Positions 1 to 64,000 of a stretch of 64,000 nucleotides of DNA are shown here, in pieces (positions within the stretch are counted from its first letter, which is position 1; each line of letters starts with the position of its first letter). Made by a program: the position numbers and the translations under genes. This DNA is from Sanguibacter sp. HDW7 (GTDB taxonomy: Bacteria > Actinomycetota > Actinomycetes > Actinomycetales > Cellulomonadaceae): positions 1,302,001-1,366,000 of the forward strand of contig NZ_CP049862.1 of NCBI RefSeq assembly GCF_011300875.1. The letters are read 5' to 3'. The notes under the pieces were generated by a model. The model was not told the DNA's origin and did not search any database. It saw nothing but the letters and a program-made list of their open reading frames with translations.

Positions 1-645
1 CCGGACGTCGTCGGGCGTGCCGTCGGCGAGGATCCGGCCGCGGTCGATGACGACGACGCGGCTCGCGGTCCCCTTGACCTCAGCGAGGTTGTGCGTCGAG
101 TAGACGACGGTCCGGCCGAGCGCCGCGAACGCCCGGACGTGCTCCCACAGCTCGACGCGCGCGGCGACGTCGAGCGCTGCGGTCGGCTCGTCGAGGTAGA
201 GGACGTCGGGGTCGCCGACCATGGCGATCGCGAACGAGAGGCGCTGACGCTGTCCGCCCGAGAGCTGGGAGACCCGTTTGTGCGCATGCTCGGTGAGGTC
301 GGCGCGCTCGAGCGCGAGCGCGGTCGGGATACGGACGGGGTGGTAGGCGCCGACGAGGTCGACGACCTCGGCCGCGGTGAGCGAGCCGGGCGCGTCGGTG
401 TCCTGGAGCATCGCACCGACACGCGCCCTGACAGCGCGGTCGGTCGGTTCCCCGCCGAGGACCGTGACGGTCCCCGCAGTGGGTGTGCGCATGCCGAGCA
501 GCATCTCGATCGTCGTCGTCTTGCCGGCGCCGTTGGGGCCGAGCACGGCGACGACCTCGCCCGGCTCGACGACGAGGTCGATCCCGTCGACCGCGACGAC
601 GTCGCCGAACGTGCGACGCAGGCCGTGTGCCTCGATCACGTGCAT
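1..645 (-). CDS. ABC transporter ATP-binding protein, 3' end outside the window
   Basis: The frame is open from the ATG at 645 to base 1 (215 residues), so the C-terminus lies outside the window. Visible motifs are Walker A GPNGAGKT (about 36-43), Q-loop Gln81, signature LSGGQ (129-133), Walker B LYLDEP (149-154) and the switch His185. This is a nucleotide-binding domain of the drug/lantibiotic-export CcmA class, which normally pairs with a separate membrane permease, presumably encoded beyond the left edge. The start is set by an AGGAGG 5 bases upstream. The gene diverges from a sensor kinase/regulator pair; such pairs often control an adjacent exporter, so regulation by that pair is a reasonable inference. 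The substrate cannot be read from the sequence. Confidence 0.93.
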   Translation of the reverse strand, partial: MHVIEAHGLRRTFGDVVAVDGIDLVVEPGEVVAVLGPNGAGKTTTIEMLLGMRTPTAGTVTVLGGEPTDRAVRARVGAMLQDTDAPGSLTAAEVVDLVGAYHPVRIPTALALERADLTEHAHKRVSQLSGGQRQRLSFAIAMVGDPDVLYLDEPTAALDVAARVELWEHVRAFAALGRTVVYSTHNLAEVKGTASRVVVIDRGRILADGTPDDVR

Positions 646-708
646 GGTGCCTCCTGGGTCGGGCCGGTCGGGCCGGCCTCCGTGACGGGCTCCTCCCCGC
701 CGTCCTCG

Positions 709-714
709 ACGCTA
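709..714 (-). promoter_or_regulatory. -10 element (TAGCGT) for the ABC ATPase gene
   Basis: TAGCGT on the minus strand lies about 64 bases before the ATG at 645. With the AGGAGG near the start this suggests a leadered transcript of roughly 55 untranslated bases. No convincing -35 box is visible. Confidence 0.35.
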
Positions 715-809
715 GTGGGTCGACCAGGGCCGCCACAGTGCCGTCGGTCATGGCCGTCCGGGTCGTGACCCATGACTCCTGGCACGGGTCAGGACCCGCC
801 TCCGCTCCG

Positions 810-815
810 TAGGGT
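810..815 (+). promoter_or_regulatory. Leaderless-type -10 element (TAGGGT) for the sensor kinase
   Basis: TAGGGT is followed by 6 bases and then the GTG at 822. The spacing would place the transcription start at or next to the start codon. Confidence 0.5.
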
Positions 816-821
816 GGTGAC

Positions 822-2048
822 GTGACAGGACCGACACGCGCGCGTGACGACGCGCCCGACGCGACGGCACCCGCGCCGCTGCGCAGGTCCGGCGGCAGGA
901 ACGTGGGTGGCCTGCTGCTCGCGGTCGCGGGCACGGGGGCCTACCTCATGCCGGGGATGTACGTGCTCACGCCGGGCTCGCCGCAGCTCTCCGGCGCGTG
1001 GTGGGTCGCCTACCTCGTGGGCCTCGTGCTGTTCGTCGTCCTGGCCTTCGCCGAGGACGAGCTGCGTGTCCCGGAGGTGTGGCTCGTCGGAGGGGTCGTC
1101 CTCGCCGCTGCCGTAGCGTTCCTCCTCGACCCGCGCGGAGGGGTCTCGGGAGTTCCGCTCTCCGTCGCGGCAGCCACCGTGGGGCTCTCCCTGGCGCGCC
1201 CTTGGGTCGTCGGGGTGTGCGTCGGGTACGTCGCGCTCATCGCGGTGGTCGCGCTGCGGTCCGAGGGTTCGCCGTCCTTCGCGTTCATCCTCACGACGAT
1301 GTACGCGGGTCTCGTCGTCTTCGCGGCGGTGACGGGCTACTCGTCGGCGTCCGAGCGGCGCCTGCGGGAGCAGAACGCCGAGGCGCTCGCAGAGCTCACC
1401 GCCGCGCACGAGGAGCTGCGGGCAGCGCGCGACGATCTCGCGGAGGCGTCGCGCGCGGCCGAGCGGCTGCGGATCTCGCGCGAGCTGCACGACCTCGTCG
1501 GCCACCAGCTCGCGGGGCTCGCGGTGCACCTCGAGGTCGCCTCCCACCTCACCGACGGGCAGGCGGCGGTCCACGTCGAGGCGGCGCGCGGGGCTGCGAA
1601 GTCGCTTCTCGGCGACGTGCGCGCCGTCGTCGCGCGACTCCGGGACGACGAGCCGACGGATCTCGTCGCGGCGCTCGCGGCGGTTGCGGACGCCGTGCCG
1701 CACCCGCGCGTCGTCGTCGCGACGGAGGGCGTCGGGAACCTCGTGCCGGGCTGCGCGCACGTCGTGCTGCGCTGCGTCCAGGAGGGCGTGACGAATGCCG
1801 TGCGCCACGCGGGTGCCGGGCGCGTCGACGTCCTCGTACGTCGCTCGGGCGGAGAGGTGCTCGTCGAGGTGCATGACGACGGTCGCGGCGCCGACGGGGT
1901 CGTCGAGGGCAACGGACTGCGCGGCATGCGAGAGCGTGTCGACGCGCTCGGCGGGAACGTCGAGGTCGTCGCGGCCGCGGGCGTGGGGCTCGTCCTGCGT
2001 GTGCGTGTCCCGCTGGACGGCTGCGCCGAGACCCGGGACGTCGCGTGA
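822..2048 (+). CDS. Two-component sensor histidine kinase (DesK/NarX-type)
   Basis: A 408-residue membrane kinase. The N-terminal half has about five hydrophobic segments (roughly residues 25-170), then a short coiled-coil rich in Glu/Ala/Arg, then a HisKA_3 dimerisation domain with the phospho-acceptor motif ELHD (His223). It ends with a GHKL ATPase domain carrying N-box residues (about 325-335) and a G-box (GNGLRGMRERV). It should autophosphorylate and pass the phosphate to the response regulator whose GTG start overlaps its stop by 4 bases (GTGA). The GTG start at 822 is chosen because a -10 element precedes it directly. The divergent ABC ATPase gene is the likely output or functional partner. 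The signal sensed is unknown. Confidence 0.93.
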   Translation: MTGPTRARDDAPDATAPAPLRRSGGRNVGGLLLAVAGTGAYLMPGMYVLTPGSPQLSGAWWVAYLVGLVLFVVLAFAEDELRVPEVWLVGGVVLAAAVAFLLDPRGGVSGVPLSVAAATVGLSLARPWVVGVCVGYVALIAVVALRSEGSPSFAFILTTMYAGLVVFAAVTGYSSASERRLREQNAEALAELTAAHEELRAARDDLAEASRAAERLRISRELHDLVGHQLAGLAVHLEVASHLTDGQAAVHVEAARGAAKSLLGDVRAVVARLRDDEPTDLVAALAAVADAVPHPRVVVATEGVGNLVPGCAHVVLRCVQEGVTNAVRHAGAGRVDVLVRRSGGEVLVEVHDDGRGADGVVEGNGLRGMRERVDALGGNVEVVAAAGVGLVLRVRVPLDGCAETRDVA

Positions 2049-2704
2049 GCGCGTCCGTGCGGGTCGTCCTCGCGGACGACCAGACGCTCGTCCGCGCGGG
2101 GCTCGCGGCGCTCCTCGGCCTTGCTGACGGCATCGAGGTCGTGGGGGAGGCGTCCGACGGGCGCGAGGCGCTCGAGGTCGTCGCAGCGCTGCGTCCCGAC
2201 GTCCTCCTGCTCGACCTCCGCATGCCCGTGCTCGACGGGCTCGGCACGCTCGAGGCCCTCGCGCAGGCCGAGCACCGGCCTGCTGTGCTCGTCCTCACGA
2301 CGTTCGACGACGACGACCTCGTCGTCGCGGCGCTGCGCGCCGGGGCGCGTGGCTACCTGCTCAAGGACGTGACGCTCGACGAGGTCGTCGAGGCGGTCCG
2401 GACGCTCGCACGCGGCGAGCGGCTCGTGCAGCCCGCGGTGACGGCCCGGGTGCTCGACCGCCTCGCGGCCGCGCCGCTCGCCGAGCACGTCCCGGCGGGT
2501 CCGGCCGTCACCATGACGCCGCGGGAGAGCGAGGTGCTGCGGCTGCTCGCCGCGGGCTGGTCGAACCGGGAGATCGCTCGTGGCCTCCACCTCGCCGAGG
2601 GCACGGTGAAGAACCACGTCTCGGCGATCATGCTCAAGCTCGGCGTGCGGGACCGGACGCGGGCCGTCGTGCGCGCGCTCGACCTCGGGCTCGTCGGGCG
2701 TTGA
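2045..2704 (+). CDS. NarL/LuxR-family response regulator
   Basis: A 219-residue regulator with an N-terminal receiver domain (acidic pair DD11-12, phospho-acceptor Asp57 in LLLDLRMP, the conserved Lys in GYLLKDV) and a C-terminal LuxR-type helix-turn-helix starting at MTPRESEVLRLLAAG with recognition helix EGTVKNHVSAI. It is translationally coupled to the upstream kinase by a GTGA overlap, so the two form a cognate pair. It probably controls the divergent ABC transporter gene; target sites cannot be identified from sequence alone. Confidence 0.95.
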   Translation: MSASVRVVLADDQTLVRAGLAALLGLADGIEVVGEASDGREALEVVAALRPDVLLLDLRMPVLDGLGTLEALAQAEHRPAVLVLTTFDDDDLVVAALRAGARGYLLKDVTLDEVVEAVRTLARGERLVQPAVTARVLDRLAAAPLAEHVPAGPAVTMTPRESEVLRLLAAGWSNREIARGLHLAEGTVKNHVSAIMLKLGVRDRTRAVVRALDLGLVGR

Positions 2705-2726
2705 GCCGGCGTGTTCCTGCGGGGCG

Positions 2727-3722
2727 TCAGCCCTTCGCGGTGGCGAGCTCCGGCATACCGGGTAAAGGGACGCGCGCGGCGCCCCACGTGAGCGCGGCCG
2801 ACCACGTGTCGGCGGCGAGGTCGATCATCGCGGCGCGCGTCGCGGCCGGGACGACGGCGACGAGCGTGACGAGGTCGGTCGTGAGAGCTGCCTCGGCCGA
2901 ACCGACGAGCGCGGTGTCGGGCTCGGCCGCGGTGATGCCGTCGGGCAGGTCGTATGCGACGCGCCGCGGGTCCTCGGGCGTGCCGGCGAGCCCGGCAGCC
3001 CTGGCCCAGGCGTCGGCGCGCGAGCGGTGGGTCGCGGCGCGGGCGAGCGCCGCAGAGCGCTGCGGGTCCGTGAGGCGGGACGCGAGGACCTCGAGCATGT
3101 AGCCGGCGGAGTCCTCGGCGACGACGAGCGCCGTAAGGTCGGCAGCCGGCACGCCCTCGAGGGCGGTCGGCACGGGCGCGACGGCGGGGAGCTCGGTCTC
3201 CGGCGCCTCGACGTCGGCCGCGGCGGCGAGCGCGCGCGAGGCGACGAGGTGCGCGATGCTCATCGACCCCGTGAGACGTGCGAAGCCGGGGTCCTCCGAG
3301 GTCTCGAGCCCGGCACGGGCGCGCGAGGCGGCCTGCCCGAGGAGCTCGACGACGGCCGCCGGGTCGTCGCCCGCGGCCGTGCCGGTCGGCAGGGGAGCGG
3401 GCGAGCCGTCGGCCGCGACGAGGCCCGAGTCGTAGACGCCGCCGAGCTGGACCTCCTGCACGTCGGCGGCGCGCACGACCTCCTCGAGGATCTTCGCGGT
3501 GCGGTCCTTCGCACCGGCGGCCGCGGCGCGTGCGGTCGCACGGACGTCGAGGACGTCCGTGACGGCCGCGCGACGGGCGGCCTCGACCGCGGTGAGCGAC
3601 GGTTCGCTCGGCGGCGGGGTCTCGAGCCGGACCCCGCAGCCCGCCAGGGCGAGCGCGAGCGCGACGAGGGCCGTGGCGCGGGCGGCGCGGCGCACGGGAG
3701 CAGGGCGGGAAGGCGTGTCCAT
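2727..3722 (-). CDS. DUF4439-type lipoprotein
   Basis: A 331-residue secreted protein. The N-terminus has a basic stretch, a hydrophobic core and a lipobox LALAGC, so the mature protein should be lipidated at Cys29 and anchored outside the cytoplasmic membrane. The C-terminal about 140 residues (from PAADLTALVVAEDSAGYMLE) are Ala-rich and helical and resemble the ferritin-like DUF4439 domain often found next to rimP/nusA in actinobacteria. No metal-binding motif is evident, so no enzymatic role is proposed. It diverges from rimP. A CATGAT hexamer 8 bases before the ATG may be a variant -10 element. Confidence 0.8.
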   Translation of the reverse strand: MDTPSRPAPVRRAARATALVALALALAGCGVRLETPPPSEPSLTAVEAARRAAVTDVLDVRATARAAAAGAKDRTAKILEEVVRAADVQEVQLGGVYDSGLVAADGSPAPLPTGTAAGDDPAAVVELLGQAASRARAGLETSEDPGFARLTGSMSIAHLVASRALAAAADVEAPETELPAVAPVPTALEGVPAADLTALVVAEDSAGYMLEVLASRLTDPQRSAALARAATHRSRADAWARAAGLAGTPEDPRRVAYDLPDGITAAEPDTALVGSAEAALTTDLVTLVAVVPAATRAAMIDLAADTWSAALTWGAARVPLPGMPELATAKG

Positions 3723-3837
3723 CGGAGCCGATCATGCCACGCGGACGGCCCTGTCCCGGGCCTCGCTCGCCGTGCGGCGTGAGGCACGTCGCACGTTCCG
3801 CCAGGGTGAGGACCGCGACCAGGGCCCGCTCACCCGA

Positions 3838-3843
3838 TAGGCT
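3838..3843 (+). promoter_or_regulatory. -10 element (TAGGCT) of the rimP-nusA operon
   Basis: TAGGCT lies 72 bases before the rimP ATG. A start about 7 bases downstream would give an untranslated leader of roughly 65 bases ending in the AGGAGA ribosome-binding site (3904-3909). Confidence 0.5.
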
Positions 3844-3915
3844 GTGGGCTGCGCGCACAACATCACACCGGTCGTTCGTCAGGTGCGGGTGCGCCTGGAT
3901 CGACAGGAGACTCCC

Positions 3916-4434
3916 ATGGCACCTCAGCACGAGGACCTCGCCGCGGCCGTGACCGCGGCGATCGCCGACGCCGTCGCGTCCGCCGACCTCTTCCTCGAGG
4001 ACGTGACGATCACGGGTCCTGCGACGCGCAGCGTCGTGCGCGTGACGGTGGACCTGCGCGACGACGAGGTCGGCTCGCTGCCGCTCGAGCGCGTCGCCGA
4101 GGTCTCGCGCGCCGTCTCGGACGCGCTCGATGCGTCGGACGTCCTGCCGCACGCCTACCAGCTCGAGGTGTCGTCGCCCGGCGCGACGCGCACGCTCACC
4201 GAGGCGCGGCACTTCCGCCGCGCCCGCACCCGGCTCGTCCGCGTCGAGACGCGCGACGGGGCCGAGGTCACCGGCCGCCTCACGGACGTCGAGGACGACG
4301 CGCTCGTCCTTGACGACGAGGCCGGCACCACCCACCGCCTGCCGCTCGCCGACGTGCGTCGCGGTCGTGTCGAGCTCGAGATGCGTCGCATCGACGAGGT
4401 CGACCTGGGCGACGACGACGACGTGGAGGACTGA
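3916..4434 (+). CDS. rimP: Ribosome maturation factor RimP
   Basis: A 172-residue homologue of RimP, which helps mature the 30S subunit. Visible family features are the N-terminal segment VLPHAYQLEVSSPG, the motif PGATRTLTEARHFRR, and a C-terminal SH3-like barrel ending in an acidic tail (DLGDDDDVED). The ATG at 3916 is chosen because AGGAGA sits 6 bases upstream; an in-frame GTG at 3844 abuts the -10 element and is not credible. It is followed after 3 bases by nusA, the standard bacterial arrangement linking ribosome assembly to transcription elongation. Confidence 0.96.
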   Translation: MAPQHEDLAAAVTAAIADAVASADLFLEDVTITGPATRSVVRVTVDLRDDEVGSLPLERVAEVSRAVSDALDASDVLPHAYQLEVSSPGATRTLTEARHFRRARTRLVRVETRDGAEVTGRLTDVEDDALVLDDEAGTTHRLPLADVRRGRVELEMRRIDEVDLGDDDDVED

Positions 4435-4437
4435 TCG

Positions 4438-5514
4438 ATGGACATCGACATGACCGCGCTGCGGCTGCTCGAGAGCGAGCGGGAGATCCCGCTCGACGTG
4501 CTCGTCTCCGCGATCGAGGAGGCCCTGCGCTCCGCCTACCTGCGCACCCCCGACGCATACGCGCACGCGCGCGTCGAGGTCGACCGCCGCTCGGGCCGCG
4601 TCACGGTCCTCGCACGCGAGGAGATCGTCACGCAGGTCCCGGTCGAGGCCGACCCGGAGGACCCGGACGCCGAGCCGACGACGCGCACGCTGCGCGAGCT
4701 CGGACCTGAGTTCGACCACACGCCCTCGGGCTTCGGCCGCGTCGCGACCGCGACCGCGCGCCAGGTCATCGTCCAGCGTCTGCGCGATGCGGAGGACGAC
4801 CAGGTGCTCGGGCAGTTCCGCGACAAGGAGGGCGAGCTCCTCGGTGGCATCATCCAGCAGGGCCGCGACCCGCGTGTCGTGCTCGTCGACGTCGGCGGCA
4901 CGGAGGCCGTGCTGCCGCAGCACGAGCAGGTTGCGACGGAGCGCTACGTCCACGGCGAGCGGCTGCGCTCGTTCGTCGTCGAGGTGACGCGCGGCCTCAA
5001 GGGCGCGCAGATCGTCCTGTCGCGCACGCACCCGGGGCTCGTGCGACGGCTCTTCGAGATGGAGGTGCCCGAGGTTGCCGACGGCACCGTCGAGATCGTC
5101 GCGATCGCCCGTGAGTCGGGTCACCGCACGAAGATCGCGGTCCGCTCGACGGTTCCGGGCGTCAACGCCAAGGGCGCCTGCATCGGCCCCATGGGCCAGC
5201 GCGTGCGCGCCGTCATGGCCGAGCTCCACGGCGAGAAGATCGACATCGTCGACTGGGCCGAGGACCCGGCGCGGTTCGTCGCGAACGCGCTGTCGCCCTC
5301 GAAGGTCACGTCGGTCGAGGTCGTCGACCTCGCGGCTCGTGCCGCGCGCGTCGTCGTGCCGGACTACCAGCTTTCGCTCGCGATCGGCAAGGAGGGGCAG
5401 AACGCCCGTCTCGCCGCGAAGCTCACGGGTTGGCGCATCGACATCCGCTCCGACGGGGTCGTCGACGCGGGCACCGAGGGCGCGCCTGCCGACGCCGACG
5501 GCGAGGGGCGCTAG
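4438..5514 (+). CDS. nusA: Transcription termination/antitermination factor NusA
   Basis: A 358-residue NusA of the short actinobacterial type. It has an N-terminal RNA polymerase-binding domain (residues 1-130), an S1 domain (about 140-205, with [13 protein letters not shown]) and two KH domains, the first around [15 protein letters not shown] and the second around [19 protein letters not shown]. The C-terminal acidic repeats of enterobacterial NusA are absent, as is normal in this phylum. The ATG at 4438 has GGAGGA 7 bases upstream inside the end of rimP. The stop codon TAG is also the first half of the promoter of the next gene. Confidence 0.97.
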
Positions 5515-5517
5515 ACT
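5512..5517 (+). promoter_or_regulatory. -10 element (TAGACT) for ylxR, overlapping the nusA stop
   Basis: TAGACT begins with the TAG stop codon of nusA and is followed by 7 bases and the GTG at 5525, the leaderless spacing seen throughout the window. Confidence 0.5.
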
Positions 5518-5524
5518 GGACGAC

Positions 5525-5869
5525 GTGCGATCACGCGCCGTGCCTGACGCACCCCCTTCGACGGACCACATGACCTCGTCCCCGCGCGCCCTCGAGGCGC
5601 CCGTGGCGGGCCCGGTCCGGACGTGCGTGGGGTGCCGACGGAAGGACGCGCGTGACGCGCTCGTCCGCCTCGTCGTGGACGACGCCTCGCCCGGCGCGAC
5701 CCCCAGGGTCGTCGTCGACGAGCGTCGGTCCCTCCCGGGGCGGGGAGCGTGGGTCCACCCGGACCCTCGTTGCCACGAGCTCGCCGACAGACGGCGGGCA
5801 GTGGTGCGTGCGCTGCGGATCACCTCTGCGGTCGAGCACGCGTGGCAGGACAACGCTGGACGCGCGTGA
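5525..5869 (+). CDS. ylxR: YlxR-family RNA-binding protein
   Basis: A 114-residue protein of the YlxR (DUF448) family, which sits between nusA and infB in most Gram-positive bacteria. The hallmark RTCVGCRRKD is present, followed by the conserved basic fold ending GRGAWVHPDPRC. Members are nucleoid-associated or RNA-binding and reported to affect transcription and RNase P; which role applies here is not shown by the sequence. The GTG at 5525 is favoured over the ATG at 5570 because of the directly preceding -10 element. The first about 30 residues are low in family similarity. Confidence 0.9.
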   Translation: MRSRAVPDAPPSTDHMTSSPRALEAPVAGPVRTCVGCRRKDARDALVRLVVDDASPGATPRVVVDERRSLPGRGAWVHPDPRCHELADRRRAVVRALRITSAVEHAWQDNAGRA

Positions 5870-6008
5870 CCACCAGGTCGCGCTCGGTCAGGACTTCACC
5901 AAGGAAAGCGGGTCAGAGGCCGATGGGCACCCGATGAGTACTCAGCGATGAGCCCCCAGCACTAAGTAGGTCCCTCCCTGTCCGGGGCGGGACCCAGACA
6001 GGAGAGAA

Positions 6009-8819
6009 GTGGCAAAGATCCGCGTGTACGAGCTCGCCAAGGAGCTCGGTGTGGAGAGCAAGGAGCTCATGACGAAGCTCAACGACATGGGTGAGTTCGT
6101 CAGGTCGGCGTCGTCGACCATCGAAGCACCCGTCGTTCGTCGTCTGCGCGACGCGCTCCCGGCAAAGGCCCCCGAGGCCGCTGCCGAGGCGCCCGCGAAG
6201 CGTCCTGCGGCGCCCAAGGCGCCCGCGAAGGCCGCCCCGGCACCCGAGGCGCCCGCGCCCGTCGCCGAGGCACCTGCGGCGCCCGCGCCCGCCGCCCCGG
6301 CGGCACCGACCCCCGCACCTGCAGCTCCGGCCCCGTCCGCCCCTGCGGCCGCGGCCCCGGCCGCGCCGCGTCCCGGCGCGCCCCGTCCCGGCCCCGCGTC
6401 CGAGCGTCCCGCTCGCGGTCCGCGCCCGGGCAACAACCCGTTCGCGCCCAGCCAGGGGATGCCCCGTGGCGAGCGCTCCGGCGGTCCCCGCCCGGGCAAC
6501 AACCCGTTCGCGCCCAGCCAGGGCATGCCCCGTCCCGGTGCGCGTCCGGCTCCTGCGGCGTCCGACGCTGCCGCGACGGGCGAGCGCTCCGGCGGTCCCC
6601 GTCCCGGCGGTCCCCGTCCGGGCGCCCCGCGTCCGGGTGGTCCCCGTCCTAACCCCGGCATGATGCCCGGCAAGACGCAGCTCGGTCGTCCGGGCGCGGG
6701 TGCCGGCGCAGGTGCGGGTGGCGGACGTCCCGGTGGCGGCGGCGGTCGCGGCGGCTACGGCGGTGGCGGCGGCGGTGCAGCTCGTCCCGGCGGCGGTGGC
6801 CCCGGTGCTGGTGGCGGCGGCGGCTTCGCCGGTCGTCCCGGCGGCGGTGGCGGCGGTCGTCCCGGTGGTGCCGGTCGTGGCAGCACGCAGGGTGCCTTCG
6901 GGCGCGCCGGCGGCCGCCCCGTGCGCGGACGGAAGTCGAAGCGCGCGAAGCGGCAGGAGTTCGAGCAGATGCAGGCGCCGTCGCTCGGCGGCGTGCAGGT
7001 CCCCCGTGGGGACGGCTCGACGATCGTCCGCCTGCGTCACGGCTCGTCGCTCAACGACTTCGCCGACAAGATCGACGCGAACCCCGCCTCGCTCGTCACG
7101 GTGCTCTTCCACCTCGGTGAGATGGCGACCGCGACGCAGTCGCTCGACGAGGACACCTTCGGGTCGCTCGGCGCCGAGCTCGGCTACGTCATCGAGATGG
7201 TCTCGGCCGAGGAGGAGGACCGCGAGCTGCTCGAGGCCTTCGACATCGACCTTGACGCCGAGCTCGAGGGCGAGTCCGACGAGGACCTGCTCCCGCGTCC
7301 TCCGGTCGTCACCGTCATGGGCCACGTCGACCACGGCAAGACGCGTCTTCTCGACGCGATCCGCCGGACCGACGTCGTCTCGGGCGAGGCCGGCGGCATC
7401 ACGCAGCACATCGGTGCCTACCAGGTGCGTCGTGAGCACGAGGGCATCGACCGTGCGCTGACGTTCATCGACACCCCGGGTCACGAGGCCTTCACGGCCA
7501 TGCGTGCCCGTGGTGCCGAGGTCACCGACATCGCGATCCTCGTGGTCGCGGCCGACGACGGCGTCATGCCGCAGACGGTCGAGGCGCTCAACCACGCCCA
7601 GGCCGCCGGTGTCCCGATCGTCGTCGCGGTCAACAAGATCGACAAGGAGTCCGCGAACCCCGCGAAGATCCGTCAGCAGCTCACCGAGTACAACCTGGTG
7701 GCTGAGGAGTACGGCGGCGACACGATGTTCGTCGACGTCTCCGCGCGTCAGGGTCTGCACATCGACGAGCTCATCGAGGCGGTCCTCCTCACGGCGGACG
7801 CCGCGCTCGACATGCGTGCGAACCCCAACAAGGACGCGCGCGGTGTCGCGATCGAGGCGAACCTCGACAAGGGCCGCGGTGCGGTCGCGACGGTCCTCGT
7901 CCAGCAGGGCACGCTCCGCGTCGGCGACGCGATCGTCGCGGGCACGGCCTACGGCCGTGTGCGTGCGATGTTCGACGAGCACGGCAACACCGTCGACGAG
8001 GCGACCCCGTCGCGTCCGGTCCAGGTGCTCGGTCTCACGTCGGTGCCGCGCGCTGGCGACAACTTCCTCGTGGCGTCGGACGACCGCACGGCCCGCCAGA
8101 TCGCTGAGAAGCGTTCGGCGGCCGAGCGTGCGGCGACCCTCGCGAAGCGTCGCAAGCGCATCAGCCTCGAGGACTTCACGAAGGCCCTCGAGCTCGGCAA
8201 GGTCGAGACGCTCAACCTCGTCATCAAGGGTGACGTCTCCGGTGCGGTCGAGGCCCTCGAGGACTCGCTGCTCAAGATCGACGTCGGCGAAGAGGTCCAG
8301 CTGCGTGTCATCCACCGCGGTGTCGGTGCGATCACGCAGAACGACGTCAACCTCGCGACGGTCGACAACGCCGTCATCATCGGCTTCAACGTCCGCACCG
8401 CGGAGCGTGTCGCCGAGATGGCGGACCGCGAGGGTGTCGACATCAAGTTCTACTCGGTGATCTACCAGGCGATCGACGACGTCGAGGCGGCCATGAAGGG
8501 CCTCCTCAAGCCGGAGTACGAGGAGGTGCAGCTGGGCTCCGCGGAGATTCGCGAGGTCTTCCGCTCCTCGAAGTTCGGCAACATCGCCGGTTCGATCGTC
8601 CGGTCGGGCATCATCCGTCGCAACACCAAGGCGCGCGTCCTGCGTGGCGGCGTCGTCATCGGCGACAACCTCTCGATCGAGTCGCTCAAGCGGTTCAAGG
8701 ACGACGCGACCGAGGTCCGCGAGGGCTACGAGTGCGGTATCGGACTCGGGTCGTTCAACGACCTCCAGGCCGAGGACGTCATCGAGACGTGGGAGATGCG
8801 CGAGAAGCCTCGCGCGTGA
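6009..8819 (+). CDS. infB: Translation initiation factor IF-2
   Basis: A 936-residue IF-2. The N-terminal IF2_N module ([20 protein letters not shown]) is followed by an Ala/Pro-rich then Gly/Arg-rich linker (about residues 55-305), a basic stretch ([16 protein letters not shown]) and the GTPase core: G1 GHVDHGKT (438-445), G3 DTPGH (488-492), G4 NKID (542-545). Domains II-IV end at about residue 930. The GTG start follows GGAGAGAA. The linker contains a 45-base tandem duplication encoding [13 protein letters not shown] twice (6423-6467 and 6489-6533). It delivers initiator tRNA and promotes subunit joining. Confidence 0.98.
6423..6533 (+). repeat. 45-bp direct repeat inside the IF-2 linker
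   Basis: Bases 6423-6467 and 6489-6533 are identical except one position. Both encode [15 protein letters not shown] in the same frame, so this is an in-frame internal duplication of the disordered linker, not a mobile repeat. Confidence 0.9.
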
Positions 8820-8825
8820 TTCCGG

Positions 8826-8864
8826 GCCGGAGCGCCGGTGCCCTCGTGGCACCGGTGCTCCGGC
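8826..8864 (+). terminator. Intrinsic terminator hairpin after infB
   Basis: Arms 8826-8842 and 8848-8864 form a 17-bp stem (one G-U wobble) around a 5-base loop, directly after the infB stop. There is no T tract, as is common for hairpin terminators in high-GC actinobacteria. It may act as a partial attenuator before rbfA. Confidence 0.7.
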
Positions 8865-8918
8865 GCCCCCGGGATCCAGGACCTCGACCGTCGACGACGG
8901 TCGTGAAGGGAGACGCAC

Positions 8919-9359
8919 ATGTCTGACAGCCCCCGCGCACGCAAGGTGGCCGACCGCATCAAGGAGGTCGTCGCGCGCATGCTCGACACGCGGATCAAGG
9001 ATCCGCGTCTCGGCTTCGTGACGATCACCGACGTGCGTGTCACCGGTGACCTGCAGTCCGCCTCGATCTTCTACACGGTCCTCGGTGACGAGGACGCCCG
9101 GACGGGTTCCGCCGCTGCTCTGAAGAGCGCGACGGGCATCATCCGTTCCGAGGTCGGCAAGCAGCTCGGGACGCGGCTCACGCCGACGATCGAGTTCCAC
9201 CTCGACGCGGTCCCGGAGACCGCGGCCCACCTCGAGGCCGCGCTCGACGAGGCGCGTCGTCGTGACGCCGAGCTCGAGCAGTCGCGCCGTGGCGCGACCT
9301 TTGCCGGTGAGGCCGACCCGTACCGCCGTCCTGAGGACGACGAGGACGACGAGGCCTGA
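8919..9359 (+). CDS. rbfA: 30S ribosome-binding factor RbfA
   Basis: A 146-residue RbfA, the cold-adaptation factor that binds the 30S subunit near helix 1 of 16S rRNA during maturation. Recognisable segments are the start [17 protein letters not shown], the core [27 protein letters not shown] and the end [14 protein letters not shown], followed by an acidic tail (DDEDDEA). The ATG has GGGAG about 8 bases upstream. It lies between two strong hairpins, so it may be transcribed partly as a single unit in the infB region. Confidence 0.96.
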
Positions 9360-9374
9360 GCCTCGCACGACCAC

Positions 9375-9410
9375 CCGCAGGGCCCGGAGCGCATGCTCCG
9401 GGCCCTGCGG
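9375..9410 (+). terminator. Intrinsic terminator hairpin after rbfA
   Basis: A perfect 16-bp stem (9375-9390 with 9395-9410) and a GCAT loop, 15 bases after the rbfA stop and without a T tract. Confidence 0.75.
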
Positions 9411-9491
9411 CCGTCTCGGGGGTCGTGACGGCGTGCCGTCCATCACGTGGCGCAGGCCCGTGCGGGCGGGGGTGGGGCCGACGCTCGCTGA

Positions 9492-9497
9492 TACCGT
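9492..9497 (+). promoter_or_regulatory. Leaderless-type -10 element (TACCGT) for truB-ribF
   Basis: TACCGT followed by 8 bases and the GTG at 9506. Together with the hairpin upstream it separates this gene from the rbfA transcript. Confidence 0.45.
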
Positions 9498-9505
9498 TGG
9501 CCGAC

Positions 9506-11464
9506 GTGACCCCCCGTGCTCCTCGCCGCCCTGACACCCGTGCCTGGCCCCCCGCGCCGGACGGCGTCGTCGTCGTCGACAAGCCGGCCGGCATGACGAG
9601 CCACGACGTCGTCGCGAAGGTCCGCTGGCTCGCGCGGACGCGCAAGGTCGGTCACGCGGGGACGCTCGACCCCATGGCGACGGGCGTCCTCGTCCTCGGG
9701 GTCGGGCGCGCGACGCGCGCCCTCACGTACCTCGTGGGAGCGGACAAGGAGTACGTGACGACGATCCGGCTCGGCCGGTCGACGTCGACGGACGACGCGC
9801 AGGGCGACGTCGTGACGACCTCCGACGCAGGCCACGTGACTGCCGACGCGCTGCTCGAGGTCGCTGCGGGCCTCACTGGCGAGATCCTCCAGGTGCCGAG
9901 CACGGTCTCAGCGATCAAGGTCGACGGCCGGCGTGCGTACGACCTCGCGCGGGCCGGGGAGGACGTCGAGCTCGAGGCGCGACCGGTGACCGTCGCGCGG
10001 TTCGAGCTCGGGGAGCCGCGCCGGGTCGAGGTCGACGGCGTGACGATGCTCGACGTCGACGCGACGGTCGAGTGCTCGTCCGGCACGTACGTGCGTGCGC
10101 TCGCGCGGGATCTCGGCGCGGCGCTCGGCGTGGGTGCGCACCTCACGGCGCTGCGGCGCACGCGCGTGGGCGGCGTGCGGATCGAGGACGCGCACTCGCT
10201 CGACGCCCTGGTGGCCCGGGCGGAGCTCGAGCACCTCCCGGTGCCCGTCGTCGGCGCGGCCGACGCGCTGGCCGGGACGATGCCGAGGCACACGCTCACC
10301 GCGGAGGACGCTCTCGCGGTGGTCCACGGCCGGCGTCTCGCGCGAGGTACGACGACGGCGTCGACCGTTGCGGGCGTCGACGGCGCCGGCAGGCTCGTCG
10401 CGGTGCTCGAGCGTTCGGGGGCGTGGCTCAAGCCGGTGACCGTCTTCATGACGCCCGACGAGGTGACGCCCGAGGACGTGCCCGTCGACGACGGCAGGGC
10501 TCGCGTGTGGCGCTCGCTCGCGGAGGTCCCGACGGACCTCGGCCCGACGGTCGTGACGATCGGCAACTTCGACGGCGTGCACCTCGGGCACCAGGAGGTG
10601 CTCGGTGTCGTCGTCGAGCGTGCCCGGGCCCGTGGCGCTGCCGCGGTCGCGGTGACGTTCACGCCGCACCCGCGGGCGGTGCACCTGCCCGAGGAGCCCC
10701 TGCGCCTCGTGACGAGCCCGTCCCAGCGGCGCGAGCTGCTCGGCGCGACGGGTCTCGACGGTGTCCTCGAGCTCGACTACACGCTCGAGCTCGCGGCGCA
10801 GTCGCCGCGGGAGTTCGTCGAGTCCTGCTTCGTGCGCGGGCTCGGGGCGTCGGCCGTCGTCGTCGGTCGCGACGTGCGTCTGGGCGCGGGCAACTCCGGC
10901 AACCTTGAGACGCTCGCCGCGCTCGGGGCCGAGCACGGCTTCGACGTCGTCACGGTCGAGGACCTCGGCGTCGGCGGCGGGCGCTGGTCGTCGACCGCGG
11001 CCCGGCGCCTGCTGGACGACGGCGACGTGACCCGGGCGGCGCGGATCCTCGGCCGGCACCACCGGCTGCGGGCCGAGGTCGTCCACGGCGATGCCCGGGG
11101 CCGCACGATCGGCTTCCCGACGGCGAACCTCTCCCAGGACGTCGAGGGGCTCGTGCCTGCGGACGGCGTGTACGCCGGCTGGATGCTCCGCGCCGGGGGA
11201 GGTCCGGAGGCCGTTCTGCCCGCCGCCGTCTCGATCGGTACGAACCCGACGTTCGACGGGACCCAGCGCCGTGTCGAGGCGTACGTGCTCGACCGCACGG
11301 ATCTTGATCTCTACGGCGAGGTCGTCGAGCTCGAACTCGTCCGGCACCTGCGCCCGACGCTGCGTTTCACGTCCGTCGAGGAGCTCGTCACGCAGATGGA
11401 CGCGGACGTCGAGCAGGTGCGCGAGGTGCTCGCGGCCGACGATCGCCCCGCCGCGCGTCGCTGA
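9506..11464 (+). CDS. Fused tRNA pseudouridine-55 synthase / riboflavin kinase-FAD synthetase
   Basis: One uninterrupted 652-codon frame encodes two enzymes that are normally separate neighbours. Residues 1-318 match TruB, which makes pseudouridine at tRNA position 55: VVVVDKPAGMTSHDVV and GHAGTLDPMATGVLVLG with catalytic Asp55. Residues 334-652 match RibF: the nucleotidyltransferase motif GNFDGVHLGH (353-362), SST (495-497), and the flavokinase motif GRTIGFPTANL (532-542). The join (about 315-340) is acidic and contains no stop. A GTG at 10505, just where free RibF proteins begin, has GGCAGG 6 bases upstream and could give separate RibF by internal initiation. The start at 9506 rests on a -10 element 8 bases before it. 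Confidence 0.9.
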   Translation: MTPRAPRRPDTRAWPPAPDGVVVVDKPAGMTSHDVVAKVRWLARTRKVGHAGTLDPMATGVLVLGVGRATRALTYLVGADKEYVTTIRLGRSTSTDDAQGDVVTTSDAGHVTADALLEVAAGLTGEILQVPSTVSAIKVDGRRAYDLARAGEDVELEARPVTVARFELGEPRRVEVDGVTMLDVDATVECSSGTYVRALARDLGAALGVGAHLTALRRTRVGGVRIEDAHSLDALVARAELEHLPVPVVGAADALAGTMPRHTLTAEDALAVVHGRRLARGTTTASTVAGVDGAGRLVAVLERSGAWLKPVTVFMTPDEVTPEDVPVDDGRARVWRSLAEVPTDLGPTVVTIGNFDGVHLGHQEVLGVVVERARARGAAAVAVTFTPHPRAVHLPEEPLRLVTSPSQRRELLGATGLDGVLELDYTLELAAQSPREFVESCFVRGLGASAVVVGRDVRLGAGNSGNLETLAALGAEHGFDVVTVEDLGVGGGRWSSTAARRLLDDGDVTRAARILGRHHRLRAEVVHGDARGRTIGFPTANLSQDVEGLVPADGVYAGWMLRAGGGPEAVLPAAVSIGTNPTFDGTQRRVEAYVLDRTDLDLYGEVVELELVRHLRPTLRFTSVEELVTQMDADVEQVREVLAADDRPAARR

Positions 11465-11576
11465 CCTGCGTCGTCGTCGCGGCCAGCAGTGGACCGGCAC
11501 GGTGACGGTGCTCGTGCCCGTCGCGCAGCGTGTCTCGAGGGACGCCTGTGGCCTGTGAGAATCCCCGCCGCCTTGT

Positions 11577-11582
11577 TATCGT
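11577..11582 (+). promoter_or_regulatory. Probable -10 element (TATCGT) for the amidase gene
   Basis: TATCGT lies 55 bases before the ATG at 11638; the start has its own AGGGG ribosome-binding site, so this would be a leadered transcript. Confidence 0.35.
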
Positions 11583-11637
11583 TCGTCGCGGGTCGGTCGT
11601 CAACGCCGACCGACGCCGACTGATCAGGGGAACTCGC

Positions 11638-14394
11638 ATGCGCAGGCTCGTCTCGGCTGCGACCGTCGCCGCTCTGACCGTGGCGGGCCTCGCGCTTCCG
11701 GTCGTCTCGATGCCCGTCGCCGTCGCGACACCCGTGACGCCCGAGCTCGCGAGCGTCGCGATCGAGGGGGTCGACGCGCGCGCCGCGGCCCAGCCGGGCG
11801 CGCTCGACGCACCGCCCGAGGGCCTCGTGGACGCGGCGACCGAGCATGCCGTCGCGGTCGAGGACGCGCTCGCACCCACTCCTGTCGTCGAGGCCGAGGA
11901 GCTCGCGCCGCTCAGCGACGCGAGCGACCCTGACCTGGCGGCGCTCACGCCGCTCACGCGCACAGGGACCTTCACCGCGGCCGGTGTCACGTGGGACGCG
12001 TCGTCGGGCGAGGAGATCCTCGAGATCACGGTGCGCATCCGCGAGGGCGGTGAGTGGAGCGAGTGGGTCGCGCTGCCGGTGAGCGAGGCGCTCGCGACGT
12101 CCGACCGCGCGGGCACCGAGCCCCTCGTCTCAGCGGGCGCCGACGGCGTCCAGGCACGCGTCCGCACTGCCTCGGGACGCGAGCCGGCAGGGCTGCGCAT
12201 CGACCTCGTCGACGCAGGCAGCTCGCGCGCGGATGCCGCCGTCGGTACGACGGGCGCGCTCGCGACGGCCTCGGCCGCGACAGGTGCGGTGCTGCGACCG
12301 AAGGTCGTCACGCGCGCCGAGTGGGGTGCCGACGAGAAGCTCCGCAGCTCGTGGGGCCCGCAGGACCAGTCGGCGAGCCTCGCGGCGATGTACGTCCACC
12401 ACACGGTCAACCGCAACGACTATGCGCAGAAGGACGCGGCGAAGCTCGTCCGCAGCGTGTACGCCTACCACACGCAGTCGATGAAGTGGCCGGACATCGG
12501 CTACCAGTTCCTCGTCGACCGCTTCGGGACCCTCTACGAGGGCCGCTACGGTGCGATCGACACGCTGCCGATCGGTGCGCAGGCCGGTGGTTATAACACG
12601 ACGACGATCGGCATCTCCGCGATCGGCAACTTCGAGAACGCCGACAACCTCCCCGTGGGCAAGCCCAACGGCAAGGTCGACGGACCCTCGGCGGCCATGC
12701 TCGAGTCGATCGCACAGCTCCTCGCGTGGAAGGCGTACGAGCACGGGCTCGACCCGCGCGGAACCGCGCGGCTCTACACCGGCACGAGCACCAAGAGCGG
12801 TGTCCACGCCAAGCCCGGCGAGACGATCACTGTCAACGTCATCCAGGGGCACCGCGACACGAACATCACGGCGTGCCCCGGCAAGACGCTCTACGCCAAG
12901 CTCGGCAGCATCCGTGACCGCGTCGACGCGCTCGTCGACGCGGCGCTCGCACAGCACGGCCCTGCGCAGCCCGTCCTGCCCGCGCCCGTGCCCGACGCGC
13001 ACACGACCCAGCAGAGCCCCGCACAGCTGACGACTCAGCAGGTCTACACGTGGCAGCCCGTCGTGGGCGCGGTCGGCTACGAGCTCCTCGAGCGCCCGGC
13101 GTCGCACGGCGCCGCGTTCGCCGACGCTCGTGGCTGGCGCACGATCGCGACCGTGACGAACCCGAGGGCGACGCTCACCGTGAGCCCCGGCGTCAACCGT
13201 CTCGTCGTCGTGCGGGCGATCGCGGCCTCGGGGGAGCGTGGCGCGATGGTCGACCTCGTCCGCGCGACCCGTCCGGTCGCGCAGTCCTCGCTCGCGTTCT
13301 CGCCGAGCTGGAAGGCGCAGACCGCGAACGGTGCTGTCGACGGCGCGCTGCGCGCGACGACCGGCAAGGGCGCCACGGTCAAGGTGACCTCGGTGCGTGG
13401 CGCGCGCCGGATCGTCCTCGTCGGCGAGGAGGGCCCCGGCAACGGTCGTGCGAGCGTCGCCGTCGGCTCGACCGTGCTCGGAGAGGTCAGCTGGGACGCG
13501 CCGACAGTCGCGCCCGCGGCCGTCCGCGTCGTCGACGTTCCGAAGGCCGTCTCCGGGACCGTCACGGTGCGGACGCTCGACAGCGCGTCGCGCGTCGCGC
13601 TCACGTCGCTCGCGTTCCCGCGCTGGGCGACGACCGGCGACCCGGTCTCGTCCCCGCCCGGAGGCGGCGGCACGCAGAGCCCGACCCCCGCCCCGACGCC
13701 CGTCCCGACCCCCGCCCCGACGCCCGTCCCGACGCCGCTCCCGGCCGCACCCGCCAAGCCGACGCTCCGGGCGCCCGGCGCCACGGTCGCGCCGGTCCGT
13801 CTCGTGGCCGACTCGACGCTGCGCTGGAACGCGGCGGCCCGCGCGACGAGCTATGAGGTCCTCGTCCGCTCCGCCGCGCACGGCGCCAAGCTCGGTGCAT
13901 GGCGCGTCGCCAAGCGCACGACGTCCCGTTCCTACACGCTGCGCCTGGGCTACGGACGCACCGCCGAGGTCGCGGTCGTCGCGGTGGGCAAGAGTGGTCG
14001 CTCGGCGCGGGCGTCGTTCCCCCTCATCACGAGGCACGTCGCGCCGAGCTCGGTGCAGCGGTCGACGGGGAAGGTCGGCTGGTCGACGGTCCGTGACACG
14101 CGCTACCTGCGCGGGGTGGCCTGGTCGACCAAGGCGAAGAGCGCGCGCCTGCGCGTGACGAGGTCCAAGGACGTCCGGACGATCCAGGTGACCGCGGCGA
14201 GCGGACGTGGCTACGGACGCGTCGCGGTCTACACGGGCACCAAGCGGGTCGCGACGTTCTCGACGTCGTCGAGCAGGACGAAGCACCTCGTGCGGTACAC
14301 GGTGAGGCTCCCGAAGAAGTTCTCGGGGACCGTCACGGTCAAGACGCTCGACCGGAAGACGGTGCGGATCAGCGCCGTGACGACCGCCCGCTGA
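11638..14394 (+). CDS. Secreted N-acetylmuramoyl-L-alanine amidase (PGRP/amidase_2 type)
   Basis: A 918-residue exported cell-wall hydrolase. A signal peptide (basic start, hydrophobic core to about residue 30) is followed by an N-terminal region and then a zinc amidase domain (about 220-450). Probable zinc ligands are the His of YVHHT (254/255), His405 in QGHRD and Cys413, 8 residues later as in PGRP enzymes. After it come a beta-rich domain, a Pro-Thr linker with repeated PTP units (about 680-705), and further beta-rich domains rich in Lys/Arg/Thr that may bind the wall. It should cleave the lactyl-L-Ala bond of peptidoglycan. The ATG at 11638 is chosen for the signal peptide and AGGGG upstream. 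Confidence 0.9.
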   Translation: MRRLVSAATVAALTVAGLALPVVSMPVAVATPVTPELASVAIEGVDARAAAQPGALDAPPEGLVDAATEHAVAVEDALAPTPVVEAEELAPLSDASDPDLAALTPLTRTGTFTAAGVTWDASSGEEILEITVRIREGGEWSEWVALPVSEALATSDRAGTEPLVSAGADGVQARVRTASGREPAGLRIDLVDAGSSRADAAVGTTGALATASAATGAVLRPKVVTRAEWGADEKLRSSWGPQDQSASLAAMYVHHTVNRNDYAQKDAAKLVRSVYAYHTQSMKWPDIGYQFLVDRFGTLYEGRYGAIDTLPIGAQAGGYNTTTIGISAIGNFENADNLPVGKPNGKVDGPSAAMLESIAQLLAWKAYEHGLDPRGTARLYTGTSTKSGVHAKPGETITVNVIQGHRDTNITACPGKTLYAKLGSIRDRVDALVDAALAQHGPAQPVLPAPVPDAHTTQQSPAQLTTQQVYTWQPVVGAVGYELLERPASHGAAFADARGWRTIATVTNPRATLTVSPGVNRLVVVRAIAASGERGAMVDLVRATRPVAQSSLAFSPSWKAQTANGAVDGALRATTGKGATVKVTSVRGARRIVLVGEEGPGNGRASVAVGSTVLGEVSWDAPTVAPAAVRVVDVPKAVSGTVTVRTLDSASRVALTSLAFPRWATTGDPVSSPPGGGGTQSPTPAPTPVPTPAPTPVPTPLPAAPAKPTLRAPGATVAPVRLVADSTLRWNAAARATSYEVLVRSAAHGAKLGAWRVAKRTTSRSYTLRLGYGRTAEVAVVAVGKSGRSARASFPLITRHVAPSSVQRSTGKVGWSTVRDTRYLRGVAWSTKAKSARLRVTRSKDVRTIQVTAASGRGYGRVAVYTGTKRVATFSTSSSRTKHLVRYTVRLPKKFSGTVTVKTLDRKTVRISAVTTAR

Positions 14395-14467
14395 GCCGGG
14401 CGCTGCGCGGCCCGCGGCCTGCGTCCTGGGTGGTGTGCGTCACCACGGGCCGGCCCTGCCGTGCTGG

Positions 14468-14473
14468 TAGGCT
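14468..14473 (+). promoter_or_regulatory. -10 element (TAGGCT) of rpsO
   Basis: TAGGCT lies 95 bases before the rpsO GTG, giving a leader of about 80 bases. The leader begins near a 14-bp palindrome (14481-14494) that can form a 5-bp hairpin with a UCGA loop. S15 represses its own mRNA through leader structures in several bacteria; whether this leader is one cannot be decided without folding and comparison. Confidence 0.5.
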
Positions 14474-14562
14474 TGACCTCGCCGTTCGAACGGCCGCGGA
14501 CAGAGAGTGCCCGGAGGATCAGCCCCGGCGCGCCGCGCAACGAGCAGAACACTAGGAGAATC

Positions 14563-14832
14563 GTGCCCCTCGACAAGGCCACCAAGCAGTCCATCATGTC
14601 CGAGTACGCGACCCACGAGGGCGACACCGGTTCCCCCGAGGTCCAGATCGCGATGCTCACGCAGCGCATCAAGGACCTCACGGAGCACCTCAAGGAGCAC
14701 AAGCACGACCACCACAGCCGTCGTGGCCTGCTCCTCCTCGTCGGCCAGCGTCGCCGCCTCCTCGGCTACCTCCAGAAGGTCGACATCGCGCGCTACCGCA
14801 GCCTCATCGAGCGCCTCGGCCTGCGCCGCTGA
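14563..14832 (+). CDS. rpsO: 30S ribosomal protein S15
   Basis: The product is 89 residues, exactly the usual length for S15, and carries the family core [19 protein letters not shown] and the C-terminal [12 protein letters not shown]15 binds the central domain of 16S rRNA early in 30S assembly. The GTG at 14563 is chosen because AGGAGA lies 3-4 bases upstream and the resulting N-terminus ([11 protein letters not shown]) matches the family; longer in-frame extensions do not. It precedes pnp, as in most bacteria, but a strong hairpin separates the two. Confidence 0.98.
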
Positions 14833-14838
14833 CACTTC

Positions 14839-14877
14839 CCGAGCCAGCCCGGACCCCATGGGTCCGGGCTGGCTCGG
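14839..14877 (+). terminator. Terminator hairpin between rpsO and pnp
   Basis: A perfect 17-bp stem (14839-14855 with 14861-14877) with a 5-base loop, immediately after the rpsO stop. Confidence 0.75.
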
Positions 14878-14878
14878 T

Positions 14879-14951
14879 GTCACCACCTGCACCACCCGCA
14901 CCACCCGTGACGGCCGTCCGGCCGTCGCACCCACCCGCACCACCCGCCCCG
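14879..14951 (+). repeat. Short nonamer repeats upstream of pnp
   Basis: The interval between the rpsO terminator and pnp (14878-15058) holds three consecutive copies of CACCACCYG (14881-14907), an inverted GGCCG segment, and two more close copies up to about 14950. I see no gene in it. The strand is strongly C-rich and lacks G over long stretches, so the RNA would be mostly unstructured. No confident promoter for pnp is visible. Confidence 0.6.
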
Positions 14952-15058
14952 ACCGCCTCGTCCGGTCCTCGGTAGTGGCCCCCGACACCGCACCAGCGTT
15001 GCGTGGGCCTCGATCGAAGACCGTGGGGTCGCGGGGCCGAACGAGAGGAGGGCACCCC

Positions 15059-17263
<2,205 letters not shown>

Positions 17264-17264
17264 C

Positions 17265-18593
17265 GTGAGCTGGAACCTTCCTCTCACCCGTGCGGGTGAG
17301 CCGGGGAGCGAGCTGACCGCCGGGCAGGACGGCACCGTCATTCGACGGTCCGTCCTGCCCGGCGGTATTCGCGTCCTCACCGAGTCCATGCCGGGCCAGC
17401 GCTCGGCAAGCATTGGCATGTGGGTCGGCGTCGGCTCCCGTGACGAGACGTCGGGCCACTTCGGCTCGACGCACTTCCTCGAGCACCTGCTCTTCAAGGG
17501 CACCGAGCGCCGAGACGCGATGGCGATCGCCGAGTCCTTCGACGCCGTGGGGGGCGAGGCCAACGCCGCGACCGCCAAGGAGAGCACCTGCTACTACGCA
17601 CGGGTGCTCGACCAGGACCTGCCCATGGCGGTCGACGTCATCATGGACATGATGACGTCGGCGCGGCTCGAGGAGGGCGAGCTCGAGACCGAGCGCGGCG
17701 TCATCCTCGAAGAGCTCGCCATGAACGACGACGACCCGACCGACGTCGTCCACGAGGAGTTCTCCAAGGCGGTCCTCGGCGACACGCCGCTCGGACGCCC
17801 GATCGGTGGTACGCCCCAGGCGATCCGCGACGTCCCGCGGGACGCCGTGTGGGAGCACTACCGGTGGCACTACCGTCCCGAGACGCTCGTCGTGACGGCG
17901 GCAGGAAGCGTCGACCACGACGACCTCTGCCGACAGGTCTCCGAGGCGGCCGTCGCCGGCGGCTGGACGCTCGACGCCGGTGCGGCGCCGCGTCCGCGAC
18001 GCGGCGACGACCTGGGTGACGTGGTGCTCCCCGCCGGGGTCGCGCAGGTCGAGATCTCGCGTCCCGTCGAGCAGGCGAACGTCGTGCTCGGCACGGTCGG
18101 TCTCAAGGCGTCCGACGAGCGTCGGTACGTCATGACGGTGCTCAACGCGACGCTCGGCGGCGGCATGTCGTCGCGTCTCTTCCAGGAGATCCGCGAGAAG
18201 CGCGGCCTTGCCTACTCGACGTACTCGTTCGCGTCCGGCTACGCCGGCGCGGGCGTCTTCGGCCTCTACGCAGGCTGTGCGCCGTCGCGGGTCGACGAGG
18301 TGACGGCTCTGCTCGTCGCCGAGCTCGAGAAGCTCGCTGACAGCGGTATCACGGAGGCCGAGCTCCGCAGGTCGCAGGGCCAGCTCCGCGGCGGGCTCGT
18401 CCTCGGGCTCGAGGACTCGGGCTCGCGCATGACGCGTCTCGGCAAGTCCGAGCTCACGTACGGTGAGCTGCTCTCGGTCGACGAGGCGCTCGAGCGTGTC
18501 GGGGCCGTGACGCTCGCGGACGTCCAGTCGCTCGCGCAGGAGCTTGCGTCACGCCCGCGCACGACGGTCCGCGTCGGTCCCTTCGGGAGCTGA
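17265..18593 (+). CDS. M16-family zinc metalloprotease (PepR-type)
   Basis: A 442-residue single-unit M16 peptidase. The inverted zinc motif HFLEH (70-74) is intact, and the downstream Glu-rich helix ELETERGVILEELAMNDDD supplies the third ligand and a catalytic-site helix. The C-terminal half carries the substrate-clamp segment RGLAYSTYSFASGYAGAG. Members of this size work as dimers and degrade small peptides or presequence-like peptides; the physiological substrate is not known. The GTG start lies 1 base after the pnp stop, so the two genes are co-transcribed. A two-way hairpin follows the stop. Confidence 0.93.
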   Translation: MSWNLPLTRAGEPGSELTAGQDGTVIRRSVLPGGIRVLTESMPGQRSASIGMWVGVGSRDETSGHFGSTHFLEHLLFKGTERRDAMAIAESFDAVGGEANAATAKESTCYYARVLDQDLPMAVDVIMDMMTSARLEEGELETERGVILEELAMNDDDPTDVVHEEFSKAVLGDTPLGRPIGGTPQAIRDVPRDAVWEHYRWHYRPETLVVTAAGSVDHDDLCRQVSEAAVAGGWTLDAGAAPRPRRGDDLGDVVLPAGVAQVEISRPVEQANVVLGTVGLKASDERRYVMTVLNATLGGGMSSRLFQEIREKRGLAYSTYSFASGYAGAGVFGLYAGCAPSRVDEVTALLVAELEKLADSGITEAELRRSQGQLRGGLVLGLEDSGSRMTRLGKSELTYGELLSVDEALERVGAVTLADVQSLAQELASRPRTTVRVGPFGS

Positions 18594-18618
18594 CCCGCAC
18601 TCTTCGCGCAGCTCCCAG

Positions 18619-18662
18619 GATCAGGGGCGGCGGCTGCCCTGTGGCAGCCTCCGCCCCTGATC
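18619..18662. terminator. Bidirectional terminator hairpin
   Basis: Arms 18619-18630/18651-18662 (12 bp) and 18632-18638/18643-18649 (7 bp), separated by one mismatch, with a 4-base loop. It lies between the convergent protease and membrane-protein genes and could serve both. Confidence 0.75.
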
Positions 18663-18679
18663 TCTATGTCCGGGCGGGG

Positions 18680-19585
18680 TCAGGCGGTGTCGCCAGTGAG
18701 GGGTGCGGGAGCGCGGTCGAGGCGCGCCGCGAAGATCATCGCCGCGCCTGCGGCGACGATGAGGAGCGCGGCGAGGACGGCCGACCCGTCCCAGCCGTTC
18801 GACACTGAGTGGTTGACGACACCGAAGGTGTAGAGCACCTTGTCGAGCGGTCCTGAGACCGAGGTACCCCAGCGCGTGGGTGAGCCGACGTGGAACGCGG
18901 TCGCGACGAGGAGCGCTACCGACCAGCGCATGTCGGCCCCGCTTCGCGCGGCGCGGCTGACGGTGGCGACGACGCCAAGGACGAGCGGCCACGGCTCGAG
19001 GCGGAGCCGCGTGAGGTGGAGATCGCCCAGCGTCGTGCTGAGGACCGCCTCGCCGTCGGGCAGGACGAGGAAGAGCGCGCGGATCCCGAGGAGGACGACC
19101 AGCCCGCCGGCGATCGTCAGCCAGACGGTACGTGTCGTGGGCGACGCTCTCACGGGCGCGACCTGGACGGACGCTCGCGATGCGGCGAACGCCGTGCCGA
19201 TGACCGTCGCGGATGCAAGGAGGGCGACGAGGTAGCCGTCGGGTCCGGTGGCGGGGTCCGGGACGACCTGGCCGAGAGCCGTGTAGACGGCGAGCGTGTC
19301 GTGACGCAACGTCACCGCGGGCACGAGGGTCCCGGCGATGACGAGCGCGACGACGGTTCCGAGCGCGAGGGAGCGCACCACGCCGCGCGGCGTCCTCACG
19401 AGGAGGACGACGAGCAGCGATGCGACAAGGACGGCAGGGCCGTGGCCGAGGGTCGGGATCGGGTCGCCGGCCTGGCGGGCGAGGAGAGCCACGGTGGTGA
19501 CGGCGAGCGTGCCGACGAGGACGACTAGTGCTGTGGCGGACACCCGTGTGGCGACTGGTTCGCGCGTGAAGTCGGGAAGGCTCAT
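18680..19585 (-). CDS. Multi-spanning membrane protein of unknown function
   Basis: A 301-residue protein with about eight hydrophobic segments spread over its length (for example VVLVGTLAVTTVALLA, AVLVASLLVVLLV and LAALLIVAAGAAMIFAA). I do not recognise a family or catalytic motif. It lies convergent to the M16 protease gene and divergent from dapB. The ATG at 19585 (MSLPDFTREP) is preferred because upstream in-frame codons read an Arg/Pro-rich stretch through the dapB promoter region. No clear ribosome-binding site is visible, so the start is uncertain. Confidence 0.7.
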   Translation of the reverse strand: MSLPDFTREPVATRVSATALVVLVGTLAVTTVALLARQAGDPIPTLGHGPAVLVASLLVVLLVRTPRGVVRSLALGTVVALVIAGTLVPAVTLRHDTLAVYTALGQVVPDPATGPDGYLVALLASATVIGTAFAASRASVQVAPVRASPTTRTVWLTIAGGLVVLLGIRALFLVLPDGEAVLSTTLGDLHLTRLRLEPWPLVLGVVATVSRAARSGADMRWSVALLVATAFHVGSPTRWGTSVSGPLDKVLYTFGVVNHSVSNGWDGSAVLAALLIVAAGAAMIFAARLDRAPAPLTGDTA

Positions 19586-19656
19586 GCTCGTGTGTCGACA
19601 GCCGCCATGTCCGGCTTGAGCCCTGGGACGCGCACGCCCGCGCCGCGCAGGACGTC

Positions 19657-19662
19657 TAGGGT
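19657..19662 (+). promoter_or_regulatory. Leaderless-type -10 element (TAGGGT) for dapB
   Basis: TAGGGT, 6 bases, then the GTG at 19669. The same hexamer and spacing precede the sensor kinase gene at 822. Confidence 0.55.
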
Positions 19663-19668
19663 GGTCCC

Positions 19669-20436
19669 GTGACTTCAACGATCAAGGTGGCGGTGCTCGG
19701 TGCCGCGGGACGCATGGGGACCAACGTCTGCGTGGCTGTTGAGGCGGCGCCAGACCTCGAGCTCGTCGCTCGGCTCGACGCTGGCGACGACATCGCCGGC
19801 GGGCTCGCGGCGAGCGGCGCGGACGTCGTCGTCGACTTCACGATCCCCGCGGTGACGGAGGCCAACGTGCACGCCGCGATCGACGCGGGCGTCCACGTCG
19901 TCGTCGGCACGACCGGCTGGGACGACGCGTCCCGGGGGCGCGTGACGGAGCACCTCGCGCGCAGGGCGGCGGAGGGCACGGGGGTGGGCGTGCTCATCGC
20001 CCCGAACTTCGGGCTGTCCGCGGTCCTCGCCATGACGTTCGCCGCGAAGGCGGCGCGCTACTTCGAGTCGGTCGAGGTCGTCGAGCTCCACCACCCCGAC
20101 AAGGTCGACGCCCCGAGCGGCACCGCGCGCCACACGGCGCACGCGATCGCCGCCGCTCGCGCGGAGGCGGGCTTCGCGCCGAGCCCTGACGCGACCGAGG
20201 ACGGCTGGGAGGCGCGCGGCATGGATGTCGAGGGCGTCCGTGTGCACGCGGTGCGTCTGCGCGGGCTCGTCGCGCACGAGGAGATCCTCCTCGGCAACGT
20301 CGGCGAGCAGCTGACGATCCGTCAGGACTCCTTCGACCGGGTCTCGTTCATGCCGGGCGTGCTCCTGGGCGTCCGTGAGATCGGCTCACGGCCGGGCCTC
20401 ACGGTCGGCCTCGAGAACGTCCTCGACCTCTCCTGA
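19669..20436 (+). CDS. dapB: 4-hydroxy-tetrahydrodipicolinate reductase
   Basis: A 255-residue DapB, the NAD(P)H-dependent reductase after DapA in lysine/diaminopimelate synthesis. The N-terminal Rossmann motif is GAAGRMG. The conserved dihydrodipicolinate-binding segment ELHHPDKVDAPSGTA is complete, with its catalytic His and Lys. Length and ends match the family. GTG start with leaderless-type promoter. The next gene begins 2 bases after the stop, so it is probably co-transcribed. dapA and dapF lie elsewhere in the window. Confidence 0.97.
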   Translation: MTSTIKVAVLGAAGRMGTNVCVAVEAAPDLELVARLDAGDDIAGGLAASGADVVVDFTIPAVTEANVHAAIDAGVHVVVGTTGWDDASRGRVTEHLARRAAEGTGVGVLIAPNFGLSAVLAMTFAAKAARYFESVEVVELHHPDKVDAPSGTARHTAHAIAAARAEAGFAPSPDATEDGWEARGMDVEGVRVHAVRLRGLVAHEEILLGNVGEQLTIRQDSFDRVSFMPGVLLGVREIGSRPGLTVGLENVLDLS

Positions 20437-20438
20437 CC

Positions 20439-20897
20439 GTGGGCAAGGTGCGTCGCGGGCTCGTGCCCGCACTCGCGGTGACGGTGCTCCTCGGGATCTA
20501 CGCGTGGGCGATCGCGGGGCGCGGCGTCGCGCTTCTCCGCACGGGTGAGCCGATCGGCATCGCGCTCGGCGTCGGCGTGCTCGCGATCCCGCTGCTCGTC
20601 ATCTCTCTCATATGGCGCGAGTGGTCGCTCGCCGCGCACGTGCAGCGCATGGCTGACGAGCTCGCGGCCGCGGACGAGCTGCCGGTCGACGACCTCCCGC
20701 GCTCGCCCGGCGGCCGCATCGACCGCGCCGCGGCCGACGAGGCGTTCGCCGAGGTGAAGGCCCGGGCCGAGGCCGCCCCTGAGGACTGGCGTGCCTGGTA
20801 CCACCTCGCGTTCGCGTACGACGCGTCGGGGGACCGGCGCCGCGCCCGCGCGATGCTCCGTGACGCGGCACGGCTGCACGGGCGGTCGCAGGGCTGA
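20439..20897 (+). CDS. Small membrane protein with a TPR-like tail
   Basis: A 152-residue protein beginning 2 bases after dapB. It has two hydrophobic segments (about 9-27 and 40-58) and a cytoplasmic helical tail whose end (WRAWYHLAFAYDASGDRRRARAMLRDAARLH) fits a single tetratricopeptide unit. Similar proteins follow dapB in other actinobacteria, but no function is established. GTG start. It ends 7 bases before the convergent acetyltransferase gene, with no room for a terminator. Confidence 0.75.
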   Translation: MGKVRRGLVPALAVTVLLGIYAWAIAGRGVALLRTGEPIGIALGVGVLAIPLLVISLIWREWSLAAHVQRMADELAAADELPVDDLPRSPGGRIDRAAADEAFAEVKARAEAAPEDWRAWYHLAFAYDASGDRRRARAMLRDAARLHGRSQG

Positions 20898-20904
20898 GGG
20901 GCGG

Positions 20905-21414
20905 TCAGAGCGTCGCGCTCCAGCGGCTCTCGACGACCTCGCGCCCGCCGACGTCGAGCGTCCGACGTCGGCCGTCGTGCGCCATGCCCGCGCCTTCGAG
21001 GAAGTGCGCGCGGCCGTCGTCGCCCGCGAGCACCCATGCCGAGACCTCCTCGGCTCCGTCCTGGCGCAGCCGGTCGACGGCTGCGGACAGCAGGCGTGAG
21101 CCGTGGCCCTTGCGACGTTCGTCGGGCGCGACCTCGAAGCCGGCGATCGCGCCGGGGGAGAGTGCGATGTAGCCGACGACCCGCGGGCCGGCGCACGCGA
21201 CGAGCACGGCGAAGCCGGGGCCGGGCGGCGTGCCGACGGCCGTCGCCCACTGCGTGCGGAAGCCGTCGAGGTCGAGACGGTCGAGGACGTCGGCGCCGAG
21301 CGCCTCGGCGTGCGTCGCGCGCCACGCGGCGATCTGGAGGTCGGCCATCGCGACCTCGTCGCCCGGGACAGCCGGGCGGACGGAGACGTCCGCGGTCGGG
21401 GAGAACAGGCTCAT
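20905..21414 (-). CDS. GNAT-family N-acetyltransferase
   Basis: A 169-residue GNAT enzyme. The acetyl-CoA-binding motif A is seen as FEVAPDERRKGHGSRLLSAAVDRL, preceded by the beta strand GYIALSPGAIAGF and followed by motif B (EVSAWVLAGDDGRAHFLEGAGM). The acceptor substrate cannot be inferred. The ATG at 21414 lacks a Shine-Dalgarno sequence; GAGACT 6 bases upstream resembles the TAGACT -10 element of ylxR, so a leaderless mRNA is possible. Confidence 0.88.
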   Translation of the reverse strand: MSLFSPTADVSVRPAVPGDEVAMADLQIAAWRATHAEALGADVLDRLDLDGFRTQWATAVGTPPGPGFAVLVACAGPRVVGYIALSPGAIAGFEVAPDERRKGHGSRLLSAAVDRLRQDGAEEVSAWVLAGDDGRAHFLEGAGMAHDGRRRTLDVGGREVVESRWSATL

Positions 21415-21496
21415 GGGTCCAGTCTCTCCCGACCGCGGACGTCCCGCTGACAGTCCCGCTGCGAGCGGGTGCCTGCGAGCTGCTGCGTGCGGCGCG

Positions 21497-22129
21497 TCAG
21501 TGGGCCGCGGCGGCGTTGGCGGCGCGCTGGTGCGCCGTGAGCGACATGCGGTCGATCCATGCGAGCGCGAGCGCCGAGACGACGAACGCGAGGTGGATGA
21601 CGGTCTGCCAGAGCATGATCTCGCCCGTGATGCGGCCGGAGCTCGACTCGATGAACGTCCGTAGGAGGTGGACGGACGAGATGCCGATGATCGACATCGC
21701 GAGCTTCGTCTTGAGGACGTTGGCGTTGACGTGGCTGAGCCACTCGGGCTGGTCGGGGTGCCCGTCGAGGCGCATGCGGGACACGAAGGTCTCGTACCCG
21801 CCGACGATCACCATGATGAGGAGGTTGGAGATCATGACGACGTCGACGAGCCCGAGCACGGCGAGCATGATCTCCTCGGCGCCGAACGCGTGCTCGACGA
21901 CCGCGTGGGTCACGGGGTCCTCGGTCGTGTGGACGCCCGTGAACCCGCCGACGAGCAGGTGCCAGAGCTCCTTGAGGAACTGCCACACGTAGACGACCTG
22001 CGCGATGATGAGGCCGAGGTAGAGCGGGGCCTGCAGCCAGCGGGAGGCGAAGATCATCGCGCCGAGCGACGAGCTGTAGCGCGGGCCGGCGAGGGTCGGG
22101 TCGGGCGTGGGGGTGCTGAGCTCGCTCAT
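21497..22129 (-). CDS. UPF0114 (YqhA-type) integral membrane protein
   Basis: A 210-residue membrane protein with four hydrophobic segments. The conserved UPF0114 segments ASRWLQAPLYLGLI, VDVVMISNLLIMVIVGGYE and KLAMSIIGISSVHLL are present. The role of the family is not established. The start has GGAAGG 5-6 bases upstream, and TAGCCT (minus strand, 22168-22163) is a suitable -10 element for a leader of about 27 bases. Confidence 0.9.
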   Translation of the reverse strand: MSELSTPTPDPTLAGPRYSSSLGAMIFASRWLQAPLYLGLIIAQVVYVWQFLKELWHLLVGGFTGVHTTEDPVTHAVVEHAFGAEEIMLAVLGLVDVVMISNLLIMVIVGGYETFVSRMRLDGHPDQPEWLSHVNANVLKTKLAMSIIGISSVHLLRTFIESSSGRITGEIMLWQTVIHLAFVVSALALAWIDRMSLTAHQRAANAAAAH

Positions 22130-22162
22130 GGCGGCCTTCCGGTCGTCAGTCGTGGGGGCCTC

Positions 22163-22168
22163 AGGCTA
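22163..22168 (-). promoter_or_regulatory. -10 element (TAGCCT) for the UPF0114 gene
   Basis: TAGCCT on the minus strand, 33 bases before the ATG at 22129; leadered, unlike many genes here. Confidence 0.4.
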
Positions 22169-22234
22169 GGTGCACCTTCGTCGCGGGGCGACCGGGTGTG
22201 CACGATACGGACGCACGGACGTCCCGGATCCTGG

Positions 22235-23692
22235 TCAGAGCGCGACGTAGACGGTCTCGAGGTACTCCTCGAGACCTGCCTCGCCACCCTCGCGCCCGAG
22301 GCCTGACATCTTCACCCCGCCGAAGGGCGCGCTCGCGTCGGAGACCATGCCGCGGTTGAGTCCGATCATCCCTGCCTCGAGCTCGTCCGCGAGCCGCATC
22401 GCGGCGTGGAGGTCGCGCGTGTGGGCGTAGGCGACGAGGCCCGCGTCGGTGTCGTTCGCGAGCGTGATGCCCTCGTCGAGCGTGCCGAAGCGGGTGACGG
22501 GCGCGACGGGGCCGAAGATCTCCCCGCGCAGCACGGCGCTGTCGGCGGGGACGTCGGCGAGGATCGTCGGCGCGAAGAAGTGGCCCGGGCCGCCCGGGCG
22601 GTCGCCACCCGTTGTCACGCGCGCGCCGTCGGCGAGCGCGGCCGCGACGGTCTGCTCCATGCTGTCGGCGGCCGACGCCTCGATGAGCGGGCCGACCGTG
22701 ACGCCGTCACGGGACCCGGGGCCGACGACGAGCCGCGCGAACGCGTCGGTGAGCCGGGCCGTGAGCTCGTCGGCGATGCCGTCCTGCGCGTAGATGCGGT
22801 TCGCCGCGACGCACGTCTGCCCCGAGTTCCGCATCTTCGCCTGGAGCAGGCTCGTCACAGCGAGGTCGAGGTCGGCGTCGTCGCACACGAGGAACGGCGC
22901 GTTGCCGCCGAGCTCCATCGACGTGCGCACGATGCCCTGGGCCGCGCCCGCGAGGAGCGTGCGGCCGACCTCGGTCGAGCCCGTGAACGAGAGCTTGCGC
23001 AGCCGGTGGTCGGCGAGGAGCGGATCGACGAGCGCGCTCGCGCTCGTGCCCGTGACGACGTTGAGGACGCCCGTCGGCAGGCCGTGCGCGGCGAGCGTCG
23101 TGCGTACGACCTCGGCGACGAGCAGCGTCGTCAGCGGGGTGAGGCGTGCGGGCTTGACGACGACGGTGCAGCCTGCGGCGAGCGCGGGCGCGACCTTGCG
23201 CGCGATCATCGCGAGGGGGAAGTTCCACGGCGTGACGAGCAGCGAGGGCCCGACGGGGCGCCGCGAGACGATCTGGCGGACGCCGCCCGCAGGGGCCGTG
23301 CGGACGAGGCCGTCGACACGCACCGCCTGCTCGGCGTACCAGCGGACGTAGTCGGCGCCGTAGTCGAGCTCGGCGCGCGACTCGGCGAGCGGCTTGCCGC
23401 CCTCGGACGTGATGAGTGCGGCAATCTCCTCACCGCGCGCGAGCAGCGTGCGGTGGACGTCGTGGAGGACGTCGGCGCGTGCCCGTGGGGACGTGGCGCG
23501 CCACGCGGGAGCGGCCTCGGCCGCGGCGTCGAGCGCCGCGAGCGCCGTCGCGCCGTCCGCGTCGGCGACCTCGGCGAGCACGTCGCCCGTCGCGGGGTCG
23601 TGCACCTCGAACGTGCTCGACGCCGGCAACCACGCGCCGCCGACGAGGGAACCGGTGGGGAGGTCGTGGGGGAGCTGCGTCGTCGGGGCCAT
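22235..23692 (-). CDS. gabD: NAD(P)-dependent aldehyde dehydrogenase, succinate-semialdehyde type
   Basis: A 485-residue aldehyde dehydrogenase. Visible motifs are the cofactor/active-site loop SLLVTPWNFPLAM, the nucleotide-binding FTGSTEVGRTLL, the general base Glu in SMELGGNAPF and the nucleophile Cys in NSGQTCVAANR; the C-terminus ends GGVKMSGLGREGGEAGLEEYLE. This pattern is typical of succinate-semialdehyde dehydrogenases that feed the TCA cycle, but substrate assignment within this superfamily is not certain. There is no gabT neighbour. The ATG at 23692 has CATGAT 6 bases upstream as a possible variant -10 element. Confidence 0.85.
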   Translation of the reverse strand: MAPTTQLPHDLPTGSLVGGAWLPASSTFEVHDPATGDVLAEVADADGATALAALDAAAEAAPAWRATSPRARADVLHDVHRTLLARGEEIAALITSEGGKPLAESRAELDYGADYVRWYAEQAVRVDGLVRTAPAGGVRQIVSRRPVGPSLLVTPWNFPLAMIARKVAPALAAGCTVVVKPARLTPLTTLLVAEVVRTTLAAHGLPTGVLNVVTGTSASALVDPLLADHRLRKLSFTGSTEVGRTLLAGAAQGIVRTSMELGGNAPFLVCDDADLDLAVTSLLQAKMRNSGQTCVAANRIYAQDGIADELTARLTDAFARLVVGPGSRDGVTVGPLIEASAADSMEQTVAAALADGARVTTGGDRPGGPGHFFAPTILADVPADSAVLRGEIFGPVAPVTRFGTLDEGITLANDTDAGLVAYAHTRDLHAAMRLADELEAGMIGLNRGMVSDASAPFGGVKMSGLGREGGEAGLEEYLETVYVAL

Positions 23693-23737
23693 GCGTCCAT
23701 CATGCGCCGCGTCCGAGGACGGCGCAGGGTGATCCCG

Positions 23738-23743
23738 TAGGCT
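23738..23743 (+). promoter_or_regulatory. Leaderless-type -10 element (TAGGCT) for thyA
   Basis: TAGGCT followed by 7 bases and the ATG at 23751; no Shine-Dalgarno sequence intervenes. Confidence 0.55.
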
Positions 23744-23750
23744 TCCCGGC

Positions 23751-24557
23751 ATGACCCGGAGCCCGGATACCCAGTACGAGGATCTCCTGCGCGACGTGCT
23801 CGAGCACGGCACGCCCAAGGCTGACCGCACCGGCACTGGCACGCGCTCGGTCTTCGGCCGGCAGCTGCGCTGGGACCTCGCGCAGGGCTTCCCGCTCGTC
23901 ACGACGAAGCGCGTCCACGTGCGCTCGGTCGTCGGCGAGCTCCTGTGGTTCCTCCGTGGCGACTCCAACGTGCGCTGGCTCCAGGAGCACGGCATCCGCA
24001 TCTGGAACGAGTGGGCGGACGCCGACGGCGAGCTCGGCCCCGTCTACGGCGTCCAGTGGCGCTCATGGCCGACGCCCGACGGCGGGCACGTCGACCAGAT
24101 CACCAAGGTCGTCGAGGACCTCCGGGCGAACCCTGACTCGCGACGCCACATCGTCTCGGCGTGGAACGTCGCAGAGCTCGACAGGATGGCGCTCGCGCCC
24201 TGCCACGCGTTCTTCCAGTTCTACGTCGCCGACGGCCGGCTCTCGTGCCAGCTCTACCAGCGCTCGGCAGACATGTTCCTCGGCGTGCCGTTCAACATCG
24301 CCTCCTACGCGCTGCTCACGCACATGGTCGCGCAGCAGGCGGGCTACGAGGTCGGCGACTTCGTGTGGACCGGCGGCGACGTCCACGTCTACGACAACCA
24401 CCACGCGCAGGTGCGCGAGCAGCTGAGCCGCGAGCCGTTCGCGTTCCCGACGCTCGAGCTGCGCAAGGCCGCCTCGATCCTCGACTACGGCTTCGACGAC
24501 GTCGTCGTCGAGGGCTACGCGCACCACCCGGCGATCTCCGCCCAGGTGGCGGTGTGA
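23751..24557 (+). CDS. thyA: Thymidylate synthase ThyA
   Basis: A 268-residue folate-dependent thymidylate synthase converting dUMP to dTMP. The nucleophile is Cys151 in [12 protein letters not shown]; the phosphate-binding Arg of DSRRHI, the [25 protein letters not shown] segment and the C-terminal Val are all present. Its product dihydrofolate is recycled by the reductase encoded next, which overlaps it by 4 bases (GTGA). There is no thyX in the window. Confidence 0.98.
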
Positions 24558-25105
24558 ACGAGCGCCCGCCCGGCACGTGGCTCGGCATGATCTGGGCCCA
24601 GGACGCCGCGGGCGGCATCGGCATGGGGGGCGACCTTCCCTGGCACCTGCCCGAGGACCTCGCGTTCTTCCGCGAGCAGACTCGCGGGCACGCGGTCGTC
24701 ATGGGTCGCAAGCAGTGGGAGTCGCTGCCGGACCGTGTCCGGCCCCTGCCGGGGCGCCGCAACATCGTCCTCACGCGCGACACCGGCTACGAGGCGCCGG
24801 GCGCGGAGATCGTCCCGACGCTCGCCGAGGCGCTCGAGCGCGTCGCGGGCGAGCGCGCGTGGATCATCGGCGGCGGGCAGGTGTACGCGCAGGCCATCGA
24901 CCTCGCCGACGAGCTCGTCGTCACGATGATCGACGACGTCTACCAGGTCGACGTCCGGGCACCCGAGATCGGGGAGGGCTGGACGCTCGTCGCTCGCGAG
25001 CCGGGCACGGGCTGGACGACCGCTGCGAACGGCATGCGCTACGCCGTCGAGCGCTATGCCGTCGAGCGCTACGCCGCCGAACGCCACGAGCGCACCGGCG
25101 CCTGA
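24554..25105 (+). CDS. folA: Dihydrofolate reductase
   Basis: A 183-residue DHFR beginning with GTG inside the thyA stop. Key features are [36 protein letters not shown], the NADPH loop RRNIVLTRD and [12 protein letters not shown]. It regenerates tetrahydrofolate for ThyA, and coupling of the pair is typical. The C-terminus departs from the family: after MRYAVER, three near-identical 15-base units encode a [15 protein letters not shown] tail ending ERHERTGA, apparently a slippage-type expansion outside the catalytic core. Confidence 0.96.
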
Positions 25106-25156
25106 GCCGGGGCCGCGCGCACGACCGGTCGTCGGGGCAGGCGGCGGCTCGGCCGG

Positions 25157-26014
25157 TCAGGCGTGCGCGGGTGCTGCGTCGTAGATCTCGCTCATCGTCA
25201 CGAAGCGCATGCCGCGCTCCGTGAGCGTCCTCACGAGCCGCTCCACCGCGACGTAGAGCGACGGCGCAGGGGTGCCGCGGCCGTCGTGGCAGAGGATGAC
25301 CATGCCCGGGCTCGCGGTCGCGAGGTCGCGGTCGACCTTCGCCTCGGCGCCGTCGGTCGGCAGGTGGTGCGACCACAGGGCCACGTCGTAGCCGAGCTCG
25401 GCCGCGGCGTAGAGCACGGGGGCGTCCATCCGCCCGTACGGCGGGCGCAGCCAGCGAGGCGTCGTGCCTGTCGCCCGGACGAGCGCGTCGTGCGTACGCC
25501 CGAGCACGTCGAGGCACTCGGCGGGCTCGAAGCGCGTGAGGTCGGTGTGGTCCCAGCCGTGCGAGCCGACCTCGTGGCCACCGTCGACGACCGCGCGGGC
25601 GACGTCCGGGTGCTCGAGCGCGGCCGAGCCGTGCTGGAAGAACGTCGCGCGGGCGTCGTGCCGCGCGAGGAGCTCGAGGACGGTCGGCGTCCACCGGGGG
25701 TCGGGCCCGTCGTCGAACGTCAGCGCGACGAACGGCTCGGCGCACCCCGTCCGCCACACGACGCGTGCACCGCACGCGGTCGTGCGGGTCTCCGGCCGAG
25801 GCGAGACGCGGTAGACGGGGGAGCGGTGGTCCTTCCGGGAGGCCTCGGCGACGGCGCCGCCCGCGGCGCCGAGCGCCCCGGCGACCGCCACGGTCGCGAC
25901 GCCGCGCAGGACGGTCCGCCTGCCGGGGTGCACGTGCTCCCCGGCGGTCTCGTCGCTCCGGTGCGTAGCTGCGTCCGCGTCCACGCGCACGACGTCGTCG
26001 TTCCCCTGCCCCAT
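25157..26014 (-). CDS. Tat-exported polysaccharide deacetylase (NodB domain)
   Basis: A 285-residue protein. A twin-arginine signal (GRRTVLRGVATVAVAGALG, about 31-50) indicates folded export through the Tat system. The NodB domain begins at FVALTFDDGPDP with catalytic/metal Asp101-Asp102, continues with the HGWDHTDL metal ligands (H-x3-H type), RPPYGRMD and ends near VILCHDGRG. It should remove acetyl groups from a wall polysaccharide such as peptidoglycan or a glucosamine polymer. The ATG at 26014 lies 8 bases after a TAGCAT -10 element, supporting it over a longer in-frame start. Confidence 0.9.
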   Translation of the reverse strand: MGQGNDDVVRVDADAATHRSDETAGEHVHPGRRTVLRGVATVAVAGALGAAGGAVAEASRKDHRSPVYRVSPRPETRTTACGARVVWRTGCAEPFVALTFDDGPDPRWTPTVLELLARHDARATFFQHGSAALEHPDVARAVVDGGHEVGSHGWDHTDLTRFEPAECLDVLGRTHDALVRATGTTPRWLRPPYGRMDAPVLYAAAELGYDVALWSHHLPTDGAEAKVDRDLATASPGMVILCHDGRGTPAPSLYVAVERLVRTLTERGMRFVTMSEIYDAAPAHA

Positions 26015-26022
26015 AGGCCGCG

Positions 26023-26028
26023 ATGCTA
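26023..26028 (-). promoter_or_regulatory. Leaderless-type -10 element (TAGCAT) for the deacetylase
   Basis: TAGCAT on the minus strand with 8 bases to the ATG at 26014. It decides the start, because no ribosome-binding site is present. Confidence 0.5.
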
Positions 26029-26122
26029 CCAACCTCCACGGCTCGACGAGAGGAGGTCCGGACCTGGGCGCGTGCCGATGCCCGCAGAGCGTGCCCAGCA
26101 GCGCCCGGTGGTCGTGTCGCGA

Positions 26123-26128
26123 TAGGTT
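26123..26128 (+). promoter_or_regulatory. Leaderless-type -10 element (TAGGTT) for dapA
   Basis: TAGGTT, 7 bases, then the ATG at 26136. The same hexamer and spacing occur before ftsK. Confidence 0.55.
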
Positions 26129-26135
26129 GACCTCC

Positions 26136-27044
26136 ATGACGCAGACCCCCGCGCGCCCGTTCGGCGCAGTGCTCACCGCGATGGTCACCCCGATGACGCC
26201 GGACGGCGCCGTCGACGTCGAGGCCGGGGTCTCGCTCGCGAAGCACCTCGTCGACCACGGTCACGACGGTCTCGTCATCAACGGCACGACGGGAGAGTCG
26301 CCCACGACCCACGCCCCCGAGAAGGCCGAGCTCGTCGCGGCCGTCGTCGAGGCCGTCGGCGACCGTGCGCGCATCGTCGCGGGCGCGAGCTCCAACGACA
26401 CCGCCCACGCCATCCGCATGGCCGAGCAGTCCGCCGAGGCAGGCGCGCACGGCCTCCTCGTCGTCTCCCCGTACTACTCGCGCCCCTCCCAGGAGGGCGT
26501 CTACCGTCACGCGCTCGCGGTCGCCGAGGCCACGGACGTGCCCGTCATGCTCTACGACGTGCCCGGTCGCACCGGAGTGCGCTTCGCGCCCCTCACCATC
26601 GCGCGCCTGGCCGAGCACGACAACGTCGTCGCGATCAAGGATGCGACGGGCGACATCTACGGCGCGTCGAAGCTCATCGCGTCGACCGGCCTCGCCTGGT
26701 ACTGCGGCGACGACGCCCTCTACCCGGCCTACCTCGCGTACGGCGCGAGCGGCATCGTCTCCGTCGTCGGCCACGTCGTGGGCGACCAGCTCGCCGAGAT
26801 CACGCGCGCTTTCGACGAGGGCGACCACGCACGCGCCTGGTCCGTCTTCTCGACGATCACCGAGGCCATCGACGCCGTCAACGGCGCGGGCTTCCAGGCC
26901 GTCATGGCGAAGGCCGCGTGCGAGCTCCTGGGCCTCGTGCCCACCCGGAACCTCCGGCTGCCCCAGGTGGCAGCCACCGACGACGAGGTCGCCGTCGTCC
27001 GCGGTCACCTCGTGGCTGCGGGACTGCTCGACCCGTCCCACTGA
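26136..27044 (+). CDS. dapA: 4-hydroxy-tetrahydrodipicolinate synthase
   Basis: A 302-residue class I aldolase that condenses pyruvate with aspartate semialdehyde, the entry to diaminopimelate. The Schiff-base Lys168 lies in VVAIKDATGD, the proton-relay Tyr140 in MLYDVPGRTG, and the pyruvate-carboxylate loop GTTGES is intact. The ATG at 26136 is fixed by the -10 element before it. RNase J follows 11 bases after the stop, an order (dapA-rnj) widely conserved in actinobacteria. Confidence 0.98.
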   Translation: MTQTPARPFGAVLTAMVTPMTPDGAVDVEAGVSLAKHLVDHGHDGLVINGTTGESPTTHAPEKAELVAAVVEAVGDRARIVAGASSNDTAHAIRMAEQSAEAGAHGLLVVSPYYSRPSQEGVYRHALAVAEATDVPVMLYDVPGRTGVRFAPLTIARLAEHDNVVAIKDATGDIYGASKLIASTGLAWYCGDDALYPAYLAYGASGIVSVVGHVVGDQLAEITRAFDEGDHARAWSVFSTITEAIDAVNGAGFQAVMAKAACELLGLVPTRNLRLPQVAATDDEVAVVRGHLVAAGLLDPSH

Positions 27045-27055
27045 AAGGCACCCCC

Positions 27056-28741
27056 ATGAGCAACGCTCACCCCGAGCTGCCCGCACCCCCGCCGCTCCCC
27101 GCAGGCGGGCTGCGGGTCGTCCCGCTCGGCGGGCTCGGTGAGGTCGGACGCAACATGTCCGTCCTCGAGTTCGACGGCCGTCTCCTCGTCATCGACTGCG
27201 GCGTCCTCTTCCCCGAGGACCACCAGCCGGGCGTCGACCTCATCCTCCCGGACTTCGAGTACATCGCCGACCGTCTCGACGACATCGAGGCGATCATCCT
27301 CACGCACGGCCACGAGGACCACATCGGCGGTGTCCCGTACCTCCTGCGCATGCGCCGCGACATCCCCGTCGTCGGCTCGCAGCTCACGCTCGCGTTCATC
27401 GAGGCCAAGCTCAAGGAGCACCGGATCACCCCCGTGACCCTCGCGGTCAAGGAGGGGCAGACGGAGTCCATCGGCGTGTTCGACTGCGAGTTCATCGCGG
27501 TCAACCACTCGATCCCCGACGCGCTCGCCGTCGCCGTGACGACGCCGGCAGGCACCGTCCTCAACACGGGCGACTTCAAGATGGACCAGCTCCCGCTCGA
27601 CGGTCGCATCACCGACCTGCGCGCGTTCGCGCGCCTCGGCGAGAAGGGCGTCGACCTCTTCATGGTCGACTCGACGAACGCCGAGGTCCCGGGCTTCGTC
27701 ACGGGCGAGCAGGAGATCGGCCCCGTCCTCGAGGGTGTCTTCGACCAGTGCGACGGCCGCATCGTCGTCGCGTCCTTCGCCTCGCACGTCCACCGCGTGC
27801 AGCAGGTCCTCAACGCGGCGCACTCCCACGGCCGCAAGGTCGCGTTCGTCGGCCGTTCGATGGTCCGCAACATGGGGATCGCGTCCGAGCTCGGCTACCT
27901 CCACGTGCCCGACGGCCTGCTCGTCGACCTCAAGAAGGTCGACACGCTCCCGGACGACCAGGTCGTCCTCATGTGCACGGGCTCGCAGGGCGAACCGATG
28001 GCCGCGCTCAGCCGCATCGCCAACCGCGACCACAAGGTGTCCGTCGGCCCCGGCGACACGGTGATCCTCGCGTCCTCGCTCATCCCGGGCAACGAGTCCT
28101 CGGTGTTCCGCGTCATCAACGGCCTCACGCGCCTCGGTGCGCGCGTCGTGCACTCGGGCAACGCCAAGGTGCACGTCTCGGGCCACGCGAGCGCGGGCGA
28201 GCTCATCTACTGCTACAACATCCTGCGGCCGCGCAACGTCATGCCGATCCACGGCGAGGTGCGCCACCTCGTCGCCAACGGGGCGCTCGCCGTGCGCACG
28301 GGCGTCCCGCCCGAGCGTGTCGTGCTCGCCGAGGACGGGTTCGTCATCGACCTCGTCGACGGCAAGGCGTCGATCGTCGGTGCGGTGCCGTGCGGCTACG
28401 TGTACGTCGACGGTTCGAGCGTCGGCGAGCTCACGGACGCCGAGCTCAAGGACCGCCGGATCCTCGGCGAGGAGGGCTTCATCTCGATCTTCGCGGTCAT
28501 CGACTCCTCGACCGGCAAGATCGTCGCGGGCCCCGAGATCCACGCGCGCGGGTTCGCCGAGGACGAGGCCGTGTTCGACTCGATCCTCCCGCAGCTCTCC
28601 GACTCCCTCGAGGAGGCGGCCGCGGGCGGGAACGTCGACACGCACCAGCTCCAGCAGGTCATGCGCCGGGTCGTCGGGCGGTTCGTCTCGAACCGTCTAC
28701 GTCGCCGCCCCATGATCGTCCCGGTGGTCGTCGAGGCCTGA
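27056..28741 (+). CDS. rnj: Ribonuclease J
   Basis: A 561-residue RNase J, a metallo-beta-lactamase/beta-CASP nuclease with endonuclease and 5'-3' exonuclease activity. The zinc motif is THGHEDHIGG; further ligands lie in VNHSIPDALAVAV and TGDFKMD. The beta-CASP segment includes VGRSMVRNMGIA and CTGSQGEPMAALSRIA, and the late histidine motif is VSGHASAGE. The C-terminal domain is complete. The ATG at 27056 has AAAGGCA upstream. With RNase Y and PNPase in the same window it covers endo-, 5'-exo- and 3'-exonucleolytic RNA decay. Confidence 0.97.
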   Translation: MSNAHPELPAPPPLPAGGLRVVPLGGLGEVGRNMSVLEFDGRLLVIDCGVLFPEDHQPGVDLILPDFEYIADRLDDIEAIILTHGHEDHIGGVPYLLRMRRDIPVVGSQLTLAFIEAKLKEHRITPVTLAVKEGQTESIGVFDCEFIAVNHSIPDALAVAVTTPAGTVLNTGDFKMDQLPLDGRITDLRAFARLGEKGVDLFMVDSTNAEVPGFVTGEQEIGPVLEGVFDQCDGRIVVASFASHVHRVQQVLNAAHSHGRKVAFVGRSMVRNMGIASELGYLHVPDGLLVDLKKVDTLPDDQVVLMCTGSQGEPMAALSRIANRDHKVSVGPGDTVILASSLIPGNESSVFRVINGLTRLGARVVHSGNAKVHVSGHASAGELIYCYNILRPRNVMPIHGEVRHLVANGALAVRTGVPPERVVLAEDGFVIDLVDGKASIVGAVPCGYVYVDGSSVGELTDAELKDRRILGEEGFISIFAVIDSSTGKIVAGPEIHARGFAEDEAVFDSILPQLSDSLEEAAAGGNVDTHQLQQVMRRVVGRFVSNRLRRRPMIVPVVVEA

Positions 28742-28752
28742 CGGCTGCTGCT

Positions 28753-28792
28753 CGGCGAAGCCCCCGGACCGTACGGTCCGGGGGCTTCGCCG
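28753..28792 (+). terminator. Terminator hairpin after rnj
   Basis: A perfect 18-bp stem (28753-28770 with 28775-28792) and a GTAC loop, 11 bases after the rnj stop. Confidence 0.8.
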
Positions 28793-28851
28793 TACCCGGG
28801 TGTGTGACGTTCTCCGCCGTGCCGCTCCCGGGCTGTGTCGGTGGTGGTTGG

Positions 28852-28857
28852 TAGGTT
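28852..28857 (+). promoter_or_regulatory. Leaderless-type -10 element (TAGGTT) for ftsK
   Basis: TAGGTT with 7 bases to the ATG at 28865, just downstream of the rnj terminator. Confidence 0.55.
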
Positions 28858-28864
28858 CGGGACC

Positions 28865-31669
28865 ATGGCGACACGTGGCTCCTCAGCACCCTCCGCGAAG
28901 CGCGGCTCGACGCCGGCGCGCAGCGCCGGCGCGCCGTCGCGCGGCTCGGGTGGCTCGGGCGGCGCACGGTCCGGCGGCTCGTCCTCAAGAGGCTCGTCCG
29001 CGAAGGGCTCGTCGTCGTCCAGGCGCATCCCGGACCCGGAGCCGACGCAGCCCGCGCTGCCGCTCCGCATGGCCAAGGGCGCCTGGATGGGCACCGCGCA
29101 CCTCGTCGGCGGCGGCTTCCGCAGCGTCGGCCGCGGCGCGCGCGACCTCGACCCCGCGCACCGGCGCGACGGCGTCGCGCTGCTCCTGCTCGCGCTGACG
29201 ATCATCGTCGCGGGCCGCGAGTGGTTCGGGCTCGAGGGCTACGTCATGGAGTGGGTGCACCTCGGTGTGGCGGGCCTGCTCGGCGTCGTCGGCGTCGTCC
29301 TGCCCGTCCTGCTCGGCTGGCTCGCCGTACGGTTCATGCGCGCCCCGCAGGAGGGCGCGGAGACGAGCCGCAAGGCCATCGGCATCACCGCGATCCTCGT
29401 CGCCGTGTGCGGCATCGTCGCCATCGCCTCCGGCCGTCCCGCACCGAAGGCCGGCTGGGAGGGTCTCCAGGAGGCCGGCGGCATCCTCGGCTACGCGGTC
29501 GGCAACTCGCTCGTCGCCGCGCTCAGCGCGTGGATCGCCGTGCCGGTGCTTCTCCTGCTCGCGTTCTTCGGGCTGCTCGTTCTCACAGCGACGCCCATCA
29601 ACCAGATCGTCCCGCGCGTGCGCAGGCTGCTCCGGCTCGAGGTGGCCGAGGGCGAGGAGGCCGACGACGCGGGACCGCTCGAGCTCGCTGCGGGCGTCTC
29701 CCGCCACGACGGCTCCGACGAGATCGAGGCCGCGCCGCGCCGCCGACGCTTCGGACGACGCCGTGAGCCGGACGCGGACTCGACCCCCACCACGGCTCTC
29801 GCCGAGGGCGAGGGCGCACGTCCCTTCGAGTCCGCCGCGATGCGCGAGGGCGGACCCGGCGCGACCGACGCGACCGCGGTCCTCGGCCACGACGTCGTGC
29901 CCGACGTCCCCGCGCCGCCTGCTGCCTCCCCGACCGCGCCGACCGCGCCGACGGCACCCGCGAACGTCGCGGCGCACGTCCCTGCCCCCGAGCCGGAGGC
30001 GCCGCCGACGACCGCCGTGCCCCGCGGCGAGCAGCCCATGCTCGGCGGCGACATCGTCTACGTCCTGCCGGGGGAGGAGACTCTCCTCACCGGCCCGCCC
30101 CACAAGGTGCGCTCCGCCGCGAACGACCGCGTCGTCGAGTCCCTCACGAACGTCTTCGAGCAGTTCGGCATCGACGCGAAGGTCACGGGCTTCTCCCGCG
30201 GCCCGACGGTCACGCGCTACGAGGTCGAGCTCGGCCTCGGCACGAAGGTCGAGAAGATCACCAACCTCTCGAAGAACATCGCCTACGCCGTCGCGAGCGC
30301 GGACGTCCGCATCCTCTCGCCCATCCCCGGCAAGTCCGCGATCGGCATCGAGATCCCCAACGCCGACCGCGAGACCGTCGTCCTCGGCGACGTCCTGCGC
30401 TCCTCGGTCGCGCGCCGCACCGAGCACCCCATGGTCATCGGCATCGGCAAGGACGTCGAGGGCGGCTACGTCGTCGCGAACCTCGCCAAGATGCCGCACA
30501 TCCTCGTCGCCGGCGCGACGGGCGCCGGCAAGTCGAGCTTCGTCAACTCGATGATCGTCTCGCTGCTCATGCGCGCGACCCCTGACCAGGTGCGCATGGT
30601 CCTCGTCGACCCCAAGCGCGTCGAGCTGACGATCTACGAGGGCATCCCGCACCTCATCACGCCCATCATCACGAGCCCCAAGAAGGCCGCGGAAGCCCTC
30701 GAGTGGGTCGTGCGAGAGATGGACGCGCGCTACGACGACCTCGCGATGTTCGGCTACAAGCACATCGACGACTTCAACGCGGCGGTCCGCGCGGGCAAGG
30801 TCACGCCTCTGCCTGGCTCGGAGCGCAAGATCGCGCCGTACCCGTACCTCCTCGTCGTCGTCGACGAGCTCGCGGACCTCATGATGGTCGCCCCGCGCGA
30901 CGTCGAGGCCTCGATCCAGCGCATCACGCAGCTCGCGCGCGCCGCAGGCATCCACCTCGTCCTCGCGACACAGCGCCCGTCCGTCGACGTCGTCACTGGC
31001 CTCATCAAGGCCAACGTGCCCTCCCGCCTCGCGTTCGCGACGAGCTCCCTCACCGACTCCCGCGTCGTCCTCGACCAGCCCGGCGCCGAGAAGCTCATCG
31101 GTCAGGGTGACGCGCTCTTCATGCCCATGGGCGAGGCCAAGCCCGCGCGTGTCCAGGGCGCGTGGGTCGAGGAGAAGGAGATCGCGGCGGTCGTCGCGCA
31201 CGTCAAGGAGCAGCTCAAGCCCGTCTACCGCGAGGACGTCACGGTCGCCGCGGCGAAGAAGCAGATCGACGACGACATCGGCGACGACCTCGACGTGCTG
31301 CTCCAGGCTGCCGAGCTCGTCATCACGTCGCAGTTCGGCTCGACGTCGATGCTCCAGCGCAAGCTGCGCGTCGGCTTCGCCAAGGCCGGACGCCTCATGG
31401 ACCTGCTCGAGTCGCGCGAGATCGTCGGCCCGTCGGAAGGCTCGAAGGCGCGCGACGTGCTCGTCCAGCCCGAGGGCCTGCCGGCCGCGCTCGCGATGCT
31501 CCGTGGCGAGGACGCGCCCGCGACCGGCGAGCGGGCGTTCGACCAGGAGGCTCCCGTGGACCGCTACGCGGACGGCGTCGACTCGGGTCTTCCGCCCGTC
31601 GTCGAGGACTGGAACGACGGCGACGACGAGGACGGCTCCGAGGACGCCTGGTCGCTCACGGGACGCTGA
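28865..31669 (+). CDS. ftsK: DNA translocase FtsK/SpoIIIE
   Basis: A 934-residue septal DNA pump. A Ser/Gly/Arg-rich cytoplasmic N-terminus (1-65) is followed by four membrane spans (about 100-250), a Pro/Ala linker, and the RecA-like motor with Walker A GATGAGKS (550-557) and Walker B LLVVVDELADLMM. The C-terminal winged-helix gamma domain (QFGSTSMLQRKLRVGFAKAGRLMDLLE) should read polar chromosome sequences and contact XerD. The ATG at 28865 is favoured by its -10 element over the GTG 30 bases upstream. Role: clearing the terminus region from the septum at division. Confidence 0.97.
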   Translation: MATRGSSAPSAKRGSTPARSAGAPSRGSGGSGGARSGGSSSRGSSAKGSSSSRRIPDPEPTQPALPLRMAKGAWMGTAHLVGGGFRSVGRGARDLDPAHRRDGVALLLLALTIIVAGREWFGLEGYVMEWVHLGVAGLLGVVGVVLPVLLGWLAVRFMRAPQEGAETSRKAIGITAILVAVCGIVAIASGRPAPKAGWEGLQEAGGILGYAVGNSLVAALSAWIAVPVLLLLAFFGLLVLTATPINQIVPRVRRLLRLEVAEGEEADDAGPLELAAGVSRHDGSDEIEAAPRRRRFGRRREPDADSTPTTALAEGEGARPFESAAMREGGPGATDATAVLGHDVVPDVPAPPAASPTAPTAPTAPANVAAHVPAPEPEAPPTTAVPRGEQPMLGGDIVYVLPGEETLLTGPPHKVRSAANDRVVESLTNVFEQFGIDAKVTGFSRGPTVTRYEVELGLGTKVEKITNLSKNIAYAVASADVRILSPIPGKSAIGIEIPNADRETVVLGDVLRSSVARRTEHPMVIGIGKDVEGGYVVANLAKMPHILVAGATGAGKSSFVNSMIVSLLMRATPDQVRMVLVDPKRVELTIYEGIPHLITPIITSPKKAAEALEWVVREMDARYDDLAMFGYKHIDDFNAAVRAGKVTPLPGSERKIAPYPYLLVVVDELADLMMVAPRDVEASIQRITQLARAAGIHLVLATQRPSVDVVTGLIKANVPSRLAFATSSLTDSRVVLDQPGAEKLIGQGDALFMPMGEAKPARVQGAWVEEKEIAAVVAHVKEQLKPVYREDVTVAAAKKQIDDDIGDDLDVLLQAAELVITSQFGSTSMLQRKLRVGFAKAGRLMDLLESREIVGPSEGSKARDVLVQPEGLPAALAMLRGEDAPATGERAFDQEAPVDRYADGVDSGLPPVVEDWNDGDDEDGSEDAWSLTGR

Positions 31670-31738
31670 CGGTTCCTGGCGCTCGGCGACGGCAGCTACC
31701 GAGGCGGTGGGCCGTCGGTCGCCGTCGGGGACCGGCGC

Positions 31739-33046
31739 TCAGTCGTTCTGCGTCGCGCGCTTCTCGACCGTGACGGTCGCGGTCGCGATGGGCGCCTCGC
31801 GCAGCTCGGGGGCGGAGCCGTCGACCGCGCGTCGCACGTCCTCCTCGCGGGTCGCGAGTGCCGCCGCGGAGAGCTTGCCGACCTTGCCGTCGAGGTCCGC
31901 GAACGCATGGACGCGGTGACCGCCGAGACGGTCGACGGTGATGCCGACCCAGCTGACGCCCGTGACGCGGGCGGGGCCGCCGGCCGTGCGGTGGACCTTC
32001 GCGAGCATGAGGAGACCGTTGGCGGTCTGGGCGACGCAGCAGTTGCCGTCCTGGTTGGAGATCATGTTGCCGAGGCCGTAGCCGACCCACATGCCGGCGC
32101 CGTCCGGGCCGCCGTCGAGCTCCGCGAAAGGCTGCGGGACGTGCGCGTGGTGACCGATGAGCAGGTCGACCTGGCCCGAGCGCGCGAGCGCGTCGGCGAA
32201 CTCCTTCTGGGCCTCGGTGGGGGCCGTGACGTACTCGGCGCCCGCGTGCATCGAGACGAGGACGAGGTCGGCGCCACGCTCACGCTCGGCGCGCGCGGAC
32301 GCGATCATCGCGTCCGCGTCGAGCATCGTCACGGACCACGGCTTGTCGCCGTCGACCGGCATGCCGTTCGTGCCATAGGCCGCGGAGAGGTGCGCGACGA
32401 CCGTCTTCTGACCCTCCGACTCGAGCACGTAGCGCTGGGCCGTCGCGGACTCGGCCTTCGTGCGGGCCGTGCCGGTGTGGCCGAGACCCTCGGCATCGAA
32501 GACGTCGAGCGTGCGTGCCAGGCCCGCGAACCCCTTGTCGACCGAGTGGTTCGACGCGGTCGAGCAGCCGTCCCAGCCCTGAGCAGCAAGGTCGCGCACG
32601 AGCGCGGGCGTCGTACCGAACATCGGGTAGCCGGAGACCTGCTTGCCCTCGGGAGCGACCGGGACCTCCATGTGGCACAGCGCGAGGTCCGCCCCCTGCA
32701 CCCACGAGTCGAGGCCCGCGAGCAACGGCCTGAAGTCGTAGCCCGAACCCATGCGGGCGGACGCCATGACGGGCGAGTGCGGCAGGACGTCGCCCGCCGC
32801 GAGGATCGTGAGGTCGACGTCCGGGACCTGCGTGGGCGTCGGCGACGGCTCCGGGGAGGGTGAGGTGGCCGTCGGCGCCGGCGCGCCGGTCGTCGTCACC
32901 GGGACGTCGGCGTCCGTGCGGCCGTCGAGGAGGCCGGGTGCGACCAGCGCCGTGGCGACCCCCACGACCGCGACGGATGCCGCGACGGCGGCCCATCTCC
33001 GGGGGGCCGTCGCGTGGGCGGAGCGGTTCTGGGCATGGCGCATCAC
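31739..33046 (-). CDS. CapA-family exported phosphoesterase-like protein
   Basis: A 435-residue protein with an N-terminal membrane anchor (AAVAASVAVVGVATALVAPG), a Thr/Pro-rich linker, and a CapA/PgsA-type calcineurin-like domain. Visible motifs are ILAAGDVLPH, TASNHSVDKG and the metal-site signature IGHHAHVPQPF. Relatives take part in poly-gamma-glutamate capsule synthesis, but many actinobacterial members have no capBC partner, as here, so the role is open. The GTG at 33046 is chosen because TAGTCT ends 7 bases upstream; the ATG one codon later is the alternative. Confidence 0.85.
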   Translation of the reverse strand: MMRHAQNRSAHATAPRRWAAVAASVAVVGVATALVAPGLLDGRTDADVPVTTTGAPAPTATSPSPEPSPTPTQVPDVDLTILAAGDVLPHSPVMASARMGSGYDFRPLLAGLDSWVQGADLALCHMEVPVAPEGKQVSGYPMFGTTPALVRDLAAQGWDGCSTASNHSVDKGFAGLARTLDVFDAEGLGHTGTARTKAESATAQRYVLESEGQKTVVAHLSAAYGTNGMPVDGDKPWSVTMLDADAMIASARAERERGADLVLVSMHAGAEYVTAPTEAQKEFADALARSGQVDLLIGHHAHVPQPFAELDGGPDGAGMWVGYGLGNMISNQDGNCCVAQTANGLLMLAKVHRTAGGPARVTGVSWVGITVDRLGGHRVHAFADLDGKVGKLSAAALATREEDVRRAVDGSAPELREAPIATATVTVEKRATQND

Positions 33047-33053
33047 ACAGGGG

Positions 33054-33059
33054 AGACTA
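33054..33059 (-). promoter_or_regulatory. Leaderless-type -10 element (TAGTCT) for the CapA-like gene
   Basis: TAGTCT on the minus strand, 7 bases before the GTG at 33046. It is divergent from the pgsA -10 element only 27 bases away. Confidence 0.5.
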
Positions 33060-33086
33060 CCGCCCGCCGCGGTGGGTGCCAGCGCC

Positions 33087-33092
33087 TATCCT
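33087..33092 (+). promoter_or_regulatory. Leaderless-type -10 element (TATCCT) for pgsA-cinA
   Basis: TATCCT, 6 bases, then the ATG at 33099. Confidence 0.55.
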
Positions 33093-33098
33093 GTGAGG

Positions 33099-33692
33099 AT
33101 GACGCAGAGCAACGTGAGCATGTGGCGCACGCAGTGGAACATCGCGAACGCGGTGACGGCGGCCCGCATCGCCATGGTCCCGTTCGTCGCGTGGGCGCTC
33201 CTCGTCGACGGCGGTGGCTCGACGCTCTGGCGGTCGGTCGCGACCGTCCTCTTCGTCGTCGCGGCTGCGACCGACAAGGTCGACGGCCACCTCGCACGCA
33301 GCCGGGGCCTCGTCACCGACCTCGGCAAGCTTCTCGACCCGATCGCCGACAAGGCGCTCATCGGTACCGCGCTCGTCGGGCTCTCGCTGCTCGGCGAGCT
33401 GTGGTGGTGGGTGACCATCCTCATCCTCGTGCGCGAGCTCGGCATCACGGTCATGCGCCTGCTCGTCATGGACCGGTTCGTGCTCGCCGCGTCGCGCGGC
33501 GGCAAGCTTAAGACCGTCCTGCAGTCGGTCGCCCTCGCGATCCTCCTCCTGCCGCGCGGTGTCCTGCCGGAGCTCGTCCACACCGCGGGATACGCGGTCA
33601 TGGGCCTCGCGGTCGCCGTCACGCTCGTCACGGGCGTCGACTACGTCGTCCGCACCCTGCGCAACCCCGTCGTGCGCGACGGCCACGCGTGA
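33099..33692 (+). CDS. pgsA: CDP-diacylglycerol--glycerol-3-phosphate 3-phosphatidyltransferase
   Basis: A 197-residue integral membrane CDP-alcohol phosphotransferase with about five hydrophobic segments. The family motif, D-x2-DG-x2-AR-x8-G-x3-D-x3-D, reads DKVDGHLARSRG ... DLGKLLDPIAD without a missing residue. It makes phosphatidylglycerol phosphate, the first committed step to phosphatidylglycerol and cardiolipin. It overlaps cinA by 4 bases (GTGA). The order ftsK-pgsA-cinA-clgR-recA is conserved in actinobacteria. Confidence 0.96.
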   Translation: MTQSNVSMWRTQWNIANAVTAARIAMVPFVAWALLVDGGGSTLWRSVATVLFVVAAATDKVDGHLARSRGLVTDLGKLLDPIADKALIGTALVGLSLLGELWWWVTILILVRELGITVMRLLVMDRFVLAASRGGKLKTVLQSVALAILLLPRGVLPELVHTAGYAVMGLAVAVTLVTGVDYVVRTLRNPVVRDGHA

Positions 33693-34228
33693 CGAAACCT
33701 GTCGAGCAGGAACCCGGCGCGACGGACCCCCTCGCGCTCGAACACCTTGCGCCGGACCTCGTCGCGGCGGCCGGAGCCGTGCTTGCCGCGGCACGCGAGC
33801 GGGGCCTCACCGTCGCGGTCGCGGAGTCGCTCACGGGCGGCCTCGTGTGCAGCGCCCTCGTCACCCCGGCGGGGGCCTCGGACGTCGTCCGCGGCGGGAT
33901 CGTGGCGTACGCGACCGACGTCAAGGCGTCCGTCCTCGGCGTCGACCGGGCGCTCCTCGCGACGTGCGGGCCCGTCGACCCGGAGGTCGTGCGCCAGATG
34001 GCGCTCGGCGTGGCGCGCGTGCTCGGCGCACGGTGCGGCGTCGCGACGACGGGCGTCGCGGGCCCCGGCCCACAGGACGGGGTCCCCGCAGGTCGGGTCC
34101 ACGTCGCGGCGTCGCTCGACGGCCTCGTCCGTGAGCGCCGGCTCGACCTGCCGGGCGACCGCACGGAGATCCGCGCCCGGGCGACGGCCGCCGCGCTCGA
34201 GATGCTTCACGAGATCGTCACCGGGTGA
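33689..34228 (+). CDS. CinA C-terminal-domain protein (NMN amidase type)
   Basis: A 179-residue single-domain CinA_C protein: [33 protein letters not shown] and the glycine-rich [21 protein letters not shown] are characteristic. Such stand-alone domains deamidate nicotinamide mononucleotide (PncC) for NAD recycling; the N-terminal competence-damage domain of full CinA is absent, as usual here. GTG start inside the pgsA stop, so the two are translationally coupled. The first 30 residues are poorly conserved. Confidence 0.9.
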
Positions 34229-34325
34229 GTCCCGGCACATCGGGAACACTCGCGGCCCTGCGGTAGTTGGACAGGACATGGACACGACGACCAGGACAGC
34301 CACGATCGCCACGAAGGGGCCGTCT

Positions 34326-34336
34326 CGCGCTGCGCG
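34326..34336 (+). promoter_or_regulatory. Weak candidate ClgR-type operator
   Basis: CGC-N5-GCG, the core spacing reported for ClgR sites, lies about 40 bases upstream of the -10 element of clgR, where an activator could bind. In DNA this GC-rich the pattern occurs often by chance. Confidence 0.15.
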
Positions 34337-34376
34337 CGGACCGGCCGGACGTCGCGAGGCTGTCCGTGGGACGTTG

Positions 34377-34382
34377 TATCCT
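34377..34382 (+). promoter_or_regulatory. -10 element (TATCCT) for clgR
   Basis: TATCCT about 50 bases before the ATG at 34431. The leader ends in the purine-rich GGAGAGGGGG, so this gene is leadered. The frame is open upstream to an ATG at 34278, but promoter and ribosome-binding site favour 34431. Confidence 0.45.
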
Positions 34383-34430
34383 CACCAGACCGTGACGCAG
34401 CGGAGTGGAACGACGGAGAGGGGGCGCCAG

Positions 34431-34754
34431 ATGATCGTCCTGCGACGAGAGATCGGTGATGTCCTGCGTGACGCGCGCCAGCGGCAGGGTCGTACCCTGC
34501 GCGAGGTGTCGTCCGCGGCACGTGTGTCGCTCGGCTACCTCAGCGAGGTCGAGCGTGGCCAGAAGGAAGCCTCCTCGGAGCTGCTCGGTTCGATCTGCGA
34601 GGCGCTCGACGTCCCGCTGTCGACCGTGCTGCGCGAGGTGAGCGACCGGGTTGCGGTCGCCGAGGGTCTGTTCGTCCCGGACACGGTCCCGGACGACTTC
34701 GCGACCGCGGTGGGCCGGATCCCGGCCCGGCGGGAGCTCACACCGATCGGCTGA
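34431..34754 (+). CDS. clgR: ClgR-type XRE-family transcriptional regulator
   Basis: A 107-residue regulator. The helix-turn-helix ([45 protein letters not shown]) matches ClgR closely; in Streptomyces and Corynebacterium this protein activates clp protease and other stress genes and is itself degraded by Clp. The short C-terminal tail ([10 protein letters not shown]) could be the degradation signal, which is an inference. It lies between cinA and the convergent nei gene, whose coding region it overlaps by 17 bases at the 3' ends. Confidence 0.93.
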
Positions 34755-35538
34755 CACCTGGCTGCGGTGCCTGGCACCGCGGGCAGTAGAAGATCGGACG
34801 TTCGAAGGGCGGCCTGCGTGCCTGTCCCACCGCGATCGCGGTGCGGCAGCGCACGCACGGCCGCCCGACGCGTCCGTGGGCCCGGGCGTCGAGCGCGCCG
34901 AGCCCGTGCGCGACGACGCGCGCCATGCGCGTGCGCGCGGTGAGGAGCAGCGCGGCAAGCTCGTCCGGACCGAGGGTGCCGACGGTCCGCCACGGGTCGG
35001 TGCGACGTGCGAAGAGCGACTCGGCCGCGTAGATCGTGCCGATGCCCGCGACGCGACGCTGGTCGAGGAGAGCCTCCGCGACGCTCACCCCCGGGCCGTC
35101 GCCCGCGTCGCGCAGCCGCAGCGCCGCCGCGGGGACGTCGAGGTCGTCCGCGAGGAGGTCGGGCCCGAGGTGCCCGAGCAGGCGGCCCTCGTCGCGCGTC
35201 CGGACGACGTGGAGCATGCCGAGGTTCTCGCCGAGCGCTGTCCACCGTGCTGAGGCGAGCACGGCCCTGACGTGCGGCGCCCTGCCCGACGCCTCGGGCG
35301 TCCCCGTGCGCGCGACGTACCAGCGGCCCTCCATACGCAGGTGAGCATGGACCGTCCAGCCGTCCGTCGTGCGCACGAGCAGGTTCTTGCCGTACGCGGT
35401 GACCTCGGTGACCTCGCGGCCCGTGAGGTCGACGTCGCCCAGGTCGGCCCAGCGGAGCTCGGCTCGCACGAGGACCGCGCCGCGCAGCGCGGCGTCGAGG
35501 CGCGCGGCCGTGAGCCGCAGGACGTCACCCTCGGGCAC
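34738..35538 (-). CDS. nei: Fpg/Nei-family DNA glycosylase (endonuclease VIII type)
   Basis: A 266-residue base-excision glycosylase/AP lyase. The mature N-terminus PEGDVLRL supplies the catalytic Pro and Glu; the helix-two-turn-helix segment [20 protein letters not shown] and the C-terminal zinc finger CVRC ... CPRC are complete. The PEGD start rather than PELPE places it with the Nei/Nei2 group, which removes oxidised pyrimidines. GTG start with GGGAGG 5 bases upstream, 21 bases after the lhr stop; an lhr-nei pair recurs in actinobacteria and suggests joint repair function. Confidence 0.93.
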
Positions 35539-35559
35539 GGATGCCTCCCTGCGACGGCG

Positions 35560-38500
35560 TCATGGCCGGACCGCTCCGCGGACGCGCAGGCCCCGCGGCG
35601 TGAGTGCGAAGCCCGCGCCCGTGAGCGCCTCGACGACCGGCCCGCCGAGCCCGAACACCTCGGTGCCGTCGACGTGTCGCACCGTCATGCGCCCGAGGTA
35701 GCCCGTCGCGGCGGAGGCGGCGAGCGCGTGCGCCGCGCGCCCGAGCAGACCTGCGTCGTCGGTGAACGACAGCAGCGTGCGCCCGCCGCGCTCGACGTAG
35801 AGGGCGAGCACGCCGTCGACGAGGACGACCGCGGCGCCCGCCTTGCGCCCGGGGCGGTGGCGCACCTCGGTCGTGCTTGCAGGCCAGACGAGCGCGGCCC
35901 CGTACGGGTTGGCAGGGTCGCACGCCGCGAGGACGATGCCGGGTTCGACCGCCGCACCGTCGCGGACCGAGGCCTCGGCCGGCGCACCCGCGGTCCGCCG
36001 CTCGACAGCACGCGCGTCGTCCCGCAGCACGTCAACCGCACCGGGCACAGCGAACTGCGAGCCGCCGAGGTGCTCGACGAAGTAGCCGCGACGGACCTGC
36101 CCTGCGGCCTCGAGCGCCGTGAGCACCTTGTAGAGGTCGGGGTAGCGTCCGACGACCTGCTCAGCGGGCGCGAGCGCGCGCGTGACGATGCCGTGCCGGT
36201 CGAGCAGCACCATGGCGAGCGCGTGCGCGCGCACCGTCGGGTCGGGCTCGACGGTGGGCAGGAGCGACCAGCGGCCACCGCCGTGGAGCACCTCGGACGA
36301 CGGCGGGCGCGAGAGCGCCGCGAGCCCGAAGCGTCCGCGCGGACGGTGGACCGGCCGAGCCGGGGTGCGTGGGGCGCGCGAGGACGCGCCGAGGAGAGCC
36401 CGCAGCGGGCCGAGCGAGTCGTTCGTCGCGCGCCCCGTCCACACGAGGTGCCACAGTGCCTCCCGGACCGCCTCGGAGGGATCGTCCCCGAGCGCGGCCC
36501 GGTCGTCCGCGTCCTCGGCCGCGAGGCGGGCGCGGTCGACGACCCGGTCGAGGAAGTGTGCACCCGAGCCGTCGAGCGCGGTGAGGACGTAGGCCGTCGC
36601 GGCCGGACCGGGAACGTCGGACGGCACGGGCAGCGTGAGCGGCGCGGTGTCCGCGAGGTGGAGGCTCACGATGCCGTCGCCCGCGCCCTTGCCGGGTGCG
36701 GAGAGCGGCGCGTGCCCGGCCCACAGCACCTCGCCGCTCGTCGTGAGCGCGTCGAGCAGGGCGGGGGAGTAGTCGACGACCCGGCCGGGAAGGATCCGCT
36801 GCTCGAGGTCCGAGGCCGGCACGGGCGCGCCTGCGAGCTGCTCGATCGCGCGCAGCAGCCCGGCGCGGCCGCGCAGGTCGCCGATCCGCTGCCAGCGCGG
36901 CAGGAACAGCCCGAGCGCCGCCGCGGGCGCGGGCTCGACCTCGGCACGCAGCAGCGCGAGCGACCTCCTGCGCAGCCGTCGCACGACGTCACGGTCCGCG
37001 TACTCCGCGCCCGTGCCGCCGAGCACTGCCGGCAGCATGCGGCCGCGGACGAGCTCCCCCGCCGCGACGAGCCGGTCGAGGATCTCCCTCACGACGGCGA
37101 CGGGCAGGCCGTAGCGCGCCGCGACGTCGTCCGCGGGGAACGGCACGTGCGTGCGGGCGTGCCGCCGCACGAGGTCACCGAGCGGATCGTCGACGGGTGC
37201 CAGGAGCGCGTCGGGCAGCCCGACCGGGAGCGCTGCGCCGAGCGCGTCCCGCACGCGGGCCGCGTCCTCGACGGCGAGCCACCGTTCGGCGTCGTCAGCT
37301 GCGGTCGCGTGCGCGAGACCTGGCAGCCGCACGACGGCGACCTGGCGTGACGACCGGAGCGTCGCGAGCCATTCGGCGACGTCCGCGCCGTCCTCCGACC
37401 GCGCGACGAGCTCCGCGAGCGACGACGGCCCGCGGCGCCGCAGCAGGTCGAGCAGCCCCTCGTGCCCGCGTGCGCGGCGCTCCGGGGCGAGCCCGTCGAG
37501 CTCGGCCGCGACCTGCTCGACGGCCGTCGGGTCGAGGAGGTCCGCGAGCTGGGCGCCCGACGAGCCTCCGAGCAGCTCGTCGAGCAGGGTCGGGTCGAGC
37601 GCGAGCGTCGCGGCCCGCTGCTCGGCGAGCGGCGCGTCGGCGCCATAGAGGTTCTGCGCGGTGTAGCCGAGCAGGAGGGAGCGGGCGAACGGCGAGGGCT
37701 GCGTCGTGTCGACGTGGACGACGTCGATGCGCCCCGCGGCGACGTCCGCCATGAGCGTCGTGAGCGACTCGACGTCGAAGTCGTCCTGGAGGCACTCGCG
37801 CGCGGCCTCGTGGACGATCGGGAACTCGGGGTAGCCCGCCGCGACCTCGAGCAGCTGCGCGGAGCGCTGCCGCTGCTGCCACAGGGGCTGCCGACGGTCG
37901 GGCGAGCGCCTGGGCAGCAGGAGCGCACGCGCCGCGGCCTCGCGGAAGCGTGCCGCGAAGTGCGCCGAGCCGGTGAGCGCGTCGCGCACCTGCCCCGCGA
38001 CGTCGGCGGGGTCCGTGAAGAGCTCGTCGGCGACCTCGGGCGCAGCGCCGTCCGTGAGGACTCCTGACCACGTGCCGTCGGCCCCGACGCCGTCGAGCCC
38101 GATGTCGGGCAGGCGCAGGACGATGCCGTCGTCCGCGTGCATGGCCGCGACGTCGACCCCGTAACGCTCGCGGAGCCGGGCGCCGAGCAGGAGCGCCCAC
38201 GGCGCGTGGATGCGCGCCCCGAAGGGGCTGTGGACGACGACGCGCCAGTCGCCGATCTCGTCACGGAAGCGCTCGACGACGATCGTGCGGTCGTCCGGCA
38301 CGACGCCCGTCGCGGCGTGCTGCTCACGCAGGTGCCCGACGACGTTGCCGGCCGCCCACGGGTCGAGCCCCTCCTCCGCGAGGTGCGCGAGCGCCGACTC
38401 CGTGCGGGCCGGGGCCACGGGGATGACTCGCGCGACCGTCGTGCGCGTCCACGCGCCGATCGCGCGCCCGAGCTCTGCGGGACGCGCGGGGGAGTCTCCC

Positions 38501-40446
38501 TTCCAGAACGGCATGCGGCCCGGCAGGCCGGGCGCGGGCGTCACGAGGACGCGGTCGGGGGTGATCTCGTCGATGCGCCACGTCGTCGAGCCGAGCGTGA
38601 TCGTGTCGCCGACGCGTGACTCGTACACCATCTCCTCGTCGAGCTCGCCGACGCGGCGTCCACCGCGCGAGCGGGGCGTCGTGTCGGCGCGCACCTCGTC
38701 CGTGGCGCCGGCGGGCGCAGATGCCGCGAGGAAGACGCCGTAGAGCCCGCGGTCGGGGATCGTGCCGCCGCTCGTCACCGCGAGCCGCTGAGCGCCCGGT
38801 CGCGCCTGGAGGACGTCCCGCCCGCGGTCCCAGGTGAGCCGTGCGCGGAGCTCGCCGAACGCCTCCGACGGGTAGCGGCCCGTGAGCATGTCGAGGACCC
38901 CGCGCAGCGCCGAGCCCGGCAGCTGTGCGAACGGCGCGGCGCGGCGCACGGTCGCCTCGAGCTCGTCGAGGGGCCAGTCCTCGAGCGCGACCATCGCGAC
39001 GATCTGCTGCGCGAGGACGTCGAGCGGGTTGCGCACGAGCCGCAACGGTTCGAGCTCGCCCGCCCGCATGCGTGCGGCCGTCACGGCGGCCGGCACGAGG
39101 TCGCCCGTGTGCGTCGGCACCAGGACGCCGTGGCTCGGCACCCCGACGGCATGGCCCGCGCGCCCGACGCGCTGGAGGCCTGACGCGACCGAGGGCGGGG
39201 AGCCGACGAGGACGACGAGGTCGACGCTGCCCATGTCGATGCCGAGCTCGAGAGAGCTCGTCGCGACGACGACGGGCAGACGGCCGGCCTTGAGCTCGCC
39301 CTCCGTGAACGAGCGCTCGGCACGGGACATCGAACCGTGGTGCGCACGCGCGAAGACCCCGTCGACCCCCGCTGACGTTCCTGCCTGACCAGGGACGGCC
39401 GCGGGCTGCGACGCGCCCGTGTCGGGCACGTCGAGCCCCTGGCGTCGTGCCCAGATCTCGTTGAGACGCGAGGTGAGGCGCTCGGCACCCCGTCGGGAGT
39501 TCGTGAAGACGATCGTCGAGCGGCTCGTCGTGGCAAGGTCGACGATGCGTTCCTCGACGTGGGGCCACACCGATGCGCGCGCGAGCGGCGACGTCGCGGC
39601 GCCCGTGAGGTCGGGGCCGTCGTCGGCTGCCTCGGCACCGGGCAGCGGCGTCGCTCCGATGTCAGTGAGGTCCTCGACGGGCACGACGATCTCGAGGTCG
39701 ACCTGGCGCCGTGCGGGTGGCTCGACGACGACGACCGGACGGCCTCCGTCGGCTGTCGTGCGGTGACCTGCGAGGAGCTCTGCGACGACGGACGTGGGGC
39801 GGGCGGTCGCCGAGAGACCGATGCGTTGCGCGGGCGAGTCCAGAAGGAGGTCGAGCCGCTCGAGGGAGAGCGCGAGGTGGGCGCCGCGCTTGGTGCCCGC
39901 GACGGCGTGGATCTCGTCGACGACGACCGTGCCGACCTCTCGCAGCCCCTCGCGTGCGGACGAGGTGAGCATGAGGAAGAGCGACTCGGGCGTCGTGATG
40001 AGGATGTCGGGCGGATGCACCGCGAGCCGGCGTCGCTCGGAGGGCGTGGTGTCACCCGTCCTGGTGCCGACGGTGACGGGCGGCAGCGACGTGCCGGCCG
40101 CCGCCGCCGCGTTGCGGATGCCCGTGAGCGGGCTCGCGAGGTTGCGCTCGACGTCCGCTGCGAGAGCCTTGAGCGGCGAGACGTAGAGGATGCGGTCCGT
40201 CCGCGGTCCGTCCGACGACGCGTCGCGCGCGAGGATGCGGTCGATCGCCCAGAGGAACGCCGCGAGCGTCTTGCCCGAGCCTGTCGGTGCGATGACGAGG
40301 GCGTGGGATCCGCCCCGGATCGCGGACCAGGCCTCCGTCTGGACCTGCGTCGGCGCGGCGAACGCGCCACCGAACCAGGCGCGCGTGGGCGCGCCGAACC
40401 CGGCGAGCAGGTCGGTGGTCCGGGGAGTGGGTGTCACGGGGACCAT
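35560..40446 (-). CDS. lhr: Lhr-type ATP-dependent helicase
   Basis: A 1628-residue giant superfamily 2 helicase. Motif I is APTGSGKT, motif II VVDEIHAV, motif III GLSATARP, and motif VI QRVGRAGHAVG. These are followed by the winged-helix and Lhr-core domains (about 400-870) and the long C-terminal extension typical of bacterial Lhr, ending near 1628. Mycobacterial Lhr is a 3'-5' translocase that unwinds RNA:DNA hybrids and is DNA-damage inducible. It heads the lhr-nei operon. Start candidates are ATG 40467, ATG 40446 and GTG 40437; a CACAAT hexamer 7 bases before the GTG makes the last possible. Confidence 0.95.
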   Translation of the reverse strand: MVPVTPTPRTTDLLAGFGAPTRAWFGGAFAAPTQVQTEAWSAIRGGSHALVIAPTGSGKTLAAFLWAIDRILARDASSDGPRTDRILYVSPLKALAADVERNLASPLTGIRNAAAAAGTSLPPVTVGTRTGDTTPSERRRLAVHPPDILITTPESLFLMLTSSAREGLREVGTVVVDEIHAVAGTKRGAHLALSLERLDLLLDSPAQRIGLSATARPTSVVAELLAGHRTTADGGRPVVVVEPPARRQVDLEIVVPVEDLTDIGATPLPGAEAADDGPDLTGAATSPLARASVWPHVEERIVDLATTSRSTIVFTNSRRGAERLTSRLNEIWARRQGLDVPDTGASQPAAVPGQAGTSAGVDGVFARAHHGSMSRAERSFTEGELKAGRLPVVVATSSLELGIDMGSVDLVVLVGSPPSVASGLQRVGRAGHAVGVPSHGVLVPTHTGDLVPAAVTAARMRAGELEPLRLVRNPLDVLAQQIVAMVALEDWPLDELEATVRRAAPFAQLPGSALRGVLDMLTGRYPSEAFGELRARLTWDRGRDVLQARPGAQRLAVTSGGTIPDRGLYGVFLAASAPAGATDEVRADTTPRSRGGRRVGELDEEMVYESRVGDTITLGSTTWRIDEITPDRVLVTPAPGLPGRMPFWKGDSPARPAELGRAIGAWTRTTVARVIPVAPARTESALAHLAEEGLDPWAAGNVVGHLREQHAATGVVPDDRTIVVERFRDEIGDWRVVVHSPFGARIHAPWALLLGARLRERYGVDVAAMHADDGIVLRLPDIGLDGVGADGTWSGVLTDGAAPEVADELFTDPADVAGQVRDALTGSAHFAARFREAAARALLLPRRSPDRRQPLWQQRQRSAQLLEVAAGYPEFPIVHEAARECLQDDFDVESLTTLMADVAAGRIDVVHVDTTQPSPFARSLLLGYTAQNLYGADAPLAEQRAATLALDPTLLDELLGGSSGAQLADLLDPTAVEQVAAELDGLAPERRARGHEGLLDLLRRRGPSSLAELVARSEDGADVAEWLATLRSSRQVAVVRLPGLAHATAADDAERWLAVEDAARVRDALGAALPVGLPDALLAPVDDPLGDLVRRHARTHVPFPADDVAARYGLPVAVVREILDRLVAAGELVRGRMLPAVLGGTGAEYADRDVVRRLRRRSLALLRAEVEPAPAAALGLFLPRWQRIGDLRGRAGLLRAIEQLAGAPVPASDLEQRILPGRVVDYSPALLDALTTSGEVLWAGHAPLSAPGKGAGDGIVSLHLADTAPLTLPVPSDVPGPAATAYVLTALDGSGAHFLDRVVDRARLAAEDADDRAALGDDPSEAVREALWHLVWTGRATNDSLGPLRALLGASSRAPRTPARPVHRPRGRFGLAALSRPPSSEVLHGGGRWSLLPTVEPDPTVRAHALAMVLLDRHGIVTRALAPAEQVVGRYPDLYKVLTALEAAGQVRRGYFVEHLGGSQFAVPGAVDVLRDDARAVERRTAGAPAEASVRDGAAVEPGIVLAACDPANPYGAALVWPASTTEVRHRPGRKAGAAVVLVDGVLALYVERGGRTLLSFTDDAGLLGRAAHALAASAATGYLGRMTVRHVDGTEVFGLGGPVVEALTGAGFALTPRGLRVRGAVRP

Positions 40447-40519
40447 TGTGGCGCGGACCACCGACATTCGGCGTGGGACGTGCGCGAACGGGGCGACGAC
40501 GGCGTGGCACCCTGGGGGC

Positions 40520-40750
40520 GTGAGGTATCGCGAGTTCTGGGACCTGGTCGATGACGTCTTCGGGCGCGCCTACGGGCGGTCGATCGCGGGGGACCAGGTG
40601 CTCGAGGAGCTGGGCGGCCGCACCGCCGCGCGTTCGATCGAGGACGGCGTCGAGCCGCGTCTCGTGTGGCACGCCCTGTGCGACGCCATGCAGGTGCCTG
40701 ACGCCGAGCGCTGGGGGAGCGACCCGCACCGGCAGGCTCCGCCGCGCTGA
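40520..40750 (+). CDS. DUF3046 protein
   Basis: A 76-residue protein starting with GTG (VRYREFWDLVDDVFGRAYG) and containing the family segment RTAARSIEDGVEPRLVWHALCDAMQVPDAERWG. DUF3046 proteins are small actinobacterial proteins commonly encoded just upstream of recA; no function is established. It diverges from lhr. CACCCT, 6 bases before the start, may be a variant -10 element for a leaderless mRNA. Confidence 0.88.
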   Translation: MRYREFWDLVDDVFGRAYGRSIAGDQVLEELGGRTAARSIEDGVEPRLVWHALCDAMQVPDAERWGSDPHRQAPPR

Positions 40751-40880
40751 GTCCGGAGGTCTGCTGCCTGCCGCGCACGCACCGGCTGGTGCCGGACGCG
40801 CCGACCCTCGGCCCCCCGGGGCGTTCCGGACCTGCGGCGACACGCAGCCGCGCGACACGCCGGAGCAGCACGTTCGACGG

Positions 40881-40896
40881 TCGAACATGTGTTCGG
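40881..40896 (+). promoter_or_regulatory. LexA-binding SOS box upstream of recA
   Basis: TCGAAC-ATGT-GTTCGG matches the actinobacterial LexA consensus TCGAAC-N4-GTTCGA with one mismatch at the end. It abuts the recA -10 element, so bound LexA would occlude RNA polymerase. It is the only such box I found in the window. Confidence 0.9.
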
Positions 40897-40902
40897 TACT
40901 GT
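40897..40902 (+). promoter_or_regulatory. -10 element (TACTGT) of the damage-inducible recA promoter
   Basis: TACTGT follows the SOS box directly; TTCGAC at 40873-40878 (18 bases upstream) is a reasonable -35. The region 40751-41048 holds no gene; it contains this promoter and a leader of about 140 bases in which no other element is recognised. Confidence 0.65.
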
Positions 40903-41048
40903 TGACCACAGAGGTCGACGGCGGCCGGGCGGTCCACGTCCTCGCAGCGATCGCACGTGAATGTCGGTGGGTCGTCCTAGTGTCGGGCCCATCAAGATCG
41001 CAGAGCTTCTCCGGCGGCACGCGCCGCCCCGAACGACAGAGGTGAACC

Positions 41049-42152
41049 ATGGCAGCATCCGCGGACCGCGAGAAGGCGCTCGAGGCAGCGCTCAGCCAGA
41101 TCGACCGCCAGTTCGGCAAGGGCTCGATCATGCGTCTCGGTGACGACGACCGCCCCGCGGTCGAGGTCGTCCCGACGGGATCGATCGCGCTCGACGTCGC
41201 GCTCGGCATCGGAGGCCTGCCTCGTGGGCGCATCGTCGAGATCTACGGCCCCGAGTCGAGCGGCAAGACGACAGTCGCGCTCCACGCGGTCGCCAACGCG
41301 CAGCGCCAGGGCGGCATCGCTGCGTTCATCGACGCCGAGCACGCGCTCGACCCGGAGTACGCGAAGAAGCTCGGCGTCGACACGGACGCGCTCCTCGTCT
41401 CCCAGCCGGACACCGGCGAGCAGGCGCTCGAGATCATGGACATGCTCGTCCGCTCGGGCGCGATCGACATCATCGTCGTCGACTCGGTCGCCGCGCTCGT
41501 GCCCAAGGCGGAGATCGAGGGCGAGATGGGTGACAGCCACGTCGGTCTCCAGGCCCGCCTCATGTCGCAGGCGCTCCGCAAGCTCACGGGCGCCCTGTCC
41601 TCGACGGGCACGACCGCGATCTTCATCAATCAGCTTCGCGAGAAGATCGGTGTGTTCTTCGGCTCACCGGAGACGACGACGGGTGGTAAGGCGCTGAAGT
41701 TCTACGCGTCGGTCCGCATGGACATCCGCCGCATCGAGACCCTCAAGGAGGGTACGGACGCGGTCGGTAACCGCACGCGCGTCAAGGTCGTCAAGAACAA
41801 GATGGCCCCGCCCTTCAAGCAGGCGGAGTTCGACATCCTCTACGGTGTCGGCATCTCGCGCGAGGGAAGCCTCATCGACCTCGGCGTCGAGCACGGCATC
41901 GTCCGCAAGTCCGGCTCCTGGTACACCTACGAGGGCGACCAGCTCGGCCAGGGCAAGGAGAACTCGCGGGGCTTCCTCCGCGACAACCCCGAGCTCGCTG
42001 CTGAGATCGAGCGCCGCATCAAGGAGAAGCTGGGCATCATCCCGCCGTCCGAGGCCCCTGCCGAGGGCGTCGCGGGGGCAGACCCCGAGGCCCCTGCTGC
42101 CGAGGCGGCCCCGAAGAAGGGCCGGGCCAAGGCCGCGAAGGTCGACTTCTGA
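41049..42152 (+). CDS. recA: Recombinase RecA
   Basis: A 367-residue RecA, intein-free. Walker A is GPESSGKTT (67-75), with the Walker B stretch [21 protein letters not shown]; the L2 loop [22 protein letters not shown] and the MAW-equivalent N-terminal segment are intact. The C-terminus ends in an Ala/Lys-rich tail. It forms the filament for homologous recombination and stimulates LexA self-cleavage, which the SOS box upstream would sense. AGAGGTGA precedes the ATG. recX follows 11 bases after the stop, probably from the same mRNA. Confidence 0.99.
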
Positions 42153-42163
42153 CCCGCGAGCCT

Positions 42164-42886
42164 GTGACGGGCACGTCCGGCGACGGGTCAGCGCCCGCAC
42201 CCGGGACCACGCCCCGGACCCGCCGGTCCGGCGCCGTGACGATCGACGCCCTCAGGGCAGCGATCGCCGCGGTGCCGGCCGGCGGGACCCCGGAACCTGC
42301 CGCTCCGCGACGGGCGCCGCGTCTGCGGCGGACGGAGCGTGGTGCGCCGATGGACGAGCGCGGGGTCTCGCAGCCTGCGCCGACCGACCTCGAGGTCGAG
42401 GACGCGGCCCGGGAGTATCTTCTGCGGTCGCTCACGGCGTCGGCGCGGTCACGTCAGCAGCTGGCGGCCGGGCTGGCCTCGCGCGATGTCCCCGAGGACG
42501 TCGCCGAGAGGCTGCTCGACCGCTTCACCGACGTCGGTCTCATCGACGACGCGGCGCTCGCGCAGGCGATCGTGCGGACACGGAGCCAGGAGTCGGGCGC
42601 CGCACGCCGGCGCATCGCGACGGAGCTGCGACGCAAGGGCATCGCGGCGGACGTCGCGGAGGAGGCGCTCATCCAGGTCGACGATGAGGACGAGCGGCGG
42701 TCGGCATTCGACCTCGCCCGCGTGCGCGCCCGTCGGCTCGTGGGGCTCGAGCGGGACGTCGCGCTGCGACGGCTCGTCGGTTTCCTCGGCCGGAAGGGCT
42801 ATCCGCCCACGCTCTGCCTCGACGCCGCGCGTGCGGGCCTCGAGGGTGCGCTCGACGATTCGACAGAGACCGACCGGTCCGACTGA
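42164..42886 (+). CDS. recX: Regulatory protein RecX
   Basis: A 240-residue RecX, the inhibitor of RecA filaments. The three-helix RecX repeats begin near AAREYLLRSLTASARSRQQLAAGL and continue through DRFTDVGLIDDAALAQAIVR and RRIATELRRKGIAADVAEEAL. The first about 75 residues are Pro/Ala/Arg-rich and not conserved; a later start cannot be excluded. GTG start 11 bases after recA indicates co-transcription, so SOS induction should raise both. Confidence 0.93.
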   Translation: MTGTSGDGSAPAPGTTPRTRRSGAVTIDALRAAIAAVPAGGTPEPAAPRRAPRLRRTERGAPMDERGVSQPAPTDLEVEDAAREYLLRSLTASARSRQQLAAGLASRDVPEDVAERLLDRFTDVGLIDDAALAQAIVRTRSQESGAARRRIATELRRKGIAADVAEEALIQVDDEDERRSAFDLARVRARRLVGLERDVALRRLVGFLGRKGYPPTLCLDAARAGLEGALDDSTETDRSD

Positions 42887-42984
42887 CCCGCCCGTGGGTG
42901 CCGTGACCTCGTGCGTTTCAGTGACGTCGGTCGCACGAGGCTCTCTGCGGGACGTTCGTCAGGCGGAACGATCGTGCGCTCCGC

Positions 42985-42990
42985 TACGTT
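42985..42990 (+). promoter_or_regulatory. -10 element (TACGTT) upstream of rny
   Basis: TACGTT lies 5 bases before the GTG of a short leader ORF at 42996 and 58 bases before the rny GTG. Confidence 0.4.
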
Positions 42991-42995
42991 CACCC

Positions 42996-43052
42996 GTGAG
43001 GATGGACGCCACCGTGTCCGACGATGTCCGCCCAGGGGAGGAGCTGACGTGA
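42996..43052 (+). CDS. Possible 18-codon leader ORF upstream of rny
   Basis: GTG-AGG-ATG opens a frame of 18 codons (product ending DDVRPGEELT) whose TGA stop overlaps the GTG start of rny by 4 bases. It begins 5 bases after a TACGTT hexamer. The rny ribosome-binding site GGGGAGGAG lies within it. If translated it would couple rny synthesis to its own translation, like a leader peptide. There is no homology support, so this may be chance. Confidence 0.3.
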   Translation: MRMDATVSDDVRPGEELT

Positions 43053-44542
43053 TCGAGGACTGGCCCGCGCTTCTGCTCGTGCTCGTGCTGCTGCTCGCGT
43101 GTCTCGTCGCGCTCGTCCTCGTGCTCGTCGCGCGTCGCGAGGCCGCCGCGGTGCGCGCCCAGGCCCGCGAGGACGTCGCCTCGCTCAAGGACGAGATTCA
43201 GTCCCGGGCCGTCGAGGCCGACCGGCGGACAGTGCGGCTCGACGACGAACGCTCGCGGCTCGAGTCTGACCGCGCCCGACTCGCCGATGCGAGCGCGCGG
43301 GTCGAACAGCTCGTGGCACGCCTCGACACCCGCACCGAGACCCTCCGCGTCCAGGAGTCGGAGCTTGCAGCGCAGCGCGCAGCGCACGAGGCTCGCGTGG
43401 CCGAGGACCTCGCCCAGCTCGCCGGCACGACCGTCGCCGACGCGCGGGCACGCCTCGCCGACGCCCTCGCCGACCAGGCAGCTCGTGACGTCGAGTCGCG
43501 TCTGCGCAGGAGCGAACGTCGACTGCGCACGGAGTCCGCAGCGCGCGCGAGAGAGATCCTCACGACCGCCGTCGAGAGGCTCGCGGTCCCGACCTCGAGC
43601 CAGCTCTCCGTCACCGTCGTCCCGTTGCCCTCGCCCGACCTCAAGGGCCCGATCATCGGCCGCGACGGACGCAACATCAAGGCGTTCGAGGCGCTCACGG
43701 GCGTCAACCTCATCGTCGACGAGTCCGACGACCACGTGCAGCTCTCGAGCTTCGACGCCGAGCGTCGTGAGATCGCGCAGCAGAGCCTCGAGCGCATGCT
43801 CGCGGACGGAAGGATCAACCTCGAGCGCATGGAGCGGGTCGTCGCGACCGTGACGGCTGAGGCCGCCGAACGCAGCCGTGACTCCGCACGGTCTGCGATC
43901 GACGAGGCCCGTATCCGGCCGCTCCACCCCGACCTCGAGGAGCACATCGGCAGGCTGCGCCTCCGTACGTCCTACGGCCAGGTCGTCCAGCAGCACCTCG
44001 TCGAGAGCGCGCTGCTCGCGAGGACCATCGCCGCCGAGATCGGAGCTGACGCCGAGGTTGCCGCGCGCGCCGCCTTCCTCCACGACGTCGGCAAGGCCGT
44101 GCCCTCGGGCGAGCGGGGATCCCACGCCCGCGCAGGCGCAGAGCTCGCGGCACGGTGCGGGGAGAGCGACGTCGTCGTCAACGCGATCGCCGCCCACCAC
44201 GGCGAGGTCGAGGCCGAGTCCGTCGAGGCCGTCGTCGTGCAGATCGCCGACGCCATCTCCGCGTCGCGACCCGGCGCGCGGCGCGAGGACGCCGAGACGC
44301 ACGTCGAACGGCTCGAGGCACTCGAACGCGCCGTGGCCGCCCACCCCGGCGTCGCACGCGCCCTCGCACTCTCCTCGGGCCACGACGTCCGCGTCGTCGT
44401 CGAGCCCGACGTCGTCGGCGACGACGAGCTCACGTCGCTCGCCGAGCGGATCGCGTCGGCGATCTCCGAGACCCAGGCGGTGCCGGGCGAGGTGCGGGTC
44501 ACCGTCGTCCGCGAGCTCCGGGCGACCGCGACGGCCGGCTGA
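43049..44542 (+). CDS. rny: Ribonuclease Y
   Basis: A 497-residue membrane-anchored endoribonuclease. A single N-terminal membrane span (about 6-29) is followed by a long Arg/Glu/Ala coiled coil (about 35-185), a KH domain with GPIIGRDGRNIKAFEALTGV, and an HD domain with the HD pair in AAFLHDVGKAVPSGE and AIAAHHGEVEAES. RNase Y starts decay of many mRNAs. The GTG at 43049 has GGGGAGGAG 6 bases upstream; a longer frame upstream has no membrane signal at its start. It follows recX, a position seen in Micrococcales. Confidence 0.95.
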   Translation: MIEDWPALLLVLVLLLACLVALVLVLVARREAAAVRAQAREDVASLKDEIQSRAVEADRRTVRLDDERSRLESDRARLADASARVEQLVARLDTRTETLRVQESELAAQRAAHEARVAEDLAQLAGTTVADARARLADALADQAARDVESRLRRSERRLRTESAARAREILTTAVERLAVPTSSQLSVTVVPLPSPDLKGPIIGRDGRNIKAFEALTGVNLIVDESDDHVQLSSFDAERREIAQQSLERMLADGRINLERMERVVATVTAEAAERSRDSARSAIDEARIRPLHPDLEEHIGRLRLRTSYGQVVQQHLVESALLARTIAAEIGADAEVAARAAFLHDVGKAVPSGERGSHARAGAELAARCGESDVVVNAIAAHHGEVEAESVEAVVVQIADAISASRPGARREDAETHVERLEALERAVAAHPGVARALALSSGHDVRVVVEPDVVGDDELTSLAERIASAISETQAVPGEVRVTVVRELRATATAG

Positions 44543-44556
44543 CTTCGCCCGGCGGG

Positions 44557-45336
44557 TCAGCCCACCCGGGCGGCCTCGGCCGCGATGATCTCCGCGAGCT
44601 CGCGCGGGCGGCTCCACATGGGCCAGTGACCCGTCGGTAGGTCGACGACATCGACCTGTTCGAGCAGCGCGACCTCGGCGAACATCGGGTGGCCCGCAGC
44701 CGCAAGCTCACGCACCTGAGAGCCAGGGATCGAGCAGCACACGAGCGTGGTCGGCACCGCGCGGCGCGCATCGTGGGTGAGCGTCACCGCCGCACGCACC
44801 ACGCCTCCCGGCTCGGGCACGGCGCGGGCACGGAATCTCGCGAGCATCGCGGCGTCCAACCCTTCGATGCTCGCACCTTGGGCCAGCACGTCGAACGGCG
44901 GCAGCTCGAGCGCGGCGTCGACCCCGTCGGGGACCTCGCCCGCACCCGGCTCGCGCGGCTCCTCGGCGCTCCCGGGCTCCTCGGCCTGCCCGGGTGCCAG
45001 GGGCCCCGAGTCGACCCAGACGACGCGTGCGACGAGCGTGGGGTGCCGGTCGAGCAGGAGGCTCACGGGCGCGTTCGCACCGCTGTGCGCGACGAGGACG
45101 GCCGGCTGCGCCTCGGTGACGCCGTGCAGCGCGAGAAGGTCGAGGAGCGCGAACACCTGCCCCTCGAGGGTTGCCTCGCTCCGCCGAGGATCGTCGGGGT
45201 CGAGGCCAGGCAGGGTCACCGGGACGGTGCCAGGGTGGTGCGGGAGAAGGTGCTCGATGACCTCGTCCCATGCCCATGCCCCGAGCCAGTAGCCGGGGAC
45301 GAGAAGGATGGTCGGACGGTGCGTCGTGGTGGTCAT
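44557..45336 (-). CDS. Alpha/beta-hydrolase fold protein
   Basis: A 259-residue hydrolase of the short esterase-like type. The oxyanion region is LVPGYWLGAWAWDEV; the nucleophile elbow reads VAHSGANA, with Ser flanked by Ala and Gly rather than the usual G-x-S-x-G; Asp is likely in DSGPLAP or VVDLPTGHWPM, and the final His is in TGHWPMWSRP. Substrate unknown. The ATG at 45336 is chosen to match the family start, seven codons inside a longer frame. It diverges from a WYL regulator, which probably controls it. Confidence 0.82.
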   Translation of the reverse strand: MTTTTHRPTILLVPGYWLGAWAWDEVIEHLLPHHPGTVPVTLPGLDPDDPRRSEATLEGQVFALLDLLALHGVTEAQPAVLVAHSGANAPVSLLLDRHPTLVARVVWVDSGPLAPGQAEEPGSAEEPREPGAGEVPDGVDAALELPPFDVLAQGASIEGLDAAMLARFRARAVPEPGGVVRAAVTLTHDARRAVPTTLVCCSIPGSQVRELAAAGHPMFAEVALLEQVDVVDLPTGHWPMWSRPRELAEIIAAEAARVG

Positions 45337-45370
45337 GGTACGACCGTCGCACGCCACCCGGACAGCGGTG

Positions 45371-45398
45371 TGTCACGATCTCTGTCATGAATCTGTCG
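45371..45398. promoter_or_regulatory. Candidate operator: three TGTC repeats
   Basis: TGTCA at 45371, TGTCA at 45383 and TGTCG at 45394 lie on one face of the helix (12- and 11-base steps) in the short region between the divergent hydrolase and WYL-regulator genes. This is where an autoregulator would bind. Confidence 0.35.
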
Positions 45399-45409
45399 CG
45401 GGGTGCCCG

Positions 45410-46141
45410 GTGAGACGCGCAGAGCGCCTCCATGCCCTCACCGAGCTTCTCCGCAGGCGCGGCGCACGCGGCTGCACGGCCGCGCAGATCGCGGCCGAGT
45501 TCGGGGTCTCGGAACGTACCGTCAAGCGTGACCTCGACGCGCTCGAGGCGAGCGGTGCGCCGGTGTGGTCGCGCCGAGGGCCGGGTGGCGGCTACGGCCT
45601 GGCGGCAGGGACGTCCCTTCTGCCGGTCACCCTGTCCCCGGCGCAGGCGGTCGCCCTCATGGCTGCCGTCTCTGCGTCGCGTGACGCGCCCTATGCCGAT
45701 CTCGCCGCTGCCGGGATCGAAAAGATCGTCGACGTCCTCGATCCGCGCACGCGGGCCCGGGCGCTCGACCTCGCTGGCCGCGTGTGGGTCGACTCGCCGT
45801 CGTCCCGCGCGTCACGCCGTGTGTGGTCCGCGCTCGAGGAGGCGATGGCCTCCCAGCGCGTCGTGCGGATCCGCTACACCTCCGGCAAGGGTTCGACGAC
45901 GTTCCGCGACGTCGAGCCGGTGCTCCTCGCTCGGCGCGGCGGTGCGTGGTACCTCGTGGGTTGGTGCCGGCTGCGCGACGCGATGCGATGGTTCGCCGTG
46001 GAGCGGGTCGAGCGTGCCGACGTCACGACAGTTCCGTGCAGCGGGCACACGGTCGACGAGGTCGGAGAGCCGCCGACGGACTCCCGACCCGTGCACGGCA
46101 GCGTCCGCGTCGTCCCGGACGGGACGACGCGGACGGCGTGA
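45410..46141 (+). CDS. WYL-domain transcriptional regulator (DeoR-type HTH)
   Basis: A 243-residue regulator. The N-terminal HTH (RRAERLHALTELLRRRG ... ERTVKRDLDALEASG) is of the DeoR/HTH_11 kind, followed by the GGYGL turn, and then a WYL domain (about 140-215; here GGAWYLVGWCRLRDAMRWFAVERV). WYL domains bind small ligands or nucleic acids and make these proteins ligand-responsive switches. The GTG at 45410 follows GGGG at 6 bases and gives the usual family N-terminus. The likely target is the divergent hydrolase gene plus itself. Confidence 0.9.
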   Translation: MRRAERLHALTELLRRRGARGCTAAQIAAEFGVSERTVKRDLDALEASGAPVWSRRGPGGGYGLAAGTSLLPVTLSPAQAVALMAAVSASRDAPYADLAAAGIEKIVDVLDPRTRARALDLAGRVWVDSPSSRASRRVWSALEEAMASQRVVRIRYTSGKGSTTFRDVEPVLLARRGGAWYLVGWCRLRDAMRWFAVERVERADVTTVPCSGHTVDEVGEPPTDSRPVHGSVRVVPDGTTRTA

Positions 46142-46171
46142 CAGCGGCGCGCACGGGCGCCAGATGGGACC

Positions 46172-47035
46172 TCAGTCGTCGGCTGCGACGAGCCCCGGCA
46201 CCTGTGTGGTCACGGCGCCCGAGGTGCGCGAGCGCAGGCGGCGCGCAAGCCTGTCGGCGAAGAGTCCGACGGAGAAGTTCACGACGATGAACATCGCGGC
46301 GATGACGATGACTGCGGGGATGTAGTTCGCGAAGTTCGTCGCGAGGTACTCGGCCTGCCGCAGCAGCTCGGCGTACCCGATGAGATAGCCGAGAGCGGAG
46401 TCCTTGACGACGACGACGAGCTGGCTGACGAGTGCAGGCAACATCGCGACGACTCCCTGGGGCAGGAGGATGGTCCGGACGGTCTGCCCGTGCGTGAGAC
46501 CGATCGACAGGCCTGCCTCGCGTTGTCCGCGCGGCAGCGACGTGATGCCCGAGCGTACGAGCTCGGCGACGACCGAGCCGTTGTAGACCGTGAGCGAGAT
46601 GACGACGGCCGTGAGTGCGAGCTGGTCGGACGGCACGAGCCGGTAGCTGACGAGCAGCCAGTACGAGAAGACCATCATGAGCAGCACGGGGACGGCGCGG
46701 AAGAACTCGACGATCGCGCCTGCGGTCCCGGAGATCCAGCGGTTCTCCGAGAGTCGCCCGAGGCCGAGGACGATCCCGAGAACGCCCGCGAGCACGACGG
46801 AGATCGCGGCGGCGCCGAGCGTGCCGAGGAGGCCGGGCAGGAGGTAGTCGATCCACGTCGAGCTCTCGAGGAACGGCGTCCACTTCGCGGCGGTGAGCTG
46901 TCCGTTGCGCCCCAGCGTCCAGACGACCCACGCGAGGCCTGCCCCGAGCACGACGACGGCGACGACGTTGGCGACGGCGAAGAGGCGCCGGGTGCGGGGG
47001 CCGGGAGCGTCGAAGAGCGGGGACGCAGTGGTCAT
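46172..47035 (-). CDS. gluD: Glutamate-type ABC transporter permease (GluD-like)
   Basis: A 287-residue inner-membrane permease of the HisM/GlnP family. An N-terminal span and leader region (1-60) precede the transport domain with about five spans and the EAA-loop signature in RSGITSLPRGQREAGLSIGLTHGQTVRTILLPQ. The last gene of the operon gluA-gluB-gluC-gluD; its ATG overlaps the gluC stop by 4 bases (ATGA). The family moves polar amino acids; the glutamate assignment rests on gene order matching Corynebacterium gluABCD. Confidence 0.9.
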   Translation of the reverse strand: MTTASPLFDAPGPRTRRLFAVANVVAVVVLGAGLAWVVWTLGRNGQLTAAKWTPFLESSTWIDYLLPGLLGTLGAAAISVVLAGVLGIVLGLGRLSENRWISGTAGAIVEFFRAVPVLLMMVFSYWLLVSYRLVPSDQLALTAVVISLTVYNGSVVAELVRSGITSLPRGQREAGLSIGLTHGQTVRTILLPQGVVAMLPALVSQLVVVVKDSALGYLIGYAELLRQAEYLATNFANYIPAVIVIAAMFIVVNFSVGLFADRLARRLRSRTSGAVTTQVPGLVAADD

Positions 47036-47742
47036 CGGGCCACCGCCAGCCTGCGCGAGAGCGCCGTCATGAGGATCCCGACCGGCAGGACGAGGCACAC
47101 GAACCCGAGGGCGAAGATGCCGAAGATGAGGAAGAGGACGTCGGGCCGGAACTCGATCATCACCTTCATGAGGTAGGAAGCCTCGGCGACGCCGATCGTC
47201 GCGGCGACGGTCGTGTTCTTCGTAAGCGCTATGACGACGTTGCCGAGCGGCGCGACGGCCCCGCGGAAGGCCTGGGGCAGGACGACGAGCGTGAGCGACT
47301 GGGTGAACGTCAGGCCGATCGACCGGGCGGCCTCGGCCTGGCCCAGCGGCACCGTGTTGACGCCCGAGCGCAGCGCCTCGCAGACGAACGCCGCGTGGTA
47401 GAGCGAGAGCCCGACGACCGCGAGGCGGAAGTTCTGGTCGACGATGAACGTGTGCGAGTCGGGGTCGGCGAGGACGAGTCCGAGCTGGGTGTAGAGGCCG
47501 AGCGAGCAGCCCACGATGATGAGCGTGAGCGGCGTGTTCCGCACGAGGTTGACGTAGATCGAGCCACCGAGCTGCAGCGAGGGGATCGGTGAGACGCGCA
47601 TGACGGCGAGCAGCGTGCCGAGGACGAGCGAGCCGACAAGCGAGTAGCCCGTGAGACGCACTGTCATCCAGAACGCGCCGAGCACGTCGTAGTCGCTGAA
47701 GAGCGTCCCGACGGTGTCGTGGAGCGGGGCCAGGTCGATCAC
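47032..47742 (-). CDS. gluC: Glutamate-type ABC transporter permease (GluC-like)
   Basis: A 236-residue permease with about five membrane spans and the coupling loop RSGVNTVPLGQAEAARSIGLTFTQSLTLVVLPQ, a partner of GluD in the heterodimeric channel. The sequence CGGGG..AGGAGGTGATC around 47735-47748 is an 11-base complement of the 16S rRNA 3' end and includes the nominal GTG start, leaving no spacing; a CTG three codons downstream at 47733 would have ideal spacing of 8. The start is therefore uncertain by three residues. Confidence 0.88.
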   Translation of the reverse strand: MIDLAPLHDTVGTLFSDYDVLGAFWMTVRLTGYSLVGSLVLGTLLAVMRVSPIPSLQLGGSIYVNLVRNTPLTLIIVGCSLGLYTQLGLVLADPDSHTFIVDQNFRLAVVGLSLYHAAFVCEALRSGVNTVPLGQAEAARSIGLTFTQSLTLVVLPQAFRGAVAPLGNVVIALTKNTTVAATIGVAEASYLMKVMIEFRPDVLFLIFGIFALGFVCLVLPVGILMTALSRRLAVAR

Positions 47743-47793
47743 CTCCTGGGGAGGGCCCGTCGGCCGCGCGCGTGCGCGGCCGACGGGACGTGG

Positions 47794-48603
47794 TCAGGAG
47801 CAGGCGGCGGGGGTCGGCGGGTTGAGGTCCTTGTTGGGCGTGTAGGCCGCGCCCGTGTTGGCCTCGAGGGCCTTGGCCCACTCGCCGGACGAGATCATCT
47901 TCGTGATCGCGTCGGTGACCTTCTGGCACCTGTCGGAGCCCTTGGGCAGGCCGATGCCGTAGTTCTCCTGGGAGAAGGTCGTGCCGACGACCTTGAGCTT
48001 GCCCTTGTACTGGGTCTGGGCCGCAAAGCCGGCGAGGATGATGTCGTCGGTGGTCACGGCGTCGATCGTGCCCGCGGCGAGCTGCTCGACGCACTTGGAG
48101 TACGTGTCGAACTCCTGGAGCTGTACCTCGGACGCGAACTCGTCCTTGATCTTCTGCGCGGGCGTCGATCCCTGCACGGAGCAGAGCTTCTTGCCGTTGA
48201 GGGTCTCAGGCCCCGTGATGTCGGTGTTGCTCTCCTGGACGAGGAGGCCCTGGCCGGCGACGAAGTACGGACCCGCGAACGACACCTTCTCCTTGCGGGT
48301 GTCCGTGATCGAGTAGGTGGCGACGATCATGTCGACCTGTCCGGACTGCAGGAGGTTCTCGCGCTGCGGCGACGGGGACTCCTTGAAGGTGATCTGCTCG
48401 GCGCTGAAGCCGAGCTCCTTGGCGACGTAGCGTGCGACGTCGACGTCGAAGCCGGAGTACGTGTCGCCCGACTTGAGCCCGAGCCCGGGCTGGTCGAACT
48501 TGATACCGACGGTGATCTTGTCGTCGTCGTCGCCCCCGCACCCTGCGAGCAGGGTGGCGGCGAGCGCGACGGACCCGAGTGCGGCGATGACCTTGGTGCG
48601 CAT
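47794..48603 (-). CDS. gluB: Glutamate-type ABC transporter solute-binding lipoprotein (GluB-like)
   Basis: A 269-residue family 3 solute-binding protein. The lipobox LLAGC (Cys22) anchors it outside the membrane. The ligand-binding core shows GFDVDVARYVAKELG, DMIVATYSITDTRKEKVSFAGPY and the hinge region QGSTPAQKIKD. Four conserved-type Cys in the mature part may form disulfides. AGGAGA precedes the ATG. It lies between gluA and gluC. The binding specificity (glutamate versus other polar amino acids) is inferred from context. Confidence 0.92.
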   Translation of the reverse strand: MRTKVIAALGSVALAATLLAGCGGDDDDKITVGIKFDQPGLGLKSGDTYSGFDVDVARYVAKELGFSAEQITFKESPSPQRENLLQSGQVDMIVATYSITDTRKEKVSFAGPYFVAGQGLLVQESNTDITGPETLNGKKLCSVQGSTPAQKIKDEFASEVQLQEFDTYSKCVEQLAAGTIDAVTTDDIILAGFAAQTQYKGKLKVVGTTFSQENYGIGLPKGSDRCQKVTDAITKMISSGEWAKALEANTGAAYTPNKDLNPPTPAACS

Positions 48604-48665
48604 GTGCTTCTCCTTGTGTCGACCGTGCTGCGGAAGGTGACGGCGGGGCCGTCGGTGACGGGGGA

Positions 48666-49439
48666 TCAGTGGGTGAGGATCTTCGAGAGGAAGTCCTTGG
48701 CGCGGGCGGAGCGCGGAGCCGTGAAGAACTCCTCGGGCGACGCCTCCTCGACGATCTGACCGTCGGCCATGAAGACGACGCGGTCGGCCGCCTTGCGGGC
48801 GAAGCCCATCTCGTGGGTGACGACGATCATCGTCATGCCCTCGTGCGCGAGGTCGATCATGACGTCGAGGACCTCGTTGATCATCTCGGGATCGAGGGCC
48901 GAGGTCGGCTCGTCGAAGAGCATGACCTTGGGGTGCATCGCGAGGGAGCGGGCGATCGCGACGCGCTGCTGCTGGCCTCCCGAGAGCGCCGCGGGCAGCT
49001 TGCTCGCCTGGTTCGCGACGCCGACGCGCTCGAGCAGCGTCATGGCCTCGGCCTTCGCCTGGGCGGCGGGGATGCCGCGGGCCTTGACCGGGCCGAGCGT
49101 GACGTTGTCGAGGACGGAGCGGTGCGCGAAGAGGTTGAAGGACTGGAAGACCATGCCGACGTCGGCACGGTGCCTCGCGAGCGCCTTGCCCTCCTCGGGG
49201 AGCTCGGAGCCGTCGACGTGGATCGTGCCGGAGTCGATCGGCTCGAGCCGGTTGATGGTGCGGCAGAGCGTCGACTTGCCCGAGCCGGAGGGCCCGATGA
49301 CGACGACGACCTCGCCCTTGCTGACGGTGAGGTTGATGTCCTTGAGCACGTGGAGCTCGCCGAAGTGCTTCTGCACGTCGACGAGCTCGACGAGCGGCCT
49401 GGCGCCAGGATCGATGGTCCCGCCTGTGACGTCTTCCAT
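48666..49439 (-). CDS. gluA: Glutamate-type ABC transporter ATPase (GluA-like)
   Basis: A 257-residue ATPase of the HisP/GlnQ family. Walker [10 protein letters not shown] (49-57), Q-loop [11 protein letters not shown], signature [17 protein letters not shown] and Walker [16 protein letters not shown] with switch His in [15 protein letters not shown] are complete. It powers the importer encoded downstream. The ATG at 49439 follows TACGGT by 6 bases, so the operon mRNA may be leaderless at this gene. It diverges from miaB. Confidence 0.94.
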
Positions 49440-49445
49440 CTGTCG

Positions 49446-49451
49446 ACCGTA
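49446..49451 (-). promoter_or_regulatory. Leaderless-type -10 element (TACGGT) of the glu operon
   Basis: TACGGT on the minus strand, 6 bases before the ATG at 49439. Confidence 0.5.
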
Positions 49452-49585
49452 CTGACCTGCTGTGACGTGCGCCACAGCAAGGGGTCACGAACGCGTCACA
49501 ACCCGGCAAAGTCACCCTGCCGATCACCCCGGTGCGGTCGCGCGGTCGGGGGAGGGGCCGCGCGGGGCAAGGTCGGACCGCGGCT

Positions 49586-49591
49586 TAGGAT
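49586..49591 (+). promoter_or_regulatory. Leaderless-type -10 element (TAGGAT) for miaB
   Basis: TAGGAT, 8 bases, then the ATG at 49600. The same hexamer precedes the DinG-type helicase gene. Confidence 0.55.
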
Positions 49592-49599
49592 GGACGGCG

Positions 49600-51219
49600 A
49601 TGTCCACGACGCCCGCACCCCACGCCGCGCCCGCTGCACCCGCAGCCGACGCCACTGCCGCACGCACCTACATGGTGCGCACGCTCGGCTGCCAGATGAA
49701 CGTCCACGACTCCGAGCACATGTCCGGCATGCTCGAGGAGGCCGGCTACGTCCGCGCGAGCGCCGTCGACGAGGCCGCGAGCCGCGCCGACGTCGTCGTC
49801 ATCAACACGTGCGCCGTCCGTGAGAACGCGGCGAGCAAGCTCTACGGCAACCTCGGCCAGCTCGCCGAGATGAAGCGCGACCGCCCCGGCATGCAGATCG
49901 CCGTCGGCGGCTGCCTCGCGCAGAAGGACCGCGCCGGCATCGTCGACCGTGCCCCGTGGGTCGATGTCGTCTTCGGCACGCACAACCTCGACGCGCTGCC
50001 CGTCCTTCTCGAGCGCTCGCGCCACAACGCGGCCGCCGAGGTCGAGATCGCGGAGTCCCTCCAGGTCTTCCCGTCGACGCTCCCGACGCGCCGCGAGTCC
50101 GTCTACGCGGGCTGGGTGTCGATCTCCGTCGGCTGCAACAACACGTGCACGTTCTGCATCGTGCCCCACCTACGCGGCAAGGAGCGCGACCGCCGACCGG
50201 GCCAGGTGCTCGCCGAGGTCGAGGCCCTCGTCGCCGCGGGCGCGATCGAGGTCACGCTGCTGGGCCAGAACGTCAACTCCTACGGCGTCGAGTTCGGCGA
50301 CCGTGGCGCGTTCGCGAAGCTCCTGCGCGCGTGCGGCCAGATCGAGGGCCTCGAGCGCGTCCGCTTCACGAGCCCGCACCCCGCCGCGTTCACGGACGAC
50401 GTCATCGACGCGATGGCCGAGACCCACAACGTCATGCCGCAGCTCCACTTCCCGCTGCAGTCCGGCTCCGACCGCGTCCTGCGCGCCATGCGACGCTCAT
50501 ACCGCTCGGAGAAGTTCCTCGGCATCCTCGAGAAGGTCCGTGAGCGCATGCCCGACGCGGCCGTGAGCACCGACATCATCGTCGGGTTCCCGGGGGAGAC
50601 CGAGGAGGACTTCCTCGAGACCCTCCGCGTCGTCGAGGCCGCCCGCTTCACCAACGCCTTCACGTTCCAGTACTCCCCGCGGCCCGGCACGCCCGCCGCA
50701 GACCTCCCGGACCAGCTGCCCAAGGAGGTCGTCCAGGAGCGCTTCGAGCGTCTCGTCGCGCTGCAGGACCGCATCTCCGAGGAGGGTTCCGCGGCCCAGC
50801 TCGGCCGCGAGGTCGAGGTCCTCGTCGCCGAGAGCACGGGCCGCAAGGACTCCGAGACCCACCGCGTCACGGGTCGCGCCCGCGACAACAGGCTCGTCCA
50901 CGTCGAGCTGCCCGCGGGTGCTCCGCACGCCGTCGAGGGCATCGACGACCCGCGCCTCGCCGACGACGTCGGCCCGCGCCTGCCGCGTCCGGGCGATCTT
51001 GTCGTCACGCGCATCACGCGCACCGCGCCCTACCACCTCGTCGCCGACCGCACCGAGGGCGACGACCGCTTCGAGGTCCGTCGCACGCGCTCGGGCGACG
51101 CGTGGGTCACGCGCGAGCGTGCCCGCCTCGGCCTCGGCGGCGACGAGCACTCGCACGGCTCGGCACCCGCACCCGGCACGCCCGTCGTCCTCGGGCTCCC
51201 CGTCGTCCGGCGGTCCTGA
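49600..51219 (+). CDS. miaB: tRNA-2-methylthio-N6-dimethylallyladenosine synthase
   Basis: A 539-residue radical-SAM methylthiotransferase acting on tRNA position 37 after MiaA. The N-terminal UPF0004 domain carries Cys31, Cys71 and Cys105 for the auxiliary cluster; the radical-SAM triad is Cys179, Cys183 and Cys186 in CNNTCTFC; a TRAM domain (about 420-495) follows. An N-terminal Ala/Pro extension and a C-terminal tail of about 45 residues after TRAM are not conserved. The last 22 bases, including the stop, are duplicated directly downstream. Confidence 0.97.
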
Positions 51220-51242
51220 CCCCGTCGTCCGACGGTCCTGAC
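51199..51242 (+). repeat. 22-bp tandem duplication spanning the miaB stop
   Basis: 51199-51220 and 51221-51242 are identical but for one base. The first copy holds the miaB stop; the second is untranslated. A recent slippage or duplication event is the simplest explanation. Confidence 0.85.
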
Positions 51243-51290
51243 ACGCCCGTCACCTCGGGCCCGAGGGCCGGCACCGCCGGACCCGCACGC

Positions 51291-51328
51291 ACAGACGCCC
51301 GCCACGAAGAATCGTGGCGGGCGTCTGT
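51291..51328. terminator. Bidirectional terminator between miaB and the ybjN cluster
   Basis: A perfect 17-bp stem (51291-51307 with 51312-51328) with an AGAA loop, placed between convergent genes. Confidence 0.8.
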
Positions 51329-51351
51329 CGTCGGACCTGCGTCGCGGCGGC

Positions 51352-51840
51352 TCAGCCCTCGGACTGCTCCTCGCCCGCCGGCGGGAGCTCGGGCAGCCCG
51401 AAGGACGGCGCCTGCGTGTCGAGGTGCTCGAACGCCATCATCGCGGTCTCGAGGCCGGACATGAGGATGACGTCGAGCTGCTCCGCGGTCACACCGTGCT
51501 CGAGGTCGGTCGAGGACTCGGCGTGCACGTCGAGCAGGTCCGTCTCCGTGTTGACGCGCGCATACATCTTGGGAAAGACGCGCTCGCGGTTCCACTCGTT
51601 GAGCGCCCGCAGGAGCGTCGCCTTGTGCTCGGGCTCGACCGAGCGGCTCCACGTGCCGCGGACCTGGAAGATCTCTTCCTTGTCGCCCATGAGCATGAAC
51701 CACACGCGGTGCTCGTCCCAGTTCCCGCCGAAGTCGCCGTCGTCGTCCGTGACGTAGTGGAACTCGTGCGCATCCAGGATGCCCTGGACCATCTCGCGGG
51801 TCAGCGGGAGCGGCACGGGGCCGGTGTTGGGGGTGTGCAC
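51352..51840 (-). CDS. YbjN-domain protein 1
   Basis: A 162-residue protein of the YbjN (PF10722) type. It shares with its two paralogues the pattern DDDGD-x(n)-W, FQVRGTWSR, NEWNRERVFPKMYARV and STDLEHG. Members of this family are thought to adopt a fold like type III secretion chaperones and to have regulatory or chaperone-adaptor roles, none proven here. GTG start with GAGGT five bases upstream inside the stop region of YbjN 2 (8-base gap), so the two are one transcript. The C-terminus is acidic and Pro-rich (LPPAGEEQSEG). Last gene of the cluster. Confidence 0.88.
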   Translation of the reverse strand: MHTPNTGPVPLPLTREMVQGILDAHEFHYVTDDDGDFGGNWDEHRVWFMLMGDKEEIFQVRGTWSRSVEPEHKATLLRALNEWNRERVFPKMYARVNTETDLLDVHAESSTDLEHGVTAEQLDVILMSGLETAMMAFEHLDTQAPSFGLPELPPAGEEQSEG

Positions 51841-51848
51841 GGTGGACC

Positions 51849-52418
51849 TCACAGGGCGGGGGACTGGGCGACGGGGTCGGGGTAGCGCTCGTCGAGCGCG
51901 TCGAAGAACGACGTGCCCGAGGCGAGGCCGCACCTGACGATCTGACGGATCTGGGCGTCGTTGGCGCCCTTCTCGAGGTCGACCGCGACCTCGGCGCTCA
52001 CGGAGACGGCGCCGTCGTCGCGCACGCGGACGTAGGCCTTCGGCCAGATCCGCTCGGTGTTCCAGTCGTTGATGAAGTCGAGGATCTCGTCGAGGCGCTC
52101 GATGCTCGCCTCGCGGCTCCACGTCCCGCGGATCTGGAGGAAGGTCGGCACGTCCCCGTAGAGGACGAAGAGGAACATGCGCAGCTGCCAGAAGCCGATG
52201 CAGTCGCCGTCGTCGTCGACGCCGAAGTGCGCGCCGTCAGCGCGCAGGATCTGCGCGAGGCGCTCGGACGTGATCGGCGTGGGGAACAGACCGGGGTCCG
52301 ACGTGGTCGGTGAGGGGTCGGCCCCGTCGAACGGCGAGACGGGCACGGGCTCGGGCTTCGCGGGCCGCTGTGCGGACGGCTCCGGCGTGTTCTTGGGTCG
52401 ACGGCTCCAAAAGGACAT
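51849..52418 (-). CDS. YbjN-domain protein 2
   Basis: A 189-residue YbjN-type protein with a Pro/Ser-rich N-terminal extension (1-48) not found in the other two paralogues. The shared signature reads VDDDGDCIGFW, FLQIRGTWSREAS, NDWNTERIWPKAYVRV and AVDLEKG. It has its own leaderless-type promoter (TAGCCT, 6 bases before the ATG) although it lies only 86 bases after the TPR gene, so the pair YbjN 2-YbjN 1 can be expressed apart from the chaperone genes. Confidence 0.88.
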   Translation of the reverse strand: MSFWSRRPKNTPEPSAQRPAKPEPVPVSPFDGADPSPTTSDPGLFPTPITSERLAQILRADGAHFGVDDDGDCIGFWQLRMFLFVLYGDVPTFLQIRGTWSREASIERLDEILDFINDWNTERIWPKAYVRVRDDGAVSVSAEVAVDLEKGANDAQIRQIVRCGLASGTSFFDALDERYPDPVAQSPAL

Positions 52419-52424
52419 GCCAGC

Positions 52425-52430
52425 AGGCTA
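52425..52430 (-). promoter_or_regulatory. Leaderless-type -10 element (TAGCCT) for YbjN 2
   Basis: TAGCCT on the minus strand, 6 bases before the ATG at 52418. Confidence 0.55.
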
Positions 52431-52504
52431 GTCGTTCCACGGGGACGTCGCGGCGTGGACCGGCACCGTTCGCTCACCGCGTGACGGGGCCGGTCCCACG
52501 TCCG

Positions 52505-54436
52505 TCAGCGAGCGTCGTCCGCGATGCGCGCGAGGAGCGCAGGCCCCTCGTCCGCACGACCGAGGCGGCCGAGCACGTCGAGCGCCTCGTCGCTCACGGA
52601 CGACGCGAGCCGCGTCTGCCTCGTCGCGCTGAAGAGCGTCGCGGCCGCCGCGAGCGGCTCGAGAGAGCCGGCGAGGTCGCCCGCGGCGGCAAGGCTCTTC
52701 CCGAGGAGCCACGTTGCGTGGGCCTCGTCGACCCGAACCCCCGCGGCGCGGTGCGCCTCCGCGGTCGCGCGGGCCTCGGCGGCGGCCTCCGTGAAGCGAC
52801 CCACCGTCGCGAGCAGCCGGGCGCGGGTGTCGCGCAGCTCGAGGGCCTCGAGCCCGTTGAGGCGGACCTCCCGCTCCGGGAGCGCGCTGCCGTGGCCGGG
52901 CGCCGTCGCGGCGTCCGCCGCGGGCTCCGTGAGCTGCGCGACGAGCCTGTCGATCGTCCCGAGGAGCGCCGTGACGTCGTCGTCCCGGGTCGTCGAGCGC
53001 GCCGCGGCCCGCGCGATCTGGCCGATGTCGCGTGGGTCGACCTCGTCCGCGACGAGGAGCGCGAGCGCACGTCGGAAGCCGGTCGCTGCACCGTCGTGGT
53101 CGTCGAGCCGGGCCGCGAGGGCCGCAGCCTCGGCGAGGGCGATGCCTGCCGTGTGGAGGAGCCCGGCCGCCTCGGCCTCCCGGGCCGCCTCGCGGTAGAG
53201 GCCGGCCGCGGCGAGCGGCTCGTCCTCCTCGGCCTCGGCCGCCGCCTCGAGGAGTCTCTCGACCACGTCCTCGTCGCTGTCGTCCTCGGAGGCGGCGGCC
53301 GGCGCGGCGCCCGCCGCCGGGGCCGCGTCGAAGCTCAGCACGCCGAGGTCGACGTCGAGCGTCCGGCCCGCCCGCTCCCGCGCGTCAGCGAGGTGCCGGG
53401 AGGCGACGTCGTTGCCGTTGCGGGCGTCGAACGCGGCCGCGATCTCGTCGGCCTGCACGTCGACCCAGGCCGCGAGGCCGGCGACGTCGGACGCCGGCAC
53501 GCCCGGGAGCGACACCGCGGTCCGCGGCTCGTCCGCCTCGAGCACGCGGGCGGCGATCCCGACGTGGGTGAGGACGGCGAGGCGCGCGCCCGGGTCGCGC
53601 GATCCGGTGACGACGTCGGCGATGCGCTCGAGCATGCGTAGCGCCCGCTCGGTGTTCCCGGTGCGCGCGAGCACCTCGACATACCGCGAGGTCGGGCCCG
53701 AGAGGTCGTAGGGGCCGTCGAGGTGGCGGACGCCGCGGAAGTGGGCGCGCCGCACGCCCTCGACGTCACCGAGCTCGAGGTACGCGAGCTGCAGGTAGGA
53801 GAGCATGTCGGCAGGTTCGGTCGCACAGTGTGGGTCGTCGGGGAGCACGGACTCGATGAGGCGTGCGGCCTCCTCGCTCCGTCCGACGTCGACGAGGTAG
53901 GCGGCCCGGTCGCCAGGCTCGCACGCCTCGCACTGCGAGTAGTCGTCGCGCGGCGTGGCGACCCACGCGTCGTAGGCGGCGTCGACGGCCGCGTCGTCGG
54001 GGCTCGAGTGTCGCAGCCACTTGTAGGCGCTGAGCCGTACTGCGTTCATGCCGCGACCCGAGACGGCGAAGCGCTGCTCCATGTCGGCGAGCGTCGCCGC
54101 GATCTGCTCCGCGGTCACCGTCGGAAAGTCGATGAGGTGCCCGGTCATCCACTTGAACGACCAGAACAGCGAGTGGGAGTCCTGCTCGTCGAAGAGGTCG
54201 GGACGCTCGTCGTAGAGGCGCAGCGCGCGGGTGAAGGGGACGAAGGCCTTGTCGACCTCCTCGCCCCACACGTAGGAGTCGACGAGGGTGTTGTACGCGT
54301 AGGCGAGCACCTCGGCGGGACCCTCGGCCTCGATCTGCTCGACCTCGGCGAGGGCCGCGGCCGAGCGCGTCGCGCCGTACGGGAGGTTGTTGACGGCGTT
54401 GAGGGCCGTGCCGGCCTCGAAGCTCGAACGGGTCAT
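52505..54436 (-). CDS. Tetratricopeptide-repeat-type protein coupled to the Hsp90-like gene
   Basis: A 643-residue protein made almost wholly of Ala/Leu/Glu-rich helical hairpins with TPR-like spacing (for example VLAYAYNTLVDSYVWGEEVD, AARLIESVLPDDP, ALRMLERIADVV and TWLLGKSLAAAGDLAGSLE). An acidic stretch (ASEDDSDEDVVERLLE, about 400-425) divides it into two arrays. A CEAC motif near residue 170 is unusual for such a protein and could bind metal or be redox-active. No signal peptide, so cytosolic. Its ATG overlaps the stop of the Hsp90-like gene (ATGA), implying 1:1 coupled synthesis. I infer a co-chaperone or scaffold role. Confidence 0.8.
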   Translation of the reverse strand: MTRSSFEAGTALNAVNNLPYGATRSAAALAEVEQIEAEGPAEVLAYAYNTLVDSYVWGEEVDKAFVPFTRALRLYDERPDLFDEQDSHSLFWSFKWMTGHLIDFPTVTAEQIAATLADMEQRFAVSGRGMNAVRLSAYKWLRHSSPDDAAVDAAYDAWVATPRDDYSQCEACEPGDRAAYLVDVGRSEEAARLIESVLPDDPHCATEPADMLSYLQLAYLELGDVEGVRRAHFRGVRHLDGPYDLSGPTSRYVEVLARTGNTERALRMLERIADVVTGSRDPGARLAVLTHVGIAARVLEADEPRTAVSLPGVPASDVAGLAAWVDVQADEIAAAFDARNGNDVASRHLADARERAGRTLDVDLGVLSFDAAPAAGAAPAAASEDDSDEDVVERLLEAAAEAEEDEPLAAAGLYREAAREAEAAGLLHTAGIALAEAAALAARLDDHDGAATGFRRALALLVADEVDPRDIGQIARAAARSTTRDDDVTALLGTIDRLVAQLTEPAADAATAPGHGSALPEREVRLNGLEALELRDTRARLLATVGRFTEAAAEARATAEAHRAAGVRVDEAHATWLLGKSLAAAGDLAGSLEPLAAAATLFSATRQTRLASSVSDEALDVLGRLGRADEGPALLARIADDAR

Positions 54437-56340
54437 CGGGGGTCTCCTTCGTGCGGCGGTGCAGAGGGGTCGGTCGACGACGGCGGCGCGAACGCGCCGT
54501 CGAGCAGGGTACGTAGCGCGCCGTCGAGCAGACGCGCCTCGCCGTCGTGCAGGGGTCGGCCCGAGGCGAGCAGGCTCGTGACGTAGAGCGCGTGGACGCC
54601 CGCGTCCTGCACGGGGCCGGCGTCGCCGGCGAGCAGCGCGCGCACGGTCGCGTTGTCGTCGTTGAGGACGAGCCGCCGGGGACGCGCGGGCTTCGCGAGC
54701 CCCGCGACGATGCCTCCCCACAGGTCGTCCGCCGCAGCGGCCGTCGCGGCCGCGGCGCGTGCGTGGTCGCCCTCGGTGTCACGCAGGAGCAGCGCGGGCA
54801 GCGTCGTCGGCTCGAAGCGGCGCAGCACGACGTCGCAGTCGGCCGACCCGAGCGCCGTGGACGCCGCCGCGAGCGCGTCGGTCACCTCGAGCTCGCGCAG
54901 CGGCTCGACCTCCTCGAGCGTGTGCGCGACGTCGTCCGCCGCGACGCGGGAGACGCGCCACGCGGGGAAGCGCGCCGCGACGCGGGCAAGGAGCTCGTCG
55001 TCGTAAACATAGCCGCCGTTGACGAGCAGCAGGTCCTGGGCGGCGGCGACGGGCGCGAGCCGACGGAACTCCTCGAGGTCGGTCGTGAAGAGCAGCCGCT
55101 CGCCCGCGAGCCGGTCGGCCGCGTCCGCGAGCGTCGTCGTGCCGAGGGTCGACTCGAACGGGAGCACCTGGGCCGCGAGCTCGAGCATCTCGTCGTCCTG
55201 GAGCGCGAGCGCGCGCACCGCGAGGTGGTGCGTGCGCAGGAACGCCGTCGCGAGCGGTGAGCGCTCGGCGAGCGTGGCGAGCAGCCACGCGCGCACCTGA
55301 CGGCCGAGCGCGTCACGCGTCGCGACGAGCACCTCGTCGTCGTAGAGGCCCTCGCGGGAGGCCGTCGGGCGCAGGGCCGCGACGTCGACGACGCACCGCA
55401 CGAAGAACGCCCAGGGCGGCAGCAGGTCGGCCGTCGCAGTCGAGAGCAGCATGCGCCTCAGGTAGACACGGTGGTGCGCAGTGCTCGTCGGCGCGAGCGC
55501 CGCGGGCAGGACGTACGCGACGCCCGTGAGGCCTGCGAGCGGGATGTCGAGGTCGATGCGGGCGAGCGGCGTGAAGCCGAGCGTGCGCTCGGCGTACGCG
55601 GTGAGCCGTCGGTCGCGCTCGACCGCCGGCGCCGTGCCCGTGGCCCAGGGGAGCGCGGGAGCGCTCACGCGACGCCCCACGGACGTCCCGTCCTCGAGCG
55701 TCGTCGTGACGATCACGGGGACGGGCAGCAGCCCGCCGACGTCCTCGGCGAGCGCCATGACGGTCTCTGCCGCGAGCCAGTGCTCCATGTCGCGGCGGGG
55801 GTGCAGCCGGACGAGGCTTCCTCCGTCCGCGGGGACGTCCGGGTCGTCGTGCGCGATCTCGGCGAGCTCGTAGCGGCCGTCGGCGTGCCCGAGCCATCGC
55901 ACGGGCGGCGCGCCGGTGTCGCGGGCCGAGCGCGAGACGAGCTCGATCGTCTCGGCGACCATGAACGCGGAGAGCAGCCCGATGCCGAACTGGCCGAGAA
56001 ACTCCTCACGTCCCGCACCGAGGTCCTCGTCGCGCTTGGAGGACCGGCCGATCGTCGCGAGCAGCTCGACGGCCTCGGTCGGCGTGAGGCCCACGCCGTC
56101 GTCGCGCACCTCGAGCGACCCGTCGGCGCACGGCGTCACGAGGATGCCGCCCGCACCGCGCTGAGCCTCGGGCAGCAGACCGCGCGCGGTGAGCGCGTCG
56201 ACGCCGTTCTGGAGGAGCTCGCGCAGGTAGACGCGCGGGCTCGAGTAGAGATGGCGGGCCAGGAGGTCGACGACGCCGTGGAGGTCGACCTGGAACGCGG
56301 CCCGCGAGTCTGGTGCGCCCTCGCGGGCCGCGGAGGTCAC
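54433..56340 (-). CDS. Hsp90-family (HtpG-like) ATPase
   Basis: A 635-residue divergent Hsp90. The GHKL nucleotide pocket is intact: YLRELLQNGVDAL with catalytic Glu41 and Asn45, VRDDGVGL (Asp81-Gly82) and GQFGIGLLSAFMVA (117-130). The lid region GRSSKRDEDLGAG follows. The middle-domain catalytic Arg appears in RPTASREGLYDDE. The C-terminal third is Ala-rich and weakly conserved and lacks the MEEVD tail of cytosolic eukaryotic Hsp90. It looks like a specialised paralogue rather than the general HtpG. GTG start overlaps the YbjN 3 stop (GTGA); its own stop overlaps the TPR gene. Confidence 0.88.
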   Translation of the reverse strand: MTSAAREGAPDSRAAFQVDLHGVVDLLARHLYSSPRVYLRELLQNGVDALTARGLLPEAQRGAGGILVTPCADGSLEVRDDGVGLTPTEAVELLATIGRSSKRDEDLGAGREEFLGQFGIGLLSAFMVAETIELVSRSARDTGAPPVRWLGHADGRYELAEIAHDDPDVPADGGSLVRLHPRRDMEHWLAAETVMALAEDVGGLLPVPVIVTTTLEDGTSVGRRVSAPALPWATGTAPAVERDRRLTAYAERTLGFTPLARIDLDIPLAGLTGVAYVLPAALAPTSTAHHRVYLRRMLLSTATADLLPPWAFFVRCVVDVAALRPTASREGLYDDEVLVATRDALGRQVRAWLLATLAERSPLATAFLRTHHLAVRALALQDDEMLELAAQVLPFESTLGTTTLADAADRLAGERLLFTTDLEEFRRLAPVAAAQDLLLVNGGYVYDDELLARVAARFPAWRVSRVAADDVAHTLEEVEPLRELEVTDALAAASTALGSADCDVVLRRFEPTTLPALLLRDTEGDHARAAAATAAAADDLWGGIVAGLAKPARPRRLVLNDDNATVRALLAGDAGPVQDAGVHALYVTSLLASGRPLHDGEARLLDGALRTLLDGAFAPPSSTDPSAPPHEGDPR

Positions 56341-56807
56341 TCCGAGTCCGCCGGGGCCCAGTCGGGGTGCGCCTCGCTGAGGTGGTCGAAGAACTGGATG
56401 CCCGTGAAGATGCCGCACTTGAGCAGCTGGTCGAGCTGGTCGTCCGCGACGCCGTGCTCGAGGTCCGTCGAGACCTCGGTGTAGACGCCCGTCTCCGAGT
56501 CGTCCGGCCGCGTGTAGACCTTCGGCCAGATGCGGTCGCGGTTGAACTCGTCGACGAGCGGCAGGACCGAGGTCTGCTCCGAGAGCGGGACGGTGCCGGC
56601 GTAGCGCCCGCGGATCTGGAGGATCTCCTCCTGCTTGCCCATGAGGAAGAAGTAGAACTGGTGACCGTCCCAGAAGCCGTAGGTGTCACCGTCGTCGTCC
56701 GTGCCGAAGCGCCATCCCGAGGCCTCGAGGAGAGCCTGGATGCGCTCCTGCGTCACCGGTGCGTTCGTCGCGAGGGGCTCGGCCCCCGGCTTGGTGAAGA
56801 AACCCAT
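56337..56807 (-). CDS. YbjN-domain protein 3
   Basis: A 156-residue YbjN-type protein and first gene of the cluster. Shared signature: TDDDGDTYGFW, ILQIRGRYAG, NRDRIWPKVYTR and STDLEHGVADDQLDQLLKCG. It is translationally coupled to the Hsp90-like gene by a GTGA overlap, so a direct partnership is likely. AAGGGGA precedes the ATG. TAGTGT (minus strand, 56861-56856) is a plausible -10 element giving a leader of about 40 bases. Confidence 0.88.
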   Translation of the reverse strand: MGFFTKPGAEPLATNAPVTQERIQALLEASGWRFGTDDDGDTYGFWDGHQFYFFLMGKQEEILQIRGRYAGTVPLSEQTSVLPLVDEFNRDRIWPKVYTRPDDSETGVYTEVSTDLEHGVADDQLDQLLKCGIFTGIQFFDHLSEAHPDWAPADSE

Positions 56808-56855
56808 GTCGTCCCCTTGCTCGTGGCGGGCAGGCTTACGACCTGCATCGGCGTC

Positions 56856-56861
56856 ACACTA
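56856..56861 (-). promoter_or_regulatory. -10 element (TAGTGT) for the YbjN 3-Hsp90-TPR operon
   Basis: TAGTGT on the minus strand, 49 bases before the ATG at 56807. It diverges from the miaA -10 element 25 bases away. Confidence 0.4.
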
Positions 56862-56886
56862 GCGAACGCCACGGACATCCGCGGGA

Positions 56887-56892
56887 TAACAT
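56887..56892 (+). promoter_or_regulatory. Leaderless-type -10 element (TAACAT) for miaA
   Basis: TAACAT, 8 bases, then the GTG at 56901. Confidence 0.5.
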
Positions 56893-56900
56893 CTCGCCTC

Positions 56901-57866
56901 GTGAGCGAGAGAACCGTCGTCGCCGTCGTCGGCCCGACCGCGACCGGGAAGTCCGACCTTGGGGTCGACCTGGCCCTCGCCCTGGGCGCGGCCGAGGTCG
57001 TCAACGCCGACGCCTACCAGCTCTACCGGGGCATGGACGTCGGCACCGCAAAGCTCACGGCCCCCGAGCGTCGCGGCGTGCCGCACCACCAGCTCGACGT
57101 CCTCGACCCCGCGCAGGACGCGTCGGTCGCCGTCTACCAGCGCGAGGCCCGCGCGGACCTCGCGGCGCTCGACGCGCGCGGCTGCCGCGCGATCGTCGTC
57201 GGTGGCTCCGGGCTCTACGTGAGGTCGCTCCTCGACCGCATGGACTTCCCGCCGACCGACGCCGGCGTGCGCGCCCGCATCGAGGCACGCGCCGAGAGCG
57301 AGGGTCCGCGCCCGCTGCACGACGAGCTCACGAGGCTCGACCCCGTCGCCGCCGCGGGCATCCTGCCGGGCAACACCAAGCGCATCGTGCGCGCGCTCGA
57401 GGTCATCGAGATCACCGGCGGCCTCTTCAGCTCCCATCTGCCCGTCGCCGAGCACCTGCGGCCCACGGTGCAGATCGGACTCGACTCGCCGCGGGACGAG
57501 CTCGACGCCCGCGTCGAGGCCCGCGTCGAGCGGATGTGGGAGCAGGGGCTGCTCGACGAGGTCCGGGCGCTCGACGCCGCGGGCATGGGCCGCACGGCCC
57601 GTCGCGCCGTCGGGTATGCCGAGGCGCTCGAGCACCTCGCCGGCCGCCTCACCGCTGCCGAGGCCCGCGAGGCCACCGCTGCCGCGACCCGCCGCCTCAC
57701 GCGCAAGCAGATGGGCTGGTTCGGCCGCGACGCGCGCACCGTGTGGCTCCCCGCGGGTGCCCCCGACCTGCTCGAGCGCGCTCTCGACGTCGTCGCCCGC
57801 GCGGACGCGGGCACGCTGGACGTGCCCCGCACGGGCGAGCCCACGCGCCGTAGCCTGGGTTCATGA
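56901..57866 (+). CDS. miaA: tRNA dimethylallyltransferase
   Basis: A 321-residue MiaA that transfers a dimethylallyl group to A37 of tRNAs reading UNN codons; MiaB, encoded 5.7 kb upstream, then adds the methylthio group. The P-loop is GPTATGKS (11-18), followed by NADAYQLYRGMDVGTAKLT, GGSGLYVRSLLD and the C-terminal RRLTRKQMGWFGRD. GTG start placed by the -10 element and P-loop spacing. The stop overlaps the dapF ATG (ATGA). Confidence 0.97.
   Translation: MSERTVVAVVGPTATGKSDLGVDLALALGAAEVVNADAYQLYRGMDVGTAKLTAPERRGVPHHQLDVLDPAQDASVAVYQREARADLAALDARGCRAIVVGGSGLYVRSLLDRMDFPPTDAGVRARIEARAESEGPRPLHDELTRLDPVAAAGILPGNTKRIVRALEVIEITGGLFSSHLPVAEHLRPTVQIGLDSPRDELDARVEARVERMWEQGLLDEVRALDAAGMGRTARRAVGYAEALEHLAGRLTAAEAREATAAATRRLTRKQMGWFGRDARTVWLPAGAPDLLERALDVVARADAGTLDVPRTGEPTRRSLGS
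57851..57856 (+). promoter_or_regulatory. Internal -10 element (TAGCCT) for dapF
   Basis: TAGCCT inside the end of miaA, 6 bases before the dapF ATG. dapF thus has both translational coupling to miaA and a possible leaderless promoter of its own. Confidence 0.45.
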
Positions 57867-58795
57867 CCACACCCGCGACGCTCGCCGTCACCAAGGGCCA
57901 CGGCACGCAGAACGACTTCGTCCTGCTCGACGACCGCACCGGGACGCTCGAGCTCGACGCGGATCTCGTGCGTGCGCTCGCGGACCGGCGCGCGGGCGTC
58001 GGCGGTGACGGCGTCATCCGTGTCGTGCGCTCGGCGGACCTGCCCGAGGGCGCCGCGGTGCTCGCGGCCGACCCGGCCGCGGAGTGGTTCATGGACTACC
58101 GCAACGCCGACGGCTCCCTCGCCCAGATGTGCGGGAACGGCGTGCGCGTCTTCGTGCGCTTCCTCGAGCACCTCGGCCTCGCCGACCTCTCGGACGGCGC
58201 GCGCCTCGCGATCGGGACCCGCGCCGGCGTCCGGTACGTCACGCGCGTGGTCGAGGGCTACGCGGTCGACATGGGCGTCTGGCACCTGCCGGGGGGCGAG
58301 GCCGCGCGCACGGCCGGGCACGACGCGCTCGTGAGCGCGGCAGGGCTCGTGGGGGAGCGGCCCGCGCTGAGCGTCGACATGGGCAACCCCCACACCGTCG
58401 TCGCGCTCGCCTCGGACGCCGAGCTCGACGCGCTCGACCTCACGCGCGCACCGGCCGTCACGCCGGTCCCTCCAGAGGGCACCAACGTCGAGCTCGTCGT
58501 CCCGCTCGGCGAGGAGGCGACGCCGGACGGCGTCGTCGGGCACGTCCGCATGCGCGTGCACGAGCGCGGCGTCGGCGAGACCCGCTCGTGCGGCACCGGC
58601 GCGTGCGCCGCGGCGCTCGCGGTCGCGACGTGGGCGGGGTCCGGGGCCCCGAGCGTGTGGCGGGTCGACGTGCCGGGCGGCACGGTCACTGTGACGATGC
58701 TCGACGGCGACCGCGTCGAGCTTGCCGGACCGGCCGAGCTCGTCGCGCACGGTGAGGTCGACGTCGCGGCGCTCGTGCGCGGCGCGACGCTCTAG
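57863..58795 (+). CDS. dapF: Diaminopimelate epimerase
   Basis: A 310-residue PLP-independent epimerase making meso-diaminopimelate for peptidoglycan and lysine. The two catalytic cysteines are Cys90 in MCGNGVR and Cys243 in RSCGTGACAAA; GHGTQNDFV at the start and GNPHTVV are also typical. The sequence is complete and in normal length. It works with dapB and dapA in the same window. The stop lies in a short direct repeat (58789-58809/58841-58860) shared with the 3' end of the convergent methyltransferase gene. Confidence 0.97.
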   Translation: MTTPATLAVTKGHGTQNDFVLLDDRTGTLELDADLVRALADRRAGVGGDGVIRVVRSADLPEGAAVLAADPAAEWFMDYRNADGSLAQMCGNGVRVFVRFLEHLGLADLSDGARLAIGTRAGVRYVTRVVEGYAVDMGVWHLPGGEAARTAGHDALVSAAGLVGERPALSVDMGNPHTVVALASDAELDALDLTRAPAVTPVPPEGTNVELVVPLGEEATPDGVVGHVRMRVHERGVGETRSCGTGACAAALAVATWAGSGAPSVWRVDVPGGTVTVTMLDGDRVELAGPAELVAHGEVDVAALVRGATL

Positions 58796-58860
58796 CCGGG
58801 AGCCAGGCCCCCGACGCTCCGGTCGGGAGCGGGCCCCAATGCTCTAGCCGGGCTCAGGCC
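58789..58860 (+). repeat. 20-bp imperfect direct repeat between dapF and the methyltransferase
   Basis: 58789-58809 and 58841-58860 share GCTCTAGCCGGG followed by a near-identical 8-9 bases. The first holds the dapF stop, the second the stop of the convergent gene. No clear terminator is present here. Confidence 0.7.
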
Positions 58861-59462
58861 TCGGGGCCGGGGACGCGCAGGACGCGGAAGCCCTTCGCGG
58901 ACGCGAGCTTCGACGTGCCGGGCGCGACCTCGCGGTCGATCCATGCCGCGAGCGAGTCCGCGCCGAGGTTGCGCTGGACGACGAGCAGGCCCTCGGCGCC
59001 GGGCGCGATGCGCGGAAGCCATGTGCGCAGCATGTCGTGGAGCACGTCCTTGCCGACACGGATCGGCGGGTTCGACCACAACGCGGCGAACCGCACGTCC
59101 GCCGGGACGTCCTCGGGCCGCACGGCCTCCACGTTCGTGAGCCCGAGCCGTGCCGCGTTGCGGCGCACGAGGTCGAGCGCGCGCTCGTTGACGTCGACCG
59201 CCCACACGCGGGCGCCGGGCGAGTCGAGGGCCATCGTCAGCGCGACAGGGCCCCAGCCGCAGCCGAGGTCGAGCAGGTCGCCCGTCGCGGGAGCCTTCGG
59301 CACGGTCCGCAGCAGGACGCGCGTGCCGAGGTCGACGTGCCCGGGCGAGAACACGCCCGCCGCGGTCTCGACCTCGAGCTCGCGGCCGGCGAGCGTCACG
59401 GTGACGTGACGGCGCTCGTCGGCGGACGCGGGCCGGGCGGTGAAGTAGTGGTCCTCGCTCAC
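58854..59462 (-). CDS. Class I SAM-dependent methyltransferase (RsmC-like)
   Basis: A 202-residue methyltransferase. Motif I is LLDLGCGWGPVALTM, the acidic ribose-binding residue lies in VWAVDVNERALDL, and the catalytic-type NPP motif is WSNPPIRVGK, typical of N-methyltransferases that modify guanine in rRNA. It lacks the duplicated N-terminal domain of full-length RsmC, as do many actinobacterial relatives. Target nucleotide not determinable. GTG start with TAGGCT 6 bases upstream. Confidence 0.9.
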   Translation of the reverse strand: MSEDHYFTARPASADERRHVTVTLAGRELEVETAAGVFSPGHVDLGTRVLLRTVPKAPATGDLLDLGCGWGPVALTMALDSPGARVWAVDVNERALDLVRRNAARLGLTNVEAVRPEDVPADVRFAALWSNPPIRVGKDVLHDMLRTWLPRIAPGAEGLLVVQRNLGADSLAAWIDREVAPGTSKLASAKGFRVLRVPGPEA

Positions 59463-59468
59463 CCCGCG

Positions 59469-59474
59469 AGCCTA
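59469..59474 (-). promoter_or_regulatory. Leaderless-type -10 element (TAGGCT) for the methyltransferase
   Basis: TAGGCT on the minus strand, 6 bases before the GTG at 59462. Confidence 0.55.
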
Positions 59475-59611
59475 GTGCGTCGGCCGGGCCCTCCCGGGGC
59501 CCGCGACCGCGCCCGGCCCGTGCGATCGGTCACGCCGGTTGCGAAATCGTTGGTCCCGCAGGGCCTGGGCGTGACACGCTGGTGCCGCACCACACCGACG
59601 GAAGGACCTCC

Positions 59612-61117
59612 ATGACGCATCCCGCACCCGAGCCCTCGCGCACCGAGCGCGACATCGCCGACGACGTCGTCGCGCGCGTGCTGGCCCGGGCGGGGACCGC
59701 CGTCGACGAGGGCAGCACGGTCCACACCCGGGCGGACGGCGAGCAGCTCGACCTCGTCGAGCGCGCGGCCCTGCGTCGCGTCGGCGGGCTCTCGACCGAG
59801 CTCGAGGACGTCACCGAGGTCGAGTACCGCCAGCTGCGCCTCGAGAAGGTCGTCCTCGTCGGCCTCTGGTACGGCCGGTCCGCGACCGACGCCGAGATCT
59901 CGCTGCGCGAGCTCGCGGCCCTCGCCGAGACCGCGGGGTCCGAGGTCCTCGACGGGCTGCTCCAGCGCCGCCAGACGCCCGACCCGTCGACCTATCTCGG
60001 CAAGGGCAAGTCCGCCCAGCTCGCCGAGATCGTCGCGGCCGTCGGCGCCGACACCGTCGTCATCGACGGGGAGCTCGCGCCCTCGCAGCGTCGCGCGCTC
60101 GAGGACGTCGTCAAGGTCAAGGTCGTCGACCGGACGGCCCTCATCCTCGACATCTTCGCGCAGCACGCGAAGTCCCGTGAGGGCAAGGCGCAGGTCGAGC
60201 TCGCGCAGCTCGAGTACCTCCTGCCGCGACTGCGCGGCTGGGGCGACTCGATGTCCCGCCAGGCCGGTGGCCAGGTCGGTGGCGCGGGGGCCGGCATGGG
60301 CTCGCGCGGACCCGGTGAGACGAAGATCGAGCTCGACCGCCGGCGCATCCGCGACCGCATGGCCAAGCTGCGCCGCGAGATCGCGGCGATGGCCCCGGCG
60401 CGCGAGGCCAAGCGGTCCTCGCGTCGCAAGGGTGCGATCCCCGCGGTCGCGATCGCGGGCTACACGAACGCCGGCAAGTCCTCTCTGCTCAACGCGGTCA
60501 CGGGCGCGGGCGTCCTCGTCGAGAACGCACTGTTCGCGACGCTCGACCCGACGGTGCGCCGCACGCAGACGGCCGACGGCCGCATCTACACGCTCGCCGA
60601 CACCGTCGGCTTCGTGAGGTCGCTCCCGCACCAGCTCGTCGAGGCGTTCCGCTCGACGCTCGAGGAGGTCGCCGACGCGGACCTGCTGCTCCACGTCGTC
60701 GACGCGTCCCACCCGGACCCCGAGGGCCAGATCACGGCGGTGCGGGAGGTCCTCGCGGAGATCCCGGGCGCGCTCGACGTGCCCGAGGTCATCGTCCTCA
60801 ACAAGGCCGACGCGGCCGACCCGGACGTCATCGCGCGCGTCCGTGGCCGCGAGCGACGCACGCTCGTCGTCTCGGCGCACACGGGCGCGGGCATCCCCGA
60901 GCTCCTCGCCTACATCGCCGCGGCGCTGCCGCGGCCCGACCGTGAGATCGACCTCACCGTGCCCTACACGCGCGGCGACCTCGTCCACCGCATGCACCAC
61001 GAGGGGGAGATCGACCTCGAGGAGCACACGCCCGCGGGCACACGCCTGCGCGGTCGTGCAGGGGAGGCGCTCGCAACCGAGCTCGACGCCGTCGCGGTCG
61101 CCCACAGCCCGTCCTGA
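59612..61117 (+). CDS. hflX: GTPase HflX
   Basis: A 501-residue ribosome-associated GTPase that rescues or splits stalled ribosomes. The HflX N-terminal domain (about 70-240, with TYLGKGKSAQLAEIV and VVIDGELAPSQRRALEDVVKVKVVDRT) is followed by a coiled segment GPGETKIELDRRRIRDR and the G domain: G1 GYTNAGKSSL, G3 DTVGFVRSLP, G4 NKAD. The ATG at 59612 has GAAGGA about 6 bases upstream. It continues the conserved miaA-dapF-hflX order, interrupted by the methyltransferase on the other strand. Confidence 0.97.
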   Translation: MTHPAPEPSRTERDIADDVVARVLARAGTAVDEGSTVHTRADGEQLDLVERAALRRVGGLSTELEDVTEVEYRQLRLEKVVLVGLWYGRSATDAEISLRELAALAETAGSEVLDGLLQRRQTPDPSTYLGKGKSAQLAEIVAAVGADTVVIDGELAPSQRRALEDVVKVKVVDRTALILDIFAQHAKSREGKAQVELAQLEYLLPRLRGWGDSMSRQAGGQVGGAGAGMGSRGPGETKIELDRRRIRDRMAKLRREIAAMAPAREAKRSSRRKGAIPAVAIAGYTNAGKSSLLNAVTGAGVLVENALFATLDPTVRRTQTADGRIYTLADTVGFVRSLPHQLVEAFRSTLEEVADADLLLHVVDASHPDPEGQITAVREVLAEIPGALDVPEVIVLNKADAADPDVIARVRGRERRTLVVSAHTGAGIPELLAYIAAALPRPDREIDLTVPYTRGDLVHRMHHEGEIDLEEHTPAGTRLRGRAGEALATELDAVAVAHSPS

Positions 61118-61145
61118 GGCGCGCCCGCACGGGCGGCGCGATGGC

Positions 61146-61151
61146 TAGGAT
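61146..61151 (+). promoter_or_regulatory. Leaderless-type -10 element (TAGGAT) for the helicase gene
   Basis: TAGGAT, 6 bases, then the GTG at 61158. Confidence 0.55.
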
Positions 61152-61157
61152 GACGCG

Positions 61158-63200
61158 GTGACCCCGACGCCCGACGACACCGAGACCGACGTCGCCGCAG
61201 CGGTCGGACCGCTCCTCGAAGCCGCGGTCGCGGCGCTCGGCGGGAGCCCCCGCGAGGGGCAGCGGACCATGGCGGAGCGCGTCGCGACCGCGTTCGCGAC
61301 GGGCGAGCACCTGCTCGTCCAGGCGGGCACGGGCACGGGAAAGTCGCTCGGCTACCTCGTCCCGGCCGTCCACCACGCGGTGACGGCCGGCGAGCGCGTC
61401 GTCGTCTCGACCGCGACGCTCGCGCTCCAGCGGCAGGTCCTCACGCGGGACCTCCCGCTCGTCGCGGACGCTCTCTCGGACAGCCTGCCGCGCCCGCCGC
61501 GCATCGCGCTGCTCAAGGGCTGGCAGAACTACCTGTGCCTCCACAAGGTCGAGGGCGGCTACCCCGAGGAGCCCGGCTCGACGCTCTTCGACCTGTCGGA
61601 CGCGGGCTCGGCGCCCGACCCGCTCGAGGACGACGACGGACCGCGCGACGAGAGCGCGATCAAGCGCCTCGGCCGTGAGGTCGTGAGGCTGCGCGAGTGG
61701 TCCCAGGAGACGACGACGGGCGACCGTGACGACCTCGTGCCGGGAGTGAGCGCGCGGGCGTGGCGGCAGGTGTCCGTGACGAAGATGGAGTGCCTGGGCT
61801 CCAGGTGCCCCCTCGTCGAGCAGTGCTTCCCCGAACGGGCGCGGGCGCTCGCGCGCGAGGCTGACGTCGTCGTGACGAACCACGCGATGCTCGGCATCGC
61901 GGCCTCGGGCTCGCCGGGAGTCCTGCCCGAGCACTCGGCGCTCGTCGTCGACGAGGCGCACGAGCTCACGGACCGCATCACGAACCAGGCGACGCTCGAG
62001 CTCTCGACGCTCTCGATCGACCAGGCGGCGCGGCTCGCGCGGCGCCAGGGAATCGGGACGGCGGCGCTCGACCGTGCGGCCGCCGACCTTGGCGCGCTGC
62101 TCATGGACCTGCCCGAGGGGCGCTTCCCGCACGGCCTGCCCGAGGGCGTGAGCGCGGCCGTCGGTGCCGTGCGCGACGAGGCGCGCGAGCTCGTCACCGC
62201 GCTCAAGCCCGAGCCCAAGGCGGACGCCGACGGCGCGCTCAAGGTCGCGCAGGCCGGCATGCTCATCCTCTTCGAGACGGCCGAGCGCATGGCCGCGGAC
62301 CCGTCGGGCCACGACGTCCTGTGGTGCTCGCGCGGCTCGTGGGAGGCGGGTGGTGCGACGCGCCTCCACGTCGCGCCCATGAGCGTCTCGGGCCTCGTGC
62401 GGACGTCGCTGCTCGCGGAGCGCACGGGAGTCTTCACGTCGGCGACGCTGAGCCTCGGCGGGTCCTTCGAGCACGTCGCGCGCTCGCTCGGCCTCGGCTC
62501 GGCCGGCGGCGACGGGCCCGAGGCGCGCTGGGACGGCATCGACGTCGGCACACCCTTCGACTACGCCAAGCAGGGCATCCTCTACATCGCGAAGCACCTG
62601 CCCGCGCCGGGCCGCGAACCCGCGACGGAGGCGCAGCTCGACACGATCGCGGAGCTCGTCGAGGCCGCGGGCGGTCGCACGCTCGGGCTCTTCTCGTCCC
62701 GACGCGCCGCCGAGACCGTCGCGGCCGCGATGCGCGAGCGGCTCGACGTTCCCGTGCTGTGCCAGGGCGACGACGTCCTGCCGACGCTCGTCAAGCAGTT
62801 CGCCGAGGACGAGGCGACGTGCCTCTTCGGAACGCTCTCTCTGTGGCAGGGCGTCGACGTGCCTGGGCGCTCGTGCAGCCTCGTCCTCATCGACCGCATC
62901 CCCTTCCCGCGGCCCGACGACCCCGTGCGCTCCGCGCGGACCGAGGCAGTCGCCGCAGCGGGTGGCAACGGCTTCATGTCGGTGTCGGCGACGCACGCGG
63001 CGCTCCTGCTCGCGCAGGGCGCAGGTCGCCTCGTGAGGACCTCGACGGACCGCGGCGTCGTCGCGGTGCTCGACTCACGCCTCGCGACCGCGCGCTACGG
63101 CAGCTTCCTCACGCGCTCGATGCCCCCGCTGTGGCCGACGACCGACCGCGCGACGGTCCTCGGCGCCCTGAGACGGCTCACCGAGGGCGAGCCCGCTCGC

Positions 63201-63203
<3 letters not shown>
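61158..63203 (+). CDS. DinG/XPD-family iron-sulfur ATP-dependent helicase
   Basis: A 681-residue superfamily 2 helicase. Walker A is AGTGTGKS, the DEAH box is VVDEAHEL, and motif VI is LLAQGAGRLVRTSTDRGVV. Four cysteines (Cys127, Cys212, Cys217, Cys223) have the spacing expected for the 4Fe-4S cluster of the XPD/DinG group, so this is a 5'-3' unwinding enzyme. The family resolves D-loops, R-loops and other structures in repair. No LexA box precedes it, so SOS control is not supported. The stop codon TAG is also the first half of the next promoter. Confidence 0.94.

Positions 63204-64000
<797 letters not shown>

Follow-up and report, generated by a model that had tools for sequence, protein, structure and literature searches.

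Linkage of a side-branch Hsp90 to a particular TPR protein, and in some lineages to a YbjN protein, suggests a dedicated multi-part Hsp90 machine in many actinobacteria

Do five adjacent genes of Sanguibacter sp. HDW7, encoding an Hsp90-like ATPase (Hsp90L), a TPR protein, and three YbjN-family proteins, form one chaperone module? The genes lie within a 64,000-nucleotide stretch of DNA, hereafter the window. The original prediction combined all five into a single module separating miaB from miaA. We confirmed five consecutive genes on the minus strand, transcribed in the predicted order YbjN-H, Hsp90L, TPR, YbjN-a, and YbjN-b. The features are as follows.

56901-57866, plus strand: miaA, flanking the cluster
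56337-56807, minus strand: YbjN-H, 156 aa, ATG start, PF10722 83.1 bits; gene 1 of the putative three-gene module
56337-56340, minus strand: GTGA overlap of the YbjN-H stop and the Hsp90L start, read from the sequence
54433-56340, minus strand: Hsp90L, 635 aa, GTG start; Hsp90-family ATPase of the NCBIfam PRK14083 lineage
54433-54436, minus strand: ATGA overlap of the Hsp90L stop and the TPR start, read from the sequence
52505-54436, minus strand: TPR partner, 643 aa, ATG start; two predicted helical solenoids
51849-52418, minus strand: YbjN-a, 189 aa, ATG start, PF10722 81.4 bits; first of a separate YbjN pair
51352-51840, minus strand: YbjN-b, 162 aa, GTG start, PF10722 97.7 bits; second of the separate pair
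ends at 51219, plus strand: miaB, flanking the cluster

The cluster consists of two units, namely YbjN-H, Hsp90L, and TPR, and the pair YbjN-a and YbjN-b (51352-52418). The gap between TPR and YbjN-a is 86 nt, and that between YbjN-a and YbjN-b is 8 nt. The predicted 4-base overlaps are present in the window and are not universal elsewhere: the YbjN-to-Hsp90L register is available in 18 of the 47 loci with YbjN upstream, and the Hsp90L-to-TPR register in 61 of the 113 loci having a TPR gene at that position. Neither a HAIR element nor a CIRCE heat-shock operator was found near the cluster; the single HAIR match, with 3 mismatches, is distant (position 8256; 0.66 expected by chance). No sigma-70-type promoter was found in 51150-57000 by a scan that covers G+C-rich promoters poorly.

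Hsp90L scored 687.4 bits against NF010683 (PRK14083, "HSP90 family protein") over residues 12-618, exceeding the cut-off of 455, and is a member of this family by score. It shares the fold and the nucleotide pocket with canonical HtpG, and its score against NF003555 was 131.1 bits, below the cut-off of 371. As predicted, the nucleotide-pocket motifs are intact: E41, N45, D48, D80, G82, G84, G116, G119, and R329, which we take to be the nucleotide-pocket and catalytic positions, do not vary among 18 aligned sequences. The model aligns to full-length Hsp90 structures up to approximately residue 620, and the N-terminal, middle, and C-terminal Hsp90 domains are all represented; the predicted fold is complete. 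The expected divergence of the C-terminus thus holds for the sequence and not for the fold.

A table in Chen et al. 2006 (PMC1525184) lists Y, REL, N, D, G, G, GQFG, G, P, and SRE as markers common to all Hsp90/HTPG proteins. Hsp90L possesses all of them (Y38, REL 40-42, N45, D48, G82, G84, GQFG 116-119, G174, P308, and SRE 328-330; positions placed by eye, using an alignment with TRAP1), with GRFG in place of GQFG in 2 of the 18 aligned relatives. The Group A signature given there, IGQFGVGFY and PLN, is replaced in Hsp90L by LGQFGIGLL and RPTASRE. We infer that Hsp90L probably corresponds to HTPG Group C.

We determined the distribution of the Hsp90L and TPR genes in several genome samples. 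In 61 genomes of the family, PRK14083 (over the cut-off) and TPR were present in the identical 22 genomes and were adjacent in all 22. Chance is a poor explanation of this co-inheritance because the same 22 genomes carry both genes, although related genomes are not independent. Of at least 582 relatives, the best 80 were retained as named loci, and TPR lay directly downstream of Hsp90L in 79 of them; the exception, L131, stops at a contig end (L121 and L131 were marked as cut). Sampling 394 genomes of the class gave 59 TPR places, of which 53 had Hsp90L alongside, one of the 53 being a second tandem copy; four of the six places lacking Hsp90L also lacked YbjN. The pair extends to Bacillota, represented by Paenibacillus (L184) and Listeria (L185), a reach past Actinomycetota that was taken from plasmid-collection records. 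At L096, where Hsp90L is divergent, the overlapping position downstream is taken by another kind of TPR protein. These results indicate that the neighborhood of YbjN-H, Hsp90L, and TPR is conserved clearly past close relatives, as the original prediction required. Genes at the linked loci were called with a codon-score caller; since this caller fails in G+C-poor loci, the linkage counts were derived from profile matches on six-frame ORFs. Two TPR matches in the phylum sample (G187 and G337) were limited to the generic repeats and so were excluded from the family count, and L208 was judged from 1.5 kb flanks.

The TPR protein of the window was modelled as an all-helical solenoid throughout (pLDDT 92.8). 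The N-terminal solenoid (approximately residues 1-358) contains C169, C172, C204, P208, and an FDxRN motif, and is followed by a C-terminal TPR superhelix (approximately 385-643). The window protein is under the Pfam cut-offs for TPR repeats, and its relatives L084 (TPR_12) and L092 (TPR_8) are over them. The cysteine triad was kept in 158 of 161 TPR rows, a count biased by the profile used to gather the rows, which itself includes these cysteines; this profile (A4) was built mainly from Hsp90L-linked members. Relatives among solved structures, by sequence, were chiefly generic or designed TPR proteins, SNAP, and kinesin light chain proteins. A match to a helical-repeat fold, as obtained for the TPR protein, is no demonstration of function.

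The N-terminal half of the TPR protein resembles MalT domain III, a likeness that would suit a client rather than a co-chaperone, i.e., a sensor or regulator with a cysteine switch that is matured by its private Hsp90 and regulated by YbjN-H. We regard this alternative as unlikely. The model consists entirely of helical repeats, with no DNA-binding or catalytic domain apparent; TPR places without Hsp90L are few (6/59); and the likeness to MalT, as a fold match to helical repeats, does not establish function.

In regards to YbjN, all three window proteins exceed the PF10722 cut-off of 22 bits. A YbjN gene flanks the Hsp90L-TPR pair in 54 of the 57 loci of one Hsp90L clade (SH-aLRT 100) and in 0 of the 58 other loci; L142 has the pair without YbjN. 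The count rests mostly on one clade because the linkage arose in few lineages. Two gene orders were found, with YbjN upstream of the pair in 47 loci and downstream in 7. The position between miaB and miaA, as seen in the window, is one among several sites of the module (27 loci at mia genes, 19 elsewhere, and 8 undecided). YbjN also adjoins TPR with no Hsp90L in the stretch at L190, L240, and L188, all outside the main TPR clade, and TPR looks like the hub because in two further lineages it has YbjN as a neighbor but no Hsp90L. According to annotation and Pfam, L188 has two YbjN genes upstream of TPR, the second at 18.6 bits and thus under the Pfam cut-off; its lack of Hsp90L was read from the fetched stretch rather than the genome, and it was scored as "alone" in the TPR tree because its YbjN lies past the distance limit.

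The Hsp90L, YbjN, and TPR trees were obtained by quick searches with SH-aLRT support only and midpoint rooting, and several long branches were flagged. L035, L044, and L046 (duplicates of L104, L113, and L110) were left out of all three trees; L187 was also left out of the Hsp90L tree, and ten twice-fetched loci and TPR pieces of <250 residues or <60 bits out of the TPR tree. Tandem second TPR copies (L043, L130, and L150) are marked "alone" in the TPR tree, yet are within module loci.

The re-siting of the unit, its patchiness within one family (22/61), and the presence of 4-base registers in just part of the loci would also be expected if the genes merely moved together as a mobile operon and their products did not form one machine. 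We consider such co-transfer quite improbable as the whole explanation. Genes were called around 19 linked loci away from the mia genes, 3 of which yielded no called gene and some only a few. Of these genes, none but the three module families were common to 5-6 lineages, and the next neighbor groups were shared by ≤3 lineages; thus, no further gene family was seen travelling with the module. Moreover, the Hsp90L-TPR pair occurs in two phyla, YbjN changes side and stays in the unit, and the divergent Hsp90L has its own TPR protein at the overlapping position.

The reading we favor, which we hold to be somewhat more probable than its competitors taken together, is a self-contained, transferable Hsp90 module comprising an Hsp90L clamp and a dedicated TPR partner, with YbjN-H as a second adaptor in one clade. 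Hsp90L, from the PRK14083 lineage, would be a dimeric clamp driven by ATP. The TPR protein would bind Hsp90L and hold or present clients, and the three conserved cysteines of its N-terminal solenoid probably make up a small site, for metal or redox chemistry, by which the TPR protein would be stabilized or gated. YbjN-H, with a putative secretion-chaperone-like fold, would bind via TPR and may replace part of the role filled elsewhere by a longer TPR C-terminus. The median TPR length was 654 aa in YbjN-linked loci (n = 49) and 954 aa without YbjN ("Hsp90L only", n = 53). These medians exclude ten loci, picked out by hand, whose TPR genes are cut or broken; L096, L131, and L142 gave no usable length, and the "Hsp90L only" set includes short TPRs of 320, 353, 673 (L121), and 678 aa. 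Fusion of YbjN into the long TPRs was rejected, as 46 TPRs of >750 aa gave a best E value of 0.14 in an unfiltered search with a YbjN profile. With a near-obligate gene partner, a little-studied Hsp90 lineage becomes a testable machine with handles on clients, and the cysteine triad offers targets for point mutants.

Eukaryotic Hsp90 works with TPR co-chaperones such as Hop, FKBP51/52, and CHIP, which dock on an acidic C-terminal peptide of the MEEVD type. Accounts of bacterial Hsp90 do not usually include TPR co-chaperones. The likeness of the present pair to the eukaryotic system is that an Hsp90 is paired with a TPR protein. Unlike eukaryotic Hsp90, Hsp90L has no conserved acidic C-terminal docking peptide. 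A eukaryote-like TPR dock on the Hsp90 tail was not supported: among the Hsp90L rows listed, the C-terminal 14 residues had no motif in common, and the tail lies over the start region of the next gene in the 61 of 113 loci where the TPR start overlaps the Hsp90L stop. Small groups do have like tails, e.g., TQEDV in some Cellulomonas and EENR in others. The window TPR also differs from eukaryotic TPR co-chaperones as a large predicted double solenoid, and common descent is not supported; the abstract of PMC7688965 states that a Hop ortholog is absent from bacteria. We put forward only tentatively the bolder claim that bacteria own an Hsp90-TPR co-chaperone machine. It would be composed of a side-branch Hsp90, accompanied in almost every genome sampled by a large TPR adaptor whose cysteines form a metal or redox site, and one clade would add a YbjN subunit of secretion-chaperone fold. 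If true, Hsp90-TPR pairing would not be a eukaryotic invention, or would have arisen twice, and the TPR protein would represent a new co-chaperone family.

Gene linkage lends partial support to the chaperone module of the original prediction, for YbjN-H, Hsp90L, and TPR and not for YbjN-a and YbjN-b. These two fall into their own clades (32 rows each; SH-aLRT 97 for YbjN-a and 95 for YbjN-b), outside which YbjN-H falls. The pair stays beside miaB in loci without Hsp90L (L099-L103, of which L102 belongs to the window's own genus), and we conclude from this retention that it is separate, YbjN-a probably lying outside the Hsp90L module; the module therefore has three genes, or two in most of the actinobacteria seen. 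A single module of all five genes could be argued from the three YbjN proteins, the only ones found in the 3.35 Mb genome, all lying at this locus, from the pair adjoining the module in all 12 loci of mia type that could be read across the site in the family sample (window included), and from the YbjN tree, in which 16 Hsp90L-linked YbjNs, that of the window among them, group with YbjN-a and YbjN-b (support 97; midpoint rooting). This interpretation is very improbable, however, since the pair forms two clades present without Hsp90L, modules at other sites have no YbjN pair in the fetched stretch, and YbjN occurs in 57 of the 61 family genomes versus 22 with PRK14083 over the cut-off. YbjN-a and YbjN-b are set apart from all other YbjN by one branch only (support 85). 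The upstream Hsp90L-linked YbjN group requires 6 changes on the tree and is not supported as a single clade, and orphan YbjN-H-like genes occur without Hsp90L at L100, L101, and L103.

An anti-phage or conflict system is scarcely credible: Hsp90L has weak PADLOC matches to a restriction enzyme and to TmtA (E values of 3e-4 to 0.05), and the tail of a distant Hsp90 from Pseudanabaena weakly matches a TIR-like domain, but the PADLOC matches are confined to residues 17-138, the shared ATPase domain, and no neighbor family recurs across lineages among the genes called around the linked loci.

YbjN-H belongs to the YbjN family (PF10722), which includes E. coli YbjN, AmyR, and DR1245, and gave no match to solved structures in a single-sequence phmmer search. 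The described neighbors of DR1245 homologues, e.g., an Xaa-Pro dipeptidase, differ from the module genes, and Hsp90 occurs once in PMC5398634, within the reference list. The link to the three-gene module offers a possible working context for this widespread family of "putative regulators". We found no paper in the open-licence literature that connects Hsp90L, TPR, and YbjN. Chen et al. 2006 (PMC1525184) already divided HTPG into Groups A, B, and C and noted that Streptomyces coelicolor has two copies; the words "operon", "adjacent", and "TPR" do not occur in the main text of that paper. The 61 family genomes have no mid-scoring copy, as no NF010683 match fell between 43.2 and 631.2 bits. In the phylum sample, five genomes (G083, G188, G253, G295, and G306) possess a second, mid-scoring copy (175-192 bits) alongside PRK14083, which is presumably HtpG.

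The original prediction placed five consecutive minus-strand genes in one cluster, with four-base overlaps linking the first three, and the sequence bore out both points:

51352-56807, minus strand: YbjN-H (the YbjN gene upstream of Hsp90L), Hsp90L (the Hsp90-like ATPase, PRK14083 lineage), TPR (a large helical-repeat protein), and YbjN-a and YbjN-b (the YbjN genes beside miaB).

YbjN-H, Hsp90L and TPR were joined by the overlaps GTGA and ATGA, and TPR was followed by the YbjN-a/YbjN-b pair after 86 nt. All three YbjN proteins showed good PF10722 membership and were the only ones found in this genome. No heat-shock operator (HAIR, CIRCE) was found near the cluster.

Hsp90L and TPR are a pair. 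Among 61 genomes of the family, TPR and PRK14083 over the cut-off were found in the identical 22, spanning 13 of 25 genera and with the two genes always adjacent; the genomes being related, these represent fewer than 22 independent events. TPR lay directly downstream of Hsp90L in 79 of the 80 named loci kept (the best 80 of at least 582), the sole exception being an Hsp90L at a contig end. In the phylum sample (396 genomes), PRK14083 exceeded the cut-off in 12 genomes, the TPR family occurred in 13 (15 matches less two generic-repeat matches), and both occurred in 11. The one Hsp90L genome that lacks a member of the family (G385, locus L096) instead encodes another TPR protein, 297 aa long, with a four-base overlap between its ATG and the Hsp90L stop. 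In the class sample (394 genomes), the TPR N-terminal domain occurred at 59 places in 49 genomes; Hsp90L adjoined it at 53, one being a second tandem copy, and was absent from six (L189, L190, L208, L240, L241 and L243). Conservation was found beyond close relatives, across genera and into Bacillota: Paenibacillus Hsp90L scored 714.8 bits, and downstream of Listeria Hsp90L (799.4 bits) come two TPR genes in tandem (324 and 320 aa).

Both short Listeria paralogues (L185, 8797-10765) retain the cysteine triad of the family. In L244 (6467-8641, genome G771), Hsp90L precedes two TPR copies, the first of which lacks the triad at the corresponding alignment positions. Two Streptomyces-like genomes (G221 and G083) carry two diverged pairs each (L086/L087 and L088/L089), and the copies within one genome lie on different branches of the Hsp90L tree.

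In regards to YbjN, one clade of 57 of the 115 rows in the Hsp90L tree (SH-aLRT 100) contained all 54 YbjN-linked loci, two cut loci and L142, and none of the 58 rows outside was linked. YbjN was upstream in 47 loci and downstream in seven, all Propionibacteriaceae MAGs. The three-gene unit separates miaB from miaA in some lineages but lies elsewhere in others: 27 linked loci had mia genes in the stretch, 19 had none within at least 5 kb on each side, and eight were too short. Around the 19, only the three module families were common to 5-6 lineages and the next groups reached at most three, with no called gene at three loci and few at some; from their first residues, these next groups were read as transporter and regulator superfamilies. 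The natural unit is therefore three genes.

L142 (9977-13428) is the only main-clade pair that no YbjN gene adjoins, and the CxxC motif of its TPR protein is altered. L108, labelled Sphaerisporangium cinnabarinum, lies close to Cellulosimicrobium on the Hsp90L and YbjN trees and is possibly mislabelled or contaminated. L035 and L104 are one locus (Flavimobilis rhizosphaerae), of the window's genus.

The proposed five-gene grouping held for YbjN-H, Hsp90L and TPR but not for YbjN-a and YbjN-b, which are separate. Each of these two formed its own clade of 32 rows (SH-aLRT 97 for YbjN-a, 95 for YbjN-b), and they adjoin miaB in genomes without Hsp90L (L099-L103), of which L102 belongs to the same genus as the window; YbjN occurred in 57 of the 61 family genomes and PRK14083 in 22. 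The orphan YbjN of L101 was sister to YbjN-H of L038, from the same genus, which suggests that L101 lost the Hsp90L-TPR pair and retained YbjN. A simple YbjN history is disfavoured, since the Hsp90L-linked YbjNs were not recovered as one clade: the upstream group needs six changes, and under midpoint rooting 16 of them, including the window's, grouped with YbjN-a/b (97). Either the root lies on the branch parting YbjN-a/b from every other row (support 85), or else acquisition or exchange of YbjN happened on more than one occasion.

TPR adjoined YbjN with no Hsp90L in the stretch at three loci: L190, where YbjN and TPR share a four-base overlap; L240, arranged YbjN-TPR-YbjN; and L188 of Actinomyces oris (4172-8889), where YbjN is followed by a second YbjN-like gene of 283 aa, below the Pfam cut-off, and then by TPR. 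L190 and L240, from a single genus, are sisters, and all three loci lie outside the main YbjN clade on the TPR tree; the L240 genome (G614) also has a normal Hsp90L-TPR pair (L245). Since TPR occurs with Hsp90L or with YbjN while the third member is missing, TPR looks like the partner that both share. TPR length had a median of 654 aa where YbjN was linked (n = 49, range 622-756) and of 954 aa beside Hsp90L only (n = 53, range 320-1079); our guess is that YbjN replaces the C-terminal part absent from the shorter proteins.

What the analysis shows directly is linkage, co-inheritance, predicted folds and conserved residues. In our best reading, Hsp90L would act as an ATP clamp, TPR as its dedicated adaptor and YbjN-H, in one clade, as a further adaptor; we infer binding, ATPase control and clients. 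The strongest rival makes TPR a client of Hsp90L. The predicted coupling by four-base overlaps is common but not universal, the YbjN/Hsp90L register occurring in 18 of 47 loci. Two observations speak against a copy of the eukaryotic Hsp90-TPR system: Hsp90L C-termini share no motif, and 61 of 113 loci have a TPR start that overlaps the stop of Hsp90L.

The PRK14083 lineage itself has been described before; no mention of the near-obligate TPR partner, the cysteine triad of that partner or the link to YbjN turned up in the open-licence literature, consulted mostly as titles and abstract openings. A distant Hsp90-family protein of 877 aa is encoded on a Pseudanabaena plasmid (L187, NZ_AP017561.1, 5944-8577), with a TIR-domain gene on the upstream side and, two genes downstream, a TPR gene; residues 723-775 of the Hsp90-family protein weakly match a CAP12/Pycsar TIR domain (E 0.001, below the cut-off).
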